In this document: positions 1-64,000 of the stretch, piece by piece
Layout of the letters: every line of letters begins with the position of its first letter
How positions within the stretch are numbered: the first letter of the stretch is position 1
Source of the DNA: Thermoflavifilum thermophilum
GTDB lineage: Bacteria; Bacteroidota; Bacteroidia; Chitinophagales; Chitinophagaceae
Reading direction: 5' to 3'
Assembly (NCBI RefSeq): GCF_900116565.1
Contig: NZ_FPCJ01000001.1
Location: 434,001 to 498,000, forward strand
DNA length: 64,000 nt
The notes under the pieces: generated by a model
Seen by the model: the letters and a program-made list of their open reading frames with translations, nothing else
Databases searched by the model: none
What the model was told of the DNA's origin: nothing
Program-made: the position numbers and the translations under genes

Positions 1-1242
1 CAAGCCATTGCTGACGGATACCGCCATTCCTATGCTCCTGTACTGGATGCCCACGTGACGATGCTGCTCACGGCCATCATCCTGTATTATTTCGGACTCG
101 GCCCGGTGCGGGGTTTTGCAACCACCCAAATTTTGGGTATCCTGCTGTCCTTGTTTACCGGCATTCTGGTATCCCGACTGGTTGAAGATTTCTGGACAAA
201 CAAGAAAAGGCATTTTGAATATTTTACCAGGCTTTCACGCGCTATCTTCCGTAAAGCCCATTTCAAATTCATCGAAAACCGCAAATATGCCTACATCCTT
301 TCCGGTATTCTGATGATTTTAGGCCTCACTTCTTATTTTCACGGCTTTAACGAAGGGGTGGAATTTAAAGGAGGTCGTAGCTATGATATTCAATTTACCC
401 AGGCCTATACCACAGAAGAAATCGCCAAGTCTCTACAACCTTTGCTGGGTGAGTTTCCGGTAGTAAAAACCCTGGGCACCCATCATGTGATGAACATCAC
501 CACCTCATATCTGATTGATCAGAGTGGCGCAAAAATTGATTCCACCGTGCAGCATACGCTGTTTGTGGGCTTGCAGCCCTATTTGCCAAAGGGCACCGAT
601 TTCCAGACTTTCCGTTCGAAATATATCATTGGTTCCCAAACCGTATTACCCACGATTTCCGAAGATCTGAAACGTGGTGCGGTAAAGGCTACCATTTTTG
701 CGGTCATCATCATTTTCCTGTACATCCTGATTCGCTTCCGCAGATGGCAATATTCATTGGGTACGATCCTTTCTTTGGTACACGATGTATTGGTGATCTT
801 GTTTGTGTTTTCCTATCTGCGCAAATGGATTCCGGAACTGGAAATCAATCAGCAATTCATTGCAGCTATTCTTACCGTCATCGGATATTCCATGAACGAC
901 ACCATTATTGTATTTGACCGGGTGCGGGAATATTTCCGGGAAATGAAAGGAGCTGATAAGGTAACCGTTATTGATAAAGCTATCAACGACACGCTGACAA
1001 GAACCATTATGACATCTCTAACGGTATTTGTGACGATTCTGATTCTATTCCTGTTTGGAGGTGAATCCATCCGTGGATTCTCATTTGCGATGCTGGTAGG
1101 TATTATTACGGGGACTTATTCTTCCATTTTCATTGCCTCACCGGTACTGGTAGATTTTGATAGGAAGAATCGCCTGCAAACGCGCGAATCAGCCGGTGTG
1201 AAAGCGCCTGCCTATGCATCGCGGAAAGCTACGGCAAAATAA
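1..1242 (+). CDS. secDF: Protein translocase SecDF fusion, C-terminal (SecF) part; 5' end outside window
   Basis: The reading frame is open from base 1 (first codons read QAIADGYRHSY), so the 413 residues seen are the end of a longer protein. The first part matches the last membrane segments of SecD. From about residue 100 there is a SecF domain, with the EFKGGRSY stretch of its first periplasmic segment and the signature GYSMNDTIIVFDRVRE in a membrane helix. SecD and SecF are inner-membrane RND-type proteins that use the proton gradient to pull preproteins through SecYEG from the periplasmic side. Fusion into one polypeptide is normal in Bacteroidota. The tail after about residue 390 is short, basic and probably cytoplasmic. 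It converges on the SDR gene with 23 bases between the stops. Confidence 0.95.
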   Translation, partial: QAIADGYRHSYAPVLDAHVTMLLTAIILYYFGLGPVRGFATTQILGILLSLFTGILVSRLVEDFWTNKKRHFEYFTRLSRAIFRKAHFKFIENRKYAYILSGILMILGLTSYFHGFNEGVEFKGGRSYDIQFTQAYTTEEIAKSLQPLLGEFPVVKTLGTHHVMNITTSYLIDQSGAKIDSTVQHTLFVGLQPYLPKGTDFQTFRSKYIIGSQTVLPTISEDLKRGAVKATIFAVIIIFLYILIRFRRWQYSLGTILSLVHDVLVILFVFSYLRKWIPELEINQQFIAAILTVIGYSMNDTIIVFDRVREYFREMKGADKVTVIDKAINDTLTRTIMTSLTVFVTILILFLFGGESIRGFSFAMLVGIITGTYSSIFIASPVLVDFDRKNRLQTRESAGVKAPAYASRKATAK

Positions 1243-1265
1243 TCATACAAATTCGTAAGCTTGTT

Positions 1266-1955
1266 TCAGGCTGATAGGCCTCCGTACATAGGGAATATTG
1301 TGCCTGTAATGGATTTGGCGCGATCAGAAACCAGGAAGGCAATCAGCTCGGCTATATCTTGCGGATCCGTCCATTTGGCAATTTCTTTTTCAGAAGCGCC
1401 CTGCATGTTGGCAGGTGTACGAATAACGGCAGGTACAATGCAATTGGCCCGCACCTGAAAGGGCCTGCCTTCTTCTGCCGCAGCCAGTGTGAGCGTAAGC
1501 TCGGCAGCCTTGCTGGCAGCATACAAAGCAGCCTCTTTGCCCGGCCTGATGGCTGTCCGGGCGGATATAGTAACAATGGCTCCTTCACCTTTTTGTTTCA
1601 GTATGGGTAAAACCTCGGCCAATAAATAATAAGTAGCCCTGGCATGTAAGCCAAACAAAAACTCAAAATCTGCCTCTTGCGCATCGGAAAGCTGGGAAGC
1701 GCCCCGAAATCCCCCAGCCAGATGAACCAGGCCATAAATTTCATGGGATGATTGTACCCATCTTCTTACCTGATCACGCCGGGTAATATCCACCTGATGA
1801 ATCTGCAGGGCTGAACCTGAGAATTGGCTTTGCAATTTTTCCACAGAATGGGCATTGTGTACAGCCACACTCAGTGACCAGCCATCCCTGAGAAGCCGGG
1901 CAACCACAGCAGGTCCCAATCCGCCAGAAGCACCGGTAATCAATAAACTTGCCAT
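1266..1955 (-). CDS. SDR family NAD(P)-dependent oxidoreductase
   Basis: This is a 229-residue classical short-chain dehydrogenase/reductase. The cofactor motif TGASGGLG is at residues 7-14, the structural HLAGG motif (the NNAG equivalent) is near 78-82, and the catalytic residues are Ser131, Tyr145 and Lys149 (YAASK). Length and motif spacing fit a single Rossmann-fold enzyme. The substrate cannot be read from the sequence. The C-terminal GTIFPMYGG stretch resembles reductases of the FabG type, but no biosynthetic partners lie nearby. It is transcribed alone, convergent with secDF and divergent from cutC. Confidence 0.85.
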   Translation of the reverse strand: MASLLITGASGGLGPAVVARLLRDGWSLSVAVHNAHSVEKLQSQFSGSALQIHQVDITRRDQVRRWVQSSHEIYGLVHLAGGFRGASQLSDAQEADFEFLFGLHARATYYLLAEVLPILKQKGEGAIVTISARTAIRPGKEAALYAASKAAELTLTLAAAEEGRPFQVRANCIVPAVIRTPANMQGASEKEIAKWTDPQDIAELIAFLVSDRAKSITGTIFPMYGGLSA

Positions 1956-2038
1956 GCAACTATATATTGTGATTGAAAAATCTGATGATGCGCATGTTTA
2001 GCGATCCGATAAAATTACATCACCTGGATGGTTTCCCG

Positions 2039-2046
2039 TAATTTCG
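2039..2046 (+). promoter_or_regulatory. Candidate -7 element of cutC
   Basis: TAATTTCG matches the Bacteroidota -7 consensus TAnnTTTG in seven of eight positions. It lies 45 bases before the cutC start. No convincing -33 TTTG was found, so support is moderate. Confidence 0.35.
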
Positions 2047-2091
2047 TTTTATCTAATAAGCATTAGATCCTCATTTGCACTCGTTCTGATC

Positions 2092-2844
2092 ATGGAAAAT
2101 CTCTCTTTTCAACTGGAAGCATGCGTGAATTGTTTTAATGCCGCCCGGATAGCTGAGCAGGCCGGAGCAGACCGAATTGAACTTTGCGAAAACCTGCATG
2201 CCGGTGGCACTACTCCTTCGGCCGGCACAATCAAACAAGTGAAAGCACATCTTCAGATTCCCATGTATGTGATGATACGGCCTCGCGGCGGAGATTTTTG
2301 CTATACTGAAGAAGAGTTTGCCATTATGCAAACAGATATTAAACTCTGTAAAAACTTAGGTTGTGAGGGCGTGGTCTTTGGAATATTAAAACAAAATGGT
2401 GAAATCGATATTGACAGATGCAGGAAGTTGGTGGAACTGGCCTGGCCCATGGAAACAACCTTTCACAGAGTATTTGACCTGTGCCCGGATCCCCACCGGG
2501 CAGTTGAAGAACTCATCGATGCTGGATTCCAATACATACTTACATCCGGACAGCAGGTTAAGGCTGTTGATGGAATAGATTTGTTGGCACAACTGGACGA
2601 AATGGCTCGTGGAAGAATACAACTCATTGCAGCCGGAGGCATCCGTTATCCTCAATTGCAGGAGTTGCTTACCCGTACCCATCTACGCTACTTCCATAGC
2701 GGAGCCTCTGTTCCCATGCCAACAGCGTTTCCCGAATCTGCGCCCTTTGCATTATCGGATATCTTGATCAATGGCGAAGAAATCAAACGAATGAAAACGT
2801 TGCTGAAAGAGTACACCCAAAAACAAACTCCATCATCGGAGTAA
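2092..2844 (+). CDS. cutC: CutC family protein (copper homeostasis)
   Basis: This 250-residue TIM-barrel protein carries the CutC signatures: LEACVNCFNAARIAEQAGADRIELCENL near the N-terminus, the GGTTPS loop, MIRPRGGDF, GCEGVVFGIL, TFHRVFD and the late AAGGIRYPQL segment. Length is standard. CutC was originally linked to copper tolerance in E. coli, but its biochemical activity remains unsettled, so the name describes the family and not a proven function. It stands alone. The next feature is a tRNA gene on the opposite strand, starting seven bases after the stop. Confidence 0.9.
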   Translation: MENLSFQLEACVNCFNAARIAEQAGADRIELCENLHAGGTTPSAGTIKQVKAHLQIPMYVMIRPRGGDFCYTEEEFAIMQTDIKLCKNLGCEGVVFGILKQNGEIDIDRCRKLVELAWPMETTFHRVFDLCPDPHRAVEELIDAGFQYILTSGQQVKAVDGIDLLAQLDEMARGRIQLIAAGGIRYPQLQELLTRTHLRYFHSGASVPMPTAFPESAPFALSDILINGEEIKRMKTLLKEYTQKQTPSSE

Positions 2845-2851
2845 AAAACTG

Positions 2852-2925
2852 TGATCCGGATGCGATTCGAACGCATGACCCACAGCTTAGAAGGCTGTTG
2901 CTCTATCCAGCTGAGCTACCGGACC
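2852..2925 (-). tRNA. tRNA-Arg (anticodon TCT)
   Basis: The 74-base gene folds as a full cloverleaf. The acceptor arms GGTCCGG and CCGGATC pair with one G-U, the D-stem is GCTC/GAGC, the anticodon stem is ACAGC/GCTGT with loop CTTCTAA (anticodon TCT, decoding AGA), and the T-arm is ATGCG-TTCGAAT-CGCAT. The discriminator is A and CCA is not encoded. Its first 23 bases also encode the last residues and stop of the upstream GIY-YIG gene on the same strand. A damaged second copy of its 5' half lies at 3184-3247. Confidence 0.95.
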
Positions 2926-3111
2926 ATTTCCGTTTTATCCATTCCTTACCCACTCCACTCTTCAAAAACTTTTCCCGCTCACGGGCTGCCGACCGCGTAT
3001 CATACCCCTCCACCCAAATTAACTCCCACGGCCTATACGCCCGCGTCGACCGAGTCTGACCCCGATTATGCTCCCCCAAACGACGTCCTACATCCTTGCT
3101 CATGCCTACAT
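2882..3111. repeat. Direct repeat copy A (GIY-YIG body plus tRNA 5' half)
   Basis: These 230 bases recur at 3184-3433 with only four substitutions (all transitions) plus one 20-base insertion in copy B. The unit runs from the tRNA anticodon arm through the tRNA 5' end and into the GIY-YIG gene as far as its codon for Met27. The three differences inside the nuclease coding part are all synonymous (Leu TTA/TTG, Ala GCG/GCA, His CAT/CAC). Confidence 0.97.
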
Positions 3112-3178
3112 AAAACCGACCATCCTTCCTGCTCCTGAGTACATATACCTGATATCGGCTTCTCTCTTCTCTTTCCAT
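2903..3178 (-). CDS. GIY-YIG nuclease domain protein, 3' end overlapping tRNA-Arg
   Basis: This is a small 91-residue single-domain GIY-YIG protein of the UPF0213/YhbQ type. The motif appears as VYVL (residues 11-14) and FYVGMS (22-27), followed by the arginine of the DVGRRLGEHN helix, the WELIWVEGY strand and the glutamate of AAREREKFLKSG. The family cuts DNA, but many of these stand-alone small proteins have no assigned role. The last residues, WSGSSAG, and the TAG stop are encoded by the 5' end of tRNA-Arg, so nuclease and tRNA overlap by 23 bases. The ATG at 3178 lies just beyond the half-tRNA remnant. A second copy lacking the first 26 residues follows upstream. Confidence 0.85.
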   Translation of the reverse strand: MEREERSRYQVYVLRSRKDGRFYVGMSKDVGRRLGEHNRGQTRSTRAYRPWELIWVEGYDTRSAAREREKFLKSGVGKEWIKRKWSGSSAG

Positions 3179-3183
3179 AACCT

Positions 3184-3247
3184 ACAGCTTAAAAGGCTGT
3201 TGCTCCCTGCCTGCCGGCAGGCAGGTATCCAGCTGAGCTACCGGACC
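3184..3247 (-). pseudogene. tRNA 5'-half remnant with palindrome insertion
   Basis: The remnant starts GGTCCGGTAGCTCAGCTGGATA exactly like tRNA-Arg, is interrupted by a 20-base palindrome, and resumes GAGCAACAGCC-TTTTAA-GCTGT. The anticodon triplet is TTT (Lys-type) where the intact gene has TCT. After the anticodon stem the sequence passes directly into the ATG of the GIY-YIG gene, so the T-arm and 3' acceptor strand are missing. It cannot give a normal tRNA. Confidence 0.9.
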
Positions 3248-3433
3248 ATTTCCGTTTTATCCATTCCTTACCCACTCCACTCTTCAAAAACTTTTCCCGC
3301 TCACGGGCTGCCGACCGCGTATCATACCCCTCCACCCAAATCAACTCCCACGGCCTATATGCCCGCGTCGACCGAGTCTGACCCCGATTGTGCTCCCCCA
3401 AACGACGTCCTACATCCTTGCTCATGCCTACAT
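3189..3433 (-). pseudogene. GIY-YIG nuclease, N-terminally truncated copy
   Basis: The frame encodes the same residues as copy A from Met27 (MSKDVGRRLGEHN) to WSGSSAG, with identical protein sequence. The first 26 residues, including both halves of the GIY-YIG signature, are missing because the repeat stops at 3433. The inserted palindrome destroys the usual TAG stop and adds the tail YLPAGRQGATAF. Without the catalytic motif it should be inactive. Confidence 0.85.
3206..3225. repeat. Perfect 20-bp palindrome inserted in the tRNA remnant
   Basis: CCTGCCTGCCGGCAGGCAGG equals its own reverse complement. Comparison with copy A shows a clean insertion: the flanks TTGCTC and TATCCAG are contiguous in copy A, with no target-site duplication. 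It sits at the boundary of the D-loop and the D-stem 3' strand. When translated, such palindromes give LPAGRQ/LPACRQAG-like strings, which I associate with dispersed short palindromic repeats in Bacteroidota; that association is from memory. Confidence 0.9.
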
Positions 3434-3448
3434 GCTACCTGAAAACTT

Positions 3449-3489
3449 ATTTCAATCAGCAGGGTTTCCTACTTGATTATGATTGAAAT
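3449..3489. repeat. Inverted repeat upstream of uxuA
   Basis: ATTTCAATCA (3449-3458) and TGATTGAAAT (3480-3489) are exact reverse complements separated by 21 bases. The pair lies between the end of repeat copy B and uxuA, about 90 bases before the uxuA start. No T-tract follows on either strand, so a terminator is unlikely. A regulator site or a transcript hairpin is possible. Confidence 0.6.
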
Positions 3490-3578
3490 GACGCTGCAAA
3501 CTACACAATTTTGCTGAACTCCGGAACTCGGAATTCGGCTTTGATGTGTATTTTGCAGGTCTCAAACGTCTTGTTGCC

Positions 3579-4754
3579 ATGGCTTATCATCTGATTCAAT
3601 GCATGCGCTGGTATGGGCCCAACGATCCCGTCAGCCTATGGGATATCCGCCAGGCCGGCTGCAGCGGCGTGGTCACTGCACTTCATCATATCTCGGTTGG
3701 AGAAGTATGGCCGGTGGAAGAAATTCAAAAGCGACAGCAGGAAATTGCTGCCGCCGGCATGAATTGGGAAGTGGTGGAAAGCTTGCCGGTACACGAAGAT
3801 ATCAAAAGGCAAACAGGTAATTACCGCTACTATATTGCCCGTTATAAAGACAGCCTGCGCAACCTGGCTGCCTGTGGTGTTCGTGTCGTGACTTACAATT
3901 TTATGCCGGTACTCGACTGGATGCGTACCGATATCGCTTATCCGATGCCGGATCGCAGCCTGGCTCTGAGGTTCGAACGATTGGCCTTCATTGCGTTTGA
4001 TTTGTTTTTACTCAAGCGTCCACATGCGGAATCAGACTATACACCCGATGAAATTGCACAGGCCGAACTGCGGTTCCAACAGATGAGCGATAAGGAAAAA
4101 GAGACGTTATACCACAATGCCCTGCTGGGGCTTCCCGGAAGCGAGGGGCATTTTACCCGCGACGAAATCCTGCAGGCGTTGGAAGCTTATGCAGGTATGA
4201 AAGAAAGCGAGCTGCAACAGCATCTGTTTGATTTTCTCCGGGAAATTGTGCCGGTTGCCGAAGAACTGCACATTCGCCTGGCCATTCATCCTGACGATCC
4301 ACCCTGGCCACTGCTGGGCTTGCCCCGCATTGTAAGCACGGCCGATCATCTTCGGGCTCTGCTGCAAGCCGCCCCTTCTCCCTCTAATGGCCTTTGCTTT
4401 TGCACGGGTTCTTTGGGAGCAAGGGCTGATAACGATTTACCTGCCATGGTGAAGGAATTCGGATCATCCATTCATTTTCTTCATTTGCGCAACGTGAAAC
4501 GCCAAAGTCCTGGAAACTTTTATGAGGCCGATCATCTCGATGGAGATACCGATATGTTTGCCATCATGCATGAAGTGGTGAAGCTTATGCAGCAACGCCA
4601 ATGTGCCATACCCATGCGCCCCGACCATGGCCATCAGATGCTGGATGACCTGCATAAAAAAACTTATCCGGGCTATTCTGCAATCGGAAGATTAAGAGGA
4701 TTGGCTGAATTGCGTGGCCTGGAAATGGGCATTCAGCGCATGATGGGAAATTAA
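3579..4754 (+). CDS. uxuA: Mannonate dehydratase
   Basis: UxuA converts D-mannonate to 2-keto-3-deoxygluconate, the last dehydration of the glucuronate branch. The 391-residue protein has the family's opening ([19 protein letters not shown]), the GVVTALHH strand, the [12 protein letters not shown] segment with metal-site surroundings, [20 protein letters not shown], and the late RPDHGHQ motif. Length is typical. The ATG at 3579 is preferred over a GTG at 3546 because homologs start just before this conserved region. The rest of the uronate pathway lies at 43.7-57 kb, so this gene is separated from its functional partners. Confidence 0.93.
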
Positions 4755-4772
4755 CTTCAGGCAAATACTGCA

Positions 4773-5219
4773 TCAGGGTTGTACGATCACCGGAGGCGTT
4801 TTCACTGTATCGCTGATATGTCCCTGCAGGTCTTTGATGTAAATATAAAAGATGGCTGTATCCGGCAAATTAGGCCGCTGCGGCGCTGCTACCGCAAATC
4901 CCCCAGCCCCCGAACCATAAGGCAAGGTTAAAATAATCTGTCCCTGTAGATTCCTTTGTTTGGGAATATCTCCCGGCATGGGGTAAAAAATGTCATAATA
5001 ATTGTACCCCACATCTTCCCGCACGAATACGGAATCCTGGATATCGCCTTCGGCATCCTTAAAATTCAGCACAATCTGCAACGTCTCCCCGCTGCCTAAC
5101 TCCAGCGGATTCACGGATTCTAATGTAATTTGCGGAGTCGAGGGAAAACCATGATTTTTACTGCAAGCCGTAAACAGCAAACCTGCCAGTACCAAAATCA
5201 CAAGGAAACGAATCATCAT
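4773..5219 (-). CDS. Hypothetical lipoprotein
   Basis: This is a 148-residue protein with a type II signal. A hydrophobic segment (FLVILVLAGLLF) is followed by the lipobox FTAC near residue 19, so it is predicted to be lipidated and exported. After it come SKNHGFPSTPQITLESVNPLELGSGETLQIVLNFKDAEGDIQD and beta-rich sequence. The acidic KDAEGDIQD loop resembles the Ig-like or cadherin-like folds of many Bacteroidota lipoproteins. No function can be assigned. It converges on uxuA, and its promoter lies in the short gap shared with the divergent acyltransferase gene. Confidence 0.75.
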   Translation of the reverse strand: MMIRFLVILVLAGLLFTACSKNHGFPSTPQITLESVNPLELGSGETLQIVLNFKDAEGDIQDSVFVREDVGYNYYDIFYPMPGDIPKQRNLQGQIILTLPYGSGAGGFAVAAPQRPNLPDTAIFYIYIKDLQGHISDTVKTPPVIVQP

Positions 5220-5223
5220 ATAA

Positions 5224-5231
5224 CAAATTTA
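5224..5231 (-). promoter_or_regulatory. -7 element of the lipoprotein gene
   Basis: TAAATTTG on the minus strand is a perfect match to TAnnTTTG. It ends only five bases before the ATG at 5219. Transcription would then start at or inside the start codon, suggesting a leaderless message. Confidence 0.55.
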
Positions 5232-5252
5232 AAACGTCCAGCTATTTAAACG

Positions 5253-6242
5253 ATGTTTTCCATAAAAGATTTTAAAGCGCAACTTTTTTCCGTATCGTCG
5301 GAAACATTTGAGGAAAAAGCTATAGAACTGTTTCACTACCAATATCATGCTATCAACGTCTATCGAACTTTTGTGGATCATCTGCATATCCATCCCCAAG
5401 AAGTAAAGCAACTAACCGATATTCCTTTTTTGCCGGTAGCTTCATTCAAATACCACGCCGTTACGGATGAAACCAATCCACTGCCGGCTTGTTACTTTGA
5501 AAGCAGCACCACCACCGGACTTACTCCCAGCCGGCATTACATACGAGATCCGGAATTATATCGGAAAAGCCTGGTGAAAGGTTTCCAGCAATTTTACGGC
5601 CCGCTTGACCAGTATGCAATTCTGGGCCTTCTGCCCCATTATTTGGAGCGACCCCATTCTTCGCTGATTTTTATGGTGCAGGAATGGATGAAGGTAAGCC
5701 GGCATCCGGAAAACGGATTTTATCTAACCGACAGGGAAGCCTTGTACCATAAGCTTCAGGATTTGGAAGCCAGGCATCAACCCACAATCTTGTTAGGTGT
5801 AACCTATGCCTTACTCGACTTTGCTGCGCAATATCCCATGCCCTTGCAGCATACCATTGTCATGGAAACAGGTGGCATGAAAGGGCGACGCAGGGAAATG
5901 ATCCGGGAAGAAGTGCATGAAATGCTGCAAAAGGCGTTTCGGGTGGATTGTATCCATGCTGAATATGGCATGGCTGAATTACTGTCGCAGGCCTATGCCC
6001 GCTGCAAAGGACGATTTGCCGGTCCACCCTGGATGCGCATGCTGGTGCGCGATACCTACGATCCGCTGGATGTCAGACCCGAAGGACAAGGAGTTTTGAA
6101 TATCATTGATCTGGCCAATGTGCATTCCTGTGCATTCCTTGCTACAGATGATGTGGGCAGAGTATATGCTGACGGGAGCTTTGAAGTGCTGGGCAGGCTG
6201 GATGCAAGTGAATGGCGAGGCTGTAATTTGCTTGTGGCTTAA
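5253..6242 (+). CDS. LuxE/PaaK-like acyltransferase (adenylate-forming family)
   Basis: The 329-residue protein resembles the LuxE acyl-protein synthetase domain and PaaK-type adenylate-forming enzymes. The phosphate-binding loop ESSTTTG is near residue 87, HAEYGMAEL (like the YGMTE motif) near 236, and a late DDVGRVYADGSFEVLGRLD segment matches the GR-D hinge of this superfamily. LuxE proteins activate a fatty acyl group with ATP and hold it as a thioester. In Bacteroidota such genes are often isolated and of unknown substrate. It precedes the DUF2141 gene by 12 bases and could be co-transcribed with it. Confidence 0.75.
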   Translation: MFSIKDFKAQLFSVSSETFEEKAIELFHYQYHAINVYRTFVDHLHIHPQEVKQLTDIPFLPVASFKYHAVTDETNPLPACYFESSTTTGLTPSRHYIRDPELYRKSLVKGFQQFYGPLDQYAILGLLPHYLERPHSSLIFMVQEWMKVSRHPENGFYLTDREALYHKLQDLEARHQPTILLGVTYALLDFAAQYPMPLQHTIVMETGGMKGRRREMIREEVHEMLQKAFRVDCIHAEYGMAELLSQAYARCKGRFAGPPWMRMLVRDTYDPLDVRPEGQGVLNIIDLANVHSCAFLATDDVGRVYADGSFEVLGRLDASEWRGCNLLVA

Positions 6243-6254
6243 TGCTTCCCTGTC

Positions 6255-6710
6255 ATGCTGCCTGTACAAGCGAAATATAGAAAGCTAAGCCTGTTGCTGT
6301 TTTCAGGATTATGCCTTCATTTGCACGTCCACGCCCAGTTTCAGTTGCGTATTCAAGTAGAGGGACTGCGCAATCACAAAGGACAATTGCTGTTGTCGCT
6401 TTTCAACCAGGCTGATGGATTCCCCGATCAACCTGCAAAAAGCTTCCGCCAGATGAAGATCGCTTTGCATGCTTCGCAGCAACCGGAAGGCACTTGGCAA
6501 AACCTGCCTGCAGGCCTTTATGCCATTGCATTATTGCACGATGAAGATGCTGATAGCCGCTTCCGGGTAAACTGGCTGGGTATTCCAACCGAAGGCGTGG
6601 GTGTATCAACCAGCAAAAAAATGTTATGGGGAAAACCCAACTTTCAATCATCTTCATTTTATCTCCATCACGATACTACCATTGTGATCCGTGTTCACTA
6701 TTTCCTCTAA
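6255..6710 (+). CDS. DUF2141 domain-containing secreted protein
   Basis: This 151-residue protein has a signal peptide (hydrophobic LSLLLFSGLCLHLHVHA followed by Q). The mature part fits DUF2141: LRIQVEGLRNHKGQLLLSLFN, then WQNLPAGLYAIALLHDEDADSR and the characteristic GIPTEGVGVS segment. The fold is predicted to be an Ig-like beta-sandwich located outside the inner membrane. No function has been established for the family. It probably shares a transcript with the acyltransferase gene 12 bases upstream. Confidence 0.85.
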   Translation: MLPVQAKYRKLSLLLFSGLCLHLHVHAQFQLRIQVEGLRNHKGQLLLSLFNQADGFPDQPAKSFRQMKIALHASQQPEGTWQNLPAGLYAIALLHDEDADSRFRVNWLGIPTEGVGVSTSKKMLWGKPNFQSSSFYLHHDTTIVIRVHYFL

Positions 6711-6734
6711 GCCCACGATGGTTGCTAATTGACG

Positions 6735-6742
6735 TAACTTTG
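6735..6742 (+). promoter_or_regulatory. -7 element of lipB
   Basis: TAACTTTG is a perfect -7 match ending one base before the first ATG (6744) of lipB. Transcription would start near 6747-6749, so the message is probably leaderless and the second ATG (6747) may be the true start. Confidence 0.55.
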
Positions 6743-6743
6743 T

Positions 6744-7532
6744 ATGATGGCTCAAACAATTTATGTACAGGATCTGGGGTTGATTCCCTATACCGACGCA
6801 TGGGCTTATCAGGAACAATTGCTGCATGAGAACCTGCAGGCCAAAATGGCATTCTATGCCAGCCAGAAACAACTGCTGGCTCAGGGCAAATCAACCGCTT
6901 CACCCTTGCAGGCCAATACCCGGCATTATGTGTTGCTATGCGAGCATCCACCCGTCATTACACTGGGTAAAAACGGCAAGGAATCACATTTGCTCGCCCA
7001 TCCGGAATATCTACGCCAAATGGGAATTGAATATATTCACACCAACCGGGGCGGTGATATTACATTCCACGGGCCCGGTCAACTGGTAGCATATCCGATT
7101 CTGGATCTGGAAAAATGTTTTACGGATATTGGCAAATACATGCGCCTGCTTGAACAATCTGTAATTGATCTTTTACTGGAATATGGCATCTCGGCTACCC
7201 GTTCACCCGGTGAAACCGGAGTATGGCTGAATCCCGATATTCCCCATCGTGCCCGCAAAATTTGCGCCATGGGCGTGCGTTGCAGCCGATGGATTACCAT
7301 GCATGGACTGGCATTGAACGTGAATACGGATCTGCATTATTTCGATTACATCATTCCCTGTGGTATTCAGGGAAAGCAAGTAACATCCATGCAACGGGAA
7401 ACGGGTAAAGCAATTCCTCTTGCGGAAATCAAAAGCAAATGGTTAAAGCACTTCTGCAAACGACTCAGTGAGGCTATCGACGACGATGTTTGGGCCGTGT
7501 CTTTATCTGCCGCACAGGAGATGCATCATTGA
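6744..7532 (+). CDS. lipB: Lipoyl(octanoyl) transferase LipB
   Basis: LipB moves the octanoyl group from acyl carrier protein to lipoyl domains of 2-oxoacid dehydrogenases and GcvH, the first step of lipoate assembly. The protein has 262 residues, slightly long at the N-terminus. Visible motifs are LCEHPPVITLGKNG, the signature RGGDITFHGPGQLVAYPI (near residues 97-115), GVWLNPD, the catalytic-lysine region ARKICAMGVRCSRWITMHG and the LNVNTDLHYFDYIIPCGI block. The cysteine of PCGI is the acyl acceptor. The last 59 bases overlap the end of the convergent hypothetical gene, and the -7 element abuts the start codon. Confidence 0.93.
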   Translation: MMAQTIYVQDLGLIPYTDAWAYQEQLLHENLQAKMAFYASQKQLLAQGKSTASPLQANTRHYVLLCEHPPVITLGKNGKESHLLAHPEYLRQMGIEYIHTNRGGDITFHGPGQLVAYPILDLEKCFTDIGKYMRLLEQSVIDLLLEYGISATRSPGETGVWLNPDIPHRARKICAMGVRCSRWITMHGLALNVNTDLHYFDYIIPCGIQGKQVTSMQRETGKAIPLAEIKSKWLKHFCKRLSEAIDDDVWAVSLSAAQEMHH

Positions 7533-8292
7533 CGCTATCCACTCGCACATCATCCGGTACATACAATTTCCATTTTTCCATGAGTGTATTCCCATCAAAT
7601 AATTCATACTGAAACCAACCGGCATGCAGAAAATTCGATTTATCAAGGGTAAGCTGTGACTGGCTGATGCGGGGTATTTCCAGCACACGCGTGCCGGTAG
7701 TATCAAAAAAAACCAGATGATATGCATGTTGGGCCGCATCGGGTAGCGATAAGGTAATATTGCCCGAGGAATTGGTAAAAACGTAAACCGATGGATGATA
7801 AGCCGGAGGACGATGGCTGGAGGCTGAATCTTTTACGGCAGGCTTGCTCTGGGGCAATGCAGATAAGGCTGGTTTCTCCTGCTGTGAAATGACGGATGCA
7901 GTTTGCCCGTTGAACAATAGCGTCTGGCTGAAAAAATAACTGCCATCTGGTTTTACAAAAATCAATTTGTAATAACTACTGTCAGAAAGCGGATGGTTAT
8001 CCGTAAACTGTACATGATGTGCATTCGCCGGCGTAGCATATCCGATTGTAGAAAAATTATACAAACTATCTGAAGAACGCTGTACACCCATACGCACAAA
8101 ATGGGGAAATCCTGCAGGGATAGTCCATTGCAACTGTACACCTTGTTTCACTGCCTGTACACGAAAATCTGGTAAAACAATGACCTGAGCTATGATAAGT
8201 TTTGATATCAACATCAATCCCCCACATAAAATCACTTTACGTGCAAGCATATTCATCGCTGTTTGAATGCTGAACAACATTTTATGCATCAA
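7474..8292 (-). CDS. Hypothetical exported protein
   Basis: This is a 272-residue protein with no family I recognise. An N-terminal hydrophobic segment (residues 16-35, ending IIAQ) looks like a signal peptide. The mature part begins with a fibronectin-III-like stretch (VQAVKQGVQLQWTIPAG, later DSSYYKLIFVKPDG). It then has a Ser/Pro-rich linker and a second beta-rich region resembling a secretion-sorting domain (GNITLSLPDAAQHAYHLVFFDTTGTRVLE), ending in a basic tail KTRPKHRRR. Its ATG overlaps the stop of the VirJ-like gene by four bases, which argues that it is real and translationally coupled. Its end overlaps lipB by 59 bases. Confidence 0.65.
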   Translation of the reverse strand: MMHKMLFSIQTAMNMLARKVILCGGLMLISKLIIAQVIVLPDFRVQAVKQGVQLQWTIPAGFPHFVRMGVQRSSDSLYNFSTIGYATPANAHHVQFTDNHPLSDSSYYKLIFVKPDGSYFFSQTLLFNGQTASVISQQEKPALSALPQSKPAVKDSASSHRPPAYHPSVYVFTNSSGNITLSLPDAAQHAYHLVFFDTTGTRVLEIPRISQSQLTLDKSNFLHAGWFQYELFDGNTLMEKWKLYVPDDVRVDSVNDASPVRQIKTRPKHRRR

Positions 8293-9110
8293 AATATTTT
8301 CAAAGACTCATTCACATCATGCTGAACAAAAGAAACACGTTGCGTATATGTAGGTAACCGCATCAATATTTCCTTTGCAAGGTTTATTTTGTTTTCTTCA
8401 TAATGATGTCCTCCTTTCAAATAAATGACCTGAACGGATGAGGGAAGCTGGCTTACCGGAAAGATGTGTTCCTCATCTCCGAAAAAGCATAACACCGGCG
8501 CATGTGCAGGCATACGCCTGATTTCTTCTACCACGTTGTATTTCCATTGCCTGTTGCTGTTCAGCATTTGGGAAACATGTATTTCAAAATCCGTGCTTGT
8601 ACCTGGTGAAAGCATGACAATCATGATCAACCGATGATACAGGCTGCTATCCAAACGGTTTACAACAAATGGCAACACATCTGCACCGAATGAGAAACCC
8701 ATCAGTATCACCTTGTTTTTATGCCATTGTTCCATGTAATGTTTCATCAGCTGTTCAACTACTGATGTGGTTTGCTCTGGTGTTTTTTTTGACCAGAAAT
8801 ATTTCAGGGCATTCAGTGCTACCACTGGAATACCTTGTTGTGCCAATTCATCACACAATTGTTTGTCAGTTGTTTTCCATCCGCCATCGCCGGTGATCAG
8901 CAAAGCCATGGGCTTATTTTGTGCATCGGCTGCCTGGTCACCCGGCTGACTGCCCTGTTGAGCGGGAATTTCGATGATAGGCAAACGAGTCCATGATTGT
9001 GCATAACCCGCATGAAGATGCAAAAAAAGCAGGCCTGTAACGAAGCATAACATAGTTATGCATCTGAAAGCAAATGATCTCAAACGGCTTGAGTATGAAA
9101 ATAAAATCAT
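8289..9110 (-). CDS. AcvB/VirJ-like alpha/beta hydrolase, exported
   Basis: The 273-residue protein has a signal peptide (hydrophobic residues 16-35, then GYAQ) and the VirJ/AcvB domain. Its signatures are ALLITGDGGWKTTDKQL, PVVALNALKYFWSKKTPEQT and the nucleophile elbow GFSFGADVLPF; a late GDEEHIFP and GGHHYEE supply the likely acid and histidine. AcvB of Agrobacterium and relatives hydrolyse lysyl-phosphatidylglycerol in the periplasm; whether this protein does is inference. No type IV secretion genes are nearby. It is the first gene of a two-gene unit with the hypothetical exported protein. Confidence 0.75.
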   Translation of the reverse strand: MILFSYSSRLRSFAFRCITMLCFVTGLLFLHLHAGYAQSWTRLPIIEIPAQQGSQPGDQAADAQNKPMALLITGDGGWKTTDKQLCDELAQQGIPVVALNALKYFWSKKTPEQTTSVVEQLMKHYMEQWHKNKVILMGFSFGADVLPFVVNRLDSSLYHRLIMIVMLSPGTSTDFEIHVSQMLNSNRQWKYNVVEEIRRMPAHAPVLCFFGDEEHIFPVSQLPSSVQVIYLKGGHHYEENKINLAKEILMRLPTYTQRVSFVQHDVNESLKIF

Positions 9111-9197
9111 GGAAATTATGCTTGATTCTTTTCTCGCAAAGTTTGATTTAGTTGCGTTAAGATAATGTCAAAAAATACTGAATGAAATATCGGAATA

Positions 9198-10991
9198 TTA
9201 CATTTTTTCCGGGACCTGCATACCCAACAAATGCATGCCGGATTGAATCACATGTGCCGTAAGCCAGGAGATCATAAGCCTGAGGATTTTTTTCTCTTCG
9301 GAATCGGCTTTTGCAACAGGCAGTTCAGCGTAAAAGCTATTGTACATGCGGGCAACTTCAAATAAGTAATGAGCAAGCACTGAGGGATCCAGTTCATCAG
9401 CAGCCTGCTGAATCTGATCCGGATATTGTTCCAGCAATCGGATTAATGATTTTTCTTCATCCAGCAAGGCTTCTTTACATTTATTCAAAAATGGCAGATC
9501 AGCAGCCGTGCGGATGCGGGCCTTTCGGAAAACGGAACGGATGCGGGCATAGGTGTATTGGATAAATGGCCCAGTGTGTCCCTGGAAGTCAATGGATTCG
9601 CCCGGATGAAATACAATGCGTTTTTGCGGACTTACTCGCAGCAAATAATACTTCAATGCAGCCTGACCTATCATTTCAAACAGGGCATCGAGTTCCTGTT
9701 CCTGAAAACCCTCTATTTTACCGAGTTCCCGGGTATATTTTTCAGCAGTAGCTTTCATTTCATCCAGCAAATCATCTGCATCTACCACGGTACCTTCCCG
9801 ACTTTTCATTTTTCCTGAGGGCAAATCAACCATCCCGTATGAAAGATGATAAATACCATCGGCCTGCGGAATGCCCAGCTTCTTACATACCAGCTTCAAC
9901 ACCTGCATGTGATAATTCTGTTCATCACCAATGACATAGATGCTGCGTTCCGCCCCAAAATCGTCGTATTTTAACTGAGCCAGACCCAAATCCTGTGTGA
10001 TATACACAGAAGTGCCATCGCTGCGCAGCAATAATTTTTCATCCAGCCCTTCGGCTGTCAGATTAACCCAGATGCTGCCATCCGGTTTTTTGAAAAATAT
10101 TTTTTTACGCAAGCCTTTTTCCACCAGCTTTTTGCCAAGCAGATAAGTTTCGCTTTCGTAATAGATTTTATCAAAATCAGATCCAATGCGCCGGTATGTT
10201 TCTTCAAAACCGGCGTATACCCAGTTATTCATCATTTCCCATACTTCCCACACTTCTGGATCGCGTGCTTCCCAGCGTTTCAGCAGTTCGCGTGCTTCCT
10301 GCAAGATAGGTGCCTGCTCTTCAGCTTCTTCCTGTGTTTTGCCGGCAGCCATGAGTTCTTTCACCTGCTGCGCATAAACCTCATTAAACTTCACGTACCA
10401 TTTGCCTACGAAATGATCGCCCTTCATACCTTCGGTCTCAGGAGTGGCTCCCTGGGCATATTTCATCCACGCAAGCATGGATTTGCAGATGTGAATGCCC
10501 CGGTCGTTGACCACACAGGTTTTGACAACCCGGTAGCCACTGGCTTTGAGAATTTCAGCCACACTCCAACCCAGAAAATTGTTCCGCAGATGCCCCAGGT
10601 GCAAGGGTTTATTGGTATTGGGAGAGGAATATTCCACCATCACTTTTTCCCTACTGGTCATGTGCCTTCCGAAAGTACTGTCATCATAGTATTCCTGCAG
10701 GAATTCCAGCCAGTAGCTTTCGCGGATAAACAGATTCAGAAAACCCTTTATTACCTCAAAGCGTTCGAAAGTATCTTCATCATTTTCAAGCAAATATTCA
10801 CCAATCTGCCGGGCTGTGGCCTCAGGAGAAAGTTTGCTGTAGCGCGTAAGCTGGAAAACAACCACTGTATAATCACCCCGAAACTCAGGCTTGGTTTGAT
10901 TGACAGTTACATCTTCTTCACCAATGGTACGATCATACAGTTCTTCAACGGCCTGTGCTACCAAATGCTTGATTTCCGTCTGCAAACTCAT
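9198..10991 (-). CDS. argS: Arginyl-tRNA synthetase
   Basis: ArgS charges tRNA-Arg in the cytoplasm. From the ATG at 10991 the protein has 597 residues. It carries the N-terminal additional domain, the class I HIGH-type motif HLGHLRNN, the YITQDLGLA segment, a KMSKS-type loop reading KMKSREGT, and a C-terminal anticodon-binding helical domain that ends normally. An upstream in-frame codon at 11027 would add 12 residues but lies beyond the -7 element at 11014-11021, so 10991 is preferred. The gene is monocistronic and divergent from dnaK. Confidence 0.96.
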   Translation of the reverse strand: MSLQTEIKHLVAQAVEELYDRTIGEEDVTVNQTKPEFRGDYTVVVFQLTRYSKLSPEATARQIGEYLLENDEDTFERFEVIKGFLNLFIRESYWLEFLQEYYDDSTFGRHMTSREKVMVEYSSPNTNKPLHLGHLRNNFLGWSVAEILKASGYRVVKTCVVNDRGIHICKSMLAWMKYAQGATPETEGMKGDHFVGKWYVKFNEVYAQQVKELMAAGKTQEEAEEQAPILQEARELLKRWEARDPEVWEVWEMMNNWVYAGFEETYRRIGSDFDKIYYESETYLLGKKLVEKGLRKKIFFKKPDGSIWVNLTAEGLDEKLLLRSDGTSVYITQDLGLAQLKYDDFGAERSIYVIGDEQNYHMQVLKLVCKKLGIPQADGIYHLSYGMVDLPSGKMKSREGTVVDADDLLDEMKATAEKYTRELGKIEGFQEQELDALFEMIGQAALKYYLLRVSPQKRIVFHPGESIDFQGHTGPFIQYTYARIRSVFRKARIRTAADLPFLNKCKEALLDEEKSLIRLLEQYPDQIQQAADELDPSVLAHYLFEVARMYNSFYAELPVAKADSEEKKILRLMISWLTAHVIQSGMHLLGMQVPEKM

Positions 10992-11013
10992 GCAATAACA
11001 TTTCAGTTTGTCG

Positions 11014-11021
11014 CAAAAATA
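11014..11021 (-). promoter_or_regulatory. -7 element of argS
   Basis: TATTTTTG on the minus strand is a perfect TAnnTTTG match 22 bases before the ATG at 10991. It supports that start over the longer frame. No clear -33 TTTG was found at the usual distance. Confidence 0.5.
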
Positions 11022-11156
11022 AGCCAATGCTGCATCAAGACCTAAAACAAAAGCCTGGAATCAACTGCCATTATTGCATAACAGCTGTCATTGGCATAAT
11101 GATTGACCAACAGAAAAAGAAATTTTTATTTGTTCACTAAAAAGAAAACTTAGCTT

Positions 11157-13061
11157 ATGGCAAAGATTATAGGAATCGATTTGGGTACGACCAACTCGTG
11201 TGTGGCCGTGATGGAAGGTAATGAACCGGTGGTCATCCCCAATGACGAAGGCAGTCGGACAACTCCTTCCGTGGTAGCTTTTATGAAAAACGGAGAACGG
11301 AAAGTAGGTGCTCCCGCAAAACGGCAGGCTATCACCAACCCGCAGAACACCATCATGTCGGTAAAACGCTTTATGGGTCGCCGCTATGACGAAGTGACGG
11401 AAGAAATCAAGCATTGGAGCTATAAAGTGGTGAGAGGTGACAACAACACCGTGCGTATCGACATTGATGGGCGCCTGTACACACCTCAGGAAATTTCAGC
11501 GATGATTCTGCAGAAAATGAAAAAAATTGCAGAAGATTATTTGGGTCAGCCTGTCACGGAAGCTGTGATTACCGTACCTGCCTATTTTAACGATGCCCAG
11601 CGCCAGGCCACCAAGGAAGCTGGCGAAATTGCCGGGCTGAACGTGCGCCGCATCATCAACGAACCTACAGCAGCAGCTCTTGCCTATGGTCTGGATAAAA
11701 AAGGTAAAGATCAGAAAATCGCTGTCTTCGACCTGGGTGGGGGTACGTTTGATATTTCTATCCTCGAACTGGGCGATGGTGTGTTTGAAGTAAAATCAAC
11801 GAATGGAGACACCCACTTGGGTGGCGACGATTTCGATAAAGCCATCATGGACTGGCTGGCCGATGAATTCCAGAAGGAAGAAGGTGTGGACCTGCGTAAA
11901 GACCCGATGGCTTTGCAGCGCCTGAAAGATGCTGCCGAAAAGGCCAAAATTGAATTGTCGTCTTCCCAGGAAACCGAAATCAACCTGCCTTATATTACTG
12001 CGGTGGACGGCATTCCCAAGCACCTCGTGAAAAAGCTCACCAGAGCAAAATTTGAACAGCTATGCGACAGCTTGTTTGAACGTTGCTTGAAACCCTGTGA
12101 ACAGGCCTTGAAAGATGCCGGTTATACCGTAAAAGATATTGATGAAGTGATCCTGGTGGGCGGCTCCACACGTATTCCCAAGGTGCAGGAAATCGTGGAA
12201 AAATTCTTTGGCAAAAAGCCCAATAAGAGCGTAAACCCCGATGAAGTGGTAGCTATCGGTGCCGCTATCCAGGGTGCTGTGCTGACCGGCGAAGTGAAAG
12301 ATGTGTTGCTGCTGGACGTTACCCCGCTGAGCCTGGGTATCGAAACCCTGGGTGGCGTGATGACCGTGCTCATACCAGCCAATACCACGATCCCGACACG
12401 CAAATCGGAAATCTTCTCTACAGCCAGCGATAACCAAACCAGCGTGCAGATCCACGTCTTGCAGGGTGAACGCCCCATGGCCAAAGACAACAAAAGCCTG
12501 GGTATTTTCACACTCGATGGTATACCACCCGCTCCGCGCGGCGTGCCCCAGATCGAGGTAACTTTCGATATCGACGCCAATGGCATCCTGCATGTGACCG
12601 CTAAAGACAAGGCTACGGGTAAATCACAGAATATCCGCATCGAAGCCGGTAGTGGTTTGACCAAGGAAGAAATCGAACGGATGAAGCAGGAAGCCAAAGC
12701 ACATGAAGAAGAAGATCGCCGGCTACGGGAAAAGGTAGAAAAACTGAACCAGGCCGATGCGATGATCTTCAATACCGAAAAACAGCTGCGGGAATATGGC
12801 GATAAAATTCCAGCCGATAAGCGCAGCGCCATTGAAGAAGCTGTGAAAAAACTAAAAGATGCGCATAAGGCCGAAGATCTCACAGCAGTAGATTCGGCTT
12901 TGAACGAACTCAACCGCGCATGGGCTGCAGCTTCTGAAGAGCTGTACAAGGCTTCTGCTCAGCAAACCACAAATGCCACCAATGGCGCCAGCCAAACCCA
13001 GGGATCTGCACAATCCGGTGACGGGAATGTGACGGATGCGGAATACGAAGAAGTGAAATAA
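11157..13061 (+). CDS. dnaK: Chaperone DnaK (Hsp70)
   Basis: DnaK binds and releases unfolded segments under ATP control, with DnaJ and GrpE as partners. The 634-residue sequence is full length: the ATPase domain starts [15 protein letters not shown], has the phosphate loops [14 protein letters not shown] and [14 protein letters not shown], the linker [18 protein letters not shown], then the peptide-binding domain and a helical lid. It ends with a Gln/Gly/Ser-rich tail and a conserved-type acidic end (DAEYEEVK). dnaJ and grpE are not in the window. No CIRCE element is present upstream, so HrcA control is not supported. A strong terminator follows. Confidence 0.98.
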
Positions 13062-13084
13062 TATTCCCCCACATGCTTTTACTC

Positions 13085-13112
13085 AAAGCCGCTCTTGCTG
13101 AGCGGCTTTTTT
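13085..13112 (+). terminator. Rho-independent terminator of dnaK
   Basis: GCCGCTC (13088-13094), loop TTGCT and GAGCGGC (13100-13106) form a seven-pair GC-rich stem extended by AAA/TTT and followed by a run of six T. It begins about 24 bases after the dnaK stop. Confidence 0.9.
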
Positions 13113-13126
13113 CGTTTGCGCCACGG

Positions 13127-13158
13127 CTTGGGATCGCTTGCAGGATTCCGTACCTTCG
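13127..13158 (+). promoter_or_regulatory. Candidate promoter of prpB-prpC
   Basis: CTTG (13127-13130) and TACCTTCG (13151-13158) are spaced by 20 bases, close to the Bacteroidota TTTG-N18-21-TAnnTTTG promoter with one mismatch in each box. It lies between the dnaK terminator and the prpB start. Confidence 0.45.
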
Positions 13159-13181
13159 CTTGTACACAAGCATTTTGACCC

Positions 13182-14078
13182 ATGAGTACGTCAACTTCCG
13201 CCGGTATGCGGCTGCGCCAGGCTATGGAAGCCGAGAATCCCCTCCAAATAGTAGGTACCCTCAATGCCTTGCATGCACTCCTGGCAACCGAAGCCGGATT
13301 CCGGGCTATTTACCTTTCCGGGGGCGGCCTTTCGGCTGGCACGCTGGGCCTGCCCGACCTGGGTCTCATTACTCTGCAGGATGTACTGACCGAAGTAGAA
13401 CGCATCACCTATGTCACTGACACTCCCTTGCTGGTAGATGTGGATACCGGACTGGGGCCATCAGCTTTCAATATTGCCCGCACGGTAAAATCCCTGATCC
13501 GCGCAGGTGCAGCAGGACTCCACATTGAAGACCAGACAGGCTCCAAACGCTGTGGCCATCGGCCCGGGAAAGAACTGGTTTCACCCGAAGAAATGATAGA
13601 CCGCATCAAGGCTGCTGTGGATGCCCGCACAGATTCTCATTTTGTGATTGGAGCCCGAACAGACGCACTGGCAAGCGAAGGTCCGGAAGGTGCTATCAAT
13701 CGAGCTTTGCAATACCAGCAAGCGGGTGCCGATTTTTTGTTTGCGGAAGGTGTAACCAATCTGGAAATATATCACCAATTTGTGCAGGCGCTGCATATTC
13801 CCGTGCTGGCCAATATCACTGAATTCGGCGTAACACCCATGTTTACCCGCGAGGAGTTGGCCAATGTCGGTGTTCGCATGATTCTCTATCCCCTTTCCGC
13901 CTTCCGGGCCGCCAACAAAGCCGCTCTGGAAGTATACCAGCATATCCGCAAACAGGGCACGCAAAGGGATATGCTTTCACGCATGCAAACCCGCGAGGAA
14001 TTGTATCGCACCATTGGCTACTATGCTTACGAACAAAAATTAGATGCTTTGTTTCACACTAAAAAATCCAGCTTATGA
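13182..14078 (+). CDS. prpB: Methylisocitrate lyase
   Basis: PrpB splits 2-methylisocitrate into pyruvate and succinate, the last step of the methylcitrate cycle for propionyl-CoA. The 298-residue sequence has [20 protein letters not shown], the metal-binding LVDVDTGLG, the isocitrate-lyase-superfamily active-site signature [11 protein letters not shown] near residues 123-133, and FVIGARTDA. The length fits PrpB rather than the longer AceA. Its stop overlaps the prpC start by four bases (ATGA), so the two are translationally coupled. Confidence 0.94.
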
Positions 14079-15232
14079 ATACAGAATCCACGACCGGCAC
14101 CTTCAAACCCAAAAAATCCGTTGCTTTGTCCGGCGTGCCTGCCGGCAATACCGCTCTTTGCACTGTGGGCCGCAGTGGCAACGACCTCCATTACCGGGGC
14201 TATGATATTCACGACCTGGCAAAGGAAGCGTTGTTTGAAGAAGTGGCTTACTTGCTGATACATGGCACCCTGCCCAATGAAAAGCAGTTGCAGCAATATC
14301 AGCAAAAACTGCAGCAAAACCGGTTGATACCACAAGCTGTATTGAAGATCCTGGAAAAACTACCTGCGCATACCCATCCGATGGATGTACTGCGCACCTA
14401 TACCTCTGCTTTGGGTGCTGTTCTTCCTGAAAACCCTACCCAGCCAGTACAGGAAGCCCGTGATATTGCCGACAGGTTACTGGCCTCGCTGCCTGGTGCC
14501 CTGCTGTACTGGTATCATTACAGCCACCATGGTTATCGGCTTGATTTGCGGCAATATACGGATGATTCCACGGGCGGCTATTTCCTGCACATGCTGCACG
14601 GCAAGTCTGCCCCCGACAGCTGGGTGCGAGCCATGCACGTTTCCCTGATTCTCTATGCCGAGCATGAGTTCAACGCATCAACCTTCACCGCCCGAGTGAT
14701 TGCCGGAACCGGATCAGATCTGTATGCCGCCATTACCGGCGCTATTGGGGCATTGCGCGGCCCTAAACATGGTGGAGCCAATGAAGTGGCATTTCGCATC
14801 CAGAGCAACTATGCATCGCCTGAAGAAGCTGAACAAGATATCCTGCAACGCCTGCAACGCAAGGAAGTGATTATCGGTTTCGGACACCCGGTTTACACCA
14901 TCAGCGATCCACGCAACGAAATCATCAAACAAACAGCATTTCAGCTGGCACAGGAAACCGGCCATGAGCCACTCTTTCAGATAGCCGAGCGCATTGAAAA
15001 AGTAATGAAGGAACAGAAAAATATGTTTGCCAATCTCGACTGGTTTTCAGCTGTAGCCTATCATTGCATGGGCATTCCAACAGATTTCTTCACACCTTTG
15101 TTTGTGATGTCAAGAATAACGGGATGGTGTGCCCATGTAATAGAACAACGCCAGGATGGAAAAATCATTCGTCCCAGCGCAAATTATGTAGGACCGGAGC
15201 CAAGACCGTACATACCTATCAACAAGCGCTAA
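14075..15232 (+). CDS. prpC: 2-Methylcitrate synthase
   Basis: PrpC condenses propionyl-CoA with oxaloacetate. The 385-residue sequence belongs to the citrate synthase superfamily, with [17 protein letters not shown] at the start, [17 protein letters not shown] with the catalytic histidine, the second histidine region [13 protein letters not shown], and [12 protein letters not shown] with the acidic-region residues. The short N-terminus and the coupling to prpB favour methylcitrate over citrate synthase. prpD and an aconitase are not nearby, so the dehydration step must be encoded elsewhere. Confidence 0.92.
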
Positions 15233-15315
15233 ACTCGTGTGAAAAGCAACTTCCGTAGATGGTGGAATGAAGATATCAATTTATCAGTTGCACAAACAAA
15301 CGGGATATGCAATCA

Positions 15316-16414
15316 TCAGTTTGACTCATCTGTTTCTTTATTCCACATCAAATAAGCCTGGATGAATCCGTCGAGTTCACCGTCCATCACAGGTTGCACG
15401 TTACCCACTTCATAATCGGTGCGATGATCCTTAATCATTTTGTAAGGATGGAAAACATAAGAGCGGATTTGTGATCCCCATTCAATTTTTCGTTTGCTGG
15501 CATGCGCAGCTTCCTTGGCTTGCTGTCGTTTGCGCAATTCCATTTCATACAGGCGCGACTTAAGCATGGTGAGGGCTTTTTCGCGATTCTCGCCCTGCGT
15601 ACGGGCCTGCTGGCATTCCACCACAATGCCTGAAGGAATATGCCGCAGGCGAACGGCTGTTTCTACTTTATTCACATTCTGCCCGCCTTTTCCTCCACTG
15701 CGATAAAACTCCCATTCCAGATCAGCAGGATTGATTTGAATATCGATGGTTTCATCTACCAGCGGATATACAAATACGGATGCAAACGAAGTGTGCCTGC
15801 GCGCATTGGCATCAAACGGCGATATACGCACCAGCCGGTGTACGCCACTTTCACCTTTCAGCAAGCCATAAGCAAAGGGACCGTTCATTTCCAGCGATGC
15901 TGATTTGATACCAGCACCCTCTCCTTCCTGTACATCCAGCTCGGTAACTTTCCATCCCTGCCGCTCGCCGTACATGCGATACATACGCAACAGCATCTCG
16001 GCCCAATCCTGGCTTTCCGTGCCGCCTGCACCTGCATTAATTTCCAGCACAGCAGGCAGCGCATCTTCAGGATCGTTGAGTGTTGAAGTAAATTCCAGAT
16101 CAGCCAGCTGTTTCAATGCCTGTTGATAAGCTTCGTTCACTTCTTCTTCACTGGCTTCCCCGGCACGAAAAAACTCATCTAACACGGCTGCATCTTCAAT
16201 TGCGGTCTGTACTTTCTCAAAACGGTCAATCCAGTATTTGTGGGTATTGATTTCTTTTAATATAGAAGCCGCCCGCCGCGGATCATCCCAGAATCCCGGA
16301 GCCGTTGTCAATTGCTCTTTTTCGGATACTTGTGCTTTTCGGTTGTCGATGTCAAAGAAACCTCCTCAGGACAGCCAGCCGGTCCCTCATATCTTTTAAT
16401 TGTTCCTGTGTCAT
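15316..16414 (-). CDS. prfB: Peptide chain release factor 2, with programmed +1 frameshift
   Basis: RF2 recognises UGA and UAA and triggers peptide release. The zero-frame opens at the ATG at 16414 and reads [20 protein letters not shown] before an in-frame TGA (16354-16352). A +1 shift at CTT-TGA-C joins it to the long frame DIDNRKAQ..., giving 365 residues, the usual RF2 length. An AGGAGG (16366-16361) sits three bases before the slippery CTT, as in E. coli. The body has the SPF codon-recognition tripeptide ([12 protein letters not shown]) and the GGQ hydrolysis motif ([12 protein letters not shown]). Without the shift only 20 residues or an N-truncated 331-residue frame would be read. Confidence 0.97.
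16351..16366 (-). promoter_or_regulatory. prfB programmed frameshift site
   Basis: On the minus strand the order is AGGAGG, TTT, CTT, TGA, C: a Shine-Dalgarno-like stimulator, a slippery leucine codon, then a UGA stop in a poor context. When RF2 is scarce, the ribosome slips +1 from CUU to UUU and continues, which is an autoregulatory loop. Confidence 0.95.
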
Positions 16415-16422
16415 AACCTCAT
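16411..16422 (-). other. Possible three-codon upstream ORF overlapping the prfB start
   Basis: ATG-AGG-TTA-TGA precedes prfB, and its TGA overlaps the prfB ATG as ATGA. It begins about ten bases after the -7 element. It could be accidental, but the geometry would allow coupled re-initiation. Confidence 0.3.
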
Positions 16423-16432
16423 TTTTTGAGCG

Positions 16433-16440
16433 CAAAGATA
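16433..16440 (-). promoter_or_regulatory. -7 element of prfB
   Basis: TATCTTTG on the minus strand is a perfect TAnnTTTG match, 18 bases before the ATG at 16414. This supports the full-length frame beginning upstream of the frameshift. Confidence 0.55.
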
Positions 16441-16482
16441 ACAATCTGCCCGGCTTAAAGAATCATGCAAAATGCCTGGTAA

Positions 16483-18081
16483 ATGCCTAACTTCGGCACC
16501 GGCATGGCATCAAGTTTCTTCAGATTTCATTTTGCATCCTGGTGGAAAACCTTGCTGGTTGCGCTGCTGGGCGTATGTATTTTGCTGGCTTATTTTCATC
16601 ATAGTGGTATAGGTATTTCACCTGATGCTGTCAATTATTTATCTACAGCTGAAGAATGGCTGCGCACCGGTCGTTTCGATAATTATCATCACCAGCCTCT
16701 GGTTGATTTCCCGATTGGATATCCGTTATGGATGGCATGCTGGATGAAGCTGGCAGCCGGTTTAGGCATAATGCATATATCGCTTGCATCCCTGATGCAC
16801 CTGGCAGTTGTGAGCAACATCATACTTTTTTTGATATTGATTTTTGTATCTGATGCATTGCTGCAGCAATTCATCTATTTGAAAGAAAAACATCGCCTCT
16901 TGCTGCTTAGCATATTTGTAACCAGTCCATGCCTGCTCGAAATTTACAGTTATGCATGGTCTGAAACTCTGTTCTTGCCTCTGTGCATACTGAGTTTGCT
17001 GTGGATATTGAAATATCTTAAACAAGGTTCATGGATGGAACTGTGCATCGCTGCATTGTGGTGTGCAATGGCCTGGATGACTCGTTATGCAGGCATTGCA
17101 ATGGTGTTGACAGGTATTTTTTTAATTGTATTTGCTTCAGCTGAACGAAAATATACTTTCCCTAAACGCTTGTTGTATGCTTTTGTTTTCGGATGCATTA
17201 GCACAAGCATAATGGTTGTGAATCTTTACCGAAACCGAATAGCGGGAGGATTTGCCGCAGGTGCACGTGAAAAAAGTTTCACCTCATTTGCAGAAAACCT
17301 TCGCCAGGCAGGTGATGTAATAGCAGATTGGTGGCCAGTTTTCAATCATCAGATAAATTTGATTTTGATATCGGCTGTATTGTTATGTGGTGTTTTGTGT
17401 TGCTTATATTTAAAAAAACAAAAAAATTATACAGCTGAACTGGGCATGATGAGCTTGGCAATGATTTATTTGTTTTTCATTACCATCATCGCCAGCATTA
17501 GTCGTTTTCAGACCCTCGATAGCCGATTGTTATCTCCCGCTTATATACCGTTGCTGGCAGGTTTTGCGGGTGGTTTGCAAGCTGGCGCTGCCAGGTTTGT
17601 TCATCATCATACAAAACGATTGAGATGGTTTGTACTTGCAGGTTTTGCATGCTGGATTGCTTTTCAGGCAAACAACTGGATACAAAATGCAGAAAATTAT
17701 GATGGGATCAAGGATGCCGGTATTCCTGGATACACAGAAGACGGCTGGCAACAATCGCCCGCCATACTATACTTAATGCAACATGTTGGCAGGCTTGCGC
17801 AAATCCCGATCTGGTATAGCAATGCCGATGATGCAATTTATTTTTTCACCCGAAAACAGGCTTATGAATTGCCTCATAAAGAAAATCCGTGTGAAAGACA
17901 TTTGTTTGAAGATACGCCGCAGGCTTTGATTTTCTGGTTTGATGATGCAGATGATCCGGATTTACTGGAAAAAACAGATCTGGAAAAAATGCCGGATGTG
18001 CATCTGTGGAAAACATTTGATGGTGGGGCTATTTACTGGAAAGGGTCCGCATTGCCCCACGTGCTGCAATCATTACGGTAA
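16483..18081 (+). CDS. Polytopic membrane protein, GT-C (RgtA-D/ArnT-like) glycosyltransferase
   Basis: The 532-residue protein has about ten hydrophobic segments through residue 400 and a soluble C-terminal region. Just after the first membrane segment comes ISPDAVNYLSTAEEWLRTGRF, which matches the loop-1 acidic motif of GT-C enzymes that use polyprenyl-phosphate sugars. A later YAWSETLFLPLCILSLLWILKYL helix and MTRYAGIAMV also fit that superfamily. The acceptor is unknown; a cell-envelope glycan or protein is likely. A second ATG at 16504 is possible. The final nine bases overlap the convergent metX end. Confidence 0.65.
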   Translation: MPNFGTGMASSFFRFHFASWWKTLLVALLGVCILLAYFHHSGIGISPDAVNYLSTAEEWLRTGRFDNYHHQPLVDFPIGYPLWMACWMKLAAGLGIMHISLASLMHLAVVSNIILFLILIFVSDALLQQFIYLKEKHRLLLLSIFVTSPCLLEIYSYAWSETLFLPLCILSLLWILKYLKQGSWMELCIAALWCAMAWMTRYAGIAMVLTGIFLIVFASAERKYTFPKRLLYAFVFGCISTSIMVVNLYRNRIAGGFAAGAREKSFTSFAENLRQAGDVIADWWPVFNHQINLILISAVLLCGVLCCLYLKKQKNYTAELGMMSLAMIYLFFITIIASISRFQTLDSRLLSPAYIPLLAGFAGGLQAGAARFVHHHTKRLRWFVLAGFACWIAFQANNWIQNAENYDGIKDAGIPGYTEDGWQQSPAILYLMQHVGRLAQIPIWYSNADDAIYFFTRKQAYELPHKENPCERHLFEDTPQALIFWFDDADDPDLLEKTDLEKMPDVHLWKTFDGGAIYWKGSALPHVLQSLR

Positions 18082-19134
18082 ACGTCCTTCCAGCCAATCG
18101 CGCAGTACTTGACCGATGACATCAAATTCAATCAAAAATCCATCATGGCCATACGGAGAATCAATTTCATAATAGGCAGAATAGGGCATGTGTTTGGCTA
18201 AGAAGCGTTGTTCCTCAGGTGGACAAAGAATATCGCTGGTGATACCTAAAATCAATGCTTTTTGCTGAATGGTTGCCAGTACATCTTCCAGGCGTTCAGC
18301 ACGGCCACGTGCAATGTTATGGCTGTCCATGGCTTTTGTTAGCAGCCAGTATGATTGTGCATTGAACCGTTTCACCAGTTTATCGCCCTGATACAAAATG
18401 TAGGAAGAAGCTTTGAAATGATCAATTTTGCTGAAATCCAGATCTGTTTGCGTGCGCACAAAAGTCTGATAATTGCGATATGTGAGCATGCCAATGGCAC
18501 GGGCGGCTTTTAGGCCTTTTGCTCCTGCATCCGGACGGTCATCTTTCCAGGTACTATCTGCCTCGATAGCCAGCCGTTGTGCCGTATGAATGGCAATTCC
18601 CCAGGCACTTTCAGCAGCACCTGTAGCTAATAGGAACAAGCGTTGCACAAATTCAGGCTCCATCAGTGCCCACTCCATGGCCTGATAGCCGCCCATGGAG
18701 CCACCCACCAACAAATAAATTTGTTTGATGCCCAGATGTCTGGCCAGCAGTATATGTGCCTGCACCATATCGCGAATGGTAACCATCGGAAATGAGCTGT
18801 AGTAAGGCTTTCCTGTAATTGGATTTGCTGTGAGCGGCCCTGAAGAGCCATAACAGGAACCCAGAATATTGGCGCAAACAATAAAATATCGTTCCGGATT
18901 GATGACTTTTCCCTGCCCTACCATACCTGGCCACCATTCGGCTACATCGGAATTAGCCGTCAGCGCATGGCATATCCAGATCACATTATCACCGGCAGCA
19001 TTTAACCTGCCGTATGTGTGATAGGCAATCTGCACTTCAGGCAATATCTGTCCCGACTCCAGCTTTAAAGGTGCTGCATGATGATAATATTGAATCAAGG
19101 CAAGGTGTTGTTTTTCAGGTATAAAATGTTGCAT
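18073..19134 (-). CDS. metX: Homoserine O-acetyltransferase
   Basis: MetX activates homoserine with acetyl-CoA for methionine synthesis. It has the alpha/beta-hydrolase fold with the nucleophile in GGSMGG, the early block IAYHTYGRLNAAGDNVIWICHALTAN, ILGSCYGSSGP, and the acid and histidine in TSDILCPP and YGHDGFLIE. From the ATG at 19134 it has 353 residues; a start at 19149 would lie upstream of a -7 element. Some proteins of this fold prefer succinyl-CoA, which sequence alone does not settle. The downstream sulfhydrylase gene at 19736 is its likely partner. Confidence 0.92.
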   Translation of the reverse strand: MQHFIPEKQHLALIQYYHHAAPLKLESGQILPEVQIAYHTYGRLNAAGDNVIWICHALTANSDVAEWWPGMVGQGKVINPERYFIVCANILGSCYGSSGPLTANPITGKPYYSSFPMVTIRDMVQAHILLARHLGIKQIYLLVGGSMGGYQAMEWALMEPEFVQRLFLLATGAAESAWGIAIHTAQRLAIEADSTWKDDRPDAGAKGLKAARAIGMLTYRNYQTFVRTQTDLDFSKIDHFKASSYILYQGDKLVKRFNAQSYWLLTKAMDSHNIARGRAERLEDVLATIQQKALILGITSDILCPPEEQRFLAKHMPYSAYYEIDSPYGHDGFLIEFDVIGQVLRDWLEGRLP

Positions 19135-19135
19135 G

Positions 19136-19143
19136 CAAAAGTA
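19136..19143 (-). promoter_or_regulatory. -7 element of metX
   Basis: TACTTTTG on the minus strand is a perfect -7 match ending one base from the metX ATG at 19134. If used, it implies a leaderless message. The divergent OsmC -7 element is only ten bases away. Confidence 0.45.
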
Positions 19144-19153
19144 GGGCATTGAT

Positions 19154-19161
19154 TAACTTTG
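19154..19161 (+). promoter_or_regulatory. -7 element of the OsmC-family gene
   Basis: TAACTTTG is a perfect TAnnTTTG match. A TTG at 19129-19131 is a weak -33 candidate. Transcription would begin near 19168, leaving a leader of about 54 bases before the ATG at 19222. Confidence 0.5.
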
Positions 19162-19221
19162 CACAAAGCATTCTTCTTTGCACGAGAGGCTGCTTTATAT
19201 CAACGAAACAAATCTTCATGC

Positions 19222-19644
19222 ATGAAAATATCGTTACAAAGAGTAGATGATGGTTTCCGCATGGAAGCCACCGATGAACAGGGACATGTGGTATACATGG
19301 ATGCTTCACCCGAAACAGGAGGTCGTGGCAATGGTGTACGTCCCATGCATATGTTGATAATGGGTCTGGGTGGCTGTACAGCTATTGACGTGATTATGAT
19401 TCTGAAGAAACAACGGCAGGAAATTCAGGATTTCCGCATTGAGATTGATGCAGAACGCGAAAAAGATAAAGAACCGGCCTTGTGGGAAAAAGCACATATC
19501 CGTTTTTTGCTGAAAGGGCAGATTGAACCGGGCAAAGCTGAACGTGCCGTGGAATTGTCAATGCTGAAATATTGCTCCGTAGCTGAAACCCTTCGTCGCT
19601 CCGGAACACAAATCAGCTGGGAAGTATTGGTGAATCCGGCATAA
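19222..19644 (+). CDS. OsmC family protein
   Basis: The 140-residue protein starts MKISLQRVDDGFRMEATDEQGH and has the two conserved cysteines of OsmC/Ohr proteins, in GLGGCTAID and LKYCSVAETL. Ohr and OsmC reduce organic hydroperoxides with dithiol donors, but this YhfA-like branch is poorly characterised, so peroxidase activity is inferred. A longer frame from 19159 would begin inside the -7 element and is rejected. It lies between metX and the homocysteine-forming sulfhydrylase, which could be functional or chance. Confidence 0.85.
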   Translation: MKISLQRVDDGFRMEATDEQGHVVYMDASPETGGRGNGVRPMHMLIMGLGGCTAIDVIMILKKQRQEIQDFRIEIDAEREKDKEPALWEKAHIRFLLKGQIEPGKAERAVELSMLKYCSVAETLRRSGTQISWEVLVNPA

Positions 19645-19708
19645 ATCGGAAAAATTCCGGTCAGCTACTCCGTTTAAGCCAGGCCCATCATCACAAGGGC
19701 TTTTCCTC

Positions 19709-19716
19709 TATTTTTG
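19709..19716 (+). promoter_or_regulatory. -7 element of the sulfhydrylase gene
   Basis: TATTTTTG is a perfect match to TAnnTTTG, 19 bases before the ATG at 19736. No SAM riboswitch fold is visible in this short leader. Confidence 0.5.
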
Positions 19717-19735
19717 TAATTCTAATCTGCTATTC

Positions 19736-20935
19736 ATGAGTGATCAGCAACATTGGCATCCACAAACACGCGCCATTCGCATCCAACATCCGACTACAGA
19801 TGCACGTGAACACAGCGTGCCGCTGTTTCTGACATCCAGTTTTTGTTATCCGGATGCCGAAACCATGCGGGCTGTATTTGCAGATGAACAGGAAGCCTAT
19901 ATCTACAGCCGCTTTAGCAACCCTAACGTGGATGAATTCGTACAACGCATGTGTGCACTGGAAGAAGCTGAAGATGGTTTTGCCACAGCATCGGGCATGA
20001 GTGCGGTGTTTGCCAGCATCATGGCTTTTCTGAAACAAGGCGATCATCTGCTGAGTTCTGCAGCTATCTTTGGTTCCACGCATACCCTTTTTTCAAAATA
20101 CCTCCCTAAATGGGGCATCAGCTACGATGAATTTGATATGCGCCATCCCGAACAGCTGGAAAAACTCATCCGGCCTGAAACCAGGATGATTTTTCTGGAA
20201 ACGCCTTCCAATCCGGGATTGGACATTATTGATATTAAACAGGTCGCCGAGATTGCCCATGCACATGGCTTGCTGCTGAATGTAGATAATTGCTTTGCCA
20301 CACCCGTATTGCAGAAACCACTTTTACTCGGTGCCGATTTGGTGGTGCATTCAGCCACCAAATGGATTGACGGCCAGGGACGTGTGCTGGGGGGTATTGT
20401 GCTGGGTAAAAAAGAACTCATCCAGGAGGTATACCTGCTTTGTCGCACCATGGGACCATCCCTTTCTCCGTTTAATGCCTGGATGCTGAGCCGGAGCCTG
20501 GAAACCCTGCACCTGCGCATGATGCAGCATAGCGCCAATGCCCTGGAGCTGGCCCGCAGGCTGCAGCAACACCCGGTTTTCCGTAACCAGCCGGAAAAGG
20601 TAAAATATCCTTTTCTGGAAACCCATCCACAATATGCAATTGCCCGAAAACAAATGCGTGCCGGTGGAGGCATTGTATGCTTTGAACTGCCGGGCGGCCT
20701 TGAGCAGGGACAACGTTTTCTGAATGAACTTCAGATGCTTAGCCTGACGGCCAATTTAGGTGATACCCGTTCCATCGCCTCCCATCCGGCTTCTACTACC
20801 CACGCCAAACTCACCGAAGAAGAACGGTTGGCTGTAGGTATCACGCCGGGGCTGATCCGCATCTCCGTTGGCCTGGAGCATGTGGATGATATTTACGCCG
20901 ATATTGAACAGGCTTTGCGCAAAAGTGCAGGCTGA
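19736..20935 (+). CDS. metZ: PLP-dependent O-acyl-homoserine sulfhydrylase (trans-sulfuration family)
   Basis: This 399-residue enzyme is of the Cys/Met metabolism PLP family. Recognisable motifs are YIYSRFSNPNVDEF, ATASGMSAVFASIMAFLKQGD, ETPSNPGLDIID, the aspartate of LNVDNCFATP, and the cofactor lysine in VVHSATKWIDGQGRVLGG. The position next to metX suggests that it makes homocysteine from O-acetyl- or O-succinylhomoserine and sulfide. Members of the family with the same motifs can be cystathionine gamma-synthases or methionine gamma-lyases, so the symbol is a best choice. Confidence 0.8.
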   Translation: MSDQQHWHPQTRAIRIQHPTTDAREHSVPLFLTSSFCYPDAETMRAVFADEQEAYIYSRFSNPNVDEFVQRMCALEEAEDGFATASGMSAVFASIMAFLKQGDHLLSSAAIFGSTHTLFSKYLPKWGISYDEFDMRHPEQLEKLIRPETRMIFLETPSNPGLDIIDIKQVAEIAHAHGLLLNVDNCFATPVLQKPLLLGADLVVHSATKWIDGQGRVLGGIVLGKKELIQEVYLLCRTMGPSLSPFNAWMLSRSLETLHLRMMQHSANALELARRLQQHPVFRNQPEKVKYPFLETHPQYAIARKQMRAGGGIVCFELPGGLEQGQRFLNELQMLSLTANLGDTRSIASHPASTTHAKLTEEERLAVGITPGLIRISVGLEHVDDIYADIEQALRKSAG

Positions 20936-20936
20936 T

Positions 20937-21551
20937 TCAGGGGTCTATCCCTACCCAGGTAGCATCTACTCCGGAGGGATTGTTGGCACTGGCCACCAGC
21001 AAGGGAAACAACGGATCATCGAGAATCCAGATCTCTGCCCCCGTTTCGGATGACACGCCATGCAAAACCGGAATGCGAAAAGCAGAAACGGTAAACGTAC
21101 TATCCTCTTTTCGCTGGTAGGTAATCCCGTCGTAAGTAGTTTTCCCTTGTTGTTTGAATTGTTCAAATGCCTGACGGGAAATGCAAAGTACCGTTTGTTC
21201 TGCCGCAGTGGGCGTGGTATCGTTGGGATATGGCTGCTGGGCAAACGAATATGTGCCCGCCTGCAAGGCAGCACTATCCATGCTCAACCATCCGGAATTG
21301 CCCTGTGGATCTGTCCACTGAAGCACCGTGGGCGATCCGATCTGCAGAATCCTGAATGTAAAAGGCATGTGCTGCCCCATGGCCTGAATATCATAATGCA
21401 GGCTGGCTCCTATAAGCCGTTGATGCTGCCAGAGGCTATCCTGAGCATAAGCGCGGGGAATCAGGAAAGTTGCAAAACATAAACATAGGCTGAAACGAAC
21501 ATTAGAAGCGAAATCCATCATTTTTTTCGGAAAAGATAATGCTTTTCGCAT
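20937..21551 (-). CDS. Hypothetical exported protein
   Basis: The protein has 204 residues, or 193 from a second ATG at 21518 (MDFASN). A hydrophobic signal segment ([17 protein letters not shown]) is followed by [22 protein letters not shown]. The mature part is beta-rich, with a likely lipocalin- or LolA-like look: [14 protein letters not shown]..., [24 protein letters not shown], and [19 protein letters not shown] do not recognise a family. It lies one base after the sulfhydrylase stop on the opposite strand and is divergent from purC. Confidence 0.7.
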
Positions 21552-21561
21552 ACAACTTCAT

Positions 21562-21569
21562 TATTTTTG
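21562..21569 (+). promoter_or_regulatory. -7 element of purC
   Basis: TATTTTTG is a perfect TAnnTTTG match. It overlaps the earliest in-frame codon at 21567, so the ATG at 21588 must be the real start. Confidence 0.55.
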
Positions 21570-21587
21570 CGCTACAGAATCAACCAC

Positions 21588-22529
21588 ATGTCTGCAGAAA
21601 CATTTCATTTTCCCAAACAAACCGGTTTTTATCGGGGAAAAGTTCGCGATGTGTATGAAATTGATCATCGCTACCTGGTGATGATTGTCAGCGACCGGAT
21701 TTCAGCTTTTGACGTGATTCTTCCCCGTCCCATTCCGTACAAGGGCCAGGTACTGAATCAGATTGCGGCTTTCATGCTGCGGGCAACATCTCACATCGTA
21801 CCCAACTGGCTGATTGATACGCCCCTGCCGCACGTGAGCATTGGATACAAATGCGACCCGTTTCCGGTGGAAATGGTGGTGAGAGGCTATCTGGCCGGAC
21901 ATGCCTGGCGGGTTTACAAAAGCGGAAAGAGAGAACTCTGCGGAGTGAAACTCCCGGAAGGACTTCGCGAAAATGCACCGCTACCCGAGCCTGTCATCAC
22001 ACCTACCACCAAAGCTCACAGTGGACATGATGAAGATGTAAGCCGTACACAAATTCTGCAGCAAGGATGGATATCCGAAGCCGACTACTCGCAAATGGAA
22101 ACCTACGCGCTGCAATTATTTCGCGAAGGACAGCGCCTGGCACATACCCGAGGCCTGATTTTGGTTGATACCAAATACGAATTCGGCAAAAAAGACAATC
22201 AGATTTATCTCATCGATGAAGTGCATACCCCTGACTCTTCCCGCTACTTCTACGCCGATGCCTATGAGGAAAATTTCCGCAATCACCTGCCCCAGAAGCA
22301 GCTCAGCAAGGAATTTGTAAGGGAATGGCTGATGGAAAACGGTTTTCAGGGCCGCCCCGGTGAACAAATTCCGGAAATGACCGACAAGCATGTGCAACAC
22401 TTCAGCCAGCGATACATTGAACTGTATGAACAGCTTACCGGCCAGCCCTTTCAACCCCAAAGCTTCAGCCCTCAAGAAGTTTACGAAGCCGTTACCGAAG
22501 CCTTACGTAAACTGGGCATAAGCACCTGA
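21588..22529 (+). CDS. purC: SAICAR synthase (phosphoribosylaminoimidazole-succinocarboxamide synthase)
   Basis: PurC joins CAIR and aspartate using ATP in purine synthesis. From 21588 it has 313 residues, the longer form common in Bacteroidota and yeast. Signatures are [65 protein letters not shown] and [10 protein letters not shown] followed by [13 protein letters not shown]. The C-terminal extension after the catalytic core is conserved-looking. It is followed by an ABC transporter gene with its own promoter. Confidence 0.96.
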
Positions 22530-22540
22530 AAGAGTTTTCG

Positions 22541-22548
22541 TAATTTTG
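22541..22548 (+). promoter_or_regulatory. -7 element of the ABC transporter gene
   Basis: TAATTTTG is a perfect -7 match. It overlaps the first possible ATG (22546), so the start at 22591 is favoured. Confidence 0.5.
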
Positions 22549-22590
22549 ATGATTCATTTTCGGGCTGTTTGCCCGCGAGGCTTTCATATC

Positions 22591-24402
22591 ATGTCACATT
22601 TAAAATCGCTCAATAAGTATTTTGTTCGGTACAAATGGCGCCTGCTGTTAGGGATTGCTTTTGTAATCCTCTCCAATATTCCCGCGGTGGTTCAACCACA
22701 GGTGATTCGGTATGTGATTGATCTCACGGAAGAAAACATTGGTTTCTATCGCATCCTGAACGGAAGCATGCTGCAGCCGGTATATCTGAAATTTCTTACT
22801 TCCGTAATCGCTTATTTCGGTGTGGTGATGCTGCTGCTGGCTTTGCTGCGTGGACTGTTCATGTTTTTCATGCGGCAGACGCTCATCGTCATGTCAAGAT
22901 ACATTGAATATGATTTGAAAAATGAAATCTATCAGCATTATCAGGAGCTGGATTTGATGTTTTACAAAACACACAACATTGGCGACCTAATGAATCGCAT
23001 TACCGAAGATGTGTCGCGCGTACGCATGTATGTAGGGCCGGCCCTGATGTATAGTGTGAATCTCTTTTTCACCATCGTGATGACGGTATATGTGATGTGG
23101 CAGGTAAATGTGAAGCTCACGCTTTTCACACTGGCACCCTTGCCTTTTCTGGCATTGACGATTTATTATGTGAATCGGATTATTCATAAACGCAGCGAAC
23201 GTATCCAGGCTGAGCTTTCCAATCTTACTACAATCGCACAGGAAAATTACTCCGGCATTCGGGTCATTAAATCCTACACGCAAGAAGAGGCTACGGCAGA
23301 GCATTTCCGGGAAGCCTGCGAACGATACAAGATCAGTGCACTGTATCTGGCCCGCACAGAAGCCATCTATTTCCCATCCATGTTGTTGCTGATCGGATTG
23401 AGCACACTCATCACCATTCTCATCGGTGGCATTCAGGCCATTCATGGAACGGTAACCATTGGTAGCATTGCTGAATTTGTGGTGTATGTAAATATGCTTA
23501 CCTGGCCTGTAGCTTCGATAGGGTCTGTAGCATCCATGATACAACGGGCATCGGCTTCACAGAAACGCATCAACGAATTCATGCAAATGCAGCCGCTGGT
23601 ACGCAATCATCCCCATGCTGTAAAACCTGTATTGAAAGGTGATATCGATATCCGTCATCTGACATTTACCTATCCCAATACAGGCCGTACGGCATTGAAA
23701 GATTTTACCCTGCACATTCGCCCGGGTGAAAAAGTGGCCATTGTGGGCCGTATTGGCTGTGGCAAAACCACCCTCACCCATTTGCTGATTCGCATGTACG
23801 ATCCCCAGCAGGGCGAAATTCTTTACGATGGCATTCCCATTCAACAGATTGAGCTGAGCTGGCTCAGACAGCAAATCAGCTATGTACCGCAGGATGTATT
23901 TCTGTTTTCCGATACCATTGCCAACAATATCCGCTATGCCCGGCCCGATGCCAGCCTGGAAGAAGTACGCGCCGCTGCACGTGCTGCCAGCATTGACCGT
24001 GAAATCATGGAATTTCCTCAACAATATGATACATTGGTAGGAGAGCGGGGTGTTACTCTATCGGGTGGCCAAAAACAACGCATCTCCATAGCCCGCGCTC
24101 TGTTGAAAAATCCCAACATCCTGATTTTTGATGACTGTCTTTCGGCCGTTGATGCCCGTACCGAAAAAGAAATCCTGGATAATCTTTATCAGTTCCTCAG
24201 AGATAAAACAGCCATCATCATCACCCATCGCATCTTTGCCTTGTTCGACTTCGATCAGGTCGTGGTCATGGATCAGGGCAAGATTATTGAACAGGGTACC
24301 CATGAAAGCCTGCTTGCCAAAGGCGGCTACTATGCTGCCCTCTATGCTCGACAACAAAGCACCCAGGATCAGACTGCGGACATACTCCCGGGAAAAGCAT
24401 AA
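22591..24402 (+). CDS. ABC transporter, fused permease and ATPase (exporter type)
   Basis: This 603-residue half-transporter has six membrane helices (about residues 20-300) followed by an ATPase domain. The ATPase shows Walker A GRIGCGKTT, the Q-loop in SYVPQDVFLF, signature LSGGQKQRISIARALL, Walker B ILIFDDCLSAVD and the switch histidine in IIITHR. It is of the MdlB/MsbA-like exporter class, acting as a dimer in the inner membrane. Export substrate (lipid, peptide or drug) cannot be inferred. The Walker A cysteine in place of the usual Ser is a minor variation. No partner half-transporter is adjacent, so a homodimer is likely. Confidence 0.9.
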   Translation: MSHLKSLNKYFVRYKWRLLLGIAFVILSNIPAVVQPQVIRYVIDLTEENIGFYRILNGSMLQPVYLKFLTSVIAYFGVVMLLLALLRGLFMFFMRQTLIVMSRYIEYDLKNEIYQHYQELDLMFYKTHNIGDLMNRITEDVSRVRMYVGPALMYSVNLFFTIVMTVYVMWQVNVKLTLFTLAPLPFLALTIYYVNRIIHKRSERIQAELSNLTTIAQENYSGIRVIKSYTQEEATAEHFREACERYKISALYLARTEAIYFPSMLLLIGLSTLITILIGGIQAIHGTVTIGSIAEFVVYVNMLTWPVASIGSVASMIQRASASQKRINEFMQMQPLVRNHPHAVKPVLKGDIDIRHLTFTYPNTGRTALKDFTLHIRPGEKVAIVGRIGCGKTTLTHLLIRMYDPQQGEILYDGIPIQQIELSWLRQQISYVPQDVFLFSDTIANNIRYARPDASLEEVRAAARAASIDREIMEFPQQYDTLVGERGVTLSGGQKQRISIARALLKNPNILIFDDCLSAVDARTEKEILDNLYQFLRDKTAIIITHRIFALFDFDQVVVMDQGKIIEQGTHESLLAKGGYYAALYARQQSTQDQTADILPGKA

Positions 24403-24445
24403 AATATACTTGTGATCACAAATAAATTTTCGTAAGTCAGAAAAT

Positions 24446-24475
24446 TTTGATATTTAACAAACAATAGTAAATTTG
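24446..24475 (+). promoter_or_regulatory. Promoter of the DUF3276 gene
   Basis: TTTG (24446-24449), an 18-base spacer and TAAATTTG (24468-24475) form a perfect Bacteroidota-type promoter, one of the best in the window. Transcription is expected near 24481. Confidence 0.7.
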
Positions 24476-24518
24476 TTTCCCGATCTATGGCTTATTGTTA
24501 ACCAAAAACTTATTCGCT

Positions 24519-24917
24519 GTGGCGTACGAAAACAATCAACAACCTGAAAGAAACATGGATGGTGTTTATTCCAAACGTTTAAAAGCTGGCAAACGCAGAA
24601 CTTATTTTTTTGATGTGAAAACCACTCGTGGCAATGATTATTTCATCACCATTACGGAGAGCAAAAAACGCAACAATGAAGATGGGTATGATCGGCACAA
24701 GATTTTTCTGTACAAGGAAGATTTCAATAAATTTTTAACTGCCCTTACAGAAGCTATCAACTATGTGAAAACAGAACTGATGCCTGATTTTGATTTTGAT
24801 GCATACAATCATGATCAGCCACGGGAAAAAAATAATCATCCTGCCGAAGCCGAAACTAGTGATCAGGCAGATGATACAGCTACCGATCACTCTTCTGAAG
24901 ATGTTGATAGCTGGTAA
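24519..24917 (+). CDS. DUF3276 (PUR-alpha-like) protein
   Basis: From a GTG at 24519 the protein has 132 residues (VAYENNQQPERNMDGVYSKRLKAGKRRTYFFDV). The conserved core, SKRLKAGKRRTYFFDVKTTRGNDYFITITESKK followed by KIFLYKEDFNKFLTALTEAINYVK, matches the DUF3276/PUR family, whose fold binds single-stranded nucleic acids in eukaryotic Pur-alpha and in Borrelia. The C-terminus is acidic and low in complexity. A TTG at 24495 or an ATG at 24555 are alternative starts. It is monocistronic with a strong promoter and terminator, fitting a well-expressed housekeeping nucleic-acid-binding protein. Confidence 0.85.
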   Translation: MAYENNQQPERNMDGVYSKRLKAGKRRTYFFDVKTTRGNDYFITITESKKRNNEDGYDRHKIFLYKEDFNKFLTALTEAINYVKTELMPDFDFDAYNHDQPREKNNHPAEAETSDQADDTATDHSSEDVDSW

Positions 24918-24941
24918 AATGCTTGCTTCCAATGAATGCCG

Positions 24942-24969
24942 AAAGCCTTCCTGAAACGGAAGGCTTTTT
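24942..24969. terminator. Bidirectional terminator between the DUF3276 gene and pgi
   Basis: AAAGCCTTCC (24942-24951), loop TGAAAC and GGAAGGCTTT (24958-24967) form a ten-pair stem with A and T runs on the two sides. It can therefore stop transcription from both converging genes. Confidence 0.9.
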
Positions 24970-24971
24970 GT

Positions 24972-26627
24972 TTAGTGTTGGCGCATGGATTTATAGCTGT
25001 TAATCAATCCATTGGTTGAGCTATCGTGCGATTGTACGGGTTCATCGCCTTCCAGTTCAGGTAAAATGGTTTGTGCCAGTTGTTTACCCAGCTCCACGCC
25101 CCACTGATCAAAACTGAAAATATTCCAGATCACACCTTGCACAAAGATCTTATGCTCGTACAAAGCAATCAGTGAACCCAGGGTATGCGGGGTAATCTGA
25201 CGGATTAAAAACGAATTGGTAGGCCGGTTCCCTTCAAATACCCGGAAAGGTGTCAACCGCTGAATAGTTTGTTCATCCAGCCCCTGTTTGCGCAGCTCAG
25301 CTTCCACTTCCTGCCGGGTTTTGCCTTTCATCAGGGCTTCGGTCTGGGCAAAGAAATTGGCCAGCAGTTTCGGATGATGATCTCCCACCGGATTGTGGCT
25401 GATGGCCGGGGCAATGAAATCACAGGGTATCAATCGGGTACCCTGATGAATCAGCTGATAGAAAGCATGCTGCCCATTGGTGCCGGGCTCGCCCCACACA
25501 ATAGGCCCGGTAGGATAGGTAACCCGCCTGCCCGTACGATCCACAGATTTGCCATTGCTTTCCATATTGCCTTGTTGAAAATAGGCTGCAAAACGATGCA
25601 GATATTGATCATAAGGTAAAATGGCCTCCGTTTCGGAGCCAAAAAAATTTCCATACCAGATGCCAATGAGCGCCATGATTACGGGGATATTGCGCTCCAG
25701 CGGCTCTGAACGGAAGTACCGGTCCACCACATGCGCACCATCTAACAATTCCAAAAAGCGATCAAATCCGATGGTGAGCGCAATGGATAAGCCGATGGCT
25801 GACCACAGCGAATATCTTCCTCCTACCCAGTCCCAGAATTCAAACATATTTTCCGGATCAATGCCAAACTGCTCCACGGCCTGCCTGTTGGTAGAAAGCG
25901 CCACAAAATGTTTTTTGATATCTTCTTCCCTTGCACCTTGCTCCAGCAGCCATTTTCGGGCTGTATGGGCATTGGTCATGGTTTCCAGCGTGGTAAAGGT
26001 TTTGGATGCAATCAGAAATAAAGTTTCATCCGGTTTGATTTTTTTGAATGTCTCCACGATATGCGTTCCATCAATATTCGATACAAAATGCGCTTCTATA
26101 TCCGGCAGCCAGTAAGGTTTCAGGGCTTCTGTTACCATTACCGGCCCCAGATCGGATCCGCCAATACCAATATTTACAATGTATCGGATGGGTTTACCGG
26201 TGAAGCCTGTCCAGCGTTTGCTGTGTATTTGTTCACAAAAACGCTGCATTTTTTCCAGTACGGCATTGACCTGAGGCATTACATTCTGACCATCTAAATA
26301 GATAGGTTCATCGGATCGGTTGCGCAGGGCCACGTGCAACACAGCGCGATTTTCTGTTTCATTAATTTTCTCACCACTGAACATGGCTTCAATAGCTTCT
26401 TTCACTTTGCATGCATGAGCCAGCTCGAGCAACAGACTCATGGTTTCTTCCGTGATGATATTTTTGGAATAATCAAACAAAATATCACCGAAACGGAGAG
26501 AAAATTTTTCGAAACGTTCAGGATCGCGGGCAAATAAATCGCGCATATGCACTTTGCGCATTTGCTGAAAGTGTTGCTGAAGCGCTTTCCAGGCTTGTGT
26601 TTCAGTGGGATTGATTTTTGGTAACAT
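24972..26627 (-). CDS. pgi: Glucose-6-phosphate isomerase
   Basis: Pgi interconverts glucose-6-phosphate and fructose-6-phosphate. The 551-residue protein matches the bacterial/eukaryotic long form, with [36 protein letters not shown], the signature block [17 protein letters not shown], the catalytic glutamate in [20 protein letters not shown], and GVELGKQLA near the C-terminus carrying the family lysine. It is a lone gene ending in the shared terminator. Confidence 0.97.
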
Positions 26628-26691
26628 GGCGATTTGATTAAAACCTCAAACAAAATAAACCTGCAGGTCGGCCGTATTTTCAAAAGTTTTT

Positions 26692-29070
26692 TCAGGGATG
26701 ATGCCCTCCCTGCGGCGGGGGTGGCATCAAAGCTTTTGGTTTCTGCGGATCCTTCTGCTCGGCTGCGCGGTTTGCGTTGGGTTCGGGATGCAGGTAATCG
26801 CTTGCCGTACCACTACCCAGATTCTGGGCTTCCGGGACGGTGGGCTCGGCTGCATTCATGCCCGGTTGACCGTAAGGCTGACCCGTCATAGGCTGGCTCT
26901 GATAGGAAGCCGGTGGTTCAAACGTAGCAGTTTGGCTGATGCCCAGCGTAGGATCGGCAAATACCTTCTGGAAGAAATAACCCCACACCGGCAAACCCGT
27001 ATTGGCACCCTGTCCATTAGCCAGTGTGGTAAAATGCAGAAAATTATGATCGCATCCCACCCAAACCCCGGCCAGCAGCTGCGGGGTAAAACCAATAAAC
27101 CAGCCATCCGTATAATCGTTCGTCGTACCTGTTTTCCCGGCCATTTCGCCTGTGAATCCAAACTGATAGCGCAACCGCACACCCGTCCCATGATTTATCA
27201 CACCTTCCATCATCTGCACCATGGTATAAGCATCGCGTTCATTGATCACATCGCGCTTTTGCGGAGCGAAGGATTGCAAAATATTTCCATTGCGATCTTC
27301 GATGCGGGTAATCATCAAAGGCTCGGTCAAAATGCCCTTATCCGGAAAAATCGTATAACCGCGCACCATTTCATAAACCGAAATATCGGGCGATCCCAAA
27401 GCAATCGACGGATAAGGCGGAACCGGGCTCTGAATGCCGATTTTGTTTTTCAGAAAATCCGCAAAAGTGGCCGGACCAATAATCTTAATCAGATAGGCAG
27501 CCACATTGTTCAATGATTCGGCCAAGGCATCGGCAAGCGTTACATACGTGGCTGTATCATTTTCTGCGTTATGCGGACTGTAATTATGAAAATCAGGAAA
27601 TACGACTGGCAGATTGGGTACAATGGTAGCGGGTGTGAATCCATTGGCTATTGCCAGATAATATAAAAAGGGTTTGATGGTAGAACCTACCTGCCGTTTC
27701 GTATTGATGTTGACATGATCATACTTAAAGTAACGAAAATCATCACCACCTACCCAGGCTTTCACTTCCCCGCTTTCCGGATCCATGACCAGCATGCCGC
27801 ATTGCAAAAACTGCTGCATGTATTTGATGGAATCCATAGGCGTCATCAGCGTATCGATGGTATTGCGAATGCCGTTTACCGAACGATTCCACGCAAATAC
27901 CTTCATGGGTACTCGCTGATGATAGAAAAATTGTTCAATTTCTGCATCGCTCATACCTGCATCCTTCATCGCCTGCCAGCGATCTGATGATTTCATCGCA
28001 TCGATCAGCACATTCTGATAATTCTTCCACACGGAACCGTTCTTGATGTAGGCTTGTGCATTGAAAACCTTCTGCAGGTAAGAAAGATGCCTGGCGACGG
28101 CTTCTTCTGCGTATTGCTGCATGCGTGGATTGATCGTGGTATAGATCCGCAAGCCATCGCGATATAAATCATACGATGAACCATCTGCTTTTTTATGTGT
28201 GGCACACCAGGGCTTCAGAATGGCTTCTTTGATATATTCCCGAAAATAGGGAGCAATTCCGTCGTTATGATCTAACTTATTATACTGCAGGCGAATGGGT
28301 TGGGCTTCATAAGCCGCGGCCTGTGCACGGGTCAGAAAACCTGCGTCGGCCATGCGCTCAATGACTGTATTGCGCCGGTTCAGGGCGGCTACAGGATTGC
28401 GACGCGGATTGTATAAAGTGGTTCCTTTCAACATGCCAATCAAAGTAGCCGCTTCATCCACATCCAGTGCGTCGGGATTTTTATTGAAAAACGTACGCGC
28501 GGCATTTTTAATGCCATATACATTTTCACTGAAAGGAACCGTATTCAGATACAAAGCCAGGATTTCATCTTTGGTAAAATAGCGTTCCAGTTTCACCGCC
28601 AATATCCATTCTTTCAGCTTCTGAAAGGCACGAACAACGGGATTACTTGCTCTATGTCCATTGAACAAATTAAACGCTAGCTGCTGAGTAATAGTGCTGG
28701 ATCCGCGCTTTTTGCCCATCAGCAAATAAAAAGGAATGGCAATCGTTCCTTTCGGATCAATGCCACTGTGTTGATAAAAACGTACATCTTCAGTGGCTAT
28801 CAAGGCATGAATGACATTGGGCGAGATGTCTTTGAATTCACAATACGTGCGATCCTCATTTTGCAGATAATATTTCCCCATGGGCGTGCCATCGGCGGCA
28901 AAAACCTCCGAAGCTAACGCTGCCTGCGGATTCTCCAAATCTTTCAAAGAAGGCATATAACCAAACACACCCCAGTTGATCAACAGCAGGATGAGCACAA
29001 ACAGGCCCAATCCAATGAAAAATACCTTCCACAGGATCTTTACCGAAGGATGAATACCTGATTGAGCCAT
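26692..29070 (-). CDS. Class A penicillin-binding protein (PBP1A type)
   Basis: This 792-residue bifunctional peptidoglycan synthase has one N-terminal membrane anchor (about residues 13-34). The glycosyltransferase domain shows ATEDVRFYQHSGID, GSSTITQQLAFNLF and ILALYLNTVPF. The transpeptidase domain has SxxK in GSTIKPFLYYL, SxN in ESLNNVAAYL and KTG in AGKTGTTNDYTDGWFIGF. It polymerises and cross-links glycan strands on the periplasmic face. A Pro/Gln/Gly-rich disordered tail of about 65 residues follows the catalytic domain. The -7 element TAGCTTTG lies 26 bases before the start. Confidence 0.95.
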   Translation of the reverse strand: MAQSGIHPSVKILWKVFFIGLGLFVLILLLINWGVFGYMPSLKDLENPQAALASEVFAADGTPMGKYYLQNEDRTYCEFKDISPNVIHALIATEDVRFYQHSGIDPKGTIAIPFYLLMGKKRGSSTITQQLAFNLFNGHRASNPVVRAFQKLKEWILAVKLERYFTKDEILALYLNTVPFSENVYGIKNAARTFFNKNPDALDVDEAATLIGMLKGTTLYNPRRNPVAALNRRNTVIERMADAGFLTRAQAAAYEAQPIRLQYNKLDHNDGIAPYFREYIKEAILKPWCATHKKADGSSYDLYRDGLRIYTTINPRMQQYAEEAVARHLSYLQKVFNAQAYIKNGSVWKNYQNVLIDAMKSSDRWQAMKDAGMSDAEIEQFFYHQRVPMKVFAWNRSVNGIRNTIDTLMTPMDSIKYMQQFLQCGMLVMDPESGEVKAWVGGDDFRYFKYDHVNINTKRQVGSTIKPFLYYLAIANGFTPATIVPNLPVVFPDFHNYSPHNAENDTATYVTLADALAESLNNVAAYLIKIIGPATFADFLKNKIGIQSPVPPYPSIALGSPDISVYEMVRGYTIFPDKGILTEPLMITRIEDRNGNILQSFAPQKRDVINERDAYTMVQMMEGVINHGTGVRLRYQFGFTGEMAGKTGTTNDYTDGWFIGFTPQLLAGVWVGCDHNFLHFTTLANGQGANTGLPVWGYFFQKVFADPTLGISQTATFEPPASYQSQPMTGQPYGQPGMNAAEPTVPEAQNLGSGTASDYLHPEPNANRAAEQKDPQKPKALMPPPPQGGHHP

Positions 29071-29095
29071 ATCAGCTTATTCCATTGCTTTCCGG

Positions 29096-29103
29096 CAAAG
29101 CTA
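29096..29103 (-). promoter_or_regulatory. -7 element of the PBP1A gene
   Basis: TAGCTTTG on the minus strand is a perfect TAnnTTTG match 26 bases before the ATG at 29070. No -33 TTTG was found at normal spacing. Confidence 0.45.
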
Positions 29104-29245
29104 TCAAAATTGCAGCAATGCAGGGTATTTTCAAAAAGTTAAACCATTATGCATTCGCATGTGCCCATCGAACTAATTTTTTCAGGCACCCACGTATTTT
29201 GTTGTGAGGAAATATGCGAAAAAACAAGTTTTTTTTACGCGAAAA

Positions 29246-29277
29246 TTTGCTTATCACGAGTACCTATGATATATTTA
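29246..29277 (+). promoter_or_regulatory. Candidate promoter of susC-susD
   Basis: TTTG (29246-29249), a 20-base spacer and TATATTTA (29270-29277, seven of eight -7 positions) lie 47 bases before the susC-like start, in an AT-rich 250-base gap. Confidence 0.45.
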
Positions 29278-29323
29278 CGAAAGCCTAACATCAAAAAATT
29301 TGGTTCACACAAAATCCGAGCTC

Positions 29324-32300
29324 ATGAAACCACTTCTCCTCACATTGACCTTTCTATTGGCTTGTATGCTCTCTTTTGCCCAGAGATCTATTCATGGCAA
29401 GGTGGTAGATGAATCCGGGCTCCCGGTGATTGGAGCTACCATTCTGGTTCAGGGTACCCAGCTTGGTACCACAAGCAACAATAACGGAGAATTCAGTTTG
29501 AGTATACCGGAGTCAGCCACCCATTTACAGGTACGCTCTGTTGGGTACGAAGCTGTTACTATCCCGGTGACGGCCGAAACATCCTATACCATTACTCTGC
29601 ATGCAACCACACAGTCGTTGAATCAGGTTGTTGTTACCGCCCTGGGGATACGCAGAGATGTGCGCTCGCTGGGGTATGCCTCTCAGGAAGTCAACGCACA
29701 GGAGCTCACCGTTTCCCATCAGCCCAATCTGGTGAATGCTTTGCAAGGCCGGGTGGCCGGTGTGATGATAGGCAGTACAGGTGGTGGCCCCGGACAAGGC
29801 GCCAGCATCCTGATCCGGGGCGTGAACTCTCTCGATCCAGGTAAAAACAATCAACCATTGTTTGTAGTAGATGGTATTCCGGTAGATAATACAACCTCTA
29901 CATTAGGCACCACGGGTGGGCGAGGCGTGCAAATGACCAACCGCATTGCTGATATCAACCCCGATGATATCGAAAGTATTACCGTGCTGAGGGGCGGAGC
30001 CGCCACCGCCTTGTATGGCCTGCGTGGAGCCAACGGCGTAATCGTCATTACCACCAAATCGGCAAAAGCAGGGCAGTTTCGTGTGAGCTACGATATGAAC
30101 TACAGCTACGATGTGATTGACAAAACTCCCAAGGTGCAGAGCCTATATACCCAAGGATACAATGGGGTATACGACTCCACGAGCTTCTGGCCGAACTGGG
30201 GACCTACCGTAGCAGATGCAAGAAAAATTGATCCCACACATCCGGCCAAATTATTTGACCATTACAAACATGCCTATACCTCCGGCAACCAGATCCGCCA
30301 TACCCTTAGCCTGTCGGGCGGAACAGATAAGGCTTCCGTGTCTTCATCTGTTTCCTATTTTCATCAGAACGGCGTATTGCCATTTACCTATTACCAGGAT
30401 ATCAGCACCCGGCTGAGCGGAAAACTGGTACTCAGCAAAAAAGTAGAAACCGGGACCACCATCCTCTATGCCAATACCGGAGGCAATTTTTATGATGCCG
30501 ACCGCTTCAATGAAGAAATGACTTACTGGGCCCCTCGCTGGGATGTGAGAGACTATCTTACCCCGGAGGGCACAGAAAAAACTTACGGTAACGGTAATGC
30601 CTGGTACAAAGCCGCTACCAATAAATTCAAATCTTATGTCAATCATGTCATCGCCAGTTCATATTTCTCCTATCAACCGTTCAACTGGATGAACCTGACC
30701 TACCGTTTCGGCGTGGATGCCTACCAGGACAACAGAACGGCTACAGCCCCCGGCCCTAAAGGCATTCCCGGCGAATATGTTGACGATGATAATGGCCAGG
30801 GATTCGTGCATAAGTATGGCATCAACTATCGCCAGCTCAATTCCAACCTCTTGCTAACCCTCCAGCATAACTGGGGTAGGTTCGGCACTTCCCTCAGGCT
30901 GGGTCATGACTTGCTCGACCGGGCAGTGGATGAGGTGGCCACCGAAGGCGACGAACTGGATATCTATAATTTATTTACCTTATCGAATGCCAAAATCATC
31001 CACGCCAGCGAATACCGCAGCCAGTATCATATCATCGGTGCTTATGGTGAACTGGAACTGAGTTATGACCAGGCACTTTACCTCACCCTTACCGGAAGGA
31101 ACGACTGGACCTCTACCCTCGAAAAAGGCAACCGATCCTTCTTCTATCCCTCGGCTAACCTGAGTTATATTTTTTCAGAAACAATGCACCAACTGCCTTC
31201 CTGGCTTTCTTACGGAAAGATTCGCGCATCGCTGGCCCAAATCGGAAAAGACGCAGATCCCTACAGCACGAGCATCGTGTACATTCCCACCGGTACCCCA
31301 GTCAATGGCGTAAACCTGTGGACAAGGAGCAATGCAGCCGGATTGCAAAGTCTGAAACCCGAAAAAACTACTTCTTTTGAAATCGGAACCGATCTTTCTT
31401 TCCTGAATAACCGGATTACCCTGAATTTTACCTGGTATCATTCCATCAGCCAGGACCAGATTATCCCCGTAGCTACTGCTCCCAGTACGGGCTTTACCAG
31501 CATCACCCTGAATGCCGGAAAAATCCGCAACCAGGGTATTGAATTGACCCTACAGGCCACACCCATCACCAGTAAATCATTTTCCTGGGAGACTGATATC
31601 AATGTGTCGCATAACGAAAACAAAATTCTAAGCATCTATCCAGGCCTCCAACGCATCGAAGTGGGCAGCCAGTTTGGTTATGCAGGAGCCACAGTGACAA
31701 TGTATTACGTACCGGGAGGCTCGGCAGGTGATATCTATGGTTCCCACTGGCTCAGGTATTATCCCGATGGCAAGCAACCACCCACTCATGTAGATAAAAA
31801 AGCTCCCCTGGTTATCGACAGCAATGGCTTTCCGGTTCGGGCATCCGACCAGCAAATCTTAGGCAATTCCTATCCCAAATGGCTGGTGAGCTGGAACCAT
31901 ACCCTGACTTATGGTAACTGGACGCTTTCTTTCCTGTTCGACGCCCATCTGAATGTACAGAAATATGACCAGCTGAATAATTTCATGGCTGCTTTTGGTA
32001 TTGCAGCTTACACACTCAACCGGAATGAAACCATCATCTTCCCTGGGGTTCACGCCGATGGCACGCCCAACACTACACCCGTGTGGCTGGGACAGGGCAC
32101 TGGTCCTGATGGGAAAAATTATGGAGCGGGTTATTACCGGAATTATTATCGCGGGGTGAGTGAAAATTTTGTGGAAGATGCTTCCTGGATCCGGCTGCGT
32201 ACCCTGAGCCTAAGCTATCAGCTGCCGGCCCGCTGGTTGAAAGGCACGTTTATCAAGGGGTTGAATATTGGATTTACGGGCAACAACCTCTGGCTGCATA

Positions 32301-32425
32301 CCCATTACATTGGGTTTGATCCGGAATCGAGTTCGGCTCCTGCAGGAAGCAACGCCAATGGATTTGCCGGCTTCACCTATCCTGCACTCCGCAATTTTAT
32401 GGTGCATCTGCATGCTTCATTTTAA
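29324..32425 (+). CDS. SusC/RagA-family TonB-dependent outer-membrane transporter
   Basis: From the ATG at 29324 it has 1033 residues. After a signal peptide (LLLTLTFLLACMLSFAQ) comes a carboxypeptidase-like beta-sandwich (IHGKVVDESGLPVIGATILVQGT...). Next is the plug domain with QNLxxALQGRVAGV-type sequence (NLVNALQGRVAGVMI), ILIRGVNSL and PLFVVDGIPVD. The rest is a beta-barrel ending in an aromatic residue (HLHASF). SusC proteins import glycans or peptides with a SusD lid. The paired susD follows 20 bases later. No hydrolase, sensor or anti-sigma gene adjoins, so the ligand is unknown. Confidence 0.93.
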   Translation: MKPLLLTLTFLLACMLSFAQRSIHGKVVDESGLPVIGATILVQGTQLGTTSNNNGEFSLSIPESATHLQVRSVGYEAVTIPVTAETSYTITLHATTQSLNQVVVTALGIRRDVRSLGYASQEVNAQELTVSHQPNLVNALQGRVAGVMIGSTGGGPGQGASILIRGVNSLDPGKNNQPLFVVDGIPVDNTTSTLGTTGGRGVQMTNRIADINPDDIESITVLRGGAATALYGLRGANGVIVITTKSAKAGQFRVSYDMNYSYDVIDKTPKVQSLYTQGYNGVYDSTSFWPNWGPTVADARKIDPTHPAKLFDHYKHAYTSGNQIRHTLSLSGGTDKASVSSSVSYFHQNGVLPFTYYQDISTRLSGKLVLSKKVETGTTILYANTGGNFYDADRFNEEMTYWAPRWDVRDYLTPEGTEKTYGNGNAWYKAATNKFKSYVNHVIASSYFSYQPFNWMNLTYRFGVDAYQDNRTATAPGPKGIPGEYVDDDNGQGFVHKYGINYRQLNSNLLLTLQHNWGRFGTSLRLGHDLLDRAVDEVATEGDELDIYNLFTLSNAKIIHASEYRSQYHIIGAYGELELSYDQALYLTLTGRNDWTSTLEKGNRSFFYPSANLSYIFSETMHQLPSWLSYGKIRASLAQIGKDADPYSTSIVYIPTGTPVNGVNLWTRSNAAGLQSLKPEKTTSFEIGTDLSFLNNRITLNFTWYHSISQDQIIPVATAPSTGFTSITLNAGKIRNQGIELTLQATPITSKSFSWETDINVSHNENKILSIYPGLQRIEVGSQFGYAGATVTMYYVPGGSAGDIYGSHWLRYYPDGKQPPTHVDKKAPLVIDSNGFPVRASDQQILGNSYPKWLVSWNHTLTYGNWTLSFLFDAHLNVQKYDQLNNFMAAFGIAAYTLNRNETIIFPGVHADGTPNTTPVWLGQGTGPDGKNYGAGYYRNYYRGVSENFVEDASWIRLRTLSLSYQLPARWLKGTFIKGLNIGFTGNNLWLHTHYIGFDPESSSAPAGSNANGFAGFTYPALRNFMVHLHASF

Positions 32426-32445
32426 ATGATTCAAAAACAAAAACC

Positions 32446-33855
32446 ATGAAATCGATATTCACCTTTTTCATAGCTTGTGTACTTATCTCAGGCCTAAACA
32501 GCTGCCAGAAATATCTCGATATCAACCAAAATCCCAATGCGGCTCAAGAAGCTCCTATCGCCGGCTTGCTGGCCAATGTAACCTATACCAGTGCATACAA
32601 CACCTACTACATCAGCCACGATGCCACTTCCTATTACGTACAATACCTGGCCTCTCCCAATCCGGGTAGCGATGTGGATACCTATCAACCCATCGACCCC
32701 TCAACTGACTGGAGCCAACTCTACAACACGTTAACCGATTTGTATGATATGCGTAATCTGGCCGCAACGCGTGGATTGAATGCATACATAGGTGTGGCCG
32801 ATATCCTGACGGCTTATAATCTCAGCCTGGGTACCAACATCTGGGGTGATATGCCCTATAGCGAAGCCTTTCAAGGTGTAGTGAATCTAACCCCTCATTT
32901 TGACGCGCAACAGGGATTGTACGATACCTGCCTGGCTTTGATTGACCGCGGCATTCAATATTTACAGCAGCCCGATGCCAGTGGTGAATTGGATGCCGCC
33001 AGCGATTTCATCCACCACGGCGATGTTCAGGCCTGGATCAAAACCGCCTATGCCCTGAAAGCGCGCATGCTGAATCTGGTGAGTAAAACTTCGGCCTACA
33101 ATCCTTCGGCCGTGCTGAGTGCACTGGCTCAAGCCTATGATACCAGTGCCGATGATGCCCAAATTAGCGAATTTGCAGTGCGTAATCCCTGGGCACAGGT
33201 AGCCCTGAATAATGCTGGTTTGCTACTCGATGGCTGGCTTTCTTCCTATTTTATTGATGCACTCGATGGCAAAACCTATGGTGTGTTTGATCCACGCTTA
33301 CCCCTGATTACCGATACTACGGTATATGGGGATTACCGGGGGACGCCCAATGGTGCTGGACGGCAAAGCTCAGGCACAGGCCACGAAGAATGCTATTTGA
33401 TTGAAGGTAAATACTATTCGGCCGATAATGGTCCCCTGGAAATGATTACTTATGCCGAATGTAAATTCATCGAAGCGGAAGCCGCCTTTCGTTCCGGCGA
33501 TCAGAACCGGGCTTATCAGGCTTATCTGACGGGCATCCGGGTGAACATGGAAAAAATGCAGGTGCCCGATACAGCTCAGCAACGTTATCTAAATGACCCC
33601 AGAGTAGCCGTGGGAGCCAGCAACCTGACCCTTGCCCTGATTATGAAAGAAAAATATGTGGCTTGTTTTCTGAATCCGGTTACCTGGGATGATATGCGGA
33701 GAATGGATTATGCCTATAAAAATTTCCAACTGCCCGTCAATGCAGCTTTATCCACATTTATCAGGCGGGTAGATTATCCCAGCGTAGAAACCACGCGCAA
33801 CGGGCAGCATGTCCCATCCGTACAACTCAGCGATCACCTCTGGTGGGATAAATAA
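32446..33855 (+). CDS. SusD/RagB-family lipoprotein (SusD-like_2 type)
   Basis: This 469-residue surface lipoprotein has a signal and lipobox (VLISGLNSC, lipidated Cys near residue 20) followed by QKYLDINQNPNAAQEAPIAGLLANV, the typical beginning of SusD-like_2 proteins. TPR-like helical segments follow (YIGVADILTAYNLSLGTNIWGDMPYSEAF), and EAEAAFRSGDQNRAYQAYLTGIRVNMEKM matches the conserved C-terminal part. It should cap the preceding SusC barrel and bind ligand at the cell surface. Its last 22 bases overlap the convergent trhO gene. Confidence 0.92.
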   Translation: MKSIFTFFIACVLISGLNSCQKYLDINQNPNAAQEAPIAGLLANVTYTSAYNTYYISHDATSYYVQYLASPNPGSDVDTYQPIDPSTDWSQLYNTLTDLYDMRNLAATRGLNAYIGVADILTAYNLSLGTNIWGDMPYSEAFQGVVNLTPHFDAQQGLYDTCLALIDRGIQYLQQPDASGELDAASDFIHHGDVQAWIKTAYALKARMLNLVSKTSAYNPSAVLSALAQAYDTSADDAQISEFAVRNPWAQVALNNAGLLLDGWLSSYFIDALDGKTYGVFDPRLPLITDTTVYGDYRGTPNGAGRQSSGTGHEECYLIEGKYYSADNGPLEMITYAECKFIEAEAAFRSGDQNRAYQAYLTGIRVNMEKMQVPDTAQQRYLNDPRVAVGASNLTLALIMKEKYVACFLNPVTWDDMRRMDYAYKNFQLPVNAALSTFIRRVDYPSVETTRNGQHVPSVQLSDHLWWDK

Positions 33856-34913
33856 ACCGTCCACCGCCCCTGCTGAACCAGCTCTTTCAGGCTGGCCATC
33901 AGGGGCTGCTGACGACGGATGCGGGCATTGCAAAAACCCGGTTGCAACCGGGCTGCCAGCCGGCGAATCAGTTTTTGCTGATCGGCTGGCAGGTGAATTA
34001 CCTCCTGACAGTCTTTGCTGCAGCAACCTTCATATGCACGGGCACAATCTTCGCATTGAATGATGAGCATATGGCAGGCATCGTTCCGACAGTTCACCTG
34101 CCTGTCGCTGGGCCGACCGCACAGGTAGCATCGCCCAACGATTTCGTCGGTTATCCGTTCACCCATGCGCGCATCAAACACAAAATTTTTCCCATGAAAC
34201 TTGTTGGGCAAGCCTTTCTCCCTGACCTGACGAACATATTCAATAATGCCCCCGCGCAAATGATAGACTTCGCGGAATCCATGGTGTAACAACCAGGCGC
34301 TGGCCTTTTCGCAACGAATCCCACCGGTACAGTACATCACAATCGGACGGTGTTCCTGGCCTTTAAGCATCTCCACAGCCAGTGGAAGCTGCTCCCGAAA
34401 TGTATCGGCTGGTATCTCAATGGCCCGTTCAAAATGTCCTACTTCATACTCATAATGATTGCGCATATCTACCACCAGCGTCTCGGGACTGTCGGTCAGT
34501 TCATTGAATTGTTGGGCATCGAGATAAACACCTTTTTGCGAAATCAGAAACTTCGGGTCATCAATGCCATCCGCGACAATCTTTGGCCTGATTTTGATTT
34601 TCAGCTTCTGAAAAGACAAGCCTTGCTGATCCACAGCCCAGTTCAGTAACACATCCTCTCCCAATATAGGATGATGGCGTACGAAAGCAACAAAATCTTC
34701 TACATATGATTCCGGCACGCTGATCTGGGCATTGATTCCCTCGGTGGCAATGTACACTCGACCCAAAATCTGCCATTTTGAAAACTGGCTGAGCAACTCT
34801 TCCCGAAAATCAGCCGGATTCATGATTGGTACATACCGATAAAATGATACTACCCGCTCCTTGCGCATGACACAATTGTTTTCAGAAACCAACTGGTACG
34901 CTCCTGTCATCAT
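33834..34913 (-). CDS. trhO: tRNA uridine(34) hydroxylase (rhodanese-related)
   Basis: TrhO makes 5-hydroxyuridine at the wobble position of certain tRNAs using oxygen. The 359-residue protein has an N-terminal acylphosphatase-like domain (VVSFYRYVPI..., GRVYIATEGINAQISVP), a rhodanese domain with active site CTGGIRCEKA, and a C-terminal Cys-rich stretch (CYLCG, CRNDAC, CEDC, CCSKDC) that probably binds a metal. It lies downstream of the RND operon but has its own -7 element at 34967-34974. The start at 34913 is slightly long; ATGs at 34868 and 34823 also exist. Confidence 0.92.
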   Translation of the reverse strand: MMTGAYQLVSENNCVMRKERVVSFYRYVPIMNPADFREELLSQFSKWQILGRVYIATEGINAQISVPESYVEDFVAFVRHHPILGEDVLLNWAVDQQGLSFQKLKIKIRPKIVADGIDDPKFLISQKGVYLDAQQFNELTDSPETLVVDMRNHYEYEVGHFERAIEIPADTFREQLPLAVEMLKGQEHRPIVMYCTGGIRCEKASAWLLHHGFREVYHLRGGIIEYVRQVREKGLPNKFHGKNFVFDARMGERITDEIVGRCYLCGRPSDRQVNCRNDACHMLIIQCEDCARAYEGCCSKDCQEVIHLPADQQKLIRRLAARLQPGFCNARIRRQQPLMASLKELVQQGRWTVYLSHQR

Positions 34914-34966
34914 TTCAAGGCATCTAATTCTGAAAAATGCTGACGCTTTTGAATTTCCGGAAAAAG

Positions 34967-34974
34967 CAAAAATA
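34967..34974 (-). promoter_or_regulatory. -7 element of trhO
   Basis: TATTTTTG on the minus strand, perfect TAnnTTTG, with a TTTT about 18 bases further upstream as a weak -33. It lies in the 93-base gap after the RND pump gene. Confidence 0.5.
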
Positions 34975-35006
34975 CCGGATTACGCGCAAGCGAAAAGTTC
35001 AGTTCT

Positions 35007-38000
35007 TTAAATGGGTTCGTGTGGCATCTCTTCGGCTGCAGCTCTGGATTGCAATTCCCGCAATTTTTCTTTTCCATAAGCCAGCCGGATGATAGATACA
35101 AACAACACCGGCACGGTGAAGATCCCCAGCAGCGTAGCTGCCAGCATGCCTCCCAGAACGGTGAATCCAATGGTTTGTCGGGATACAGCACCCGCACCCG
35201 TAGCCAATGCCAGTGGAGCCACCCCAAAAATAAACGCCAGCGAAGTCATCAAAATGGGTCTCAGCCTGAGCTGGGATGCTTCCAGGGTAGCATTTACCTC
35301 CTGCATACCTCGATCCACACGTTCTTTGGCAAACTCTACAATCAGGATGGCATTCTTGGCCGCCAACCCAATCAGCGTTACCAATCCAATTTGCGCATAG
35401 ACGCTGTTCGACAGGCTGGGCGTGAAAGTCAGGGTTAAAATAGCTCCAAAGGCTGCCAGCGGCACCGCCAGCAATACGGCAAAAGGTACCGACCAGCTTT
35501 CATACAACGCTGCCAGCAACAGAAACACGAAAATCACGGAAAGCATGAAAATATAGACGGTCTTAGAACCAGCCTGGATTTCTTCGCGGCTTAAACCGGA
35601 AAACTCGTATCCGTAACCATTGGGCAATACCTGAGCCGCCACCTCCTGCAGGGCTTTGATGGCGTCGCCGCTGCTGTAACCAGGAGCTGCATTGCCATTC
35701 ACTTCTGCCGAGCGAAACAGGTTGTAATGCGAAATCAGCGGAGCCGTCTCAATGGTCCGATAAGTAACCAGATTGCTCAAGGGAATCATCTGCCCCTGGT
35801 TGTTCCGCACATAGTAATCCGATAAATCATGAATGGTACTGCGGTATTGCGTATCGGCCTGGGCTACCACTCGAAAGTTGCGGCCATAAATGGTGAAATC
35901 GTTTACGTACGAACTTCCTAAATAGGTTTGTAAAGTGCTGTACACATCGGCAATGTTTACGCCCATTTTTTCACACTGGTCCCGATCTACATCCACCCGA
36001 TAGGAAGGAGTATGAGCTGTGAAAAAGGTAAAAGCATTGCTGATTTCCGGGCGCTGGTTGGCTGCGGCCACAAATCGCCTGATCACCGATTCAAAAGTCT
36101 GCAGATCGTCCGTACCGGCTCTATCCTCTATTTCAAAGGTAAATCCGCCTGTTGCGCCCAGCCCCGGAATAGCGGGCGGGGGAATCACCACAATATTGGC
36201 GTCTTTGATAGCGGCAAATCGCCTTTGCAGCTGACCAATGATGGCAAACAGCTGTTCAGATTTGGACTTTCTCTCATCCCAGGGTTTCAGCTGGCAAAAG
36301 ATTGTACCGCTGTTTGATTTGGTGGAAAAAGTAACCACATTCAGGCTAGCCAGCCCAGCAAAATGGCCCACACCCGGCGTCTGCTGCAGGATGTGCATAA
36401 TAGAATCGAGTACCTGCACAGTCCGGGTGGTAGAAGCTGCCTCAGGTAGTTCAAAGGTGATGTAAAGCCGACCTTCATCTTCTGTGGGAATAAAACCGGT
36501 AGGCTTGTGTTTGAAAAGTAAAATAGCCGCCACAATTATGCATACGAGCAAAATGATGATGTATTTGGATGCCGCTATGGCTTTGCGAACGGCCACCGTA
36601 TAGTTTAAAGTGGTTTTTCTGAACCATCTGTTAAACAGATAAAAGAACCGGTTCAATCCGCGGGAATGTTCATCAAATTCCATCGGCTTAAGCAACAAGG
36701 TACACAAGGCAGGCGTCAACGAAAGCGCCAGGAAGGCCGATATCAATACTGAAATGGCTATGGTAATGGCAAACTGCTGATAAAGTTTTCCCACAATACC
36801 CGGAATAAACCCTACTGGAATAAACACCGAAGCCAGAATCAGTGCAATAGCAATGACCGGCCCGGAAATGTCTTTCATGGCCAATATAGTCGCCTCTTTA
36901 GCCGGAATATTTCGACTGCTCATGTAATGCTCCACCGCTTCTGTAACCACAATAGCGTCGTCTACTACAATCCCGATGGCCAGCACAAAGCCAAAGAGCG
37001 TAAGCTTATTGATGGTAAAACCAAGCAGGGTGAAAAAGGTAAAAGTGCCAATGATAGAAACTGGGATGACCAGCACCGGGATCAAGGTAGCCCGCCAGTT
37101 CTGCAAAAACAGGAACACTACCAGAATCACCAGTATCAACGCCTCCAGCAGGGTAATCACTACCTCGTGAATCGAAACCTGAATGACCGATACTGCTTCA
37201 AAAGGAATCATGTAATCTACGTCGCTGGGAAATGTCTTTTTCAGTTGCTTCATGGCTTCCACCACGCCCTGATAGGTTTCCAGGGCATTGCTGTTGGGGG
37301 TTTGAAAGATGAGCAGGAAGGTAGCGCGTTTGCCATCCACGTAGGAATAGTCATCGTAGCTAAATTTACCCAGTTCCACCCGGGCCACGTCTTTCAGATG
37401 CACCAAAGCACCTGTCTGCGGGTCAGAACGAATTACCACATTGGCAAAATCTTCCGGCTTGCTGAGTCGGCTGTTGGTAAACACAGTATACTGGAAAGCC
37501 TGAGCCGTATCCTGTGGGGGCATCCCAATAGATCCAGCGGCCACCTGCAGATTCTGGGATTGCAGAGCAGCAACCACATCACCGGGCGTAAGTCCCAGAG
37601 CTGCCAGCTTATCGGGTTTTAACCAAACCCGCATGCTGAAATCCGCCCCGCGGGTAAATACATCGCCCACTCCATTTACCCGAAGCAAGGCGTCTTTTAC
37701 ATAAATATTCGCATAGTTGCTTAAAAATTCGGCGCTATGGGTGCCATGCGGTGAATACAGTGCCACCAGCATCAGAATGCTGGGATTTCTTTTCCGCACA
37801 GTCACGCCCAAACGTTGCACTTCCGAGGGTAGCTGCGGCGCTGCCACACTCACCCTGTTTTGCACGTCAAGTGCTGCAATATCCACGTTGGTCCCCAGGT
37901 TAAAGGTTACATTGATACTGCTGGTACCGCTGCTGGTGCTGGTACTTTGCATATACTCCATTCCAGGCGTACCGTTTACCTGGGTTTCAATAGGTGTGGT

Positions 38001-38186
38001 AACCGTTTGTTCTACTGTCTGGGCATCGGCACCCGTGTAGTTGGCCGACACCGTGACTACCGGTGGTGTAATGTCGGGATACTGGGAAATGGGAAGATTC
38101 AAGATGGATAAAACCCCCAGGAGGGTAATGATAATAGCTATCACGATAGCCGTGATGGGTCTCCTGATAAATACATTTGCAATCAT
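35007..38186 (-). CDS. RND multidrug efflux permease (HAE1/AcrB type)
   Basis: The 1059-residue inner-membrane pump has 12 predicted membrane helices and two large periplasmic loops. Visible signatures are FIRRPITAIVIAIIITLLGVLSILNLPISQYPDITPP at the N-terminus, GIVVDDAIVVTEAVEHY in helix 4 with the proton-relay aspartates, and GLAAKNAILIVEFAKE in helix 10. Trimeric pumps of this family expel hydrophobic drugs, dyes and detergents with proton uptake. It is the third gene of a tolC-adaptor-pump operon, 41 bases after the adaptor. Confidence 0.96.
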   Translation of the reverse strand: MIANVFIRRPITAIVIAIIITLLGVLSILNLPISQYPDITPPVVTVSANYTGADAQTVEQTVTTPIETQVNGTPGMEYMQSTSTSSGTSSINVTFNLGTNVDIAALDVQNRVSVAAPQLPSEVQRLGVTVRKRNPSILMLVALYSPHGTHSAEFLSNYANIYVKDALLRVNGVGDVFTRGADFSMRVWLKPDKLAALGLTPGDVVAALQSQNLQVAAGSIGMPPQDTAQAFQYTVFTNSRLSKPEDFANVVIRSDPQTGALVHLKDVARVELGKFSYDDYSYVDGKRATFLLIFQTPNSNALETYQGVVEAMKQLKKTFPSDVDYMIPFEAVSVIQVSIHEVVITLLEALILVILVVFLFLQNWRATLIPVLVIPVSIIGTFTFFTLLGFTINKLTLFGFVLAIGIVVDDAIVVTEAVEHYMSSRNIPAKEATILAMKDISGPVIAIALILASVFIPVGFIPGIVGKLYQQFAITIAISVLISAFLALSLTPALCTLLLKPMEFDEHSRGLNRFFYLFNRWFRKTTLNYTVAVRKAIAASKYIIILLVCIIVAAILLFKHKPTGFIPTEDEGRLYITFELPEAASTTRTVQVLDSIMHILQQTPGVGHFAGLASLNVVTFSTKSNSGTIFCQLKPWDERKSKSEQLFAIIGQLQRRFAAIKDANIVVIPPPAIPGLGATGGFTFEIEDRAGTDDLQTFESVIRRFVAAANQRPEISNAFTFFTAHTPSYRVDVDRDQCEKMGVNIADVYSTLQTYLGSSYVNDFTIYGRNFRVVAQADTQYRSTIHDLSDYYVRNNQGQMIPLSNLVTYRTIETAPLISHYNLFRSAEVNGNAAPGYSSGDAIKALQEVAAQVLPNGYGYEFSGLSREEIQAGSKTVYIFMLSVIFVFLLLAALYESWSVPFAVLLAVPLAAFGAILTLTFTPSLSNSVYAQIGLVTLIGLAAKNAILIVEFAKERVDRGMQEVNATLEASQLRLRPILMTSLAFIFGVAPLALATGAGAVSRQTIGFTVLGGMLAATLLGIFTVPVLFVSIIRLAYGKEKLRELQSRAAAEEMPHEPI

Positions 38187-38227
38187 AGTCGCCTGAATTC
38201 AATGCTGTGAAACTCCTTGCCTGAATA

Positions 38228-39400
38228 TTAATGAGATGAAGCCGGTGCGGTGCTGGAGCGCTCAGCGGCCGCACTGGTTGACACAATCACATGAGCTCCC
38301 TGCCGCAGCCGCTGGATGCCCTGGGTAACCACTTTTTCACCTGGCTTTAATCCATCCTGCACCACATACTGGCCGCCAATCGGATAACCCAGTGCAATTT
38401 TCCGCTGCACGACGCTGTCACCCTGCACCACGTATACAAAATATTCACCCAGTTGCTCCGTGACAGCTACCTGCGGGATCAGGATGGTACTGGCCGGCAA
38501 ATAATTAGCCACCCGCACATTGCAATTCATGCCATCGCGCAGCAAATTATGCCTGTTAGGTACCAGCAGGCGCACGGTAATGGTGCCGGTTTGCGGATCT
38601 ACAGCCCGGTCGATGACTGAAATGGTGGCTGGTTCGGGATACAAGGTACCATCAGCAAGCTGAATCATAAACGTGGAATCAGCCCGATGCGCCGCTGCGT
38701 GAGCCAGCAGGTCAGAAAAATGGGGAATTTCTTTCTGATCAACCTGGAAATCCACTGCCATTGGGTCGTACGATGAAATGGTATTCAGCAAGGTTTGCCC
38801 GGGTGTAACCAGCGAGCCCAGCTTCACCTGCGAAATACCAATGATACCGCTGAAAGGAGCTACAATGCGGGAATATTTCAGATTCGTGGCCACCTGATTC
38901 ACATTGGCCTTGGCGGCAGCCACCTGGGCTTCGGCACTTCTCAGATCAGATAGCGCATGATCGAGTGTCTGTTTGGCTATCGCATTTTTCTGGGCCAGCT
39001 CCTGATAGCGTTCTGCATCCTGCTTAGCTCTTTCCAGGTTAGCCTGGGCAACCTGCAAATTAGCAAGTGCCTGCTGGTAAGCGGCTTCGTATTGCTGACG
39101 GTCAATTTCATATAATTTCTGTCCTTTCTCCACAAATTGACCATCTTTGAAAAATATTCCCGTGATATAGCCACTCACATCGCCGTGCAGCTGTACCACA
39201 TTCAGTGCTCTGATGGTTCCAGGATAAAACTGGTAATAGGTAGCAGGCTGGGTATGTACTTCTATAGCACTTACCGGTATTGCCTGCGGCATTTGTGGAG
39301 CCTGGGAGGCGCGATGGCAGCCTGCGAAGAGCAAAGCCATACCAGAACCCACTGCCAGGGTGGAGATCATTTTCATAGCAACATATCGCATTTGATTCAT
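38228..39400 (-). CDS. RND efflux periplasmic adaptor (membrane fusion protein)
   Basis: The 390-residue adaptor is a lipoprotein: the hydrophobic signal ends in LLFAGC with the lipidated cysteine near residue 28. It shows the biotinyl-lipoyl-like half motifs (VVQLHGDVSGYITGIFFKDGQFVEKGQKLYEID and YSRIVAPFSGIIGISQVKLGSLVTPGQTLLNT) around a coiled-coil hairpin rich in Ala, Gln and Lys (residues about 105-175). The beta-barrel and proximal domains follow (PQTGTITVRLLVPN, LIPQVAVTE). It connects the inner-membrane pump with the TolC-like channel. Seventeen bases separate it from the preceding TolC-family gene. Confidence 0.95.
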   Translation of the reverse strand: MNQMRYVAMKMISTLAVGSGMALLFAGCHRASQAPQMPQAIPVSAIEVHTQPATYYQFYPGTIRALNVVQLHGDVSGYITGIFFKDGQFVEKGQKLYEIDRQQYEAAYQQALANLQVAQANLERAKQDAERYQELAQKNAIAKQTLDHALSDLRSAEAQVAAAKANVNQVATNLKYSRIVAPFSGIIGISQVKLGSLVTPGQTLLNTISSYDPMAVDFQVDQKEIPHFSDLLAHAAAHRADSTFMIQLADGTLYPEPATISVIDRAVDPQTGTITVRLLVPNRHNLLRDGMNCNVRVANYLPASTILIPQVAVTEQLGEYFVYVVQGDSVVQRKIALGYPIGGQYVVQDGLKPGEKVVTQGIQRLRQGAHVIVSTSAAAERSSTAPASSH

Positions 39401-39417
39401 GGTCTATTTCGTTCTTT

Positions 39418-40794
39418 TTATGGTTTGACAGATGTTTGCGCAGATGAGGGATAGCCGGCAACATGAATCAGACCCATGGCTTTTTCCACGTCCAGCTTGC
39501 TGGACAGCACCTGCAGCAATGCATTTAAATAATTGAATTCAGCCGTGCGCAGATCGGTTTCCGCCGTAATGACATCCAGATAGGTTTTTACACCGGCCTG
39601 ATATTGCAATGACAGGGTTTCATATACATCGCGAGCCATCTCCAGATTTTCTTTCAGGGTTTGCCAGTTATACAGATTGCTTTTGTAATTGGCCAATGCC
39701 TGTTCATATTCTGTACGAATCTGATGCTGCAAGGCCTGGATGGCCAGATCCGTCTGCTGAATTTCCAGCTTGGATATAGCAATGTTCTGGATGCGTTTGG
39801 TGCCCTGAAAAATGGGCAACGACAGCTGAATGCCGATGAGTGAATTGGGGAAACTACGGCTGTATACCTTCGAAAATTCGTCGTTCAGATAAGCCAGATT
39901 GTAATTGTAAAAAGCAGATACCGAAGGCAGGAAACTCCATTTGTTATACTGCCACTCATCTACCAACAGGCGGCGGTTGGTTTGCAGCAACTGATATTCG
40001 ATGCGGTTGCTGTATTGCAGGACTTGTGTGGTATCAAACCATACGTTCTGATCCATCTGGCTGGTATCATAAGCCAGCTGAAAACTGCTATCAGCTGGGA
40101 ATCCCATCAGTTGCTTCAGATACACATAAGCTACCTTTACCTGCTGAGCAATCGCCTGTCGATTGGCAATGGCATTATTCAGGGCAATTTTTGCTCTTTC
40201 ATAATCAGTTTTATCTACCAGGCCCGACTGATATTGTGCATACGCATCTTCCATGCTTTTGCGCAGGCGCACGATATCTTCTTCGGCAATATCAAGCTGG
40301 CGCTGGGTAATGAGCACATTGTAATAGGCCTTGCTAACATTGACAATGGTATTGATCTCATCCTCGACAATGGATTGCGCCGTCTGCTGCTTTACATCAC
40401 CTGCTGAACGGACAGCCAGCAATACATCCCGGTTGAATAAAGTTTGATTCACGGAAAACGTGAGCGTGGAAGAATTGGTAACACCCACTTTCACTTCCCG
40501 TTTGGGCCCATTGGGATTGGTAAAATCCGGGAAAACAGACGTAGGCAGCTCCAGATAATGCTGGAGGTCAAAACTTAACCCGATCTGCGGATACCAGTCG
40601 GCTAGCTTGCTGCGGATGGTATGCAGCGTAATGTCGCGATTCAGGTATGATTGTTGAAGATCAGGGCTGTGGGATAATGCATAAGCCACACAATCCTCCA
40701 GGGTTTGAATAGAACTAAGCGACTGGGTGTAAGCCTTTGGAGTGAATATGCCGGAAACAAATGCAAAACTCAAAAACAGCGTAATTCCTTTCAT
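39418..40794 (-). CDS. TolC family outer-membrane efflux protein
   Basis: From the ATG at 40794 the protein has 458 residues with signal peptide ITLFLSFAFVSGIFTPKAYTQ. The body shows two repeats of the TolC fold with long coiled-coil helices, for example TIVNVSKAYYNVLITQRQLDIAEEDIVRLRKSMEDAYAQYQSGLVDKTDYERAKIALNNA and YETLSLQYQAGVKTYLDVITAETDL. It forms the exit duct for the pump encoded downstream. An ATG at 40815 would add seven residues. A long 5' leader (about 165 bases) lies between the predicted promoter and the start. Confidence 0.94.
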   Translation of the reverse strand: MKGITLFLSFAFVSGIFTPKAYTQSLSSIQTLEDCVAYALSHSPDLQQSYLNRDITLHTIRSKLADWYPQIGLSFDLQHYLELPTSVFPDFTNPNGPKREVKVGVTNSSTLTFSVNQTLFNRDVLLAVRSAGDVKQQTAQSIVEDEINTIVNVSKAYYNVLITQRQLDIAEEDIVRLRKSMEDAYAQYQSGLVDKTDYERAKIALNNAIANRQAIAQQVKVAYVYLKQLMGFPADSSFQLAYDTSQMDQNVWFDTTQVLQYSNRIEYQLLQTNRRLLVDEWQYNKWSFLPSVSAFYNYNLAYLNDEFSKVYSRSFPNSLIGIQLSLPIFQGTKRIQNIAISKLEIQQTDLAIQALQHQIRTEYEQALANYKSNLYNWQTLKENLEMARDVYETLSLQYQAGVKTYLDVITAETDLRTAEFNYLNALLQVLSSKLDVEKAMGLIHVAGYPSSAQTSVKP

Positions 40795-40967
40795 GCGTAT
40801 GCTTTTTAACAACATCGGAGTGCCTGGTTGCGGAAAAACTTGTCATGTTCATTTGGTAATGCCTGGAACAGCATATATCTGAACTGTTCACAGGCTGCTG
40901 ATCCGGCTCATTGCACGGCACAAAGGGAATTGCCCATGAACCGAAAGGAGCAGTCAAAAACGATCTG

Positions 40968-40999
40968 CAAATTTAGGCTGTTGAAAATGGATGATCAAA
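40968..40999 (-). promoter_or_regulatory. Promoter of the tolC-adaptor-RND operon
   Basis: On the minus strand TTTG (40999-40996), a 20-base spacer and TAAATTTG (40975-40968) match both Bacteroidota promoter boxes exactly. The -33 box overlaps an inverted repeat. Confidence 0.65.
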
Positions 41000-41011
41000 A
41001 ATTCTTGATCA
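40992..41011. promoter_or_regulatory. Candidate operator overlapping the efflux promoter
   Basis: TGATCAA (40992-40998), six bases and TTGATCA (41005-41011) form an exact seven-base inverted repeat. Its left arm contains the -33 box of the efflux promoter, where a bound dimeric repressor would block transcription. No regulator gene adjoins. Confidence 0.5.
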
Positions 41012-41066
41012 GTGGCTGTTATGCATACAAAATTTTTGATTGCATAAAATAAGAAATAACAATAAA

Positions 41067-41990
41067 ATGACGTTTATATCCAGAAACCTCTTGCTTATGT
41101 TTTCCGGCAAGTTTTGGCAGCTATCCTTTTTTGGCATATGCTGGTGCATCATCCAACACATTCCTGCATTTGCACAGGATAGAAGTATAGGGATATTGGC
41201 GGGAGCCAGCAATTATACCGGAGATCTGCAATACCGGCGATACACATTCCGGGAGTCTCATCCAGCCATCGGTATTTTTTACGATCAGGAACTTGGCTCC
41301 CATCTTGCCATGCGGGGTATGTTTTCCTATGCTACGATTTCTGGCGACGATCGGTATGGAAAAGATAGCACGACTATCCTCCGAAACCTCAGCTTTCAAT
41401 CGCATATCCTGGAACTGCAGGCCAACATTCGTTATCAATTATGGGATCTGCATGAAAAAGCCTTTACGCCTTATGTATTTGTAGGTCTTGCACTGTTTCA
41501 TTTTAATCCCACGGCACTCGATACCAATGGTCAGCGCGTGGCATTGCGTCCTTTGAGTACCGAAGGAGAAGGGCTTGCTGCCTACCCTGATCGCAAGCCT
41601 TATTCACTTATCCAACCGGCCATTCCGTTTGGTGGAGGGCTGCTTTGGGCAATTTCGCCACGGGTAAGGCTGGGCTTGGAAGTGGGCCTTCGGAAAACGT
41701 TTACCGATTACCTGGATGATGTCAGCAAAACCTATGTGGATGAAACCACTCTGCAAAATGCGAAGGGTCCGTTGGCCGTCAGGATGGCTTTCCGCACCAA
41801 CCGGCTTCCCGGCCATCAATCCGATCCCTATCCCCCGGATGGCACCATTCGCGGCAGCAGCAGATATAAGGACTGGTATTACTATTCTGCTATCACCCTC
41901 AGCATCACACTGCCCCGAAAATTCAAAAACATGCGAAACATGCGGGAAGAAATCGGCGGAAGCGGAATTCCATGTCCTCCTATGAAATAA
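41067..41990 (+). CDS. DUF6089 family outer-membrane beta-barrel protein
   Basis: Starting at the ATG at 41067 it has 307 residues, with a signal segment (LSFFGICWCIIQHIPAFAQ). The mature part begins DRSIGILAGASNYTGDLQ and has alternating hydrophobic strands typical of an eight-stranded barrel (HLAMRGMFSYATISGDD, FTPYVFVGLALFHFNP, RVRLGLEVGLRKTFTDYLDDVS). This resembles the Bacteroidota DUF6089 family of unknown function. An in-frame ATG at 41040 precedes it. It is divergent from the efflux operon and two bases from the convergent pyrB. Confidence 0.78.
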   Translation: MTFISRNLLLMFSGKFWQLSFFGICWCIIQHIPAFAQDRSIGILAGASNYTGDLQYRRYTFRESHPAIGIFYDQELGSHLAMRGMFSYATISGDDRYGKDSTTILRNLSFQSHILELQANIRYQLWDLHEKAFTPYVFVGLALFHFNPTALDTNGQRVALRPLSTEGEGLAAYPDRKPYSLIQPAIPFGGGLLWAISPRVRLGLEVGLRKTFTDYLDDVSKTYVDETTLQNAKGPLAVRMAFRTNRLPGHQSDPYPPDGTIRGSSRYKDWYYYSAITLSITLPRKFKNMRNMREEIGGSGIPCPPMK

Positions 41991-41991
41991 A

Positions 41992-42927
41992 CTAACTGAA
42001 ACTTTCCTTTTTGCCGGCCAATAAATACAAGACGGCCATCCGGATAGCCACGCCGTTTTCAACCTGCTGCAGGATGATGGATTGAGGTGAGTCTGCCACT
42101 TCCGAATCCAGTTCTACTCCCCGGTTGATAGGCCCGGGATGCATGATTACGATGGGTTTCTGAAGCGCATCGATCCAGCTGCGTTTAATGCCATAATACA
42201 AATTGTATTCGCGCAGCGAGGAAAAAAGCGGGCGATTTTGCCGTTCCAGCTGTATCCGCAGCACATTGGCTACATCACACCAGGCCAATGCATCTTTAAC
42301 ATGATAACAAACCCTTACGTCCAGAGCTTCCTCTATGTATTTCGGAATCAGCGTGGGCGGGCCGGCCACCATTACTTCTGCACCTAATTTTTTCAGGCAG
42401 TAGATGTTGGACAAGGCTACCCGCGAGTGCATGATATCACCGATGATAGCCACCCGCACGCCTTTCACCTGCCCCAACCTTTCGCGGATGGAATAGGCAT
42501 CGAGCAAGGCCTGCGTGGGATGTTCATTGATGCCATCGCCGGCATTGATCACGCTGGCCGGGATATGTCGTGCCAGAAAGTGGGGCGCACCACTGGCCGA
42601 ATGCCGCATCACGACCATATCAACCTTCATGGCCAGAATATTGTGCACGGTATCAATCAGCGTTTCCCCCTTTTTTACCGAAGATACACCTGCCGAAAAA
42701 TTCACCACATCGGCAGAAAGCCTTTTTTCGGCCAGCTCAAAGGAAATCCGTGTGCGGGTTGAATTCTCAAAAAATAAATTCACCACCGTAGTATCGCGCA
42801 GGGTGGGCACTTTTTTGATAGGCCGGTTCAATACTTCTTTAAACTGATCGGCAGTTTGAAAAATAATTTCAATATCTTCAGCAGTAAGATCGCGAATGCC
42901 CAGCAGGTGTTTGACCGAGAGAGACAT
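41992..42927 (-). CDS. pyrB: Aspartate carbamoyltransferase, catalytic chain
   Basis: PyrB forms carbamoyl-aspartate in pyrimidine synthesis. From the ATG at 42927 it has 311 residues with the carbamoyl-phosphate loop FENSTRTRISFE, VVMRHSASGAPHFLA, the HPTQALLDAYSI motif and MHPGPINRGVE. No regulatory PyrI chain is adjacent. The start at 42927 is chosen because a perfect -7 element lies eight bases upstream, excluding the longer frame from 42960. Confidence 0.96.
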   Translation of the reverse strand: MSLSVKHLLGIRDLTAEDIEIIFQTADQFKEVLNRPIKKVPTLRDTTVVNLFFENSTRTRISFELAEKRLSADVVNFSAGVSSVKKGETLIDTVHNILAMKVDMVVMRHSASGAPHFLARHIPASVINAGDGINEHPTQALLDAYSIRERLGQVKGVRVAIIGDIMHSRVALSNIYCLKKLGAEVMVAGPPTLIPKYIEEALDVRVCYHVKDALAWCDVANVLRIQLERQNRPLFSSLREYNLYYGIKRSWIDALQKPIVIMHPGPINRGVELDSEVADSPQSIILQQVENGVAIRMAVLYLLAGKKESFS

Positions 42928-42934
42928 CGGGTAG

Positions 42935-42942
42935 CAAAGGTA
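42935..42942 (-). promoter_or_regulatory. -7 element of pyrB
   Basis: TACCTTTG on the minus strand is a perfect TAnnTTTG match. Only seven bases separate it from the pyrB ATG, so a leaderless or almost leaderless message is expected. Confidence 0.5.
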
Positions 42943-43056
42943 ATGATCTGCATCACTCAAAGCAAATCAGAATCCATTTTCCGGGGATTTGCACCTGTTT
43001 TGCAGTGGTTTTTCCGTTGGTTTTGATAGATTTTTGCATCAGAGATAGAACCTGTT

Positions 43057-43641
43057 ATGCATGATTCTCTTGATATCATGATCCACCCAACCGCTGTTGT
43101 GGATGAGGGCTGCGTCATTGGTGAAGGCACCAGAATCTGGCATTTTTCGCATCTTATGGCGGGTGCCCGCATCGGCAGTTCATGCCATATTGGCCAGAAC
43201 GTTTTTATTGCTTCGGGTGTGATTGTGGGTAATGGGGTAAAAATCCAGAACAATGTATCGCTTTACACCGGTGTGATCATTGAAGATGATGTGTTTCTCG
43301 GGCCTTCGTGTGTATTCACCAATGTACGCAATCCTCGCAGCGAAATCAGCCGCAGGGATCAATATCAGACCACCATCGTACGAAAAGGGGCTACCATCGG
43401 GGCGAATGCAACTATTATTTGCGGCCTTGAAATTGGGAGCTATGCATTTATTAGTGCCGGAGCTGTCGTAACGCACAACGTGCCGGCCTATGCACTGATG
43501 GTGGGCTGTCCGGCGCGGCAGGCAGGCTGGGTAAGCTCCTATGGTCATCGCCTTCAGTTTGATGCAAAAGGATGGGCCGTTTGCCCGGAAAGCGGAATCC
43601 GCTACAGGCTGCAGGAAGGCCGGGTAGAAAAAATCAGCTGA
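43057..43641 (+). CDS. Hexapeptide-repeat acyltransferase (WbpD/WlbB-like)
   Basis: The 194-residue protein is a left-handed beta-helix: repeats such as [64 protein letters not shown] run through most of its length, and [39 protein letters not shown] closes the domain. This order is characteristic of UDP-2-acetamido-3-amino sugar N-acetyltransferases of LPS synthesis. No other nucleotide-sugar genes adjoin, so the sugar is inferred. An ATG at 43078 (MIHPTAVV) is an alternative start that fits homologs slightly better. Confidence 0.85.
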
Positions 43642-43665
43642 AGGACGCCGTTTTCGGAAAATAAC

Positions 43666-45018
43666 CTACGAATCAGTCTTTTCGGTTTTGGCCGATGAAA
43701 CATATTGCAGCTGCTCATCGCGAGGTGTCATATGAGGCATGATGAGATGAATGAAGAACAAGGCCACCAGATATAAACTGCCGGCAACTAGGAAGGCCAC
43801 AAAATACCCGCTTTTTTCACTCTGATCCAGCACATGTCCCAATCCGAAATTGGCCGCCACACTGGCCAGCGCACCTATCATGCCACCAATACCCACCACA
43901 GAAGCCGTTGCTTTCTTGGGAAATACATCCGATGCCAGTGTAAACGCATTGGCCGACCATGCCTGATGCCCACCAGCGGCGAGTCCAATCAGGAATACAG
44001 CTATCCATTCGTTGTGCGTTTGGGTGGCAAACACCACCGGCAGGATAATAATCCCGCAGATAAGCATGGCAGTTTTGCGTGCACGATTGATGGGCCAGTG
44101 CTTTTTCTTGATAAAAAAGGAAGAAAGCCATCCTCCGAAAATGCTTCCCAAATCGGCCATCAGGTAAATGATGATCAGTGGCAAAGCCAATCCTTTGAGT
44201 TCCAATCCAAACTGGTGATTCAAGAAAAAACCTCCCCAGAACAGATAAAACCACCAAACGGCATCAGGCAGCTTGGCTACGGCAAATGCCCAGGTTTCCC
44301 TGAGCGGCAATACCCGCCACCAGGAAATACGCTCGTCACTTTCCGCCTCCGAATCGCTTAAAATGTAGGACAACTCCTGTTTGGATACCTTGCGGTGCTT
44401 TTCAGGTTTGCGATAGGTGGTAAGCCAAATGATAACCCAAATCATACTGAAAACGAAAGTCACACAAAAGGCATATTGCCAGTGCCTGCCCGTGTTGCTT
44501 ACGATCAGGGGAATGACCAATGGAGCCAGTACCGCCCCCACATTGCTGCCTGCATTGAAAATGCCTGTGGCCAATGCCCGCTCCTTTTTTGGAAACCATT
44601 CAGCTACAGTTTTGATACAGGCCGGAAAATTACCCGACTCGCCAATACCCAGTCCAAAACGCGCCACAGCAAAGCCAATCCAGCCCATGGTGCGGTTGAC
44701 AAAGGCATGCATCAGGCTAAAAAAGCTCCAGATGCCAATAGATATAGCATATCCAGCCCTTGTGCCTACCCGATCAATAATGCCTCCCATGATCAGCATA
44801 CCTACAGCATAGGCAATCATGAAAGAGATATTGATGTAACTGTACTGCGTATTGCTCCAGTGAAAAATATAATCGCGCAAAGTAGGCCCCAATACACCGA
44901 TGATGCTGCGGTCCATGTAGTTGATGGTAGTGGCAATAAAGAGCAGGGCCAGGATACGCCAGCGAAAAGGACGTACTTTCTCCGCAAGCGTATCGGCCAC
45001 CCGTGGTTCCAGACTCAT
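43666..45018 (-). CDS. MFS transporter, hexuronate (ExuT)-like
   Basis: The 450-residue major facilitator protein has 12 predicted membrane helices and ACS-family signatures (IATTINYMDRSIIGVLGP in helix 1, RFGLGIGESGNFPACIKTVAEWFPKKERALATGIFNAGSNVGA). This family contains the galacturonate/glucuronate permeases ExuT and GudP. Its place as the last gene of the uronate operon, overlapping the aldolase gene by four bases, supports uptake of galacturonate or a related acid by proton symport. The symbol is withheld because ACS members vary in substrate. Confidence 0.85.
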   Translation of the reverse strand: MSLEPRVADTLAEKVRPFRWRILALLFIATTINYMDRSIIGVLGPTLRDYIFHWSNTQYSYINISFMIAYAVGMLIMGGIIDRVGTRAGYAISIGIWSFFSLMHAFVNRTMGWIGFAVARFGLGIGESGNFPACIKTVAEWFPKKERALATGIFNAGSNVGAVLAPLVIPLIVSNTGRHWQYAFCVTFVFSMIWVIIWLTTYRKPEKHRKVSKQELSYILSDSEAESDERISWWRVLPLRETWAFAVAKLPDAVWWFYLFWGGFFLNHQFGLELKGLALPLIIIYLMADLGSIFGGWLSSFFIKKKHWPINRARKTAMLICGIIILPVVFATQTHNEWIAVFLIGLAAGGHQAWSANAFTLASDVFPKKATASVVGIGGMIGALASVAANFGLGHVLDQSEKSGYFVAFLVAGSLYLVALFFIHLIMPHMTPRDEQLQYVSSAKTEKTDS

Positions 45019-45686
45019 GATTGTTGGTTTTTGATATCGTGAATGGTTTGTAATACTTCCCGGGTAAGCTTTTCGATGGTAGCGTAATCGCGCTGTTCCA
45101 TCAGTTTTTTGCTGATGAGTTTACTGCCCATGCCCACAGCACAGACCCCTGCCTTGAACCAGCGTTCCAGATTTTCCTTGGTGGTATCCACGCCACCGGT
45201 AGGCATAAACCACAGCTTCGGGAAAATATCGCGGATGCTGCTGACGAATTCCGGACCCAACAGACTGCCGGGAAACAGCTTAATCAGCTGCAATCCCTGG
45301 TTTTCAGCAGCCATGATTTCTGTAGGTGTCATGCATCCGGGCGCATAAAGCAAATCATGCCCGATAGCAAAACCAGCCACCTCAGGCAGATAACCAGGGC
45401 TCACCAAAAAATCGGCCCCTGCTGCCACATATTGCTCGGCTTCTTTCAGCTGTTTAATGGTACCCACGCCCAACCACATATCGGGCATTTCCTGGTTGCG
45501 AATGGTGATCAGTGTACGAAAGTTCCGGAAAGCGGTCTCTCCGCGGTTGGTATATTCCACCGCCCGGATGCCGGCCCGGTAGATAGCCCGAAGTACCTCC
45601 GTGCTGACAGCCTCGTCTGCATGAAAATACAGGGGTAAAATACCCTGCCGAAGAATATGCTCTGTGATCTGTTGTCTGTTGGCCAT
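45015..45686 (-). CDS. eda: 2-Dehydro-3-deoxy-phosphogluconate (KDPG/KHG) aldolase
   Basis: This is a class I aldolase of 223 residues that splits KDPG into pyruvate and glyceraldehyde-3-phosphate. The signature elements are the early glutamate region AVEYTNRGE, GVGTIKQLKEAEQYVAAGADFLVSPGY, the Schiff-base lysine in LIKLFPGSLLGP and the phosphate-binding FMPTGGV. It overlaps the transporter gene by four bases (ATGA) and follows the KDG kinase gene after 32 bases, so it completes the pathway in the same operon. Confidence 0.93.
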   Translation of the reverse strand: MANRQQITEHILRQGILPLYFHADEAVSTEVLRAIYRAGIRAVEYTNRGETAFRNFRTLITIRNQEMPDMWLGVGTIKQLKEAEQYVAAGADFLVSPGYLPEVAGFAIGHDLLYAPGCMTPTEIMAAENQGLQLIKLFPGSLLGPEFVSSIRDIFPKLWFMPTGGVDTTKENLERWFKAGVCAVGMGSKLISKKLMEQRDYATIEKLTREVLQTIHDIKNQQS

Positions 45687-45718
45687 TTTCCCAATGTGAT
45701 TTTAAACTTTTGAAACCA

Positions 45719-46744
45719 TCATCGCTGAACTCTTCCGCTGGCATCGCCTTTCATAAGCTGCAAAACTTCTTCCAGCGTAGCATGATTCATATCGCCCGGA
45801 ATGGTATGTTTCAATGCTGATGCTGCTACACCAAATTCAGCCGCCTGCCGCATATCCATGCCGGTAATCAATCCGTAAATAAATCCGCTGGCAAAGCTAT
45901 CGCCACTGCCCACACGGTCCACAATGCGTACTTCATATTTTCGGGTATGGTAAAATTCATTCCCATCATATACCAGGGCGCTCCAGCCATTATCGCTGGC
46001 GCTATAGCTTTCCCGCAAGGAGGTAGCAATGTATTTGAAACCAAACTTTTCCCGCATCTGGCGAAATACATCCTGATATCCTTCCAGATTTAGCTCGCCT
46101 TTGGTAACATCGGTTCCTTTTGCCTTGAAACCCAGCGTAGCCTCTGCATCTTCTTCATTGCCAATGCACACATCTACATACTGGCACAAGCGGGTCATCA
46201 CCTCACGGGCTTTTTCTTTGCTCCAGAGTTTTTTCCTGTAATTCAAGTCAATGCTGGTGGTGATACCCTTGGCCCGGGCGGTTTTCAGCGCTTGTTCGGT
46301 TAACGCAGCAGCCTTGTCGCTCAATGCCGGCGTAATGCCTGTGGTGTGAAACCAAACGGCCCCATCCAGAATCCGGTCGAAATCGAAATCTTCCGGTCCG
46401 GCTTCGGCAATGGCCGCATGGGCTCGATCGTAGATCACCTGCGAGGCACGCATGGAAGCTCCTGTCTCCAGAAAATAAATGCCCAGCCTTTCTCCACCGC
46501 GCGCTATGTATTGGGTATCCACCCCATAACGCCGCAAGTGGTTGATAGCTGCCTGTCCAATGGGATTGTTGGGCACCTTGGTCACAAAGGTTCCCTGCAA
46601 ACCATAATTGCAAAGCGCTACAGCTACATTGGCTTCGCCCCCGCCATAGGTAACGTCAAACCGTTCGGCCTGCACAAAACGCTGGTAGCCGGGCGTGGAA
46701 AGCCGCAACATGATTTCTCCAAACGTGACAACTTTTTTTGACAT
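45719..46744 (-). CDS. kdgK: 2-Keto-3-deoxygluconate kinase (PfkB family)
   Basis: The 341-residue sugar kinase phosphorylates KDG to KDPG. PfkB motif 1 is seen as TYGGGEANVAVALCNYG and motif 2, with the catalytic aspartate and anion hole, as DRVGSGDSFASGFIYG. The N-terminal VVTFGEIMLRLSTPGY also fits KdgK. The substrate is inferred from the operon: UxaA, KduD and the aldolase flank it functionally. Confidence 0.9.
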   Translation of the reverse strand: MSKKVVTFGEIMLRLSTPGYQRFVQAERFDVTYGGGEANVAVALCNYGLQGTFVTKVPNNPIGQAAINHLRRYGVDTQYIARGGERLGIYFLETGASMRASQVIYDRAHAAIAEAGPEDFDFDRILDGAVWFHTTGITPALSDKAAALTEQALKTARAKGITTSIDLNYRKKLWSKEKAREVMTRLCQYVDVCIGNEEDAEATLGFKAKGTDVTKGELNLEGYQDVFRQMREKFGFKYIATSLRESYSASDNGWSALVYDGNEFYHTRKYEVRIVDRVGSGDSFASGFIYGLITGMDMRQAAEFGVAASALKHTIPGDMNHATLEEVLQLMKGDASGRVQR

Positions 46745-46787
46745 ATAACTTCGTTTTTAAAATCTAATACGCGTTTGATGATTTGAT

Positions 46788-47618
46788 CTACAAAACAGAT
46801 TTTACTTCCACCACATCCATATCGTTGTACACCTGGTTTTCACCTGCCATCCCCCAGATAAACCCGTAGTTACTGGTACCGCATCCGAAATGAACCGACC
46901 AGGGAGGCGAGATAACGGCTTCATAGTTGGCCATGACCAGATGCCGGGTTTCCTGAGGTTGCCCCATGAAATGGAATACACGCTGGGCTGCTGGCACATC
47001 AAAGTAAAAATATACTTCTGTGCGGCGTGTATGGGTATGGGGTGGCACGGAATTCCACACGCTGCCGGGTTCCAGCATCGTGAGTCCCATCACAAGCTGG
47101 CAGCTGCGGATTCCCTCCAGGTGAATGTATTTGTAAATCGTTCTTTTATTCGCGTTTTTCTCATCCCCCGCCTGCATGGGCGCCGCATCCTGCTTTTTCA
47201 TCACCTGATTGGGATAGGAAGCATGCGCCGGAGCCGACAGCAGGAAAAACACAGGCGGATCATGTGGTGAAACAGCAGCAAAGCTCACTTCGCGGGTACC
47301 TTTTCCCAGATACACGGCATCCAATTTTTCCAGCTCAAACGTCTGCCCATCGGCTTGAACCGTTCCCCGGCCACCCACATTGATGACTCCCAGCTCCCGG
47401 CGCTCCAGAAAATAGTTGGCTTTCAGTTCGGGGTGATTGGGCAGATCAAGCGGATTGGTAAGCGGACGCGCACCTCCGATGATCAGGCGATCATCATGCG
47501 CATACACCAATCGTACCACATCATCCTGCATCAGATGCTGAACCAGAAAATGCCTGCGCAATTCCTGGGTTGACATGTGCATGGTTTCTTCCGGGCTATG
47601 CGAGAATCTGATTTCCAT
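46788..47618 (-). CDS. kduI: 5-Dehydro-4-deoxy-D-glucuronate isomerase
   Basis: KduI isomerises the opened form of unsaturated galacturonate (DKI) to 2,5-diketo-3-deoxygluconate. The 276-residue cupin has the metal ligands in PPHTHTRRTEVYFYFD and later ISPPWSVHFGCGTSNYGFIWGMAGEN, with the family's beginning HSPEETMHMSTQELRRHFLV. Length and motifs match. It lies 22 bases downstream of kduD, giving the usual adjacent Kdu pair. Confidence 0.95.
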   Translation of the reverse strand: MEIRFSHSPEETMHMSTQELRRHFLVQHLMQDDVVRLVYAHDDRLIIGGARPLTNPLDLPNHPELKANYFLERRELGVINVGGRGTVQADGQTFELEKLDAVYLGKGTREVSFAAVSPHDPPVFFLLSAPAHASYPNQVMKKQDAAPMQAGDEKNANKRTIYKYIHLEGIRSCQLVMGLTMLEPGSVWNSVPPHTHTRRTEVYFYFDVPAAQRVFHFMGQPQETRHLVMANYEAVISPPWSVHFGCGTSNYGFIWGMAGENQVYNDMDVVEVKSVL

Positions 47619-47640
47619 AATCGTAAAATTTTGATATCAT

Positions 47641-48414
47641 TTATCTGGCTAACCATCCGCCATCTACGACCACGATGGTGCCATTCACGTAATCGGATGC
47701 CCGGGAGGCGAGGAAGATGGTGGCTCCTGCCAGATCTTCGGGCACGCCCCAGCGCCCGGCAGGAATGCGATCCAGAATAGCCTGGCTGCGCACGGGATCC
47801 TGCCGAAGCGGAGCGGTATTATCGGTAGCGATATAGCCGGGTGCGATGCCATTGACCTGGACGCCTTTGGAAGCCCATTCATTGGCCAGGGCTTTCAGCA
47901 GGCTGGCAATTCCGGCTTTGCTGGCTGCATATCCGGGTACCAGAATGCCCCCTTGAAAACTCAGCAGAGAACAAGTAAAAATAATTTTCCCAGCCCCCCT
48001 TTCAATCATTTTCTTGCCTATCTCCCGCGCCAGGATAAAAGGGGCATCCAGATTAATGGCCATCACCAGGTCCCAGTCTGCATCCGGATGCTGGGCAGCG
48101 GGACTCCGCCTGATGGTACCCGCATTATTTACCAGAATATCAATGCGGTCGTGTTGATGGCTGATTCTTTCCAGAAAAGCATACACCTGTTGCCGATCGG
48201 AAAAATCGGCCTGATAAGCGGTAAACTGCCTGCCCAGCCGGCCTATTGCCGTGCGGAGTTCGTCTTCATACTGCGGCATGGATGCCGAAACCCCGATAAT
48301 ATCCGCCCCGGCACCTGCCAGTGCCAGCGCCATAGCCCGGCCTATGCCCTTGTTGCACCCTGTAACCAGTGCGGTTTTCCCTGTTAAATCAAATAAAGCC
48401 GTTACAGATGGATG
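47641..48414 (-). CDS. kduD: 2-Dehydro-3-deoxy-D-gluconate 5-dehydrogenase
   Basis: KduD reduces 2,5-diketo-3-deoxygluconate to KDG with NAD(P)H. This SDR enzyme of 257 residues (from the ATG at 48414) shows LFDLTGKTALVTGCNKGIGRAMA, the NNAG motif in ILVNNAGTIRR, and the catalytic YAASK with the upstream Ser in FTCSLLSFQGG. The protein ends VDGGWLAR as KduD does. A longer start at 48456 would add 14 residues. The operon position next to kduI fixes the assignment. Confidence 0.92.
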   Translation of the reverse strand, partial: HPSVTALFDLTGKTALVTGCNKGIGRAMALALAGAGADIIGVSASMPQYEDELRTAIGRLGRQFTAYQADFSDRQQVYAFLERISHQHDRIDILVNNAGTIRRSPAAQHPDADWDLVMAINLDAPFILAREIGKKMIERGAGKIIFTCSLLSFQGGILVPGYAASKAGIASLLKALANEWASKGVQVNGIAPGYIATDNTAPLRQDPVRSQAILDRIPAGRWGVPEDLAGATIFLASRASDYVNGTIVVVDGGWLAR

Positions 48415-48507
48415 CATCGTGTGATGATTATGTAATGATGAATGATGTAACTGCAACCGATTGCGAAAAGTACGAATTTATGTTTGAATTTACCTTTATT
48501 TCTGTTT

Positions 48508-49953
48508 TTAACGGCTTACAGCCTGTTCAGCATTCAATGCCGGCGTGAGTTGCTGCCAATTGAAATAATTCCGGGCATTGAAATAACAGATATCCCGGAT
48601 GATCTTGCCTATCCATTCCAGGTCATCGGGCAATTCGCCGTTTTCCACCTCCCTTCCGAAAATATCGCACAACAACCGGCGGAAATATTCATGCCGAGGA
48701 TAGGAAAGAAAGCTTCGGGAGTCTGTAACCATGCCCACAAAATGGCTGATCAGGCCCATATTCGACAAAGCATTCAGCTGTCGCGTCATGCCATCGAGCT
48801 GATCCAGAAACCACCAGGCCGCACCATACTGGATTTTACCCGGGAAAGAACCATCATTGAAATTGCCGGCCATTGTGGCAAACAATTCGTTGTCGGCCGG
48901 ATTCAAATTATACAGGATGGTTTTGGCTAATCGGTTTTGCTGGTCGAGTTTATCCAGAAATTGAGCCAGCGCCTGTGCCTGCGGAAAATCTCCGATCGAG
49001 TCCCAACCCGTATCGGGGCCCAGTTTTTTCATCAGCCGGCTGTTGGTATTGCGCAGGGCCCCCAGGTGAAATTGTTGAATCCAGCCTTTTTCATGATCCC
49101 ATTGAGCCAGTTCAATCAACAGAGCTGCCCGGAATACCCGCTGCTCAGCTGCACTCAGGTGATAACCCGAGCGAATTTTGTTGAATATCTGCTGCAATTG
49201 TCCCGGTGTGAATCCCTCTTCCACTTCAATGTATTCCAGCCCATGATCCGACACATTACAGCCATGCTGTGCAAAATAATCGTGCCGCTGATGCAGGGCA
49301 AATAGGAAATCATTCCAGCTTGCAATATGCTGATCGGCAGCAGCTTCCAGCCGGTCCACATAAGCATTGAAAGCAACCGGGTCGGCTACCTGCATGGCTT
49401 TATCCGCACGAAAAGCGGGCAATACGGGAATTTCAAATTCATCCTTCAGCTGCCGGTGATAGCGAAGATCATCCACCGGATCATCGGTGGTGCAAATCAG
49501 GGCTACATTCATTTTCCGGAGAAGACTGCGGACCCGGTATTCCGGTGTGCGCAACAAATTGCTGCAGATCTCATAAATGCGTTGAGCCGTGGATGGATTC
49601 AGCAATTCATCGATGCCAAAATAACGTTTGAGTTCCAGATGCGTCCAGTGATAAAGCGGATTTCGCAAGGTATAAGGTACGGTCTCTGCCCATTTCATAA
49701 ATTTGGCTTCGTCGGGCTGGTTGCCCGTGCAATAACTTTCATCCACCCCATGGGTGCGCATAGCTCGCCATTTGTAATGGTCCCCGTAAAGCCAGATCTG
49801 GGTGAGATTGTCGAACTGATGATCTTCCGCAATTTGCTGCACGGGTAAATGGCAGTGATAATCAATGATGGGCATGCGCCTGGCTACTTCGTGATAGAGA
49901 TACCGGGCCGTTTCGGTGTGCAACAGAAAATCTTCATCTAGAAATCGTTTCAT
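48508..49953 (-). CDS. uxaC: Uronate isomerase
   Basis: UxaC converts galacturonate to tagaturonate and glucuronate to fructuronate. The 481-residue amidohydrolase-superfamily protein starts with MKRFLDEDFLLHTETARYLYHEVARRMPIIDYHCHLPVQQIAED, in which HCH is the metal motif, and contains RKMNVALICTTDDPVDDL, LSNMGLISHFVGMVTDSRSFLSYPRHEYFRRLLCDIFG and the final ICYFNARNYF. Length and order match the family. It lies 93 bases upstream of kduD and 92 downstream of uxaA, the widest gaps in the operon. Confidence 0.96.
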   Translation of the reverse strand: MKRFLDEDFLLHTETARYLYHEVARRMPIIDYHCHLPVQQIAEDHQFDNLTQIWLYGDHYKWRAMRTHGVDESYCTGNQPDEAKFMKWAETVPYTLRNPLYHWTHLELKRYFGIDELLNPSTAQRIYEICSNLLRTPEYRVRSLLRKMNVALICTTDDPVDDLRYHRQLKDEFEIPVLPAFRADKAMQVADPVAFNAYVDRLEAAADQHIASWNDFLFALHQRHDYFAQHGCNVSDHGLEYIEVEEGFTPGQLQQIFNKIRSGYHLSAAEQRVFRAALLIELAQWDHEKGWIQQFHLGALRNTNSRLMKKLGPDTGWDSIGDFPQAQALAQFLDKLDQQNRLAKTILYNLNPADNELFATMAGNFNDGSFPGKIQYGAAWWFLDQLDGMTRQLNALSNMGLISHFVGMVTDSRSFLSYPRHEYFRRLLCDIFGREVENGELPDDLEWIGKIIRDICYFNARNYFNWQQLTPALNAEQAVSR

Positions 49954-50045
49954 CTGTTGTAAATGTTTAATTGCTGTTTAAAAATCCTCCAAACTGTTTT
50001 TGGGTCATTGCAACGATAATAGCAACCATCCGGTTAGTGGTATGG

Positions 50046-51725
50046 TTACAACGAAACTCCTCTTTTCCAGGGAATAAAATCTTCCTGGCCATTGCGCACA
50101 GCAGCAGGTAGTTTTTCTCCGCTGGCCACTGCGATCACATAGTCCAGGATACGGGCACCAGCCTGTTCAATGGTTTCCTCGCCATCAATAATGGTACCCG
50201 CATTCAGGTCAATGATATCGGGCATTTTCTCAAACAATGCGGTATTGCTCGAAATCTTGATCACCGGTGCAATGGGGTTACCTGTGGGCGTGCCCAAGCC
50301 GGTGGTAAACAAGACGATATTGGCTCCGGCAGCCACCTCGGCGGTGGTGGATTCCACATCATTGCCCGGTGTACAAAGCAAATTCAACCCTGGTTTTCTT
50401 ACCCATTCCGGATAATCGATCACATCGGTAACCGGCGAGGTGCCTCCTTTTTTGGCTGCTCCGGCCGATTTCATGGCATCGGTAATCAATCCATCGCGGA
50501 TGTTGCCCGGTGAAGGATTCATGTCGAAGCCTGAGCCCACGGCTTCGGCGCGCTTCTGGTAAGCTCGCATCAGCTCCAGAAAACGACGGGCAATGGACTC
50601 ATCCACACAGCGATCACAAAGTTCCTGTTCCACGCCGCAGAGTTCCGGAAATTCAGACAGGATCACACTTCCGCCCAAAGCCACCAGCAGGTCGGAGGTA
50701 TAACCAATGGCCGGGTTGGCCGAAATACCCGAAAATCCATCCGAACCGCCACACTCCAGGCCGATACAAAGTTTGCTTAAAGGTGCTGGTTCACGCCGGG
50801 CTTCATTGGCTTTCATAAGTCCCGCAAAGGTTTGCCGAATGGCATCTGCAAGCATGGTTTGCTCCAGCCCCATCTTCTGCTGTTCCAGGATGATCAGGGG
50901 TTTATTGAAATGTGGGTCCCGCCGTTGGATTTCTTCCTGCAGCATGGTGATCTGGGCATTCTGGCAACCCAGGCTGAGCACCGTGGCTCCTGCTACGTTG
51001 GGATGGGTAATATAGCCTGCCAGCAAACCGCAGAGTGCACGGGCATCATCGCGGGTACCCCCGCAGCCGCCAGTATGCTGCAGAAACTGAATGCCATCCA
51101 CATGCGGGAACAGGCGTTTTTCCGGATCATAGGCAGCGTTGGCATCAAAGGAAGCCGAAAGAATGTCGCTGATGGCATGCCCTGTTTGGTATAATTCTGC
51201 CAGCTGCTGGGCAAAACGGGTATAAACTTTTGGTTTCTGATATCCCCAGGCTTCCCACATGGCATCCTTGAGCACAGCCAGGTTGCGGTTTTCGCAAAAC
51301 ACCATCGGCACCACAATCCAGTGATTGGCCGTACCCACCCGCCCGTCGCTGCGATGATATCCGTAGAATACCTTGTCCTTCCAGCGTGATATGTCAGGAG
51401 CCTGCCACTGGTGGGCACGTATGCCAGCTCTCAACTCCACTTCACTGGTAGCATGGCTCACATTCTGCGGGGATAGGCGCGTGCCGGCCGGTAAATCTGT
51501 TTTAGCCCTGCCTACTTTCACGCCATACATAATCACAGCATCTCCTGCCCGCAGGGGAAACATGTTGAATTTATGTTTGGCAGGAACAGGTTCGGGCAAT
51601 ATCCATTCTTTTCCATCCCATCGCACGTGCTCACCTGCCTGCAAGTCGCGCAAAGCCACCAGCACATTATCATTAGGATGTACCTGCAACACGGTTTTCA
51701 GTTCCCTGTCCATAGCATATTGCAT
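50046..51725 (-). CDS. uxaA: Altronate dehydratase
   Basis: UxaA dehydrates altronate to KDG. The 559-residue protein combines the N-terminal SAF-like domain (VLQVHPNDNVLVALRDLQAGEHV) with the C-terminal UxaA domain: FYGYHRSDGRVGTANHWIVVP, LQHTGGCGGTRDDA, LSLGCQNAQ, GLECGGSDGFSGISANPAIG and LCTPGNDVESTT. The conserved cysteines match iron-dependent members. The full-length fusion is normal for this family. It is six bases downstream of uxaB. Confidence 0.95.
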   Translation of the reverse strand: MQYAMDRELKTVLQVHPNDNVLVALRDLQAGEHVRWDGKEWILPEPVPAKHKFNMFPLRAGDAVIMYGVKVGRAKTDLPAGTRLSPQNVSHATSEVELRAGIRAHQWQAPDISRWKDKVFYGYHRSDGRVGTANHWIVVPMVFCENRNLAVLKDAMWEAWGYQKPKVYTRFAQQLAELYQTGHAISDILSASFDANAAYDPEKRLFPHVDGIQFLQHTGGCGGTRDDARALCGLLAGYITHPNVAGATVLSLGCQNAQITMLQEEIQRRDPHFNKPLIILEQQKMGLEQTMLADAIRQTFAGLMKANEARREPAPLSKLCIGLECGGSDGFSGISANPAIGYTSDLLVALGGSVILSEFPELCGVEQELCDRCVDESIARRFLELMRAYQKRAEAVGSGFDMNPSPGNIRDGLITDAMKSAGAAKKGGTSPVTDVIDYPEWVRKPGLNLLCTPGNDVESTTAEVAAGANIVLFTTGLGTPTGNPIAPVIKISSNTALFEKMPDIIDLNAGTIIDGEETIEQAGARILDYVIAVASGEKLPAAVRNGQEDFIPWKRGVSL

Positions 51726-51731
51726 TCTGTG

Positions 51732-53240
51732 TTATACGAAAATTGTGGAACGCAGCACCTTTTCCACCTCACCTTGCATCAGCCTTTCCAGATTGGCGTG
51801 AACTGCCTCCGCAAAACCAGGAAGGGTGTTCAGATCCTCCTGCCATAAATCGGTATTGCCCAGCACTTCCCGGACGAGTTGTTCACCCTCGGATCGTTTC
51901 CACAACTCAGTAAAATATCCCGCCCGGCTATCGCGAATCGGATAGGTTTGACCAGCCCAGTTGCCCGTATAATGCTGACCGTTGGCTTCGCCCTTCATAA
52001 AGAGCAAGTAAGCTGCAAATCCCAGTGCCATAGCCGCCGGTACCGTAACAAACCGCTGATAATAACCTTTTATCAAAGGTACGTTGCGCATGCGCATCTT
52101 TTCAGTATACTCCACCGAAATATCTATCCAATGATGCTTTAAAAACGGGTTGGCAAATCTTTCCAGTACCTGATGGGCAAATGTTTCTGCCATCTCCCGG
52201 CTGATGTCCTGACCTGTCACTACGGGCACGATTTCATCCCACATGAGCTGGTGCAGAAATGCCATCATTGCCTGATGCTGCGTGGCCTGGAATACTGTAT
52301 CAAAACCCATCAGGTGTGCCAATCCGCAGCTGAAGGTATGGGTGCCATTCAACAGGCGCAGTTTCAGCTCACGGTATCGGGTAATATCGGGCGCCAATAC
52401 CACGCCGCTATCGGCCTTTGCCCAGGGCAACCAGGCCTCTACCCGCGGATCGCGGGCCTCAATAGCCCAGAGTCGATAAGGCTCGGCCTGAATCATCAAT
52501 TCATCCCGGTATCCCAACTGTTGCTCCAGCTTTTCCTGTTCGTCTGCCGGTAGTTTACCCGGTACTATCCGGTCAACCAATGAATTGCAGAATACACAGG
52601 CTGCATCCATCCATTGCAAAAAGGCGGCGGGCAACTGGTGCCGCTGTGCCATTTCCCTGACAATAGCCTGTAAACGATCTCCATTGTCGGGAATAAGTTC
52701 CGTGGGGATGATCACAAATCCTTTTTCAGGGTCGGCCTGATATCTGGCATACAGCACAGCCAATAGCTTACCCGGAAAGCTCCGCGGTGGATGGGCAAAA
52801 GGATTGTCGGCTGCATCCAGCCGGATGCCCACTTCCGTAGTGTTGGAAATAATCAGCCTTATGTCCTGCTGTTTCACGGCATCCAGAATACTATCCCATG
52901 CATGCTGTGCCGAAAGCACGCGGCTGATGGCCGCTTCAATCAGGTATTTCTGAACAGGACTGCCATTTTCCAATCCTTTTACACAAAGGGTATAAAGTCC
53001 ATCTTGCTGGTCAAATGCATCGGTTTCACCACGGGAAGTGGATTTCACCACCAATATCCGCCCGTCGAACAGCCCGGACTTGTTAGCCCGATCAATGAAA
53101 TAATCCGGAAGCCCGCGGAGCAGAACGCCCGTACCAAACTGCAATACTTTTTCAGGCAGATCCAGCAGGGCAGGATCAGGTATTTCCAGGTTGGGTTGAG
53201 GTTGAATGTGCCGCAGGGATTTTCGGTTCAACGATTCCAT
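51732..53240 (-). CDS. uxaB: Tagaturonate reductase
   Basis: UxaB reduces tagaturonate to altronate with NADH. The 502-residue sequence belongs to the mannitol dehydrogenase family: VLQFGTGVLLRGLPDYFIDRANKSGLFDGRILVVKST at the nucleotide site, ISNTTEVGIRL, PTELIPDNGDRL, and the C-terminal LRLLNGTHTFSCGLAHLMGFDTV with the catalytic lysine/histidine neighbourhood. Close relatives include UxuB and mannitol dehydrogenase, but UxaA and UxaC next to it favour tagaturonate. It follows the GH105 gene by 18 bases. Confidence 0.93.
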   Translation of the reverse strand: MESLNRKSLRHIQPQPNLEIPDPALLDLPEKVLQFGTGVLLRGLPDYFIDRANKSGLFDGRILVVKSTSRGETDAFDQQDGLYTLCVKGLENGSPVQKYLIEAAISRVLSAQHAWDSILDAVKQQDIRLIISNTTEVGIRLDAADNPFAHPPRSFPGKLLAVLYARYQADPEKGFVIIPTELIPDNGDRLQAIVREMAQRHQLPAAFLQWMDAACVFCNSLVDRIVPGKLPADEQEKLEQQLGYRDELMIQAEPYRLWAIEARDPRVEAWLPWAKADSGVVLAPDITRYRELKLRLLNGTHTFSCGLAHLMGFDTVFQATQHQAMMAFLHQLMWDEIVPVVTGQDISREMAETFAHQVLERFANPFLKHHWIDISVEYTEKMRMRNVPLIKGYYQRFVTVPAAMALGFAAYLLFMKGEANGQHYTGNWAGQTYPIRDSRAGYFTELWKRSEGEQLVREVLGNTDLWQEDLNTLPGFAEAVHANLERLMQGEVEKVLRSTIFV

Positions 53241-53258
53241 GATAAAAAGTCTGTTCGT

Positions 53259-55292
53259 TCAATATGATTGAAATTTTTGCTTTTGAGCTTGTGTCAGCAA
53301 CCAATTGGCCAGATCGGCACCTGCCTGTGCATTCTGAAAGCGCGCAGGCAGCTTGCGGCCATCTGTATATTCATTGTACAACCAGGGATCGCCCACTGCC
53401 AGCACCCAGCCTTTGCCATATTTTGCACGGGCAATAATTACATTTCCTTCTTTTACCAGCACAGGCCGGGCGGGCGGCCGTATGCTCAAACTACTGATTT
53501 CTTTCATAAAAATGTGCCTGGACACCGGGAAAATATCATTTACCGGCGTTTCAAACGCCCCATCCTCATAAGCATGATCCGGAACATGATTCAAACTGTT
53601 TTCCAGAAAATGCATACCGAAGGCCGCTGCCAGCTGATTGAGATGGTAGAATTCACAATTGCCGGAATCATTGGCCATCAGCAAAAGAATACCACCGGCT
53701 TTTACCCAGCGTTGCAATACCGCAATAGATGCGGCATCTATAAAATGTGGATCGGGGGTTTCAGCCCGGGTATCGGGATCTACGATGATATATACCTGCA
53801 CATGTCGCAAGGCTTTTTCCGTAGGCGCTTGCTCAAGGCTGGTGCAGGTGGCTCCCCGGTCGCGAAAGATGCGCCCCCAGAAAGAAAAACCGCTATTCTC
53901 CTCATCGCTCCAGAGATAGTGAAAGGGCTCCACCCGACCCGGTGGCCCGAACGGATCCGGACGCCATTCCCGGTTAAACCAATGATCCAGACAAACCGTA
54001 ACACCTTTGCCCACCTGCATCAGCGGCAAACGGGCCATTTCCACACTGGCCATCAGAAAAGCACCCACAGCCTTGGGATCATTATTTACAATGTTCTCAC
54101 TCAGGTAATAGGCATCGCTGCCATCACGGTAAGGCTTACCTCCCAGACCGGCTACACTGCAGGCACCGGTAAGCACAGGTCCATGGGGTGTTTGTTGTAC
54201 AAACCGGCTTAGCAGCCCGCGGTAGGCTTTTTCTACAGCTGCTCTGTAAGGCTGCTCTGGCAATAAGCCCAGCCGCACCCCTTTAGCCAATGCATAAATA
54301 AACATGCAGGTCGCCGAAGATTCCAGATAATTGCCCGAAAGATGGGGTTTCACCATGAGCTGATACCAGCATCCCGTAGCCGGATCCTGAGCCCGAAGTA
54401 TGGCAGCCGCAAAATCTTTAAACATGCTGCGCAGGGAGTCATAAGCCGGTACATTTGAAGGATAATATTCCAGCACATCCACCAATGCCATGGCCAGCCA
54501 GCCATCACCTCTTCCCCAGATATTGGGAGAGCGGCCGGTTTGCGGGTCAGCCCAACGCTCCTGGTGCGAGGCATCCCAGCCATGAAAATACAATCCTGTA
54601 GCCGAATCGCGCAGATGGTCCCGTATTAAAAAGAACTGATGAGCAATGTCCTGCAGCTGGGCCGACAAATGAGCGGAATCGCGCAGCTTCAATACATAAG
54701 CCAGATAAAAAGGCTCGGCCATATACAGGCCATCCACCCACATCTGGTTGGGATAAATCTGTTTATGCCAGAAGCCGCCTGCCGCATTTCTGGGCTGGTG
54801 CTGGAGCTGATCCCATAACCTGGCAGCTGCCAGACGATATTTGGGCTCTCCTGTAACGGTGGCCAGAAGCAATAACGCACGGCCATTGTTGATATCATCC
54901 AGCTTGTATTCCTGCGGCCGATAGGTGCGGATTTCACCCTGTTGATCCACAAAACTATCTACTGCCTGCCGGATATATTGAAAATAGCTGCCATTGGCCG
55001 TGAAATGCCAGAGTGCTGCCATGCCTTGCCACACCACACCGGTTTCATAAGCCCATTTGCCAGACGGGACAGGTTGCTGTAAGATATGTTTCGCAAATTG
55101 TTCGGCTTCTGTGAGGGCTGAATCGGCCAGCGTGGATGCAGATGTGTGAGTTTGAGCCCGACCTGCTGCCAGCCCCGGCACAAAGGCCGGGGCAAGACAG
55201 AGGCCGATTCCCATAAACCCATAAACCAAGATCGATTCCCATATCCTGTTGGCAAACTGATAGGGTGTATTTCCTTTCATCTCATTATTCAT
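53259..55292 (-). CDS. GH105/GH88-like unsaturated rhamnogalacturonyl hydrolase with C-terminal DUF4350-like domain
   Basis: The 677-residue exported protein has a signal segment (GFMGIGLCLAPAFVPGLAAGRAQ). Residues about 60-400 form the (alpha/alpha)6 barrel of GH105, with GGFWHKQIYPNQMWVDGLYMAEPFYLAYV containing the catalytic aspartate and IWGRGDGWLAMALVDVLEYYPSN. This domain releases unsaturated galacturonate from lyase products. A second domain (about 470-670) contains IIVDPDTRAETPDPHFIDAASIAVLQRWVKAGGILLLMANDSGN and resembles the DUF4350/class I amidotransferase-like fold seen attached to some GH105 proteins; its role is unknown. It overlaps the GH28 stop by four bases. Confidence 0.88.
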   Translation of the reverse strand: MNNEMKGNTPYQFANRIWESILVYGFMGIGLCLAPAFVPGLAAGRAQTHTSASTLADSALTEAEQFAKHILQQPVPSGKWAYETGVVWQGMAALWHFTANGSYFQYIRQAVDSFVDQQGEIRTYRPQEYKLDDINNGRALLLLATVTGEPKYRLAAARLWDQLQHQPRNAAGGFWHKQIYPNQMWVDGLYMAEPFYLAYVLKLRDSAHLSAQLQDIAHQFFLIRDHLRDSATGLYFHGWDASHQERWADPQTGRSPNIWGRGDGWLAMALVDVLEYYPSNVPAYDSLRSMFKDFAAAILRAQDPATGCWYQLMVKPHLSGNYLESSATCMFIYALAKGVRLGLLPEQPYRAAVEKAYRGLLSRFVQQTPHGPVLTGACSVAGLGGKPYRDGSDAYYLSENIVNNDPKAVGAFLMASVEMARLPLMQVGKGVTVCLDHWFNREWRPDPFGPPGRVEPFHYLWSDEENSGFSFWGRIFRDRGATCTSLEQAPTEKALRHVQVYIIVDPDTRAETPDPHFIDAASIAVLQRWVKAGGILLLMANDSGNCEFYHLNQLAAAFGMHFLENSLNHVPDHAYEDGAFETPVNDIFPVSRHIFMKEISSLSIRPPARPVLVKEGNVIIARAKYGKGWVLAVGDPWLYNEYTDGRKLPARFQNAQAGADLANWLLTQAQKQKFQSY

Positions 55293-56947
55293 TTTCCTGC
55301 AATTTCCACCATTGCCCGGGAAGCTCCGCCCGCATAGCGAATCATCCGATCCGATGGAGCCGGAAACAGGTGATTGAATCGGATATCCCCGCTTTCCGCA
55401 CCCTGCAGGTGCAACAGAAGCCGGGCATCAGGGGCATAATGCAGGGTATTAAACTGAACATCCTGCACCTGAGCCATGTCTATCACAGGATCAGATTGTA
55501 TCGGAAACAATTGCAGGTCTTCAAACTTAAGCTGCCGGGCATAACTGCAGATCAGCCCCTGCCGGGTATCGGCCAGCGTAATATGTTCCAGCTCTATTTG
55601 CTGGACGGGCATTTCAGGTAGTCCACGGATGTAAATGCCCCGCTGTGCTCCTCTGCATACCACATTCCGAATCAGAAACCGGCGAAAAATGGGCGTAGCT
55701 TCCGTTACAGGCTGGGCCTTGACTTCGCCAATCGGCTCGGCTGCATTGGTAGCCATGTAATACATGTCAAACAAAATGGCATCATGCACGATATTTTCCA
55801 TCACCACACCATCCACAAAAATGTTTTCTACCACACCGCCGCGACCCCGTGTGGTCTTGAATCGCAATCCATTATCGGAGCCTATGAAGGTGCAATGCTG
55901 CACCACCACATCATGCACGCCGCCCGACATTTCGCTGCCAATCACAAATCCGCCATGGGCATGATACACCACACAATTGCGCACCTGTACATACTGCGTA
56001 GGCATACCTCGTTTCCGGCCCTCCTCATCCCGGCCCGATTTCAGGCAAATCCCATCATCACCGGTAGCAAACTGGCTGTTTTCAATCAACACCCTTGTGC
56101 ACGACTCCACATCAATGCCATCTCCGTTTTGGGCATACTCCGGATTATATACCGTAATGCCCGACACGGTAAGATCCTCGCACATCAACGGATGCAAGCA
56201 CCAGGCAGGGGAATTGCGGAAGGTAACACCTTGTAACAGAATTTTTTTGCAGGAAGTGAATTTCAGCAAATTGGGCCGTAAAAAATCTTTGATTTGCTCA
56301 AAGTCGCTGATCTGCATGCCCGGCTTCCACACCCCGGCATCGGGTGTTTGAGATCCGAGGAGCGATTTTTTAGATGGATACCAGGTATTGCCATCAGCAC
56401 TCAGCAGCCCCCCGCTTGCTACCAGCTGCTTCCATGCATCGGGCGGCAGTTTGCTTTTCTTCACCATGCGCCAGGCATCGCCACCGCCATCGATAATGCC
56501 ATGACCCGTAATTCCTATGTTTTCTGCACCTTCGGCCGAAATGGGCGACTGGCAGCGCACAGCCACCAACCCTTCATAGCTGGTTTTTACCAAGGGATAT
56601 TGATCCCGATCGCGGGTGAATTGCAGCAAAGCTCCACTTTGAAGATGCAAATCCACCCCCGATTTCAACACAAGGGGACCGGTAAGCCAGAAACCATCGG
56701 GAATGAGCACCACACCACCACCGGCAGCACTGCAGGCATCAATGGCCGACTGAATGGCCTGCGTATTCAGGGTGCGGCCATCGGCCACGGCTCCATAGCG
56801 GCGAATATCAAATGTATCAGACCGAAACCGGGGAACAGCCGGCTGATAGGCCGACAGATCTTTAGGCCAGGAAAGCCCCTGGGCAGATGCGCAGGTCATC
56901 CATCCCATGAAGACGAATAAACCTATCAGCCACAACCGAAATAACAT
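55289..56947 (-). CDS. GH28 polygalacturonase, exported
   Basis: From the ATG at 56947 this 552-residue protein begins with a signal peptide (LWLIGLFVFMGWMTCASAQ) and carries the right-handed beta-helix of GH28. Catalytic motifs are NGDGIDVES (NxD), ATGDDGICLKSGRD (DD), AHGGFVIGSEMSGG (the HG motif) and GLRFKTTRGRGG (RxK). It hydrolyses alpha-1,4-galacturonan or rhamnogalacturonan. In-frame ATGs up to 57004 lie at or before the predicted transcription start, so 56947 is preferred. It is the promoter-proximal gene of the ten-gene uronate operon. Confidence 0.92.
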   Translation of the reverse strand: MLFRLWLIGLFVFMGWMTCASAQGLSWPKDLSAYQPAVPRFRSDTFDIRRYGAVADGRTLNTQAIQSAIDACSAAGGGVVLIPDGFWLTGPLVLKSGVDLHLQSGALLQFTRDRDQYPLVKTSYEGLVAVRCQSPISAEGAENIGITGHGIIDGGGDAWRMVKKSKLPPDAWKQLVASGGLLSADGNTWYPSKKSLLGSQTPDAGVWKPGMQISDFEQIKDFLRPNLLKFTSCKKILLQGVTFRNSPAWCLHPLMCEDLTVSGITVYNPEYAQNGDGIDVESCTRVLIENSQFATGDDGICLKSGRDEEGRKRGMPTQYVQVRNCVVYHAHGGFVIGSEMSGGVHDVVVQHCTFIGSDNGLRFKTTRGRGGVVENIFVDGVVMENIVHDAILFDMYYMATNAAEPIGEVKAQPVTEATPIFRRFLIRNVVCRGAQRGIYIRGLPEMPVQQIELEHITLADTRQGLICSYARQLKFEDLQLFPIQSDPVIDMAQVQDVQFNTLHYAPDARLLLHLQGAESGDIRFNHLFPAPSDRMIRYAGGASRAMVEIAGK

Positions 56948-57008
56948 GGCTTTCCTTTTCAATATTCCTGTCTGAAAACCGTACTGTGCCATATTGCAAA
57001 GCATGAAG

Positions 57009-57039
57009 CAAGTCTACTGTGTTCACCCGGAATAGACAA
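57009..57039 (-). promoter_or_regulatory. Candidate promoter of the pectin/uronate operon
   Basis: On the minus strand TTG (57039-57037), a 20-base spacer and TAGACTTG (57016-57009, one mismatch to TAnnTTTG) are spaced as expected. Transcription near 57002 leaves a leader of about 55 bases before the GH28 ATG. Confidence 0.45.
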
Positions 57040-57061
57040 CGAATTGCAGATATTTTTTTAC

Positions 57062-57085
57062 GCAAACGTTACCGGGAACGATTGC
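57062..57085. promoter_or_regulatory. Candidate LacI/GntR-type operator between divergent promoters
   Basis: The 24-base sequence GCAAACGTTACC-GGGAACGATTGC is symmetric at 20 of 24 positions (GCAAnCGTTnCC and its complement). Its centre GTTACCGGGAAC resembles gluconate-repressor sites, and its left half GCAAACGTT resembles LacI-family PurR-type sites. It lies 22 bases upstream of the operon's -33 box and three bases before that of the divergent gene, so one protein could control both. Confidence 0.6.
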
Positions 57086-57088
57086 ATC

Positions 57089-57119
57089 TTTTAAATCATA
57101 AAAAGAATCTGTAACTTTT
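57089..57119 (+). promoter_or_regulatory. Candidate promoter of the SMP-30-like gene
   Basis: TTTT (57089-57092), a 19-base spacer and TAACTTTT (57112-57119, followed by G) approximate the Bacteroidota promoter. Transcription would begin near 57126, before the ATG at 57151. Confidence 0.4.
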
Positions 57120-57150
57120 GCCCTGTATTTGCAATTAAATTCTTTAAGAT

Positions 57151-57990
57151 ATGCGCTCCTTCTTTTGTTCCCTGCTGTTAAGCCTGATGGGCTTTTTCAC
57201 TGCCTATGCCCAGCATAGCTCCATGAAGCTTACGTTTAAGTGGTCGGCCGCTGATGGTATCCGTACACCTGAATCGGCCTTGTATGACCCCCAGCACCAG
57301 GTGATATACGTGTCAAATATCAACGGCGATGCCACCGCCAAAGACGGCAATGGCTTCATCAGCCTGCTCGACATCAATGGCCATGTGAAGCAACTGCACT
57401 GGACCGATGGATTGAATGCCCCGAAAGGACTGGCTTTTTATGGTAACGAAGTATATGTGGCAGATATTGATCAGCTCGTCATCATCAATCGCAACACCGG
57501 TGCCATCAAGCAAAAGGTTCCTGTACCCGGTTCATCTTTCTTGAATGATGTGACGGTTGATGACCACGGCAACGTGTATGTTTCCGATACGCGGCAAGCA
57601 AAAGTATTCCGCTATGCCAACGGAAAAGTATCGGTGTTGCTTGAAGGAGAAAATATGCAGGGAGCAAACGGATTGTTCTTCTGGAAAAATCAACTCTGGA
57701 TACTCACCCATCATGGTATTTTCACCTGCGATGCTACCGGCAAAAACCTGAAATTGTTTTCCGATGCCGTGAAAGATGGCGATGGCATCTGGAATGTAAA
57801 TGATCGCGACTTGATTGTTTCGCAATGGACAGGGCATGTGTACTATGTCTATGCCAACGGAAAAGCCGTAGAGTTATTGAACACGCAGGCCGAACATAAA
57901 AACACAGCCGATATCAGTTTTATTCCTTCCATGCATTTGCTGCTGGTGCCTACTTTCATGGGCAACAGCGTAGATGCTTATTCCCTGTGA
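57151..57990 (+). CDS. SMP-30/NHL-like six-bladed beta-propeller protein, exported
   Basis: The 279-residue protein has a signal peptide (FFCSLLLSLMGFFTAYAQ) and repeated propeller strands such as TPESALYDPQHQVIYVSNINGD, APKGLAFYGNEVYVADIDQLVIINRNTG, LNDVTVDDHGNVYVSDTRQAKVFRYANG and GANGLFFWKNQLWILTHHG. It resembles gluconolactonase/SMP-30 and NHL-repeat proteins, without a clearly identified catalytic set. Its divergent position across the candidate operator from the uronate operon suggests co-regulation, perhaps lactone hydrolysis or sugar-acid sensing, but this is inference. Confidence 0.75.
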   Translation: MRSFFCSLLLSLMGFFTAYAQHSSMKLTFKWSAADGIRTPESALYDPQHQVIYVSNINGDATAKDGNGFISLLDINGHVKQLHWTDGLNAPKGLAFYGNEVYVADIDQLVIINRNTGAIKQKVPVPGSSFLNDVTVDDHGNVYVSDTRQAKVFRYANGKVSVLLEGENMQGANGLFFWKNQLWILTHHGIFTCDATGKNLKLFSDAVKDGDGIWNVNDRDLIVSQWTGHVYYVYANGKAVELLNTQAEHKNTADISFIPSMHLLLVPTFMGNSVDAYSL

Positions 57991-58483
57991 GCTTCATCGC
58001 CATAATGCAATGCATTGTATGATGTTTTCCATAAAAAAATCATGTTTTTGTTACAGCTTTAAAAATTTTTCATTCATTTTGCATGTTGTATTCTTTTTGC
58101 ATCACATGATTTATAACATGATTGTGCAAGTTTTTTATTTTATCATGGAATGAAAAATAAATCAAATAAAAATTCTTACAGGCAACACCCATCTGTACAT
58201 GATGATTGCATTCCCTAAGAGATAAGACATGTTTTGTTTGATCTGATTTTTGCACACTTAACTTCCGAGGATATATGGATATATCAAAGCAATTGGGCTA
58301 ATGATTATTTATTCTCAAAATAAGTATTTTACAAGCGTATATTTCTACACAATAATTTCATAAGTTGGGGCAATCAAATCTTCTCACCTGCATCTAATAA
58401 GTCATTTAAGTTTTCCAGGTCTTTGTTTTTCAGATTCTTTTCAAAAACGGGGTTTTAATTTGTCCGCATAAAAACATTTTCAT
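57991..58483. other. Long AT-rich intergenic region
   Basis: These 493 bases contain no supported gene. The only small frame (58070-58255, minus strand, 61 residues) has no recognisable features. I see a ten-base palindrome CAATGCATTG (58008-58017), many A/T runs, and no terminator or complete promoter. It lies upstream of the PepSY-like gene and probably holds that gene's regulatory region. Confidence 0.6.
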
Positions 58484-58915
58484 ATGAAACAGTCATTCTT
58501 ATTACTGATTAGCCTCAGCCTTTTTGTACACACATCCTTTGCGCAGCGCATCCCGGAAAGCAAAGTGCCGGCTTCCTGTGTACAGGCTTTTCATAAACTG
58601 TATCCGCAGGTAAAAAATTATTTTTGGGAAAAAGAACATCAGAACTTTGAAGCCAACTGGAAAGAAAATGGCTTAGATCACAGTGTGGCTTTTTCGGCTA
58701 CGGGTGTTTTTGCCGGATCTGAAATAGATGTACCTCTGAGTCAAATCCCACCGCAAATCAGAGACTATGCAGCCAAGCATCATCTGGATATCAAAGAGGC
58801 TTCGATAAATGAAGATGCACAACATCGCAAAACTTATGAGCTGGATGATGCAAAGGGCATGGCTTATATCTTTGACGTGCAGGGGAAATGGATCAAAACA
58901 CAGAAGGCAGATTAA
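58484..58915 (+). CDS. PepSY-like domain secreted protein
   Basis: This 143-residue protein has a signal peptide (FLLLISLSLFVHTSFAQ). The mature part resembles the Bacteroidota PepSY-like/BLIP-like family: VPASCVQAFHKLYPQVKNYFWEKEHQNFEANWKENG, then SVAFSATGVFAGSEIDVPLSQIPPQIRDYAAKHH and YIFDVQGKWIKTQ. The fold is thought to bind or inhibit proteins; exact function is not known. It precedes the second efflux gene set by 31 bases and may be co-transcribed with it. Confidence 0.8.
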   Translation: MKQSFLLLISLSLFVHTSFAQRIPESKVPASCVQAFHKLYPQVKNYFWEKEHQNFEANWKENGLDHSVAFSATGVFAGSEIDVPLSQIPPQIRDYAAKHHLDIKEASINEDAQHRKTYELDDAKGMAYIFDVQGKWIKTQKAD

Positions 58916-58946
58916 AATTCCTGATGAAAAACTTGATTAAGATTAT

Positions 58947-60233
58947 ATGGGTAAACCTGAAAAATACCTTTTTCGATACATTTACCAGAAGTTACACATC
59001 CTCTTATTGGTAGGCTGTTTGTATGGTTGTATGCAGGGATTACCCATAACAATTCGAGCTCAACAAAGCTTAAGTGAGTATCTTTCCTTTGCCCGCCAAC
59101 GCAGTCCTTTGCTGAAGGATTATGCCAATCAGCTGGCAGCCGCGCAACTGGACAGCCTGCTGATACGGGCTGCACACAAGCCTCAAGTTTTTGCCAGTGG
59201 CATGCTGATGGCTGCACCTACATTCCATGGTTATGGTTATGATATGGCTATCACCAACGGCGGGCAATACACTGCCTTAGCCAGCGTATCGCAACCGTTG
59301 TTTACCCGGAAAATATTGCAACCGCAATTTGCACAGCTTGACATTCAACGCCAGCAGATCACCAATAATGCACATATCAGTACATATGATCTCGAGCATG
59401 CCGTGGCTTTGCAATATCTGGTTGCTTATGCCGATCAGCTGCTGCTGGAGCAGAATCGCCGCATTGATTCACTCCTGCAACAACAGCAAATGATTGTACA
59501 ACGGTTGGTGCAACAAGGTGTTTATCAATATGCTGATTATTTGAATATTACAGTGGCTCTGCAAAATCAGGAAATTACACTGGATCAGCTGCGTACCCAA
59601 TACCTGCAAGATTTGTCTGCACTGCGGTATTTGTGCGGTATAGCCGATACCGGCATCGTTTATCTTCAAGAACCCGATATCACCCTTCATGAACCTCCCA
59701 CCAATCTGTCGGTTTTTTTGCGGCGTTATCAACTTGATAGCTTATCGATTGTTAACCAGCGACAACTTTTTGCTACCCATTATTTGCCCACTATTAATTG
59801 GTTTGCTGATGCAGGATTCAATGCTTCACAGCTATCTACTGCATATAAAAACTTCGGAACCAGCTTTGGCATCAGCCTTAATATTCCCATTTACGACGGA
59901 CATCAACGCCGGCTGCAAAATGAAAAACTGGACTTGCAGGAACGTACCCGACAACAATACCAACAATTTTTCACCACACAATATCATCAACAAATATCAG
60001 GACTGTATCAACAATTACGAGAAACATCGCAACAAATCCTGTCCATCACCCAAAAACTGGCTACCAGCGAAGAACTCCTGACCGTTGACCGGCAACTGGT
60101 GCAAACCGGTAACATTCGCATTACCGATTATTTGATGGCTATTCAACAACATTTGATGGTGCAAACCAGTCTGGATCAGGCCCGGATTCGTCGATGGCAA
60201 GTGATAACTGAATTGAATTATTGGTTGCATTAA
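58947..60233 (+). CDS. TolC family outer-membrane efflux protein
   Basis: The 428-residue protein has an N-terminal signal (LHILLLVGCLYGCMQGLPITIRAQ) and two coiled-coil repeats of the TolC fold (DQLLLEQNRRIDSLLQQQQMIVQRLVQQGVYQYADYLNITVALQNQ..., LYQQLRETSQQILSITQKLATSEELLTVDRQLVQTGNIRITDYLMAIQQHLMV). It is unusually rich in glutamine. With the adaptor 19 bases downstream and the RND gene further on, it forms the outer-membrane duct of a second export system. Confidence 0.88.
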   Translation: MGKPEKYLFRYIYQKLHILLLVGCLYGCMQGLPITIRAQQSLSEYLSFARQRSPLLKDYANQLAAAQLDSLLIRAAHKPQVFASGMLMAAPTFHGYGYDMAITNGGQYTALASVSQPLFTRKILQPQFAQLDIQRQQITNNAHISTYDLEHAVALQYLVAYADQLLLEQNRRIDSLLQQQQMIVQRLVQQGVYQYADYLNITVALQNQEITLDQLRTQYLQDLSALRYLCGIADTGIVYLQEPDITLHEPPTNLSVFLRRYQLDSLSIVNQRQLFATHYLPTINWFADAGFNASQLSTAYKNFGTSFGISLNIPIYDGHQRRLQNEKLDLQERTRQQYQQFFTTQYHQQISGLYQQLRETSQQILSITQKLATSEELLTVDRQLVQTGNIRITDYLMAIQQHLMVQTSLDQARIRRWQVITELNYWLH

Positions 60234-60252
60234 AAATAAATCTGCACTGCTT

Positions 60253-61197
60253 ATGTGGAATGTGCATATTCAAAAATTTCAAAAATGCATGTGCTTGCTG
60301 ATTTGCATGGGATTGTGTGCTTGCCATACTCCCCAGACAGATGAAGATACGCAAGATAACATCCCCAATGTGGTGAGTCCGGTAAAAGTTACACCTGTGC
60401 GAGCAGGAGCCATTGCTGATGAAATTACATTGAACGCTGTAGCAACTTACCTGAAAAAAAACAATCTAAAAGCCAATGTAAATGGCTATCTGATAGGAGT
60501 TCAGGCTGCACTGGGATTACCGGTTAAAGCCGGTCAGCCACTTTTTATTATTCAAACCAAAGAAGCCCGTGCTGTGGATGCACTGGCCGATTCGCTGCCA
60601 CCGCATTTGTTGCCCTATCGCAAGAATGTAGTAATCCGCGCCAGCCAAAACGGTTTTGTGAGCCAGTTATTTCACCAAACCGGAGATTATGTTACCGATG
60701 GCGAACCCTTATGTGAAATCAGCGACCAGAATAGCTTTGCTTTTCTTTTGCAAGTACCATTTGAATGGGTAGATAAAATTCATACCGGACAAACCTGTAC
60801 TTTAATCCTGCCCGATAGCAGCCATATCCAGGCACGTATTGCCTATCAAATGCCCCTGGTAGATCCTGCAGCCCAAACCCAACAATATGTGCTGCATCTG
60901 GCAAGCCCAAAATGGCTGCCGGAAAACCTGATTGCCCGTGCAATTCTCACCATTCGTACTTTCCCTCATGCCCAGCTGGTTCCCAAATCAGCAATCCTGA
61001 CCAATGAAGAGCAAAATCATTTTTGGGTGATGCGGGTGGTAAACGACAGCCTGGCCGTAAAAACACCCGTGCAATTGGGTATAGTGAACGATACAACCGT
61101 GCAAATCCTTTCTCCTTCTTTCCAGACTTCTGATCGGGTAGTAACGGAAGGAAATTACGGTTTGCCCGATACGGCCCATATCCGGATCATTCCCTAA
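60253..61197 (+). CDS. Efflux RND periplasmic adaptor, lipoprotein
   Basis: The 314-residue adaptor has a lipobox (LICMGLCAC, lipidated Cys near residue 24). It shows the split lipoyl-like motif: LKANVNGYLIGVQAALGLPVKAGQPLFIIQTKEARAVDA and then VIRASQNGFVSQLFHQTGDYVTDGEPLCEISD, with almost no coiled-coil hairpin between them. The beta-barrel domain follows (FLLQVPFEWVDKIHTGQTCTLILPD). The short hairpin is typical of the shorter CusB/CzcB-like adaptors. It is followed 12 bases later by a PAP2 gene rather than directly by the pump. Confidence 0.87.
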   Translation: MWNVHIQKFQKCMCLLICMGLCACHTPQTDEDTQDNIPNVVSPVKVTPVRAGAIADEITLNAVATYLKKNNLKANVNGYLIGVQAALGLPVKAGQPLFIIQTKEARAVDALADSLPPHLLPYRKNVVIRASQNGFVSQLFHQTGDYVTDGEPLCEISDQNSFAFLLQVPFEWVDKIHTGQTCTLILPDSSHIQARIAYQMPLVDPAAQTQQYVLHLASPKWLPENLIARAILTIRTFPHAQLVPKSAILTNEEQNHFWVMRVVNDSLAVKTPVQLGIVNDTTVQILSPSFQTSDRVVTEGNYGLPDTAHIRIIP

Positions 61198-61209
61198 AAC
61201 CTGTGCAGC

Positions 61210-61947
61210 ATGAATGGCTTTCTATCCCGACATGGTTTGAATCTTTATTTTCGTCGCACCTGGATTGGAATAGGCCTGATAGGTGTGGGAATGCTCTTTT
61301 CTCTGTCGTTGTTCTCTCCCATTCATGCCCAAAACCTCGATATCCGGCTGCTGCGCGATATCAACCTGCATCGGCCACGTTCGCTCGATCAAGCTTTCCT
61401 GGATATCACCCACTCGACCATTCCGGTAAGCCTCGCACTGCCCATCGGCTATACCGGCGTTGGATGGCTGGAGCACGATAGCCTGGCTCTGGCACGCGGC
61501 CTACGCATGGGACTCGCACTGGCTTGCACGGCGGTCGTCACCGAAGGACTGAAACGGGCCATCCATCGTCCCCGACCCTACATGACCTATCCGGATATCG
61601 AGCACCTGCAAAACGATAGCGACGGCTCGTTTCCCTCCGGCCACACCTCGCTGGCCTTCTGCACGGCCACCTCACTGGCCTTACAACACGCCCGCTGGTA
61701 CGTGCAAATACCAGCCTGGACCTGGGCTGCTGCCGTGGCTTATTCCCGACTCGACCTGGGCATGCACTACCCCAGCGATGTGCTGGCGGGTATGATGGTG
61801 GGTGCCGGCTCAGCCTGGGCAGGATTTCGGCTGCAACAATGGTGGCTACACAAACAACAGAAAAAACAGGCTGAGGCCCTTACAGCTTTCCATCCTGATC
61901 CATTTTTATCAATGGTCATCCGGAATTCAAATCAATCCTTGCCATGA
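61210..61947 (+). CDS. PAP2 superfamily phosphatase, membrane or periplasmic
   Basis: The 245-residue protein has a hydrophobic N-terminal segment ending in HAQ and the three PAP2 motifs: KRAIHRPRPY (KxxxxxxRP), PSGHTS (PSGH) and SRLDLGMHYPSDVLAG (SRxxxxxHxxxD). It should dephosphorylate lipid or sugar phosphates such as undecaprenyl diphosphate or lipid A. The hydrophobic segments between motifs indicate membrane association. Its stop overlaps the pump start by four bases (ATGA), so it is translated together with an efflux pump, an unusual partner. Confidence 0.9.
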   Translation: MNGFLSRHGLNLYFRRTWIGIGLIGVGMLFSLSLFSPIHAQNLDIRLLRDINLHRPRSLDQAFLDITHSTIPVSLALPIGYTGVGWLEHDSLALARGLRMGLALACTAVVTEGLKRAIHRPRPYMTYPDIEHLQNDSDGSFPSGHTSLAFCTATSLALQHARWYVQIPAWTWAAAVAYSRLDLGMHYPSDVLAGMMVGAGSAWAGFRLQQWWLHKQQKKQAEALTAFHPDPFLSMVIRNSNQSLP

Positions 61948-64000
61948 AAAATTTCTTTGCTACCTATCGCCGGCCGCTGGCTTTAATCCTGGCATTCATC
62001 CTGATGGGGGGATTGCTGGTGTACACCCGCATGCAAACCTCCCTTTTCCCGGAAATCACCTTTCCCAAAATCAAAGTAATCGCCGATAATGGTTTGCAGC
62101 CCGTGGATAAAATGATGGTCACGGTCACGAAACCCCTGGAACTGGCCATTAAAAAAATCCAGAACCTGCAGATGATTCGCAGCACCACCAGCCGCGGAAG
62201 CTGCGAGATTTCTGCCTTTTTGAATTGGGGAGCCAATATTGATCTGGGCATGCAGCAAATCAATGAGCGCATTGCCGAAATCCGCAGCAGCCTGCCCCCC
62301 GACGTGCAGATCACCGTGGAAAAAATGAACCCATCCATTCTCCCCGTGATGGGCTATGCGCTGGAAAGCAACACCCTTACGCCTATTGAGCTGAAGCTGC
62401 TGGCGCTCTACACCATCCGTCCTTATCTGGCCCAGGTACCCGGTGTAAGCCAAATTCAAATCATGGGCGGCCGGACAAAAGAATATTGGGTAACCCTGCA
62501 TCCGGAAAGAATGACTGCACTTCATCTTACGCCGGCTGCGGTGGCCCAGACCATCAGCAAAACCAATTTTGTGCTGGCCAACGGCTATGTGGCCGACTAT
62601 CATCGGCTCTACCTTTCGGTGACAAACGACAACCTGGTCAACCTCACCCAGCTACAACACATCGTGATAGCCAACAGCGGCAAACGGGTAGTTTACCTGC
62701 AGGATATTGCCGACGTGAGCGTGCATGAAGCCATCGAATATACCCGCATCAATGCCAACGGACATAGTGCCGTGCTGATTGGCGTGATCAAGCAACCCAA
62801 TGCCAACTTGATTGATGTGTCGAATCAGGTGGAAGCGCGTGTAAAAAGCCTGCAACAACTGTTGCCTCCGGGCGTAAAAATGGTGCCTTATTATATCCAG
62901 GCCGATTTTGTACACGACGCCATCCATAGCGTGACCGACGCCCTGTGGATTGGCATCCTGCTGGCAATCATTGTAGCGATCCTTTTTCTACGATCCGGCA
63001 AGGCCAGCGCCACCCTGCTGGTAACCGTGCCCATTACCCTGGCCCTGACGTTGATGGTGCTTTATGCCGTGGGTTACACCTTCAATATCATGACCCTGGG
63101 TGCGATGGCTGCAGCCATCGGCCTTATCATCGATGATGCCATTGTGGTCACCGAACAAATCCACCGAACGGGCGAGGAGCATCCCGATGTAGATTATCCC
63201 ACCCTGGTTAAAAAAGCCATCCAATACCTGTTCCCGGCCATGGTGGCCTCATCGCTCAGCACCATCGTCATCTTCATCCCCTTTGGCTTCATGAGCGGTG
63301 TGGCCGGGGCTTACTTTCAGGTGCTGGCCAATACCATGATCATCACCCTCGTGTGTTCCTTTCTGGTTACCTGGATGGGCCTACCCGTGATTTATTTGTT
63401 GTTTTCACGAAAAAAACGCAAACAGGTACCCGCACAAAAAGTAGTGAAAACGCAGCGCTGGGTGCAGTTTTTTCTGAAACACGTGTGGGTTAGCGTAGGC
63501 TTTTGCCTCTTGCTCGCCGCCCTGATCTTCTGGGTCCTGCCCAGGCTGGGCACAGGATTTCTACCCGATATGGACGAGGGCTCTATCGTGCTGGATTACA
63601 CCTCCCCTCCCGGTACTTCGCTCGATGAAACCGATCGGATGTGCCGCCAGGTGGAAAAAATCATCATGAGTACGCCCGAAGTGGAAAGCTATTCCCGCAG
63701 AACGGGTACCCAGATGGGCTTTTTCATCACCGAACCCAATACGGGCGATTATCTCATCAGCCTGAAAAAAAACCGGAAACGCACCACTGAGCAGGTCATT
63801 GATGATATCCGCAAGCGGATTGAAGCGTCTCTGCCCGCCCTGCGGGTAGATTTTGGTCAGGTGATCACCGATATGTTAGGCGACCTTACCGAATCAACCC
63901 AACCCATCGAGATCAAGGTCTTCGGCAACGACCCCGCCGTGTTGCATCAGATAGCCGACTCCGTAGCTTATTGGACTTCCACCGTACCCGGCACGGCTGA
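61944..64000 (+). CDS. RND efflux permease (CzcA/MdtB-like), cut by the window end
   Basis: The frame opens at the ATG at 61944 and remains open through base 64000, giving about 685 residues of an expected 1000 or more. It starts MKNFFATYRRPLALILAFIL, has MQTSLFPEITFPKIKV, NPSILPVMGYAL, the helix-4 motif GLIIDDAIVVTEQIHR with the paired Asp, and the second half beginning LPRLGTGFLPDMDEGSIVLDYTSPPG. The DMDEGS segment resembles heavy-metal CzcA/CusA pumps, but the metal-binding residues cannot be judged from this part. It is translationally coupled to the PAP2 gene. Confidence 0.92.
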   Translation, partial: MKNFFATYRRPLALILAFILMGGLLVYTRMQTSLFPEITFPKIKVIADNGLQPVDKMMVTVTKPLELAIKKIQNLQMIRSTTSRGSCEISAFLNWGANIDLGMQQINERIAEIRSSLPPDVQITVEKMNPSILPVMGYALESNTLTPIELKLLALYTIRPYLAQVPGVSQIQIMGGRTKEYWVTLHPERMTALHLTPAAVAQTISKTNFVLANGYVADYHRLYLSVTNDNLVNLTQLQHIVIANSGKRVVYLQDIADVSVHEAIEYTRINANGHSAVLIGVIKQPNANLIDVSNQVEARVKSLQQLLPPGVKMVPYYIQADFVHDAIHSVTDALWIGILLAIIVAILFLRSGKASATLLVTVPITLALTLMVLYAVGYTFNIMTLGAMAAAIGLIIDDAIVVTEQIHRTGEEHPDVDYPTLVKKAIQYLFPAMVASSLSTIVIFIPFGFMSGVAGAYFQVLANTMIITLVCSFLVTWMGLPVIYLLFSRKKRKQVPAQKVVKTQRWVQFFLKHVWVSVGFCLLLAALIFWVLPRLGTGFLPDMDEGSIVLDYTSPPGTSLDETDRMCRQVEKIIMSTPEVESYSRRTGTQMGFFITEPNTGDYLISLKKNRKRTTEQVIDDIRKRIEASLPALRVDFGQVITDMLGDLTESTQPIEIKVFGNDPAVLHQIADSVAYWTSTVPGTA

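Follow-up and report, generated by a model that had tools for sequence, protein, structure and literature searches.

Small GIY-YIG nuclease genes beside bacterial tRNA genes: a probable family of homing-like elements that rebuild the RNA genes they enter

Why should the gene for a small GIY-YIG nuclease end inside a tRNA gene, and why should most of that nuclease gene, together with part of the tRNA, be present twice in direct orientation? The question is raised by a locus near the start of the window that we analysed, a stretch of 64 000 nucleotides from the genome of Thermoflavifilum thermophilum (G000). A first-pass annotation had described a direct repeat here and had suggested that a small nuclease gene which travels with tRNA halves could be a mobile cassette directed at tRNAs. 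The features of the locus, in window positions, are given below.

2092–2844, plus strand: the neighbouring gene cutC (Pfam CutC), the marker for the orthologous locus in congeners
2851–2925, minus strand: intact tRNA-Arg(tct) gene (ARAGORN; whole-genome tRNA list)
2874–2903, minus strand: 30-nt continuation of the repeat within the intact tRNA, partner of 3176–3205 (repeat search)
2903–3178, minus strand: intact GIY-YIG nuclease ORF, 91 aa (ORF list; Pfam PF01541, E 4e-17)
2904–3111, minus strand: inner copy of the 208-nt direct repeat (repeat search)
3176–3247, minus strand: broken tRNA-Arg(tct) copy, made up of tRNA positions 1–22 (3247–3226), a palindrome and tRNA positions 23–52 (3205–3176) (repeat and sequence comparison)
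3206–3225, no strand: 20-nt perfect palindrome CCTGCCTGCCGGCAGGCAGG, between tRNA positions 22 and 23 (D-loop) of the broken copy (sequence comparison)
3226–3433, minus strand: outer copy of the unit, a nuclease gene without its 5' end (GIY and YIG motifs both missing) that continues into the broken tRNA (repeat search)
3496–3503, minus strand: promoter-like box TAGTTTGC (congener sequence comparison; function inferred from position and conservation)

Along the minus strand the order is promoter-like box, truncated nuclease, broken tRNA, intact nuclease and intact tRNA, the last being the sole gene with a tct anticodon among the 41 tRNA genes of this genome. The 230-nt direct repeat described in the first-pass annotation was recovered in its place. 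Its four substitutions, all transitions, are exactly those at 2890, 3020, 3038 and 3068 within 2882–3111, and the three in the nuclease part are synonymous, the ORF translations being identical across the shared part. The extent and structure of the unit had to be revised: the repeat ends not at 2882 but at 2874, 8 nt further on, and the two copies are not colinear because the 20-nt palindrome at 3206–3225, previously overlooked, is inserted into the second tRNA copy. The repeat consists of a block of 208 nt with 3/208 differences between copies (2904–3111 and 3226–3433), an identity of 99% that is far above chance expectation, and a block of 30 nt with 3/30 differences (2874–2903 and 3176–3205). 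As the repeat extends to 2874, the start codon of the intact nuclease (3178–3176) falls within the broken tRNA; its TAG stop codon lies in the D-arm of the intact tRNA, with an overlap of about 23 nt. In the outer copy the palindrome splits the equivalent stop codon, so that the outer reading frame continues into the palindrome. This copy is missing its first ∼22 codons, and without the GIY and YIG motifs that they include it is, judged from its sequence, very unlikely to be catalytically active.

The locus is best explained as two tandem units, now decayed, of a small, selfish mobile element that encodes one protein only, a single-domain GIY-YIG nuclease. The reading of an isolated tRNA-half cassette thereby gives way to that of an array within a larger element family, and for that family the account that we consider probable is of a selfish, homing-like element that restores whichever RNA gene it has invaded and then amplifies in tandem, cleavage and homing being the steps that we infer.

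The orthologous site was found, by means of cutC, in five species of the genus (G000–G004). In G002, cutC and the tRNA are present and the nuclease and broken tRNA copy are both absent, so this site is empty. The other four are filled: G003 and G004 have tRNA, nuclease and palindrome-interrupted tRNA, and in G000 and G001 a truncated nuclease and then the interrupted tRNA precede nuclease and tRNA. The promoter-like box lies directly upstream of the tRNA in G002–G004 and upstream of the whole array in G000, where the tRNA thus appears to be transcribed last. Between this box and the truncated nuclease of G000 lie some 60 nt (3434–3495) with a 10-bp inverted repeat (ATTTCAATCA..TGATTGAAAT), partly present in G001. 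A two-copy structure long fixed and showing ordinary divergence would have spoken against mobility. The two copies in the sister species G001 are identical (0/208 differences), yet differ from those of G000 at 24–25/208 positions, which indicates that copies are homogenised within each genome rather than diverging in the ordinary way. The homogenised block stops at the palindrome in both G000 and G001, in line with the palindrome interrupting homology, and the 30 nt past it are more divergent between copies.

Relatives of the nuclease are widespread. A profile built from 21 of them (E ≤ 1e-8) matched 160 of the 247 Bacteroidota genomes on which it was run, about two-thirds of the species sampled, often in many copies and with many tandem runs of hits. 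A second profile, of six closer relatives, provided 80 further loci from named genomes; there are 200 loci in total, and 175 have at least 250 nt of flank on both sides. A tRNA gene lies within 250 nt at 157/175 of these full-flank loci, a proportion that describes the family and not all GIY-YIG proteins, since the phylum sample comprises the best-scoring matches of a profile to which tRNA-adjacent members were the main contributors. The chance expectation, from the tRNA density of G000, is about 0.6%. The tRNA is on the strand of the nuclease in every case (157/157), and 15 isotypes are represented. A few other GIY-YIG matches in these genomes (L001, L033, L035–L037) have no tRNA in their loci. 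The suggestion in the first-pass annotation of a tRNA-linked mobile nuclease cassette is thus upheld, by this association as well as by the empty orthologous site and the protein tree considered below, and its reservation that homologues might rarely lie by tRNA genes falls away.

The named-genome loci include MAGs assigned to Patescibacteria, Omnitrophota, Nitrospirota and Acidiferrales; for the tRNA-adjacent members in such MAGs (L188, L196, L218, L219, L220, L221, L222, L232, L236 and L238), transfer and binning contamination are both possible. In the phage and plasmid collections searched the family is almost absent, and carriage by phages or plasmids was rejected on this ground.

We then asked what the nuclease phylogeny follows. 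With 81 alignment columns behind the tree of 200 proteins, individual forks carry little weight, and the counts of label changes are taken as the result. tRNA isotype changes 35 times on this tree, compared with a mean of 107 (minimum 100) when labels are shuffled; for the phylum set, over the same rows, isotype changes 26 times and host family 51 times (65 and 69, respectively, when shuffled). The phylogeny therefore tracks tRNA isotype better than host family, as expected for a gene that moves with its tRNA specificity. Relatives with 55–64% identity in Chitinophagaceae, Saprospiraceae, Owenweeksia and others also lie at the Arg(tct) tRNA and overlap it in the same way.

These observations bear on the simplest alternative, in which a resident tRNA-adjacent nuclease that is not itself mobile was doubled by replication slippage or unequal crossing-over. 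Direct tandem copies, homogenisation between them and the constant period of arrays elsewhere in the family would all follow from such an event, which accounts for the array, but not for the tRNA association. Neither the empty site in G002, nor the distant relatives with the same tRNA and overlap in other families, nor a tree sorted by isotype rather than host, nor the members inside RNase P RNA and recombinase genes described below, would be anticipated. We consider plain duplication improbable and, given the empty site and the isotype-sorted tree, reject it as a full account.

Two layouts recur in the family. In the first, which is commoner in the phylum sample, the intact tRNA is followed by the nuclease and then by a broken 3' part of the tRNA; in the second, a broken 5' part comes first, followed by the nuclease and the intact tRNA. 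The earlier proposal that it is the 5' half that is copied holds for the window locus, which has the second layout, but not as a rule. Whichever layout is present, what the broken copy has lost is generally the part next to the nuclease, its outer end being retained. Entry of a segment with the nuclease gene into a tRNA gene, which it then rebuilt, would produce this pattern. Broken copies or other tRNA fragments are present at 101 loci of the phylum set and at 72 of the 80 named loci.

The attachment sites of genomic islands typically show tRNA fragments as direct repeats, and the repeats described here might be regarded as the scar of an integrase-type event in a tRNA gene. The unit, however, is only about 300 bp long, with one substantial gene, the nuclease, and no recombinase gene; the tRNA fragments hold internal palindromes, and 5' and 3' parts both occur. 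An integration scar is thus extremely improbable for this locus, and as the general case it is refuted by the content of the units.

The broken tRNA copies are usually interrupted by an insertion, and these insertions have a marked tendency to form hairpins. Of 104 distinct insertions, 79 are more stably folded than 95% of shuffled versions of themselves, as against 29 of 312 control segments. They lie in the D, anticodon/variable or T region, according to isotype. Arg copies have the 20-mer at tRNA position 21–26, and several Leu, Asn and Phe copies have it at 14–22; Asp copies have TCCCG..CGGGA around 50–60, Met copies TCCGCC..GGCGGA around 34–48, and Ser copies a 22-nt double hairpin around 68–73. 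Compensatory changes are seen in the Ser/Pro double hairpins: their covariation score is 0.273, which 0/500 shuffles reach, as against 0.045 when shuffled and 0.07 or less in slid controls. The identical 20-mer is found near tRNA position 21–22 in many other genomes, across phyla, and all genomes that have it also have the nuclease family (20/20 against a background of 160/247, p 1e-4, and in a second set 8/8 against 23/41, p 0.005, both p-values ignoring relatedness).

Palindromes are also present in G000 away from the nuclease, which counts against the homing model. Eight exact copies of the 20-mer lie within 32 kb (G000:C2:1200428–1232703; L008–L014), and those inspected are within intergenic repeats of the type CGTCATTCCGAGC..GGAATC, far from nuclease genes. 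At L005 (G000:C2:62342–62361) the same palindrome lies ∼7 nt upstream of tRNA-Pro(tgg), with promoter-like sequence on its other side and without a nuclease; it is possibly a relic.

Tandem arrays are not peculiar to T. thermophilum. At least two units are present at 38 of the 200 loci, and up to eight are found; the periods are near-constant, mostly 300–450 nt, and neighbouring units are mostly 90–100% identical, a few pairs not being comparable in register. What is multiplied is the nuclease and the broken tRNA copy, the intact tRNA usually being single. This is relevant to the possibility that the nuclease serves its host by guarding or amplifying tRNA genes, for example against tRNA-cutting defences, toxins or tRNA-integrating elements. 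The gene is under strong purifying selection (dN 0.048 and dS 0.64 between G000 and G001, dN/dS about 0.07), and a precedent is provided by phage T6, whose survival of Septu is aided by SegB-driven tRNA amplification (PMC13096335). Active selfish homing genes are likewise under purifying selection, however, and arrays that add nucleases and broken copies rather than intact tRNAs are not what such a role would call for. Patchy presence, truncated copies and insertions into RNase P RNA and recombinase genes, too, look selfish, and we judge a host-serving role very improbable.

No tRNA lies near the remaining 18 of the 175 full-flank loci, and an alternative target was identified for only some of these, which counts against a homing model. 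Among the tRNA-less loci, one protein clade uses other targets. At L245/L246 (G202, G093) and L282 (G104) the nuclease ORF is inside the RNase P RNA, in the P3 helix, flanked by inverted repeats that are perfect over about 20 bp and differ in sequence between G093/G202 and G104. Empty sites are represented by the congeners G066, G077 and G139, whose RNase P RNA has a P3 of the ordinary, short kind. In the predicted fold P3 is kept and the ORF occupies its loop; as modelled, the RNA would apparently be a usable ribozyme that carries a protein gene. Further members, at L128 and L135, occupy the 5' end of a dTDP-glucose dehydratase-like gene, which is intact downstream and has a second copy of its first ∼36 nt upstream; those at L124 and L140 interrupt tyrosine-recombinase genes and have inverted-repeat ends of 16–17 bp (gene names judged from translations in both cases).

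An intron with its own homing endonuclease was also considered. Rfam models revealed group I introns at none of the tRNA-less loci examined except beside L201, where a match (2367–2633) lies just downstream of a family member without a tRNA call. With this one exception among the Rfam results, and with the intact tRNA of the window locus uninterrupted, a group I intron was rejected.

The nuclease itself consists of little more than the catalytic module. The intact GIY-YIG domain spans residues 9–74 of the 91, Y12, Y23, G25, R33, H37 and E69 are invariant in the alignment of 21 relatives, and the structure model has a pLDDT of 88. Domain search and model were also inspected for a separate DNA-binding region, and gave no second domain; with nothing for DNA binding past the GIY-YIG module, sequence-specific homing is less obvious, a further point against the homing model. 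The sequence matches 1zg2 (E 2e-17), SLX1 (E 3e-8) and, weakly, I-TevI (E 0.007), and the top Foldseek matches for the model were SLX1 chains and 1zg2. By sequence and modelled fold the protein is thus nearest to the UPF0213/SLX1 branch, for which structure-specific cleavage would be the prediction.

The affinity with SLX1 suggests another reading, in which the palindromes (a short form) and the ORF enclosed by inverted repeats (a long form) are forms of one element; it would enter the loops of hairpins, both within RNA genes and at other sites, by means of an SLX1-like nuclease that acts on hairpin or cruciform DNA. In accordance with this, UPF0213 and the structure-specific SLX1 are the closest relatives of known structure; the ORF lies between inverted repeats, perfect ones in the case of RNase P RNA and perfect or nearly so in that of recombinase genes; and the same 20-mer recurs near tRNA position 21–22 across phyla, every genome that has it also having the nuclease family. 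Yet the ORF is not itself enclosed by a palindrome in most tRNA loci, many nuclease-bearing genomes have other palindromes in place of this 20-mer, the significance of the co-occurrence takes no account of relatedness, and some palindromes sit within intergenic repeats distant from nuclease genes. We regard such a hairpin-entering element as possible, if rather unlikely. The bolder claim, of a new class of bacterial mobile element in which an SLX1-like nuclease gene and matching palindromes insert into tRNA and RNase P RNA loops, rebuilding the tRNA or leaving a foldable ribozyme, and from which the palindromes scattered through the genomes of Bacteroidota and some Patescibacteria are derived, strikes us as unlikely.

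We therefore return to the selfish homing-like element as the preferred reading, and envisage its cycle as follows. The nuclease would break a particular tRNA gene, and repair from an element-bearing copy would insert the nuclease gene along with tRNA sequence sufficient to make the tRNA whole again on one side. On the other side the end of the old tRNA, displaced and interrupted by the palindrome, would remain as the broken copy. The two tRNA pieces could act as homology arms and so permit entry into the same tRNA gene of unrelated genomes. Further breakage, or unequal exchange between repeats, may then amplify units of nuclease and broken tRNA, with conversion keeping the units alike. The palindrome in the broken copy probably stabilizes the insertion, by breaking up a deletion-prone direct repeat, by destroying the cut site in that copy, or by both; alternatively, the hairpin might be the element's own mobile short form, and its role is the weakest step of the account. 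The element would persist because the essential tRNA that it enters is rebuilt. A difficulty is that the intact tRNA-Arg(tct) of G000 is identical to the tRNA of the empty genome G002; an enzyme that cuts intact tRNA genes should therefore cut its own neighbour, which counts against homing; SegB raises the same question. Within the genus the same identity rules out the idea that the restored tRNA half brings foreign, cut-resistant bases.

If the model is correct, tRNA genes of the chromosome, often essential and present only once, have homing elements of their own, which survive because they restore the tRNA that they break; SegB-driven amplification of tRNA genes in phages would then have a counterpart in bacteria. 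It would also offer a possible origin for the puzzling dispersed palindromes of these genomes, and provide natural RNase P RNAs with a protein gene in a loop. The model lends itself to direct testing, the nuclease, its substrate and the empty sites all being small and well delimited. In the open-access literature on GIY-YIG proteins and either Bacteroidota tRNA genes or palindromes (subscription journals and preprints lying outside this search), the SegB paper alone was relevant; so far as that literature goes, this chromosomal family of selfish elements seems to be undescribed.

Several known systems share part of this behaviour. The small GIY-YIG proteins of UPF0213/COG2827 (solved as 1zg2 and 1ywl) and SLX1 are the closest matches in sequence and fold, and we know of no mobility or tRNA association for either. 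Endonuclease genes of fungal mitochondria, such as that in Allomyces atp6, replace the 3' end of their target gene and leave the displaced end behind. These resemble the present family in that a mobile endonuclease gene restores its target by bringing a replacement end, and differ from it in that the targets are protein-coding genes of organelles, with no tRNA, palindromes or bacterial chromosomes involved. RAYTs are HUH (Y1) transposases, and a Pfam search of the present nuclease gave GIY-YIG only, with no Y1/HUH transposase. The likeness to REP/RAYT systems and other dispersed bacterial palindromes is that short palindromes scattered through the genome are apparently tied to one nuclease-type gene family (PMC3733652); here, in contrast, that gene is of the GIY-YIG type and the palindromes mark broken tRNA copies.

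The nearest parallel in genetic organization is SegB, a free-standing GIY-YIG homing endonuclease of T-even phages, for which PMC13096335 cites Brok-Volchanskaya et al. (2008) as the original description. In T6, SegB cuts within tRNA genes, and its nuclease activity drives the tandem amplification of units that comprise tRNA and truncated segB (PMC13096335). A GIY-YIG gene among tRNA genes, tandem units with a truncated nuclease and a tRNA association not limited to one isotype are common to both systems (PMC13096335). Like SegB, the window nuclease has the catalytic domain and lies beside a presumed target, and the family's targets have element-free alleles (tRNA-Arg, RNase P RNA); a separate DNA-binding region is the SegB-like feature that it lacks. 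SegB is phage-borne, whereas the present family is chromosomal and consists of a bare domain of 85–91 aa that is nearer to UPF0213/SLX1. The second tRNA copy broken by a palindrome, and the rebuilding of the target that we propose, belong to the present family and are not described for SegB in the available text of PMC13096335.
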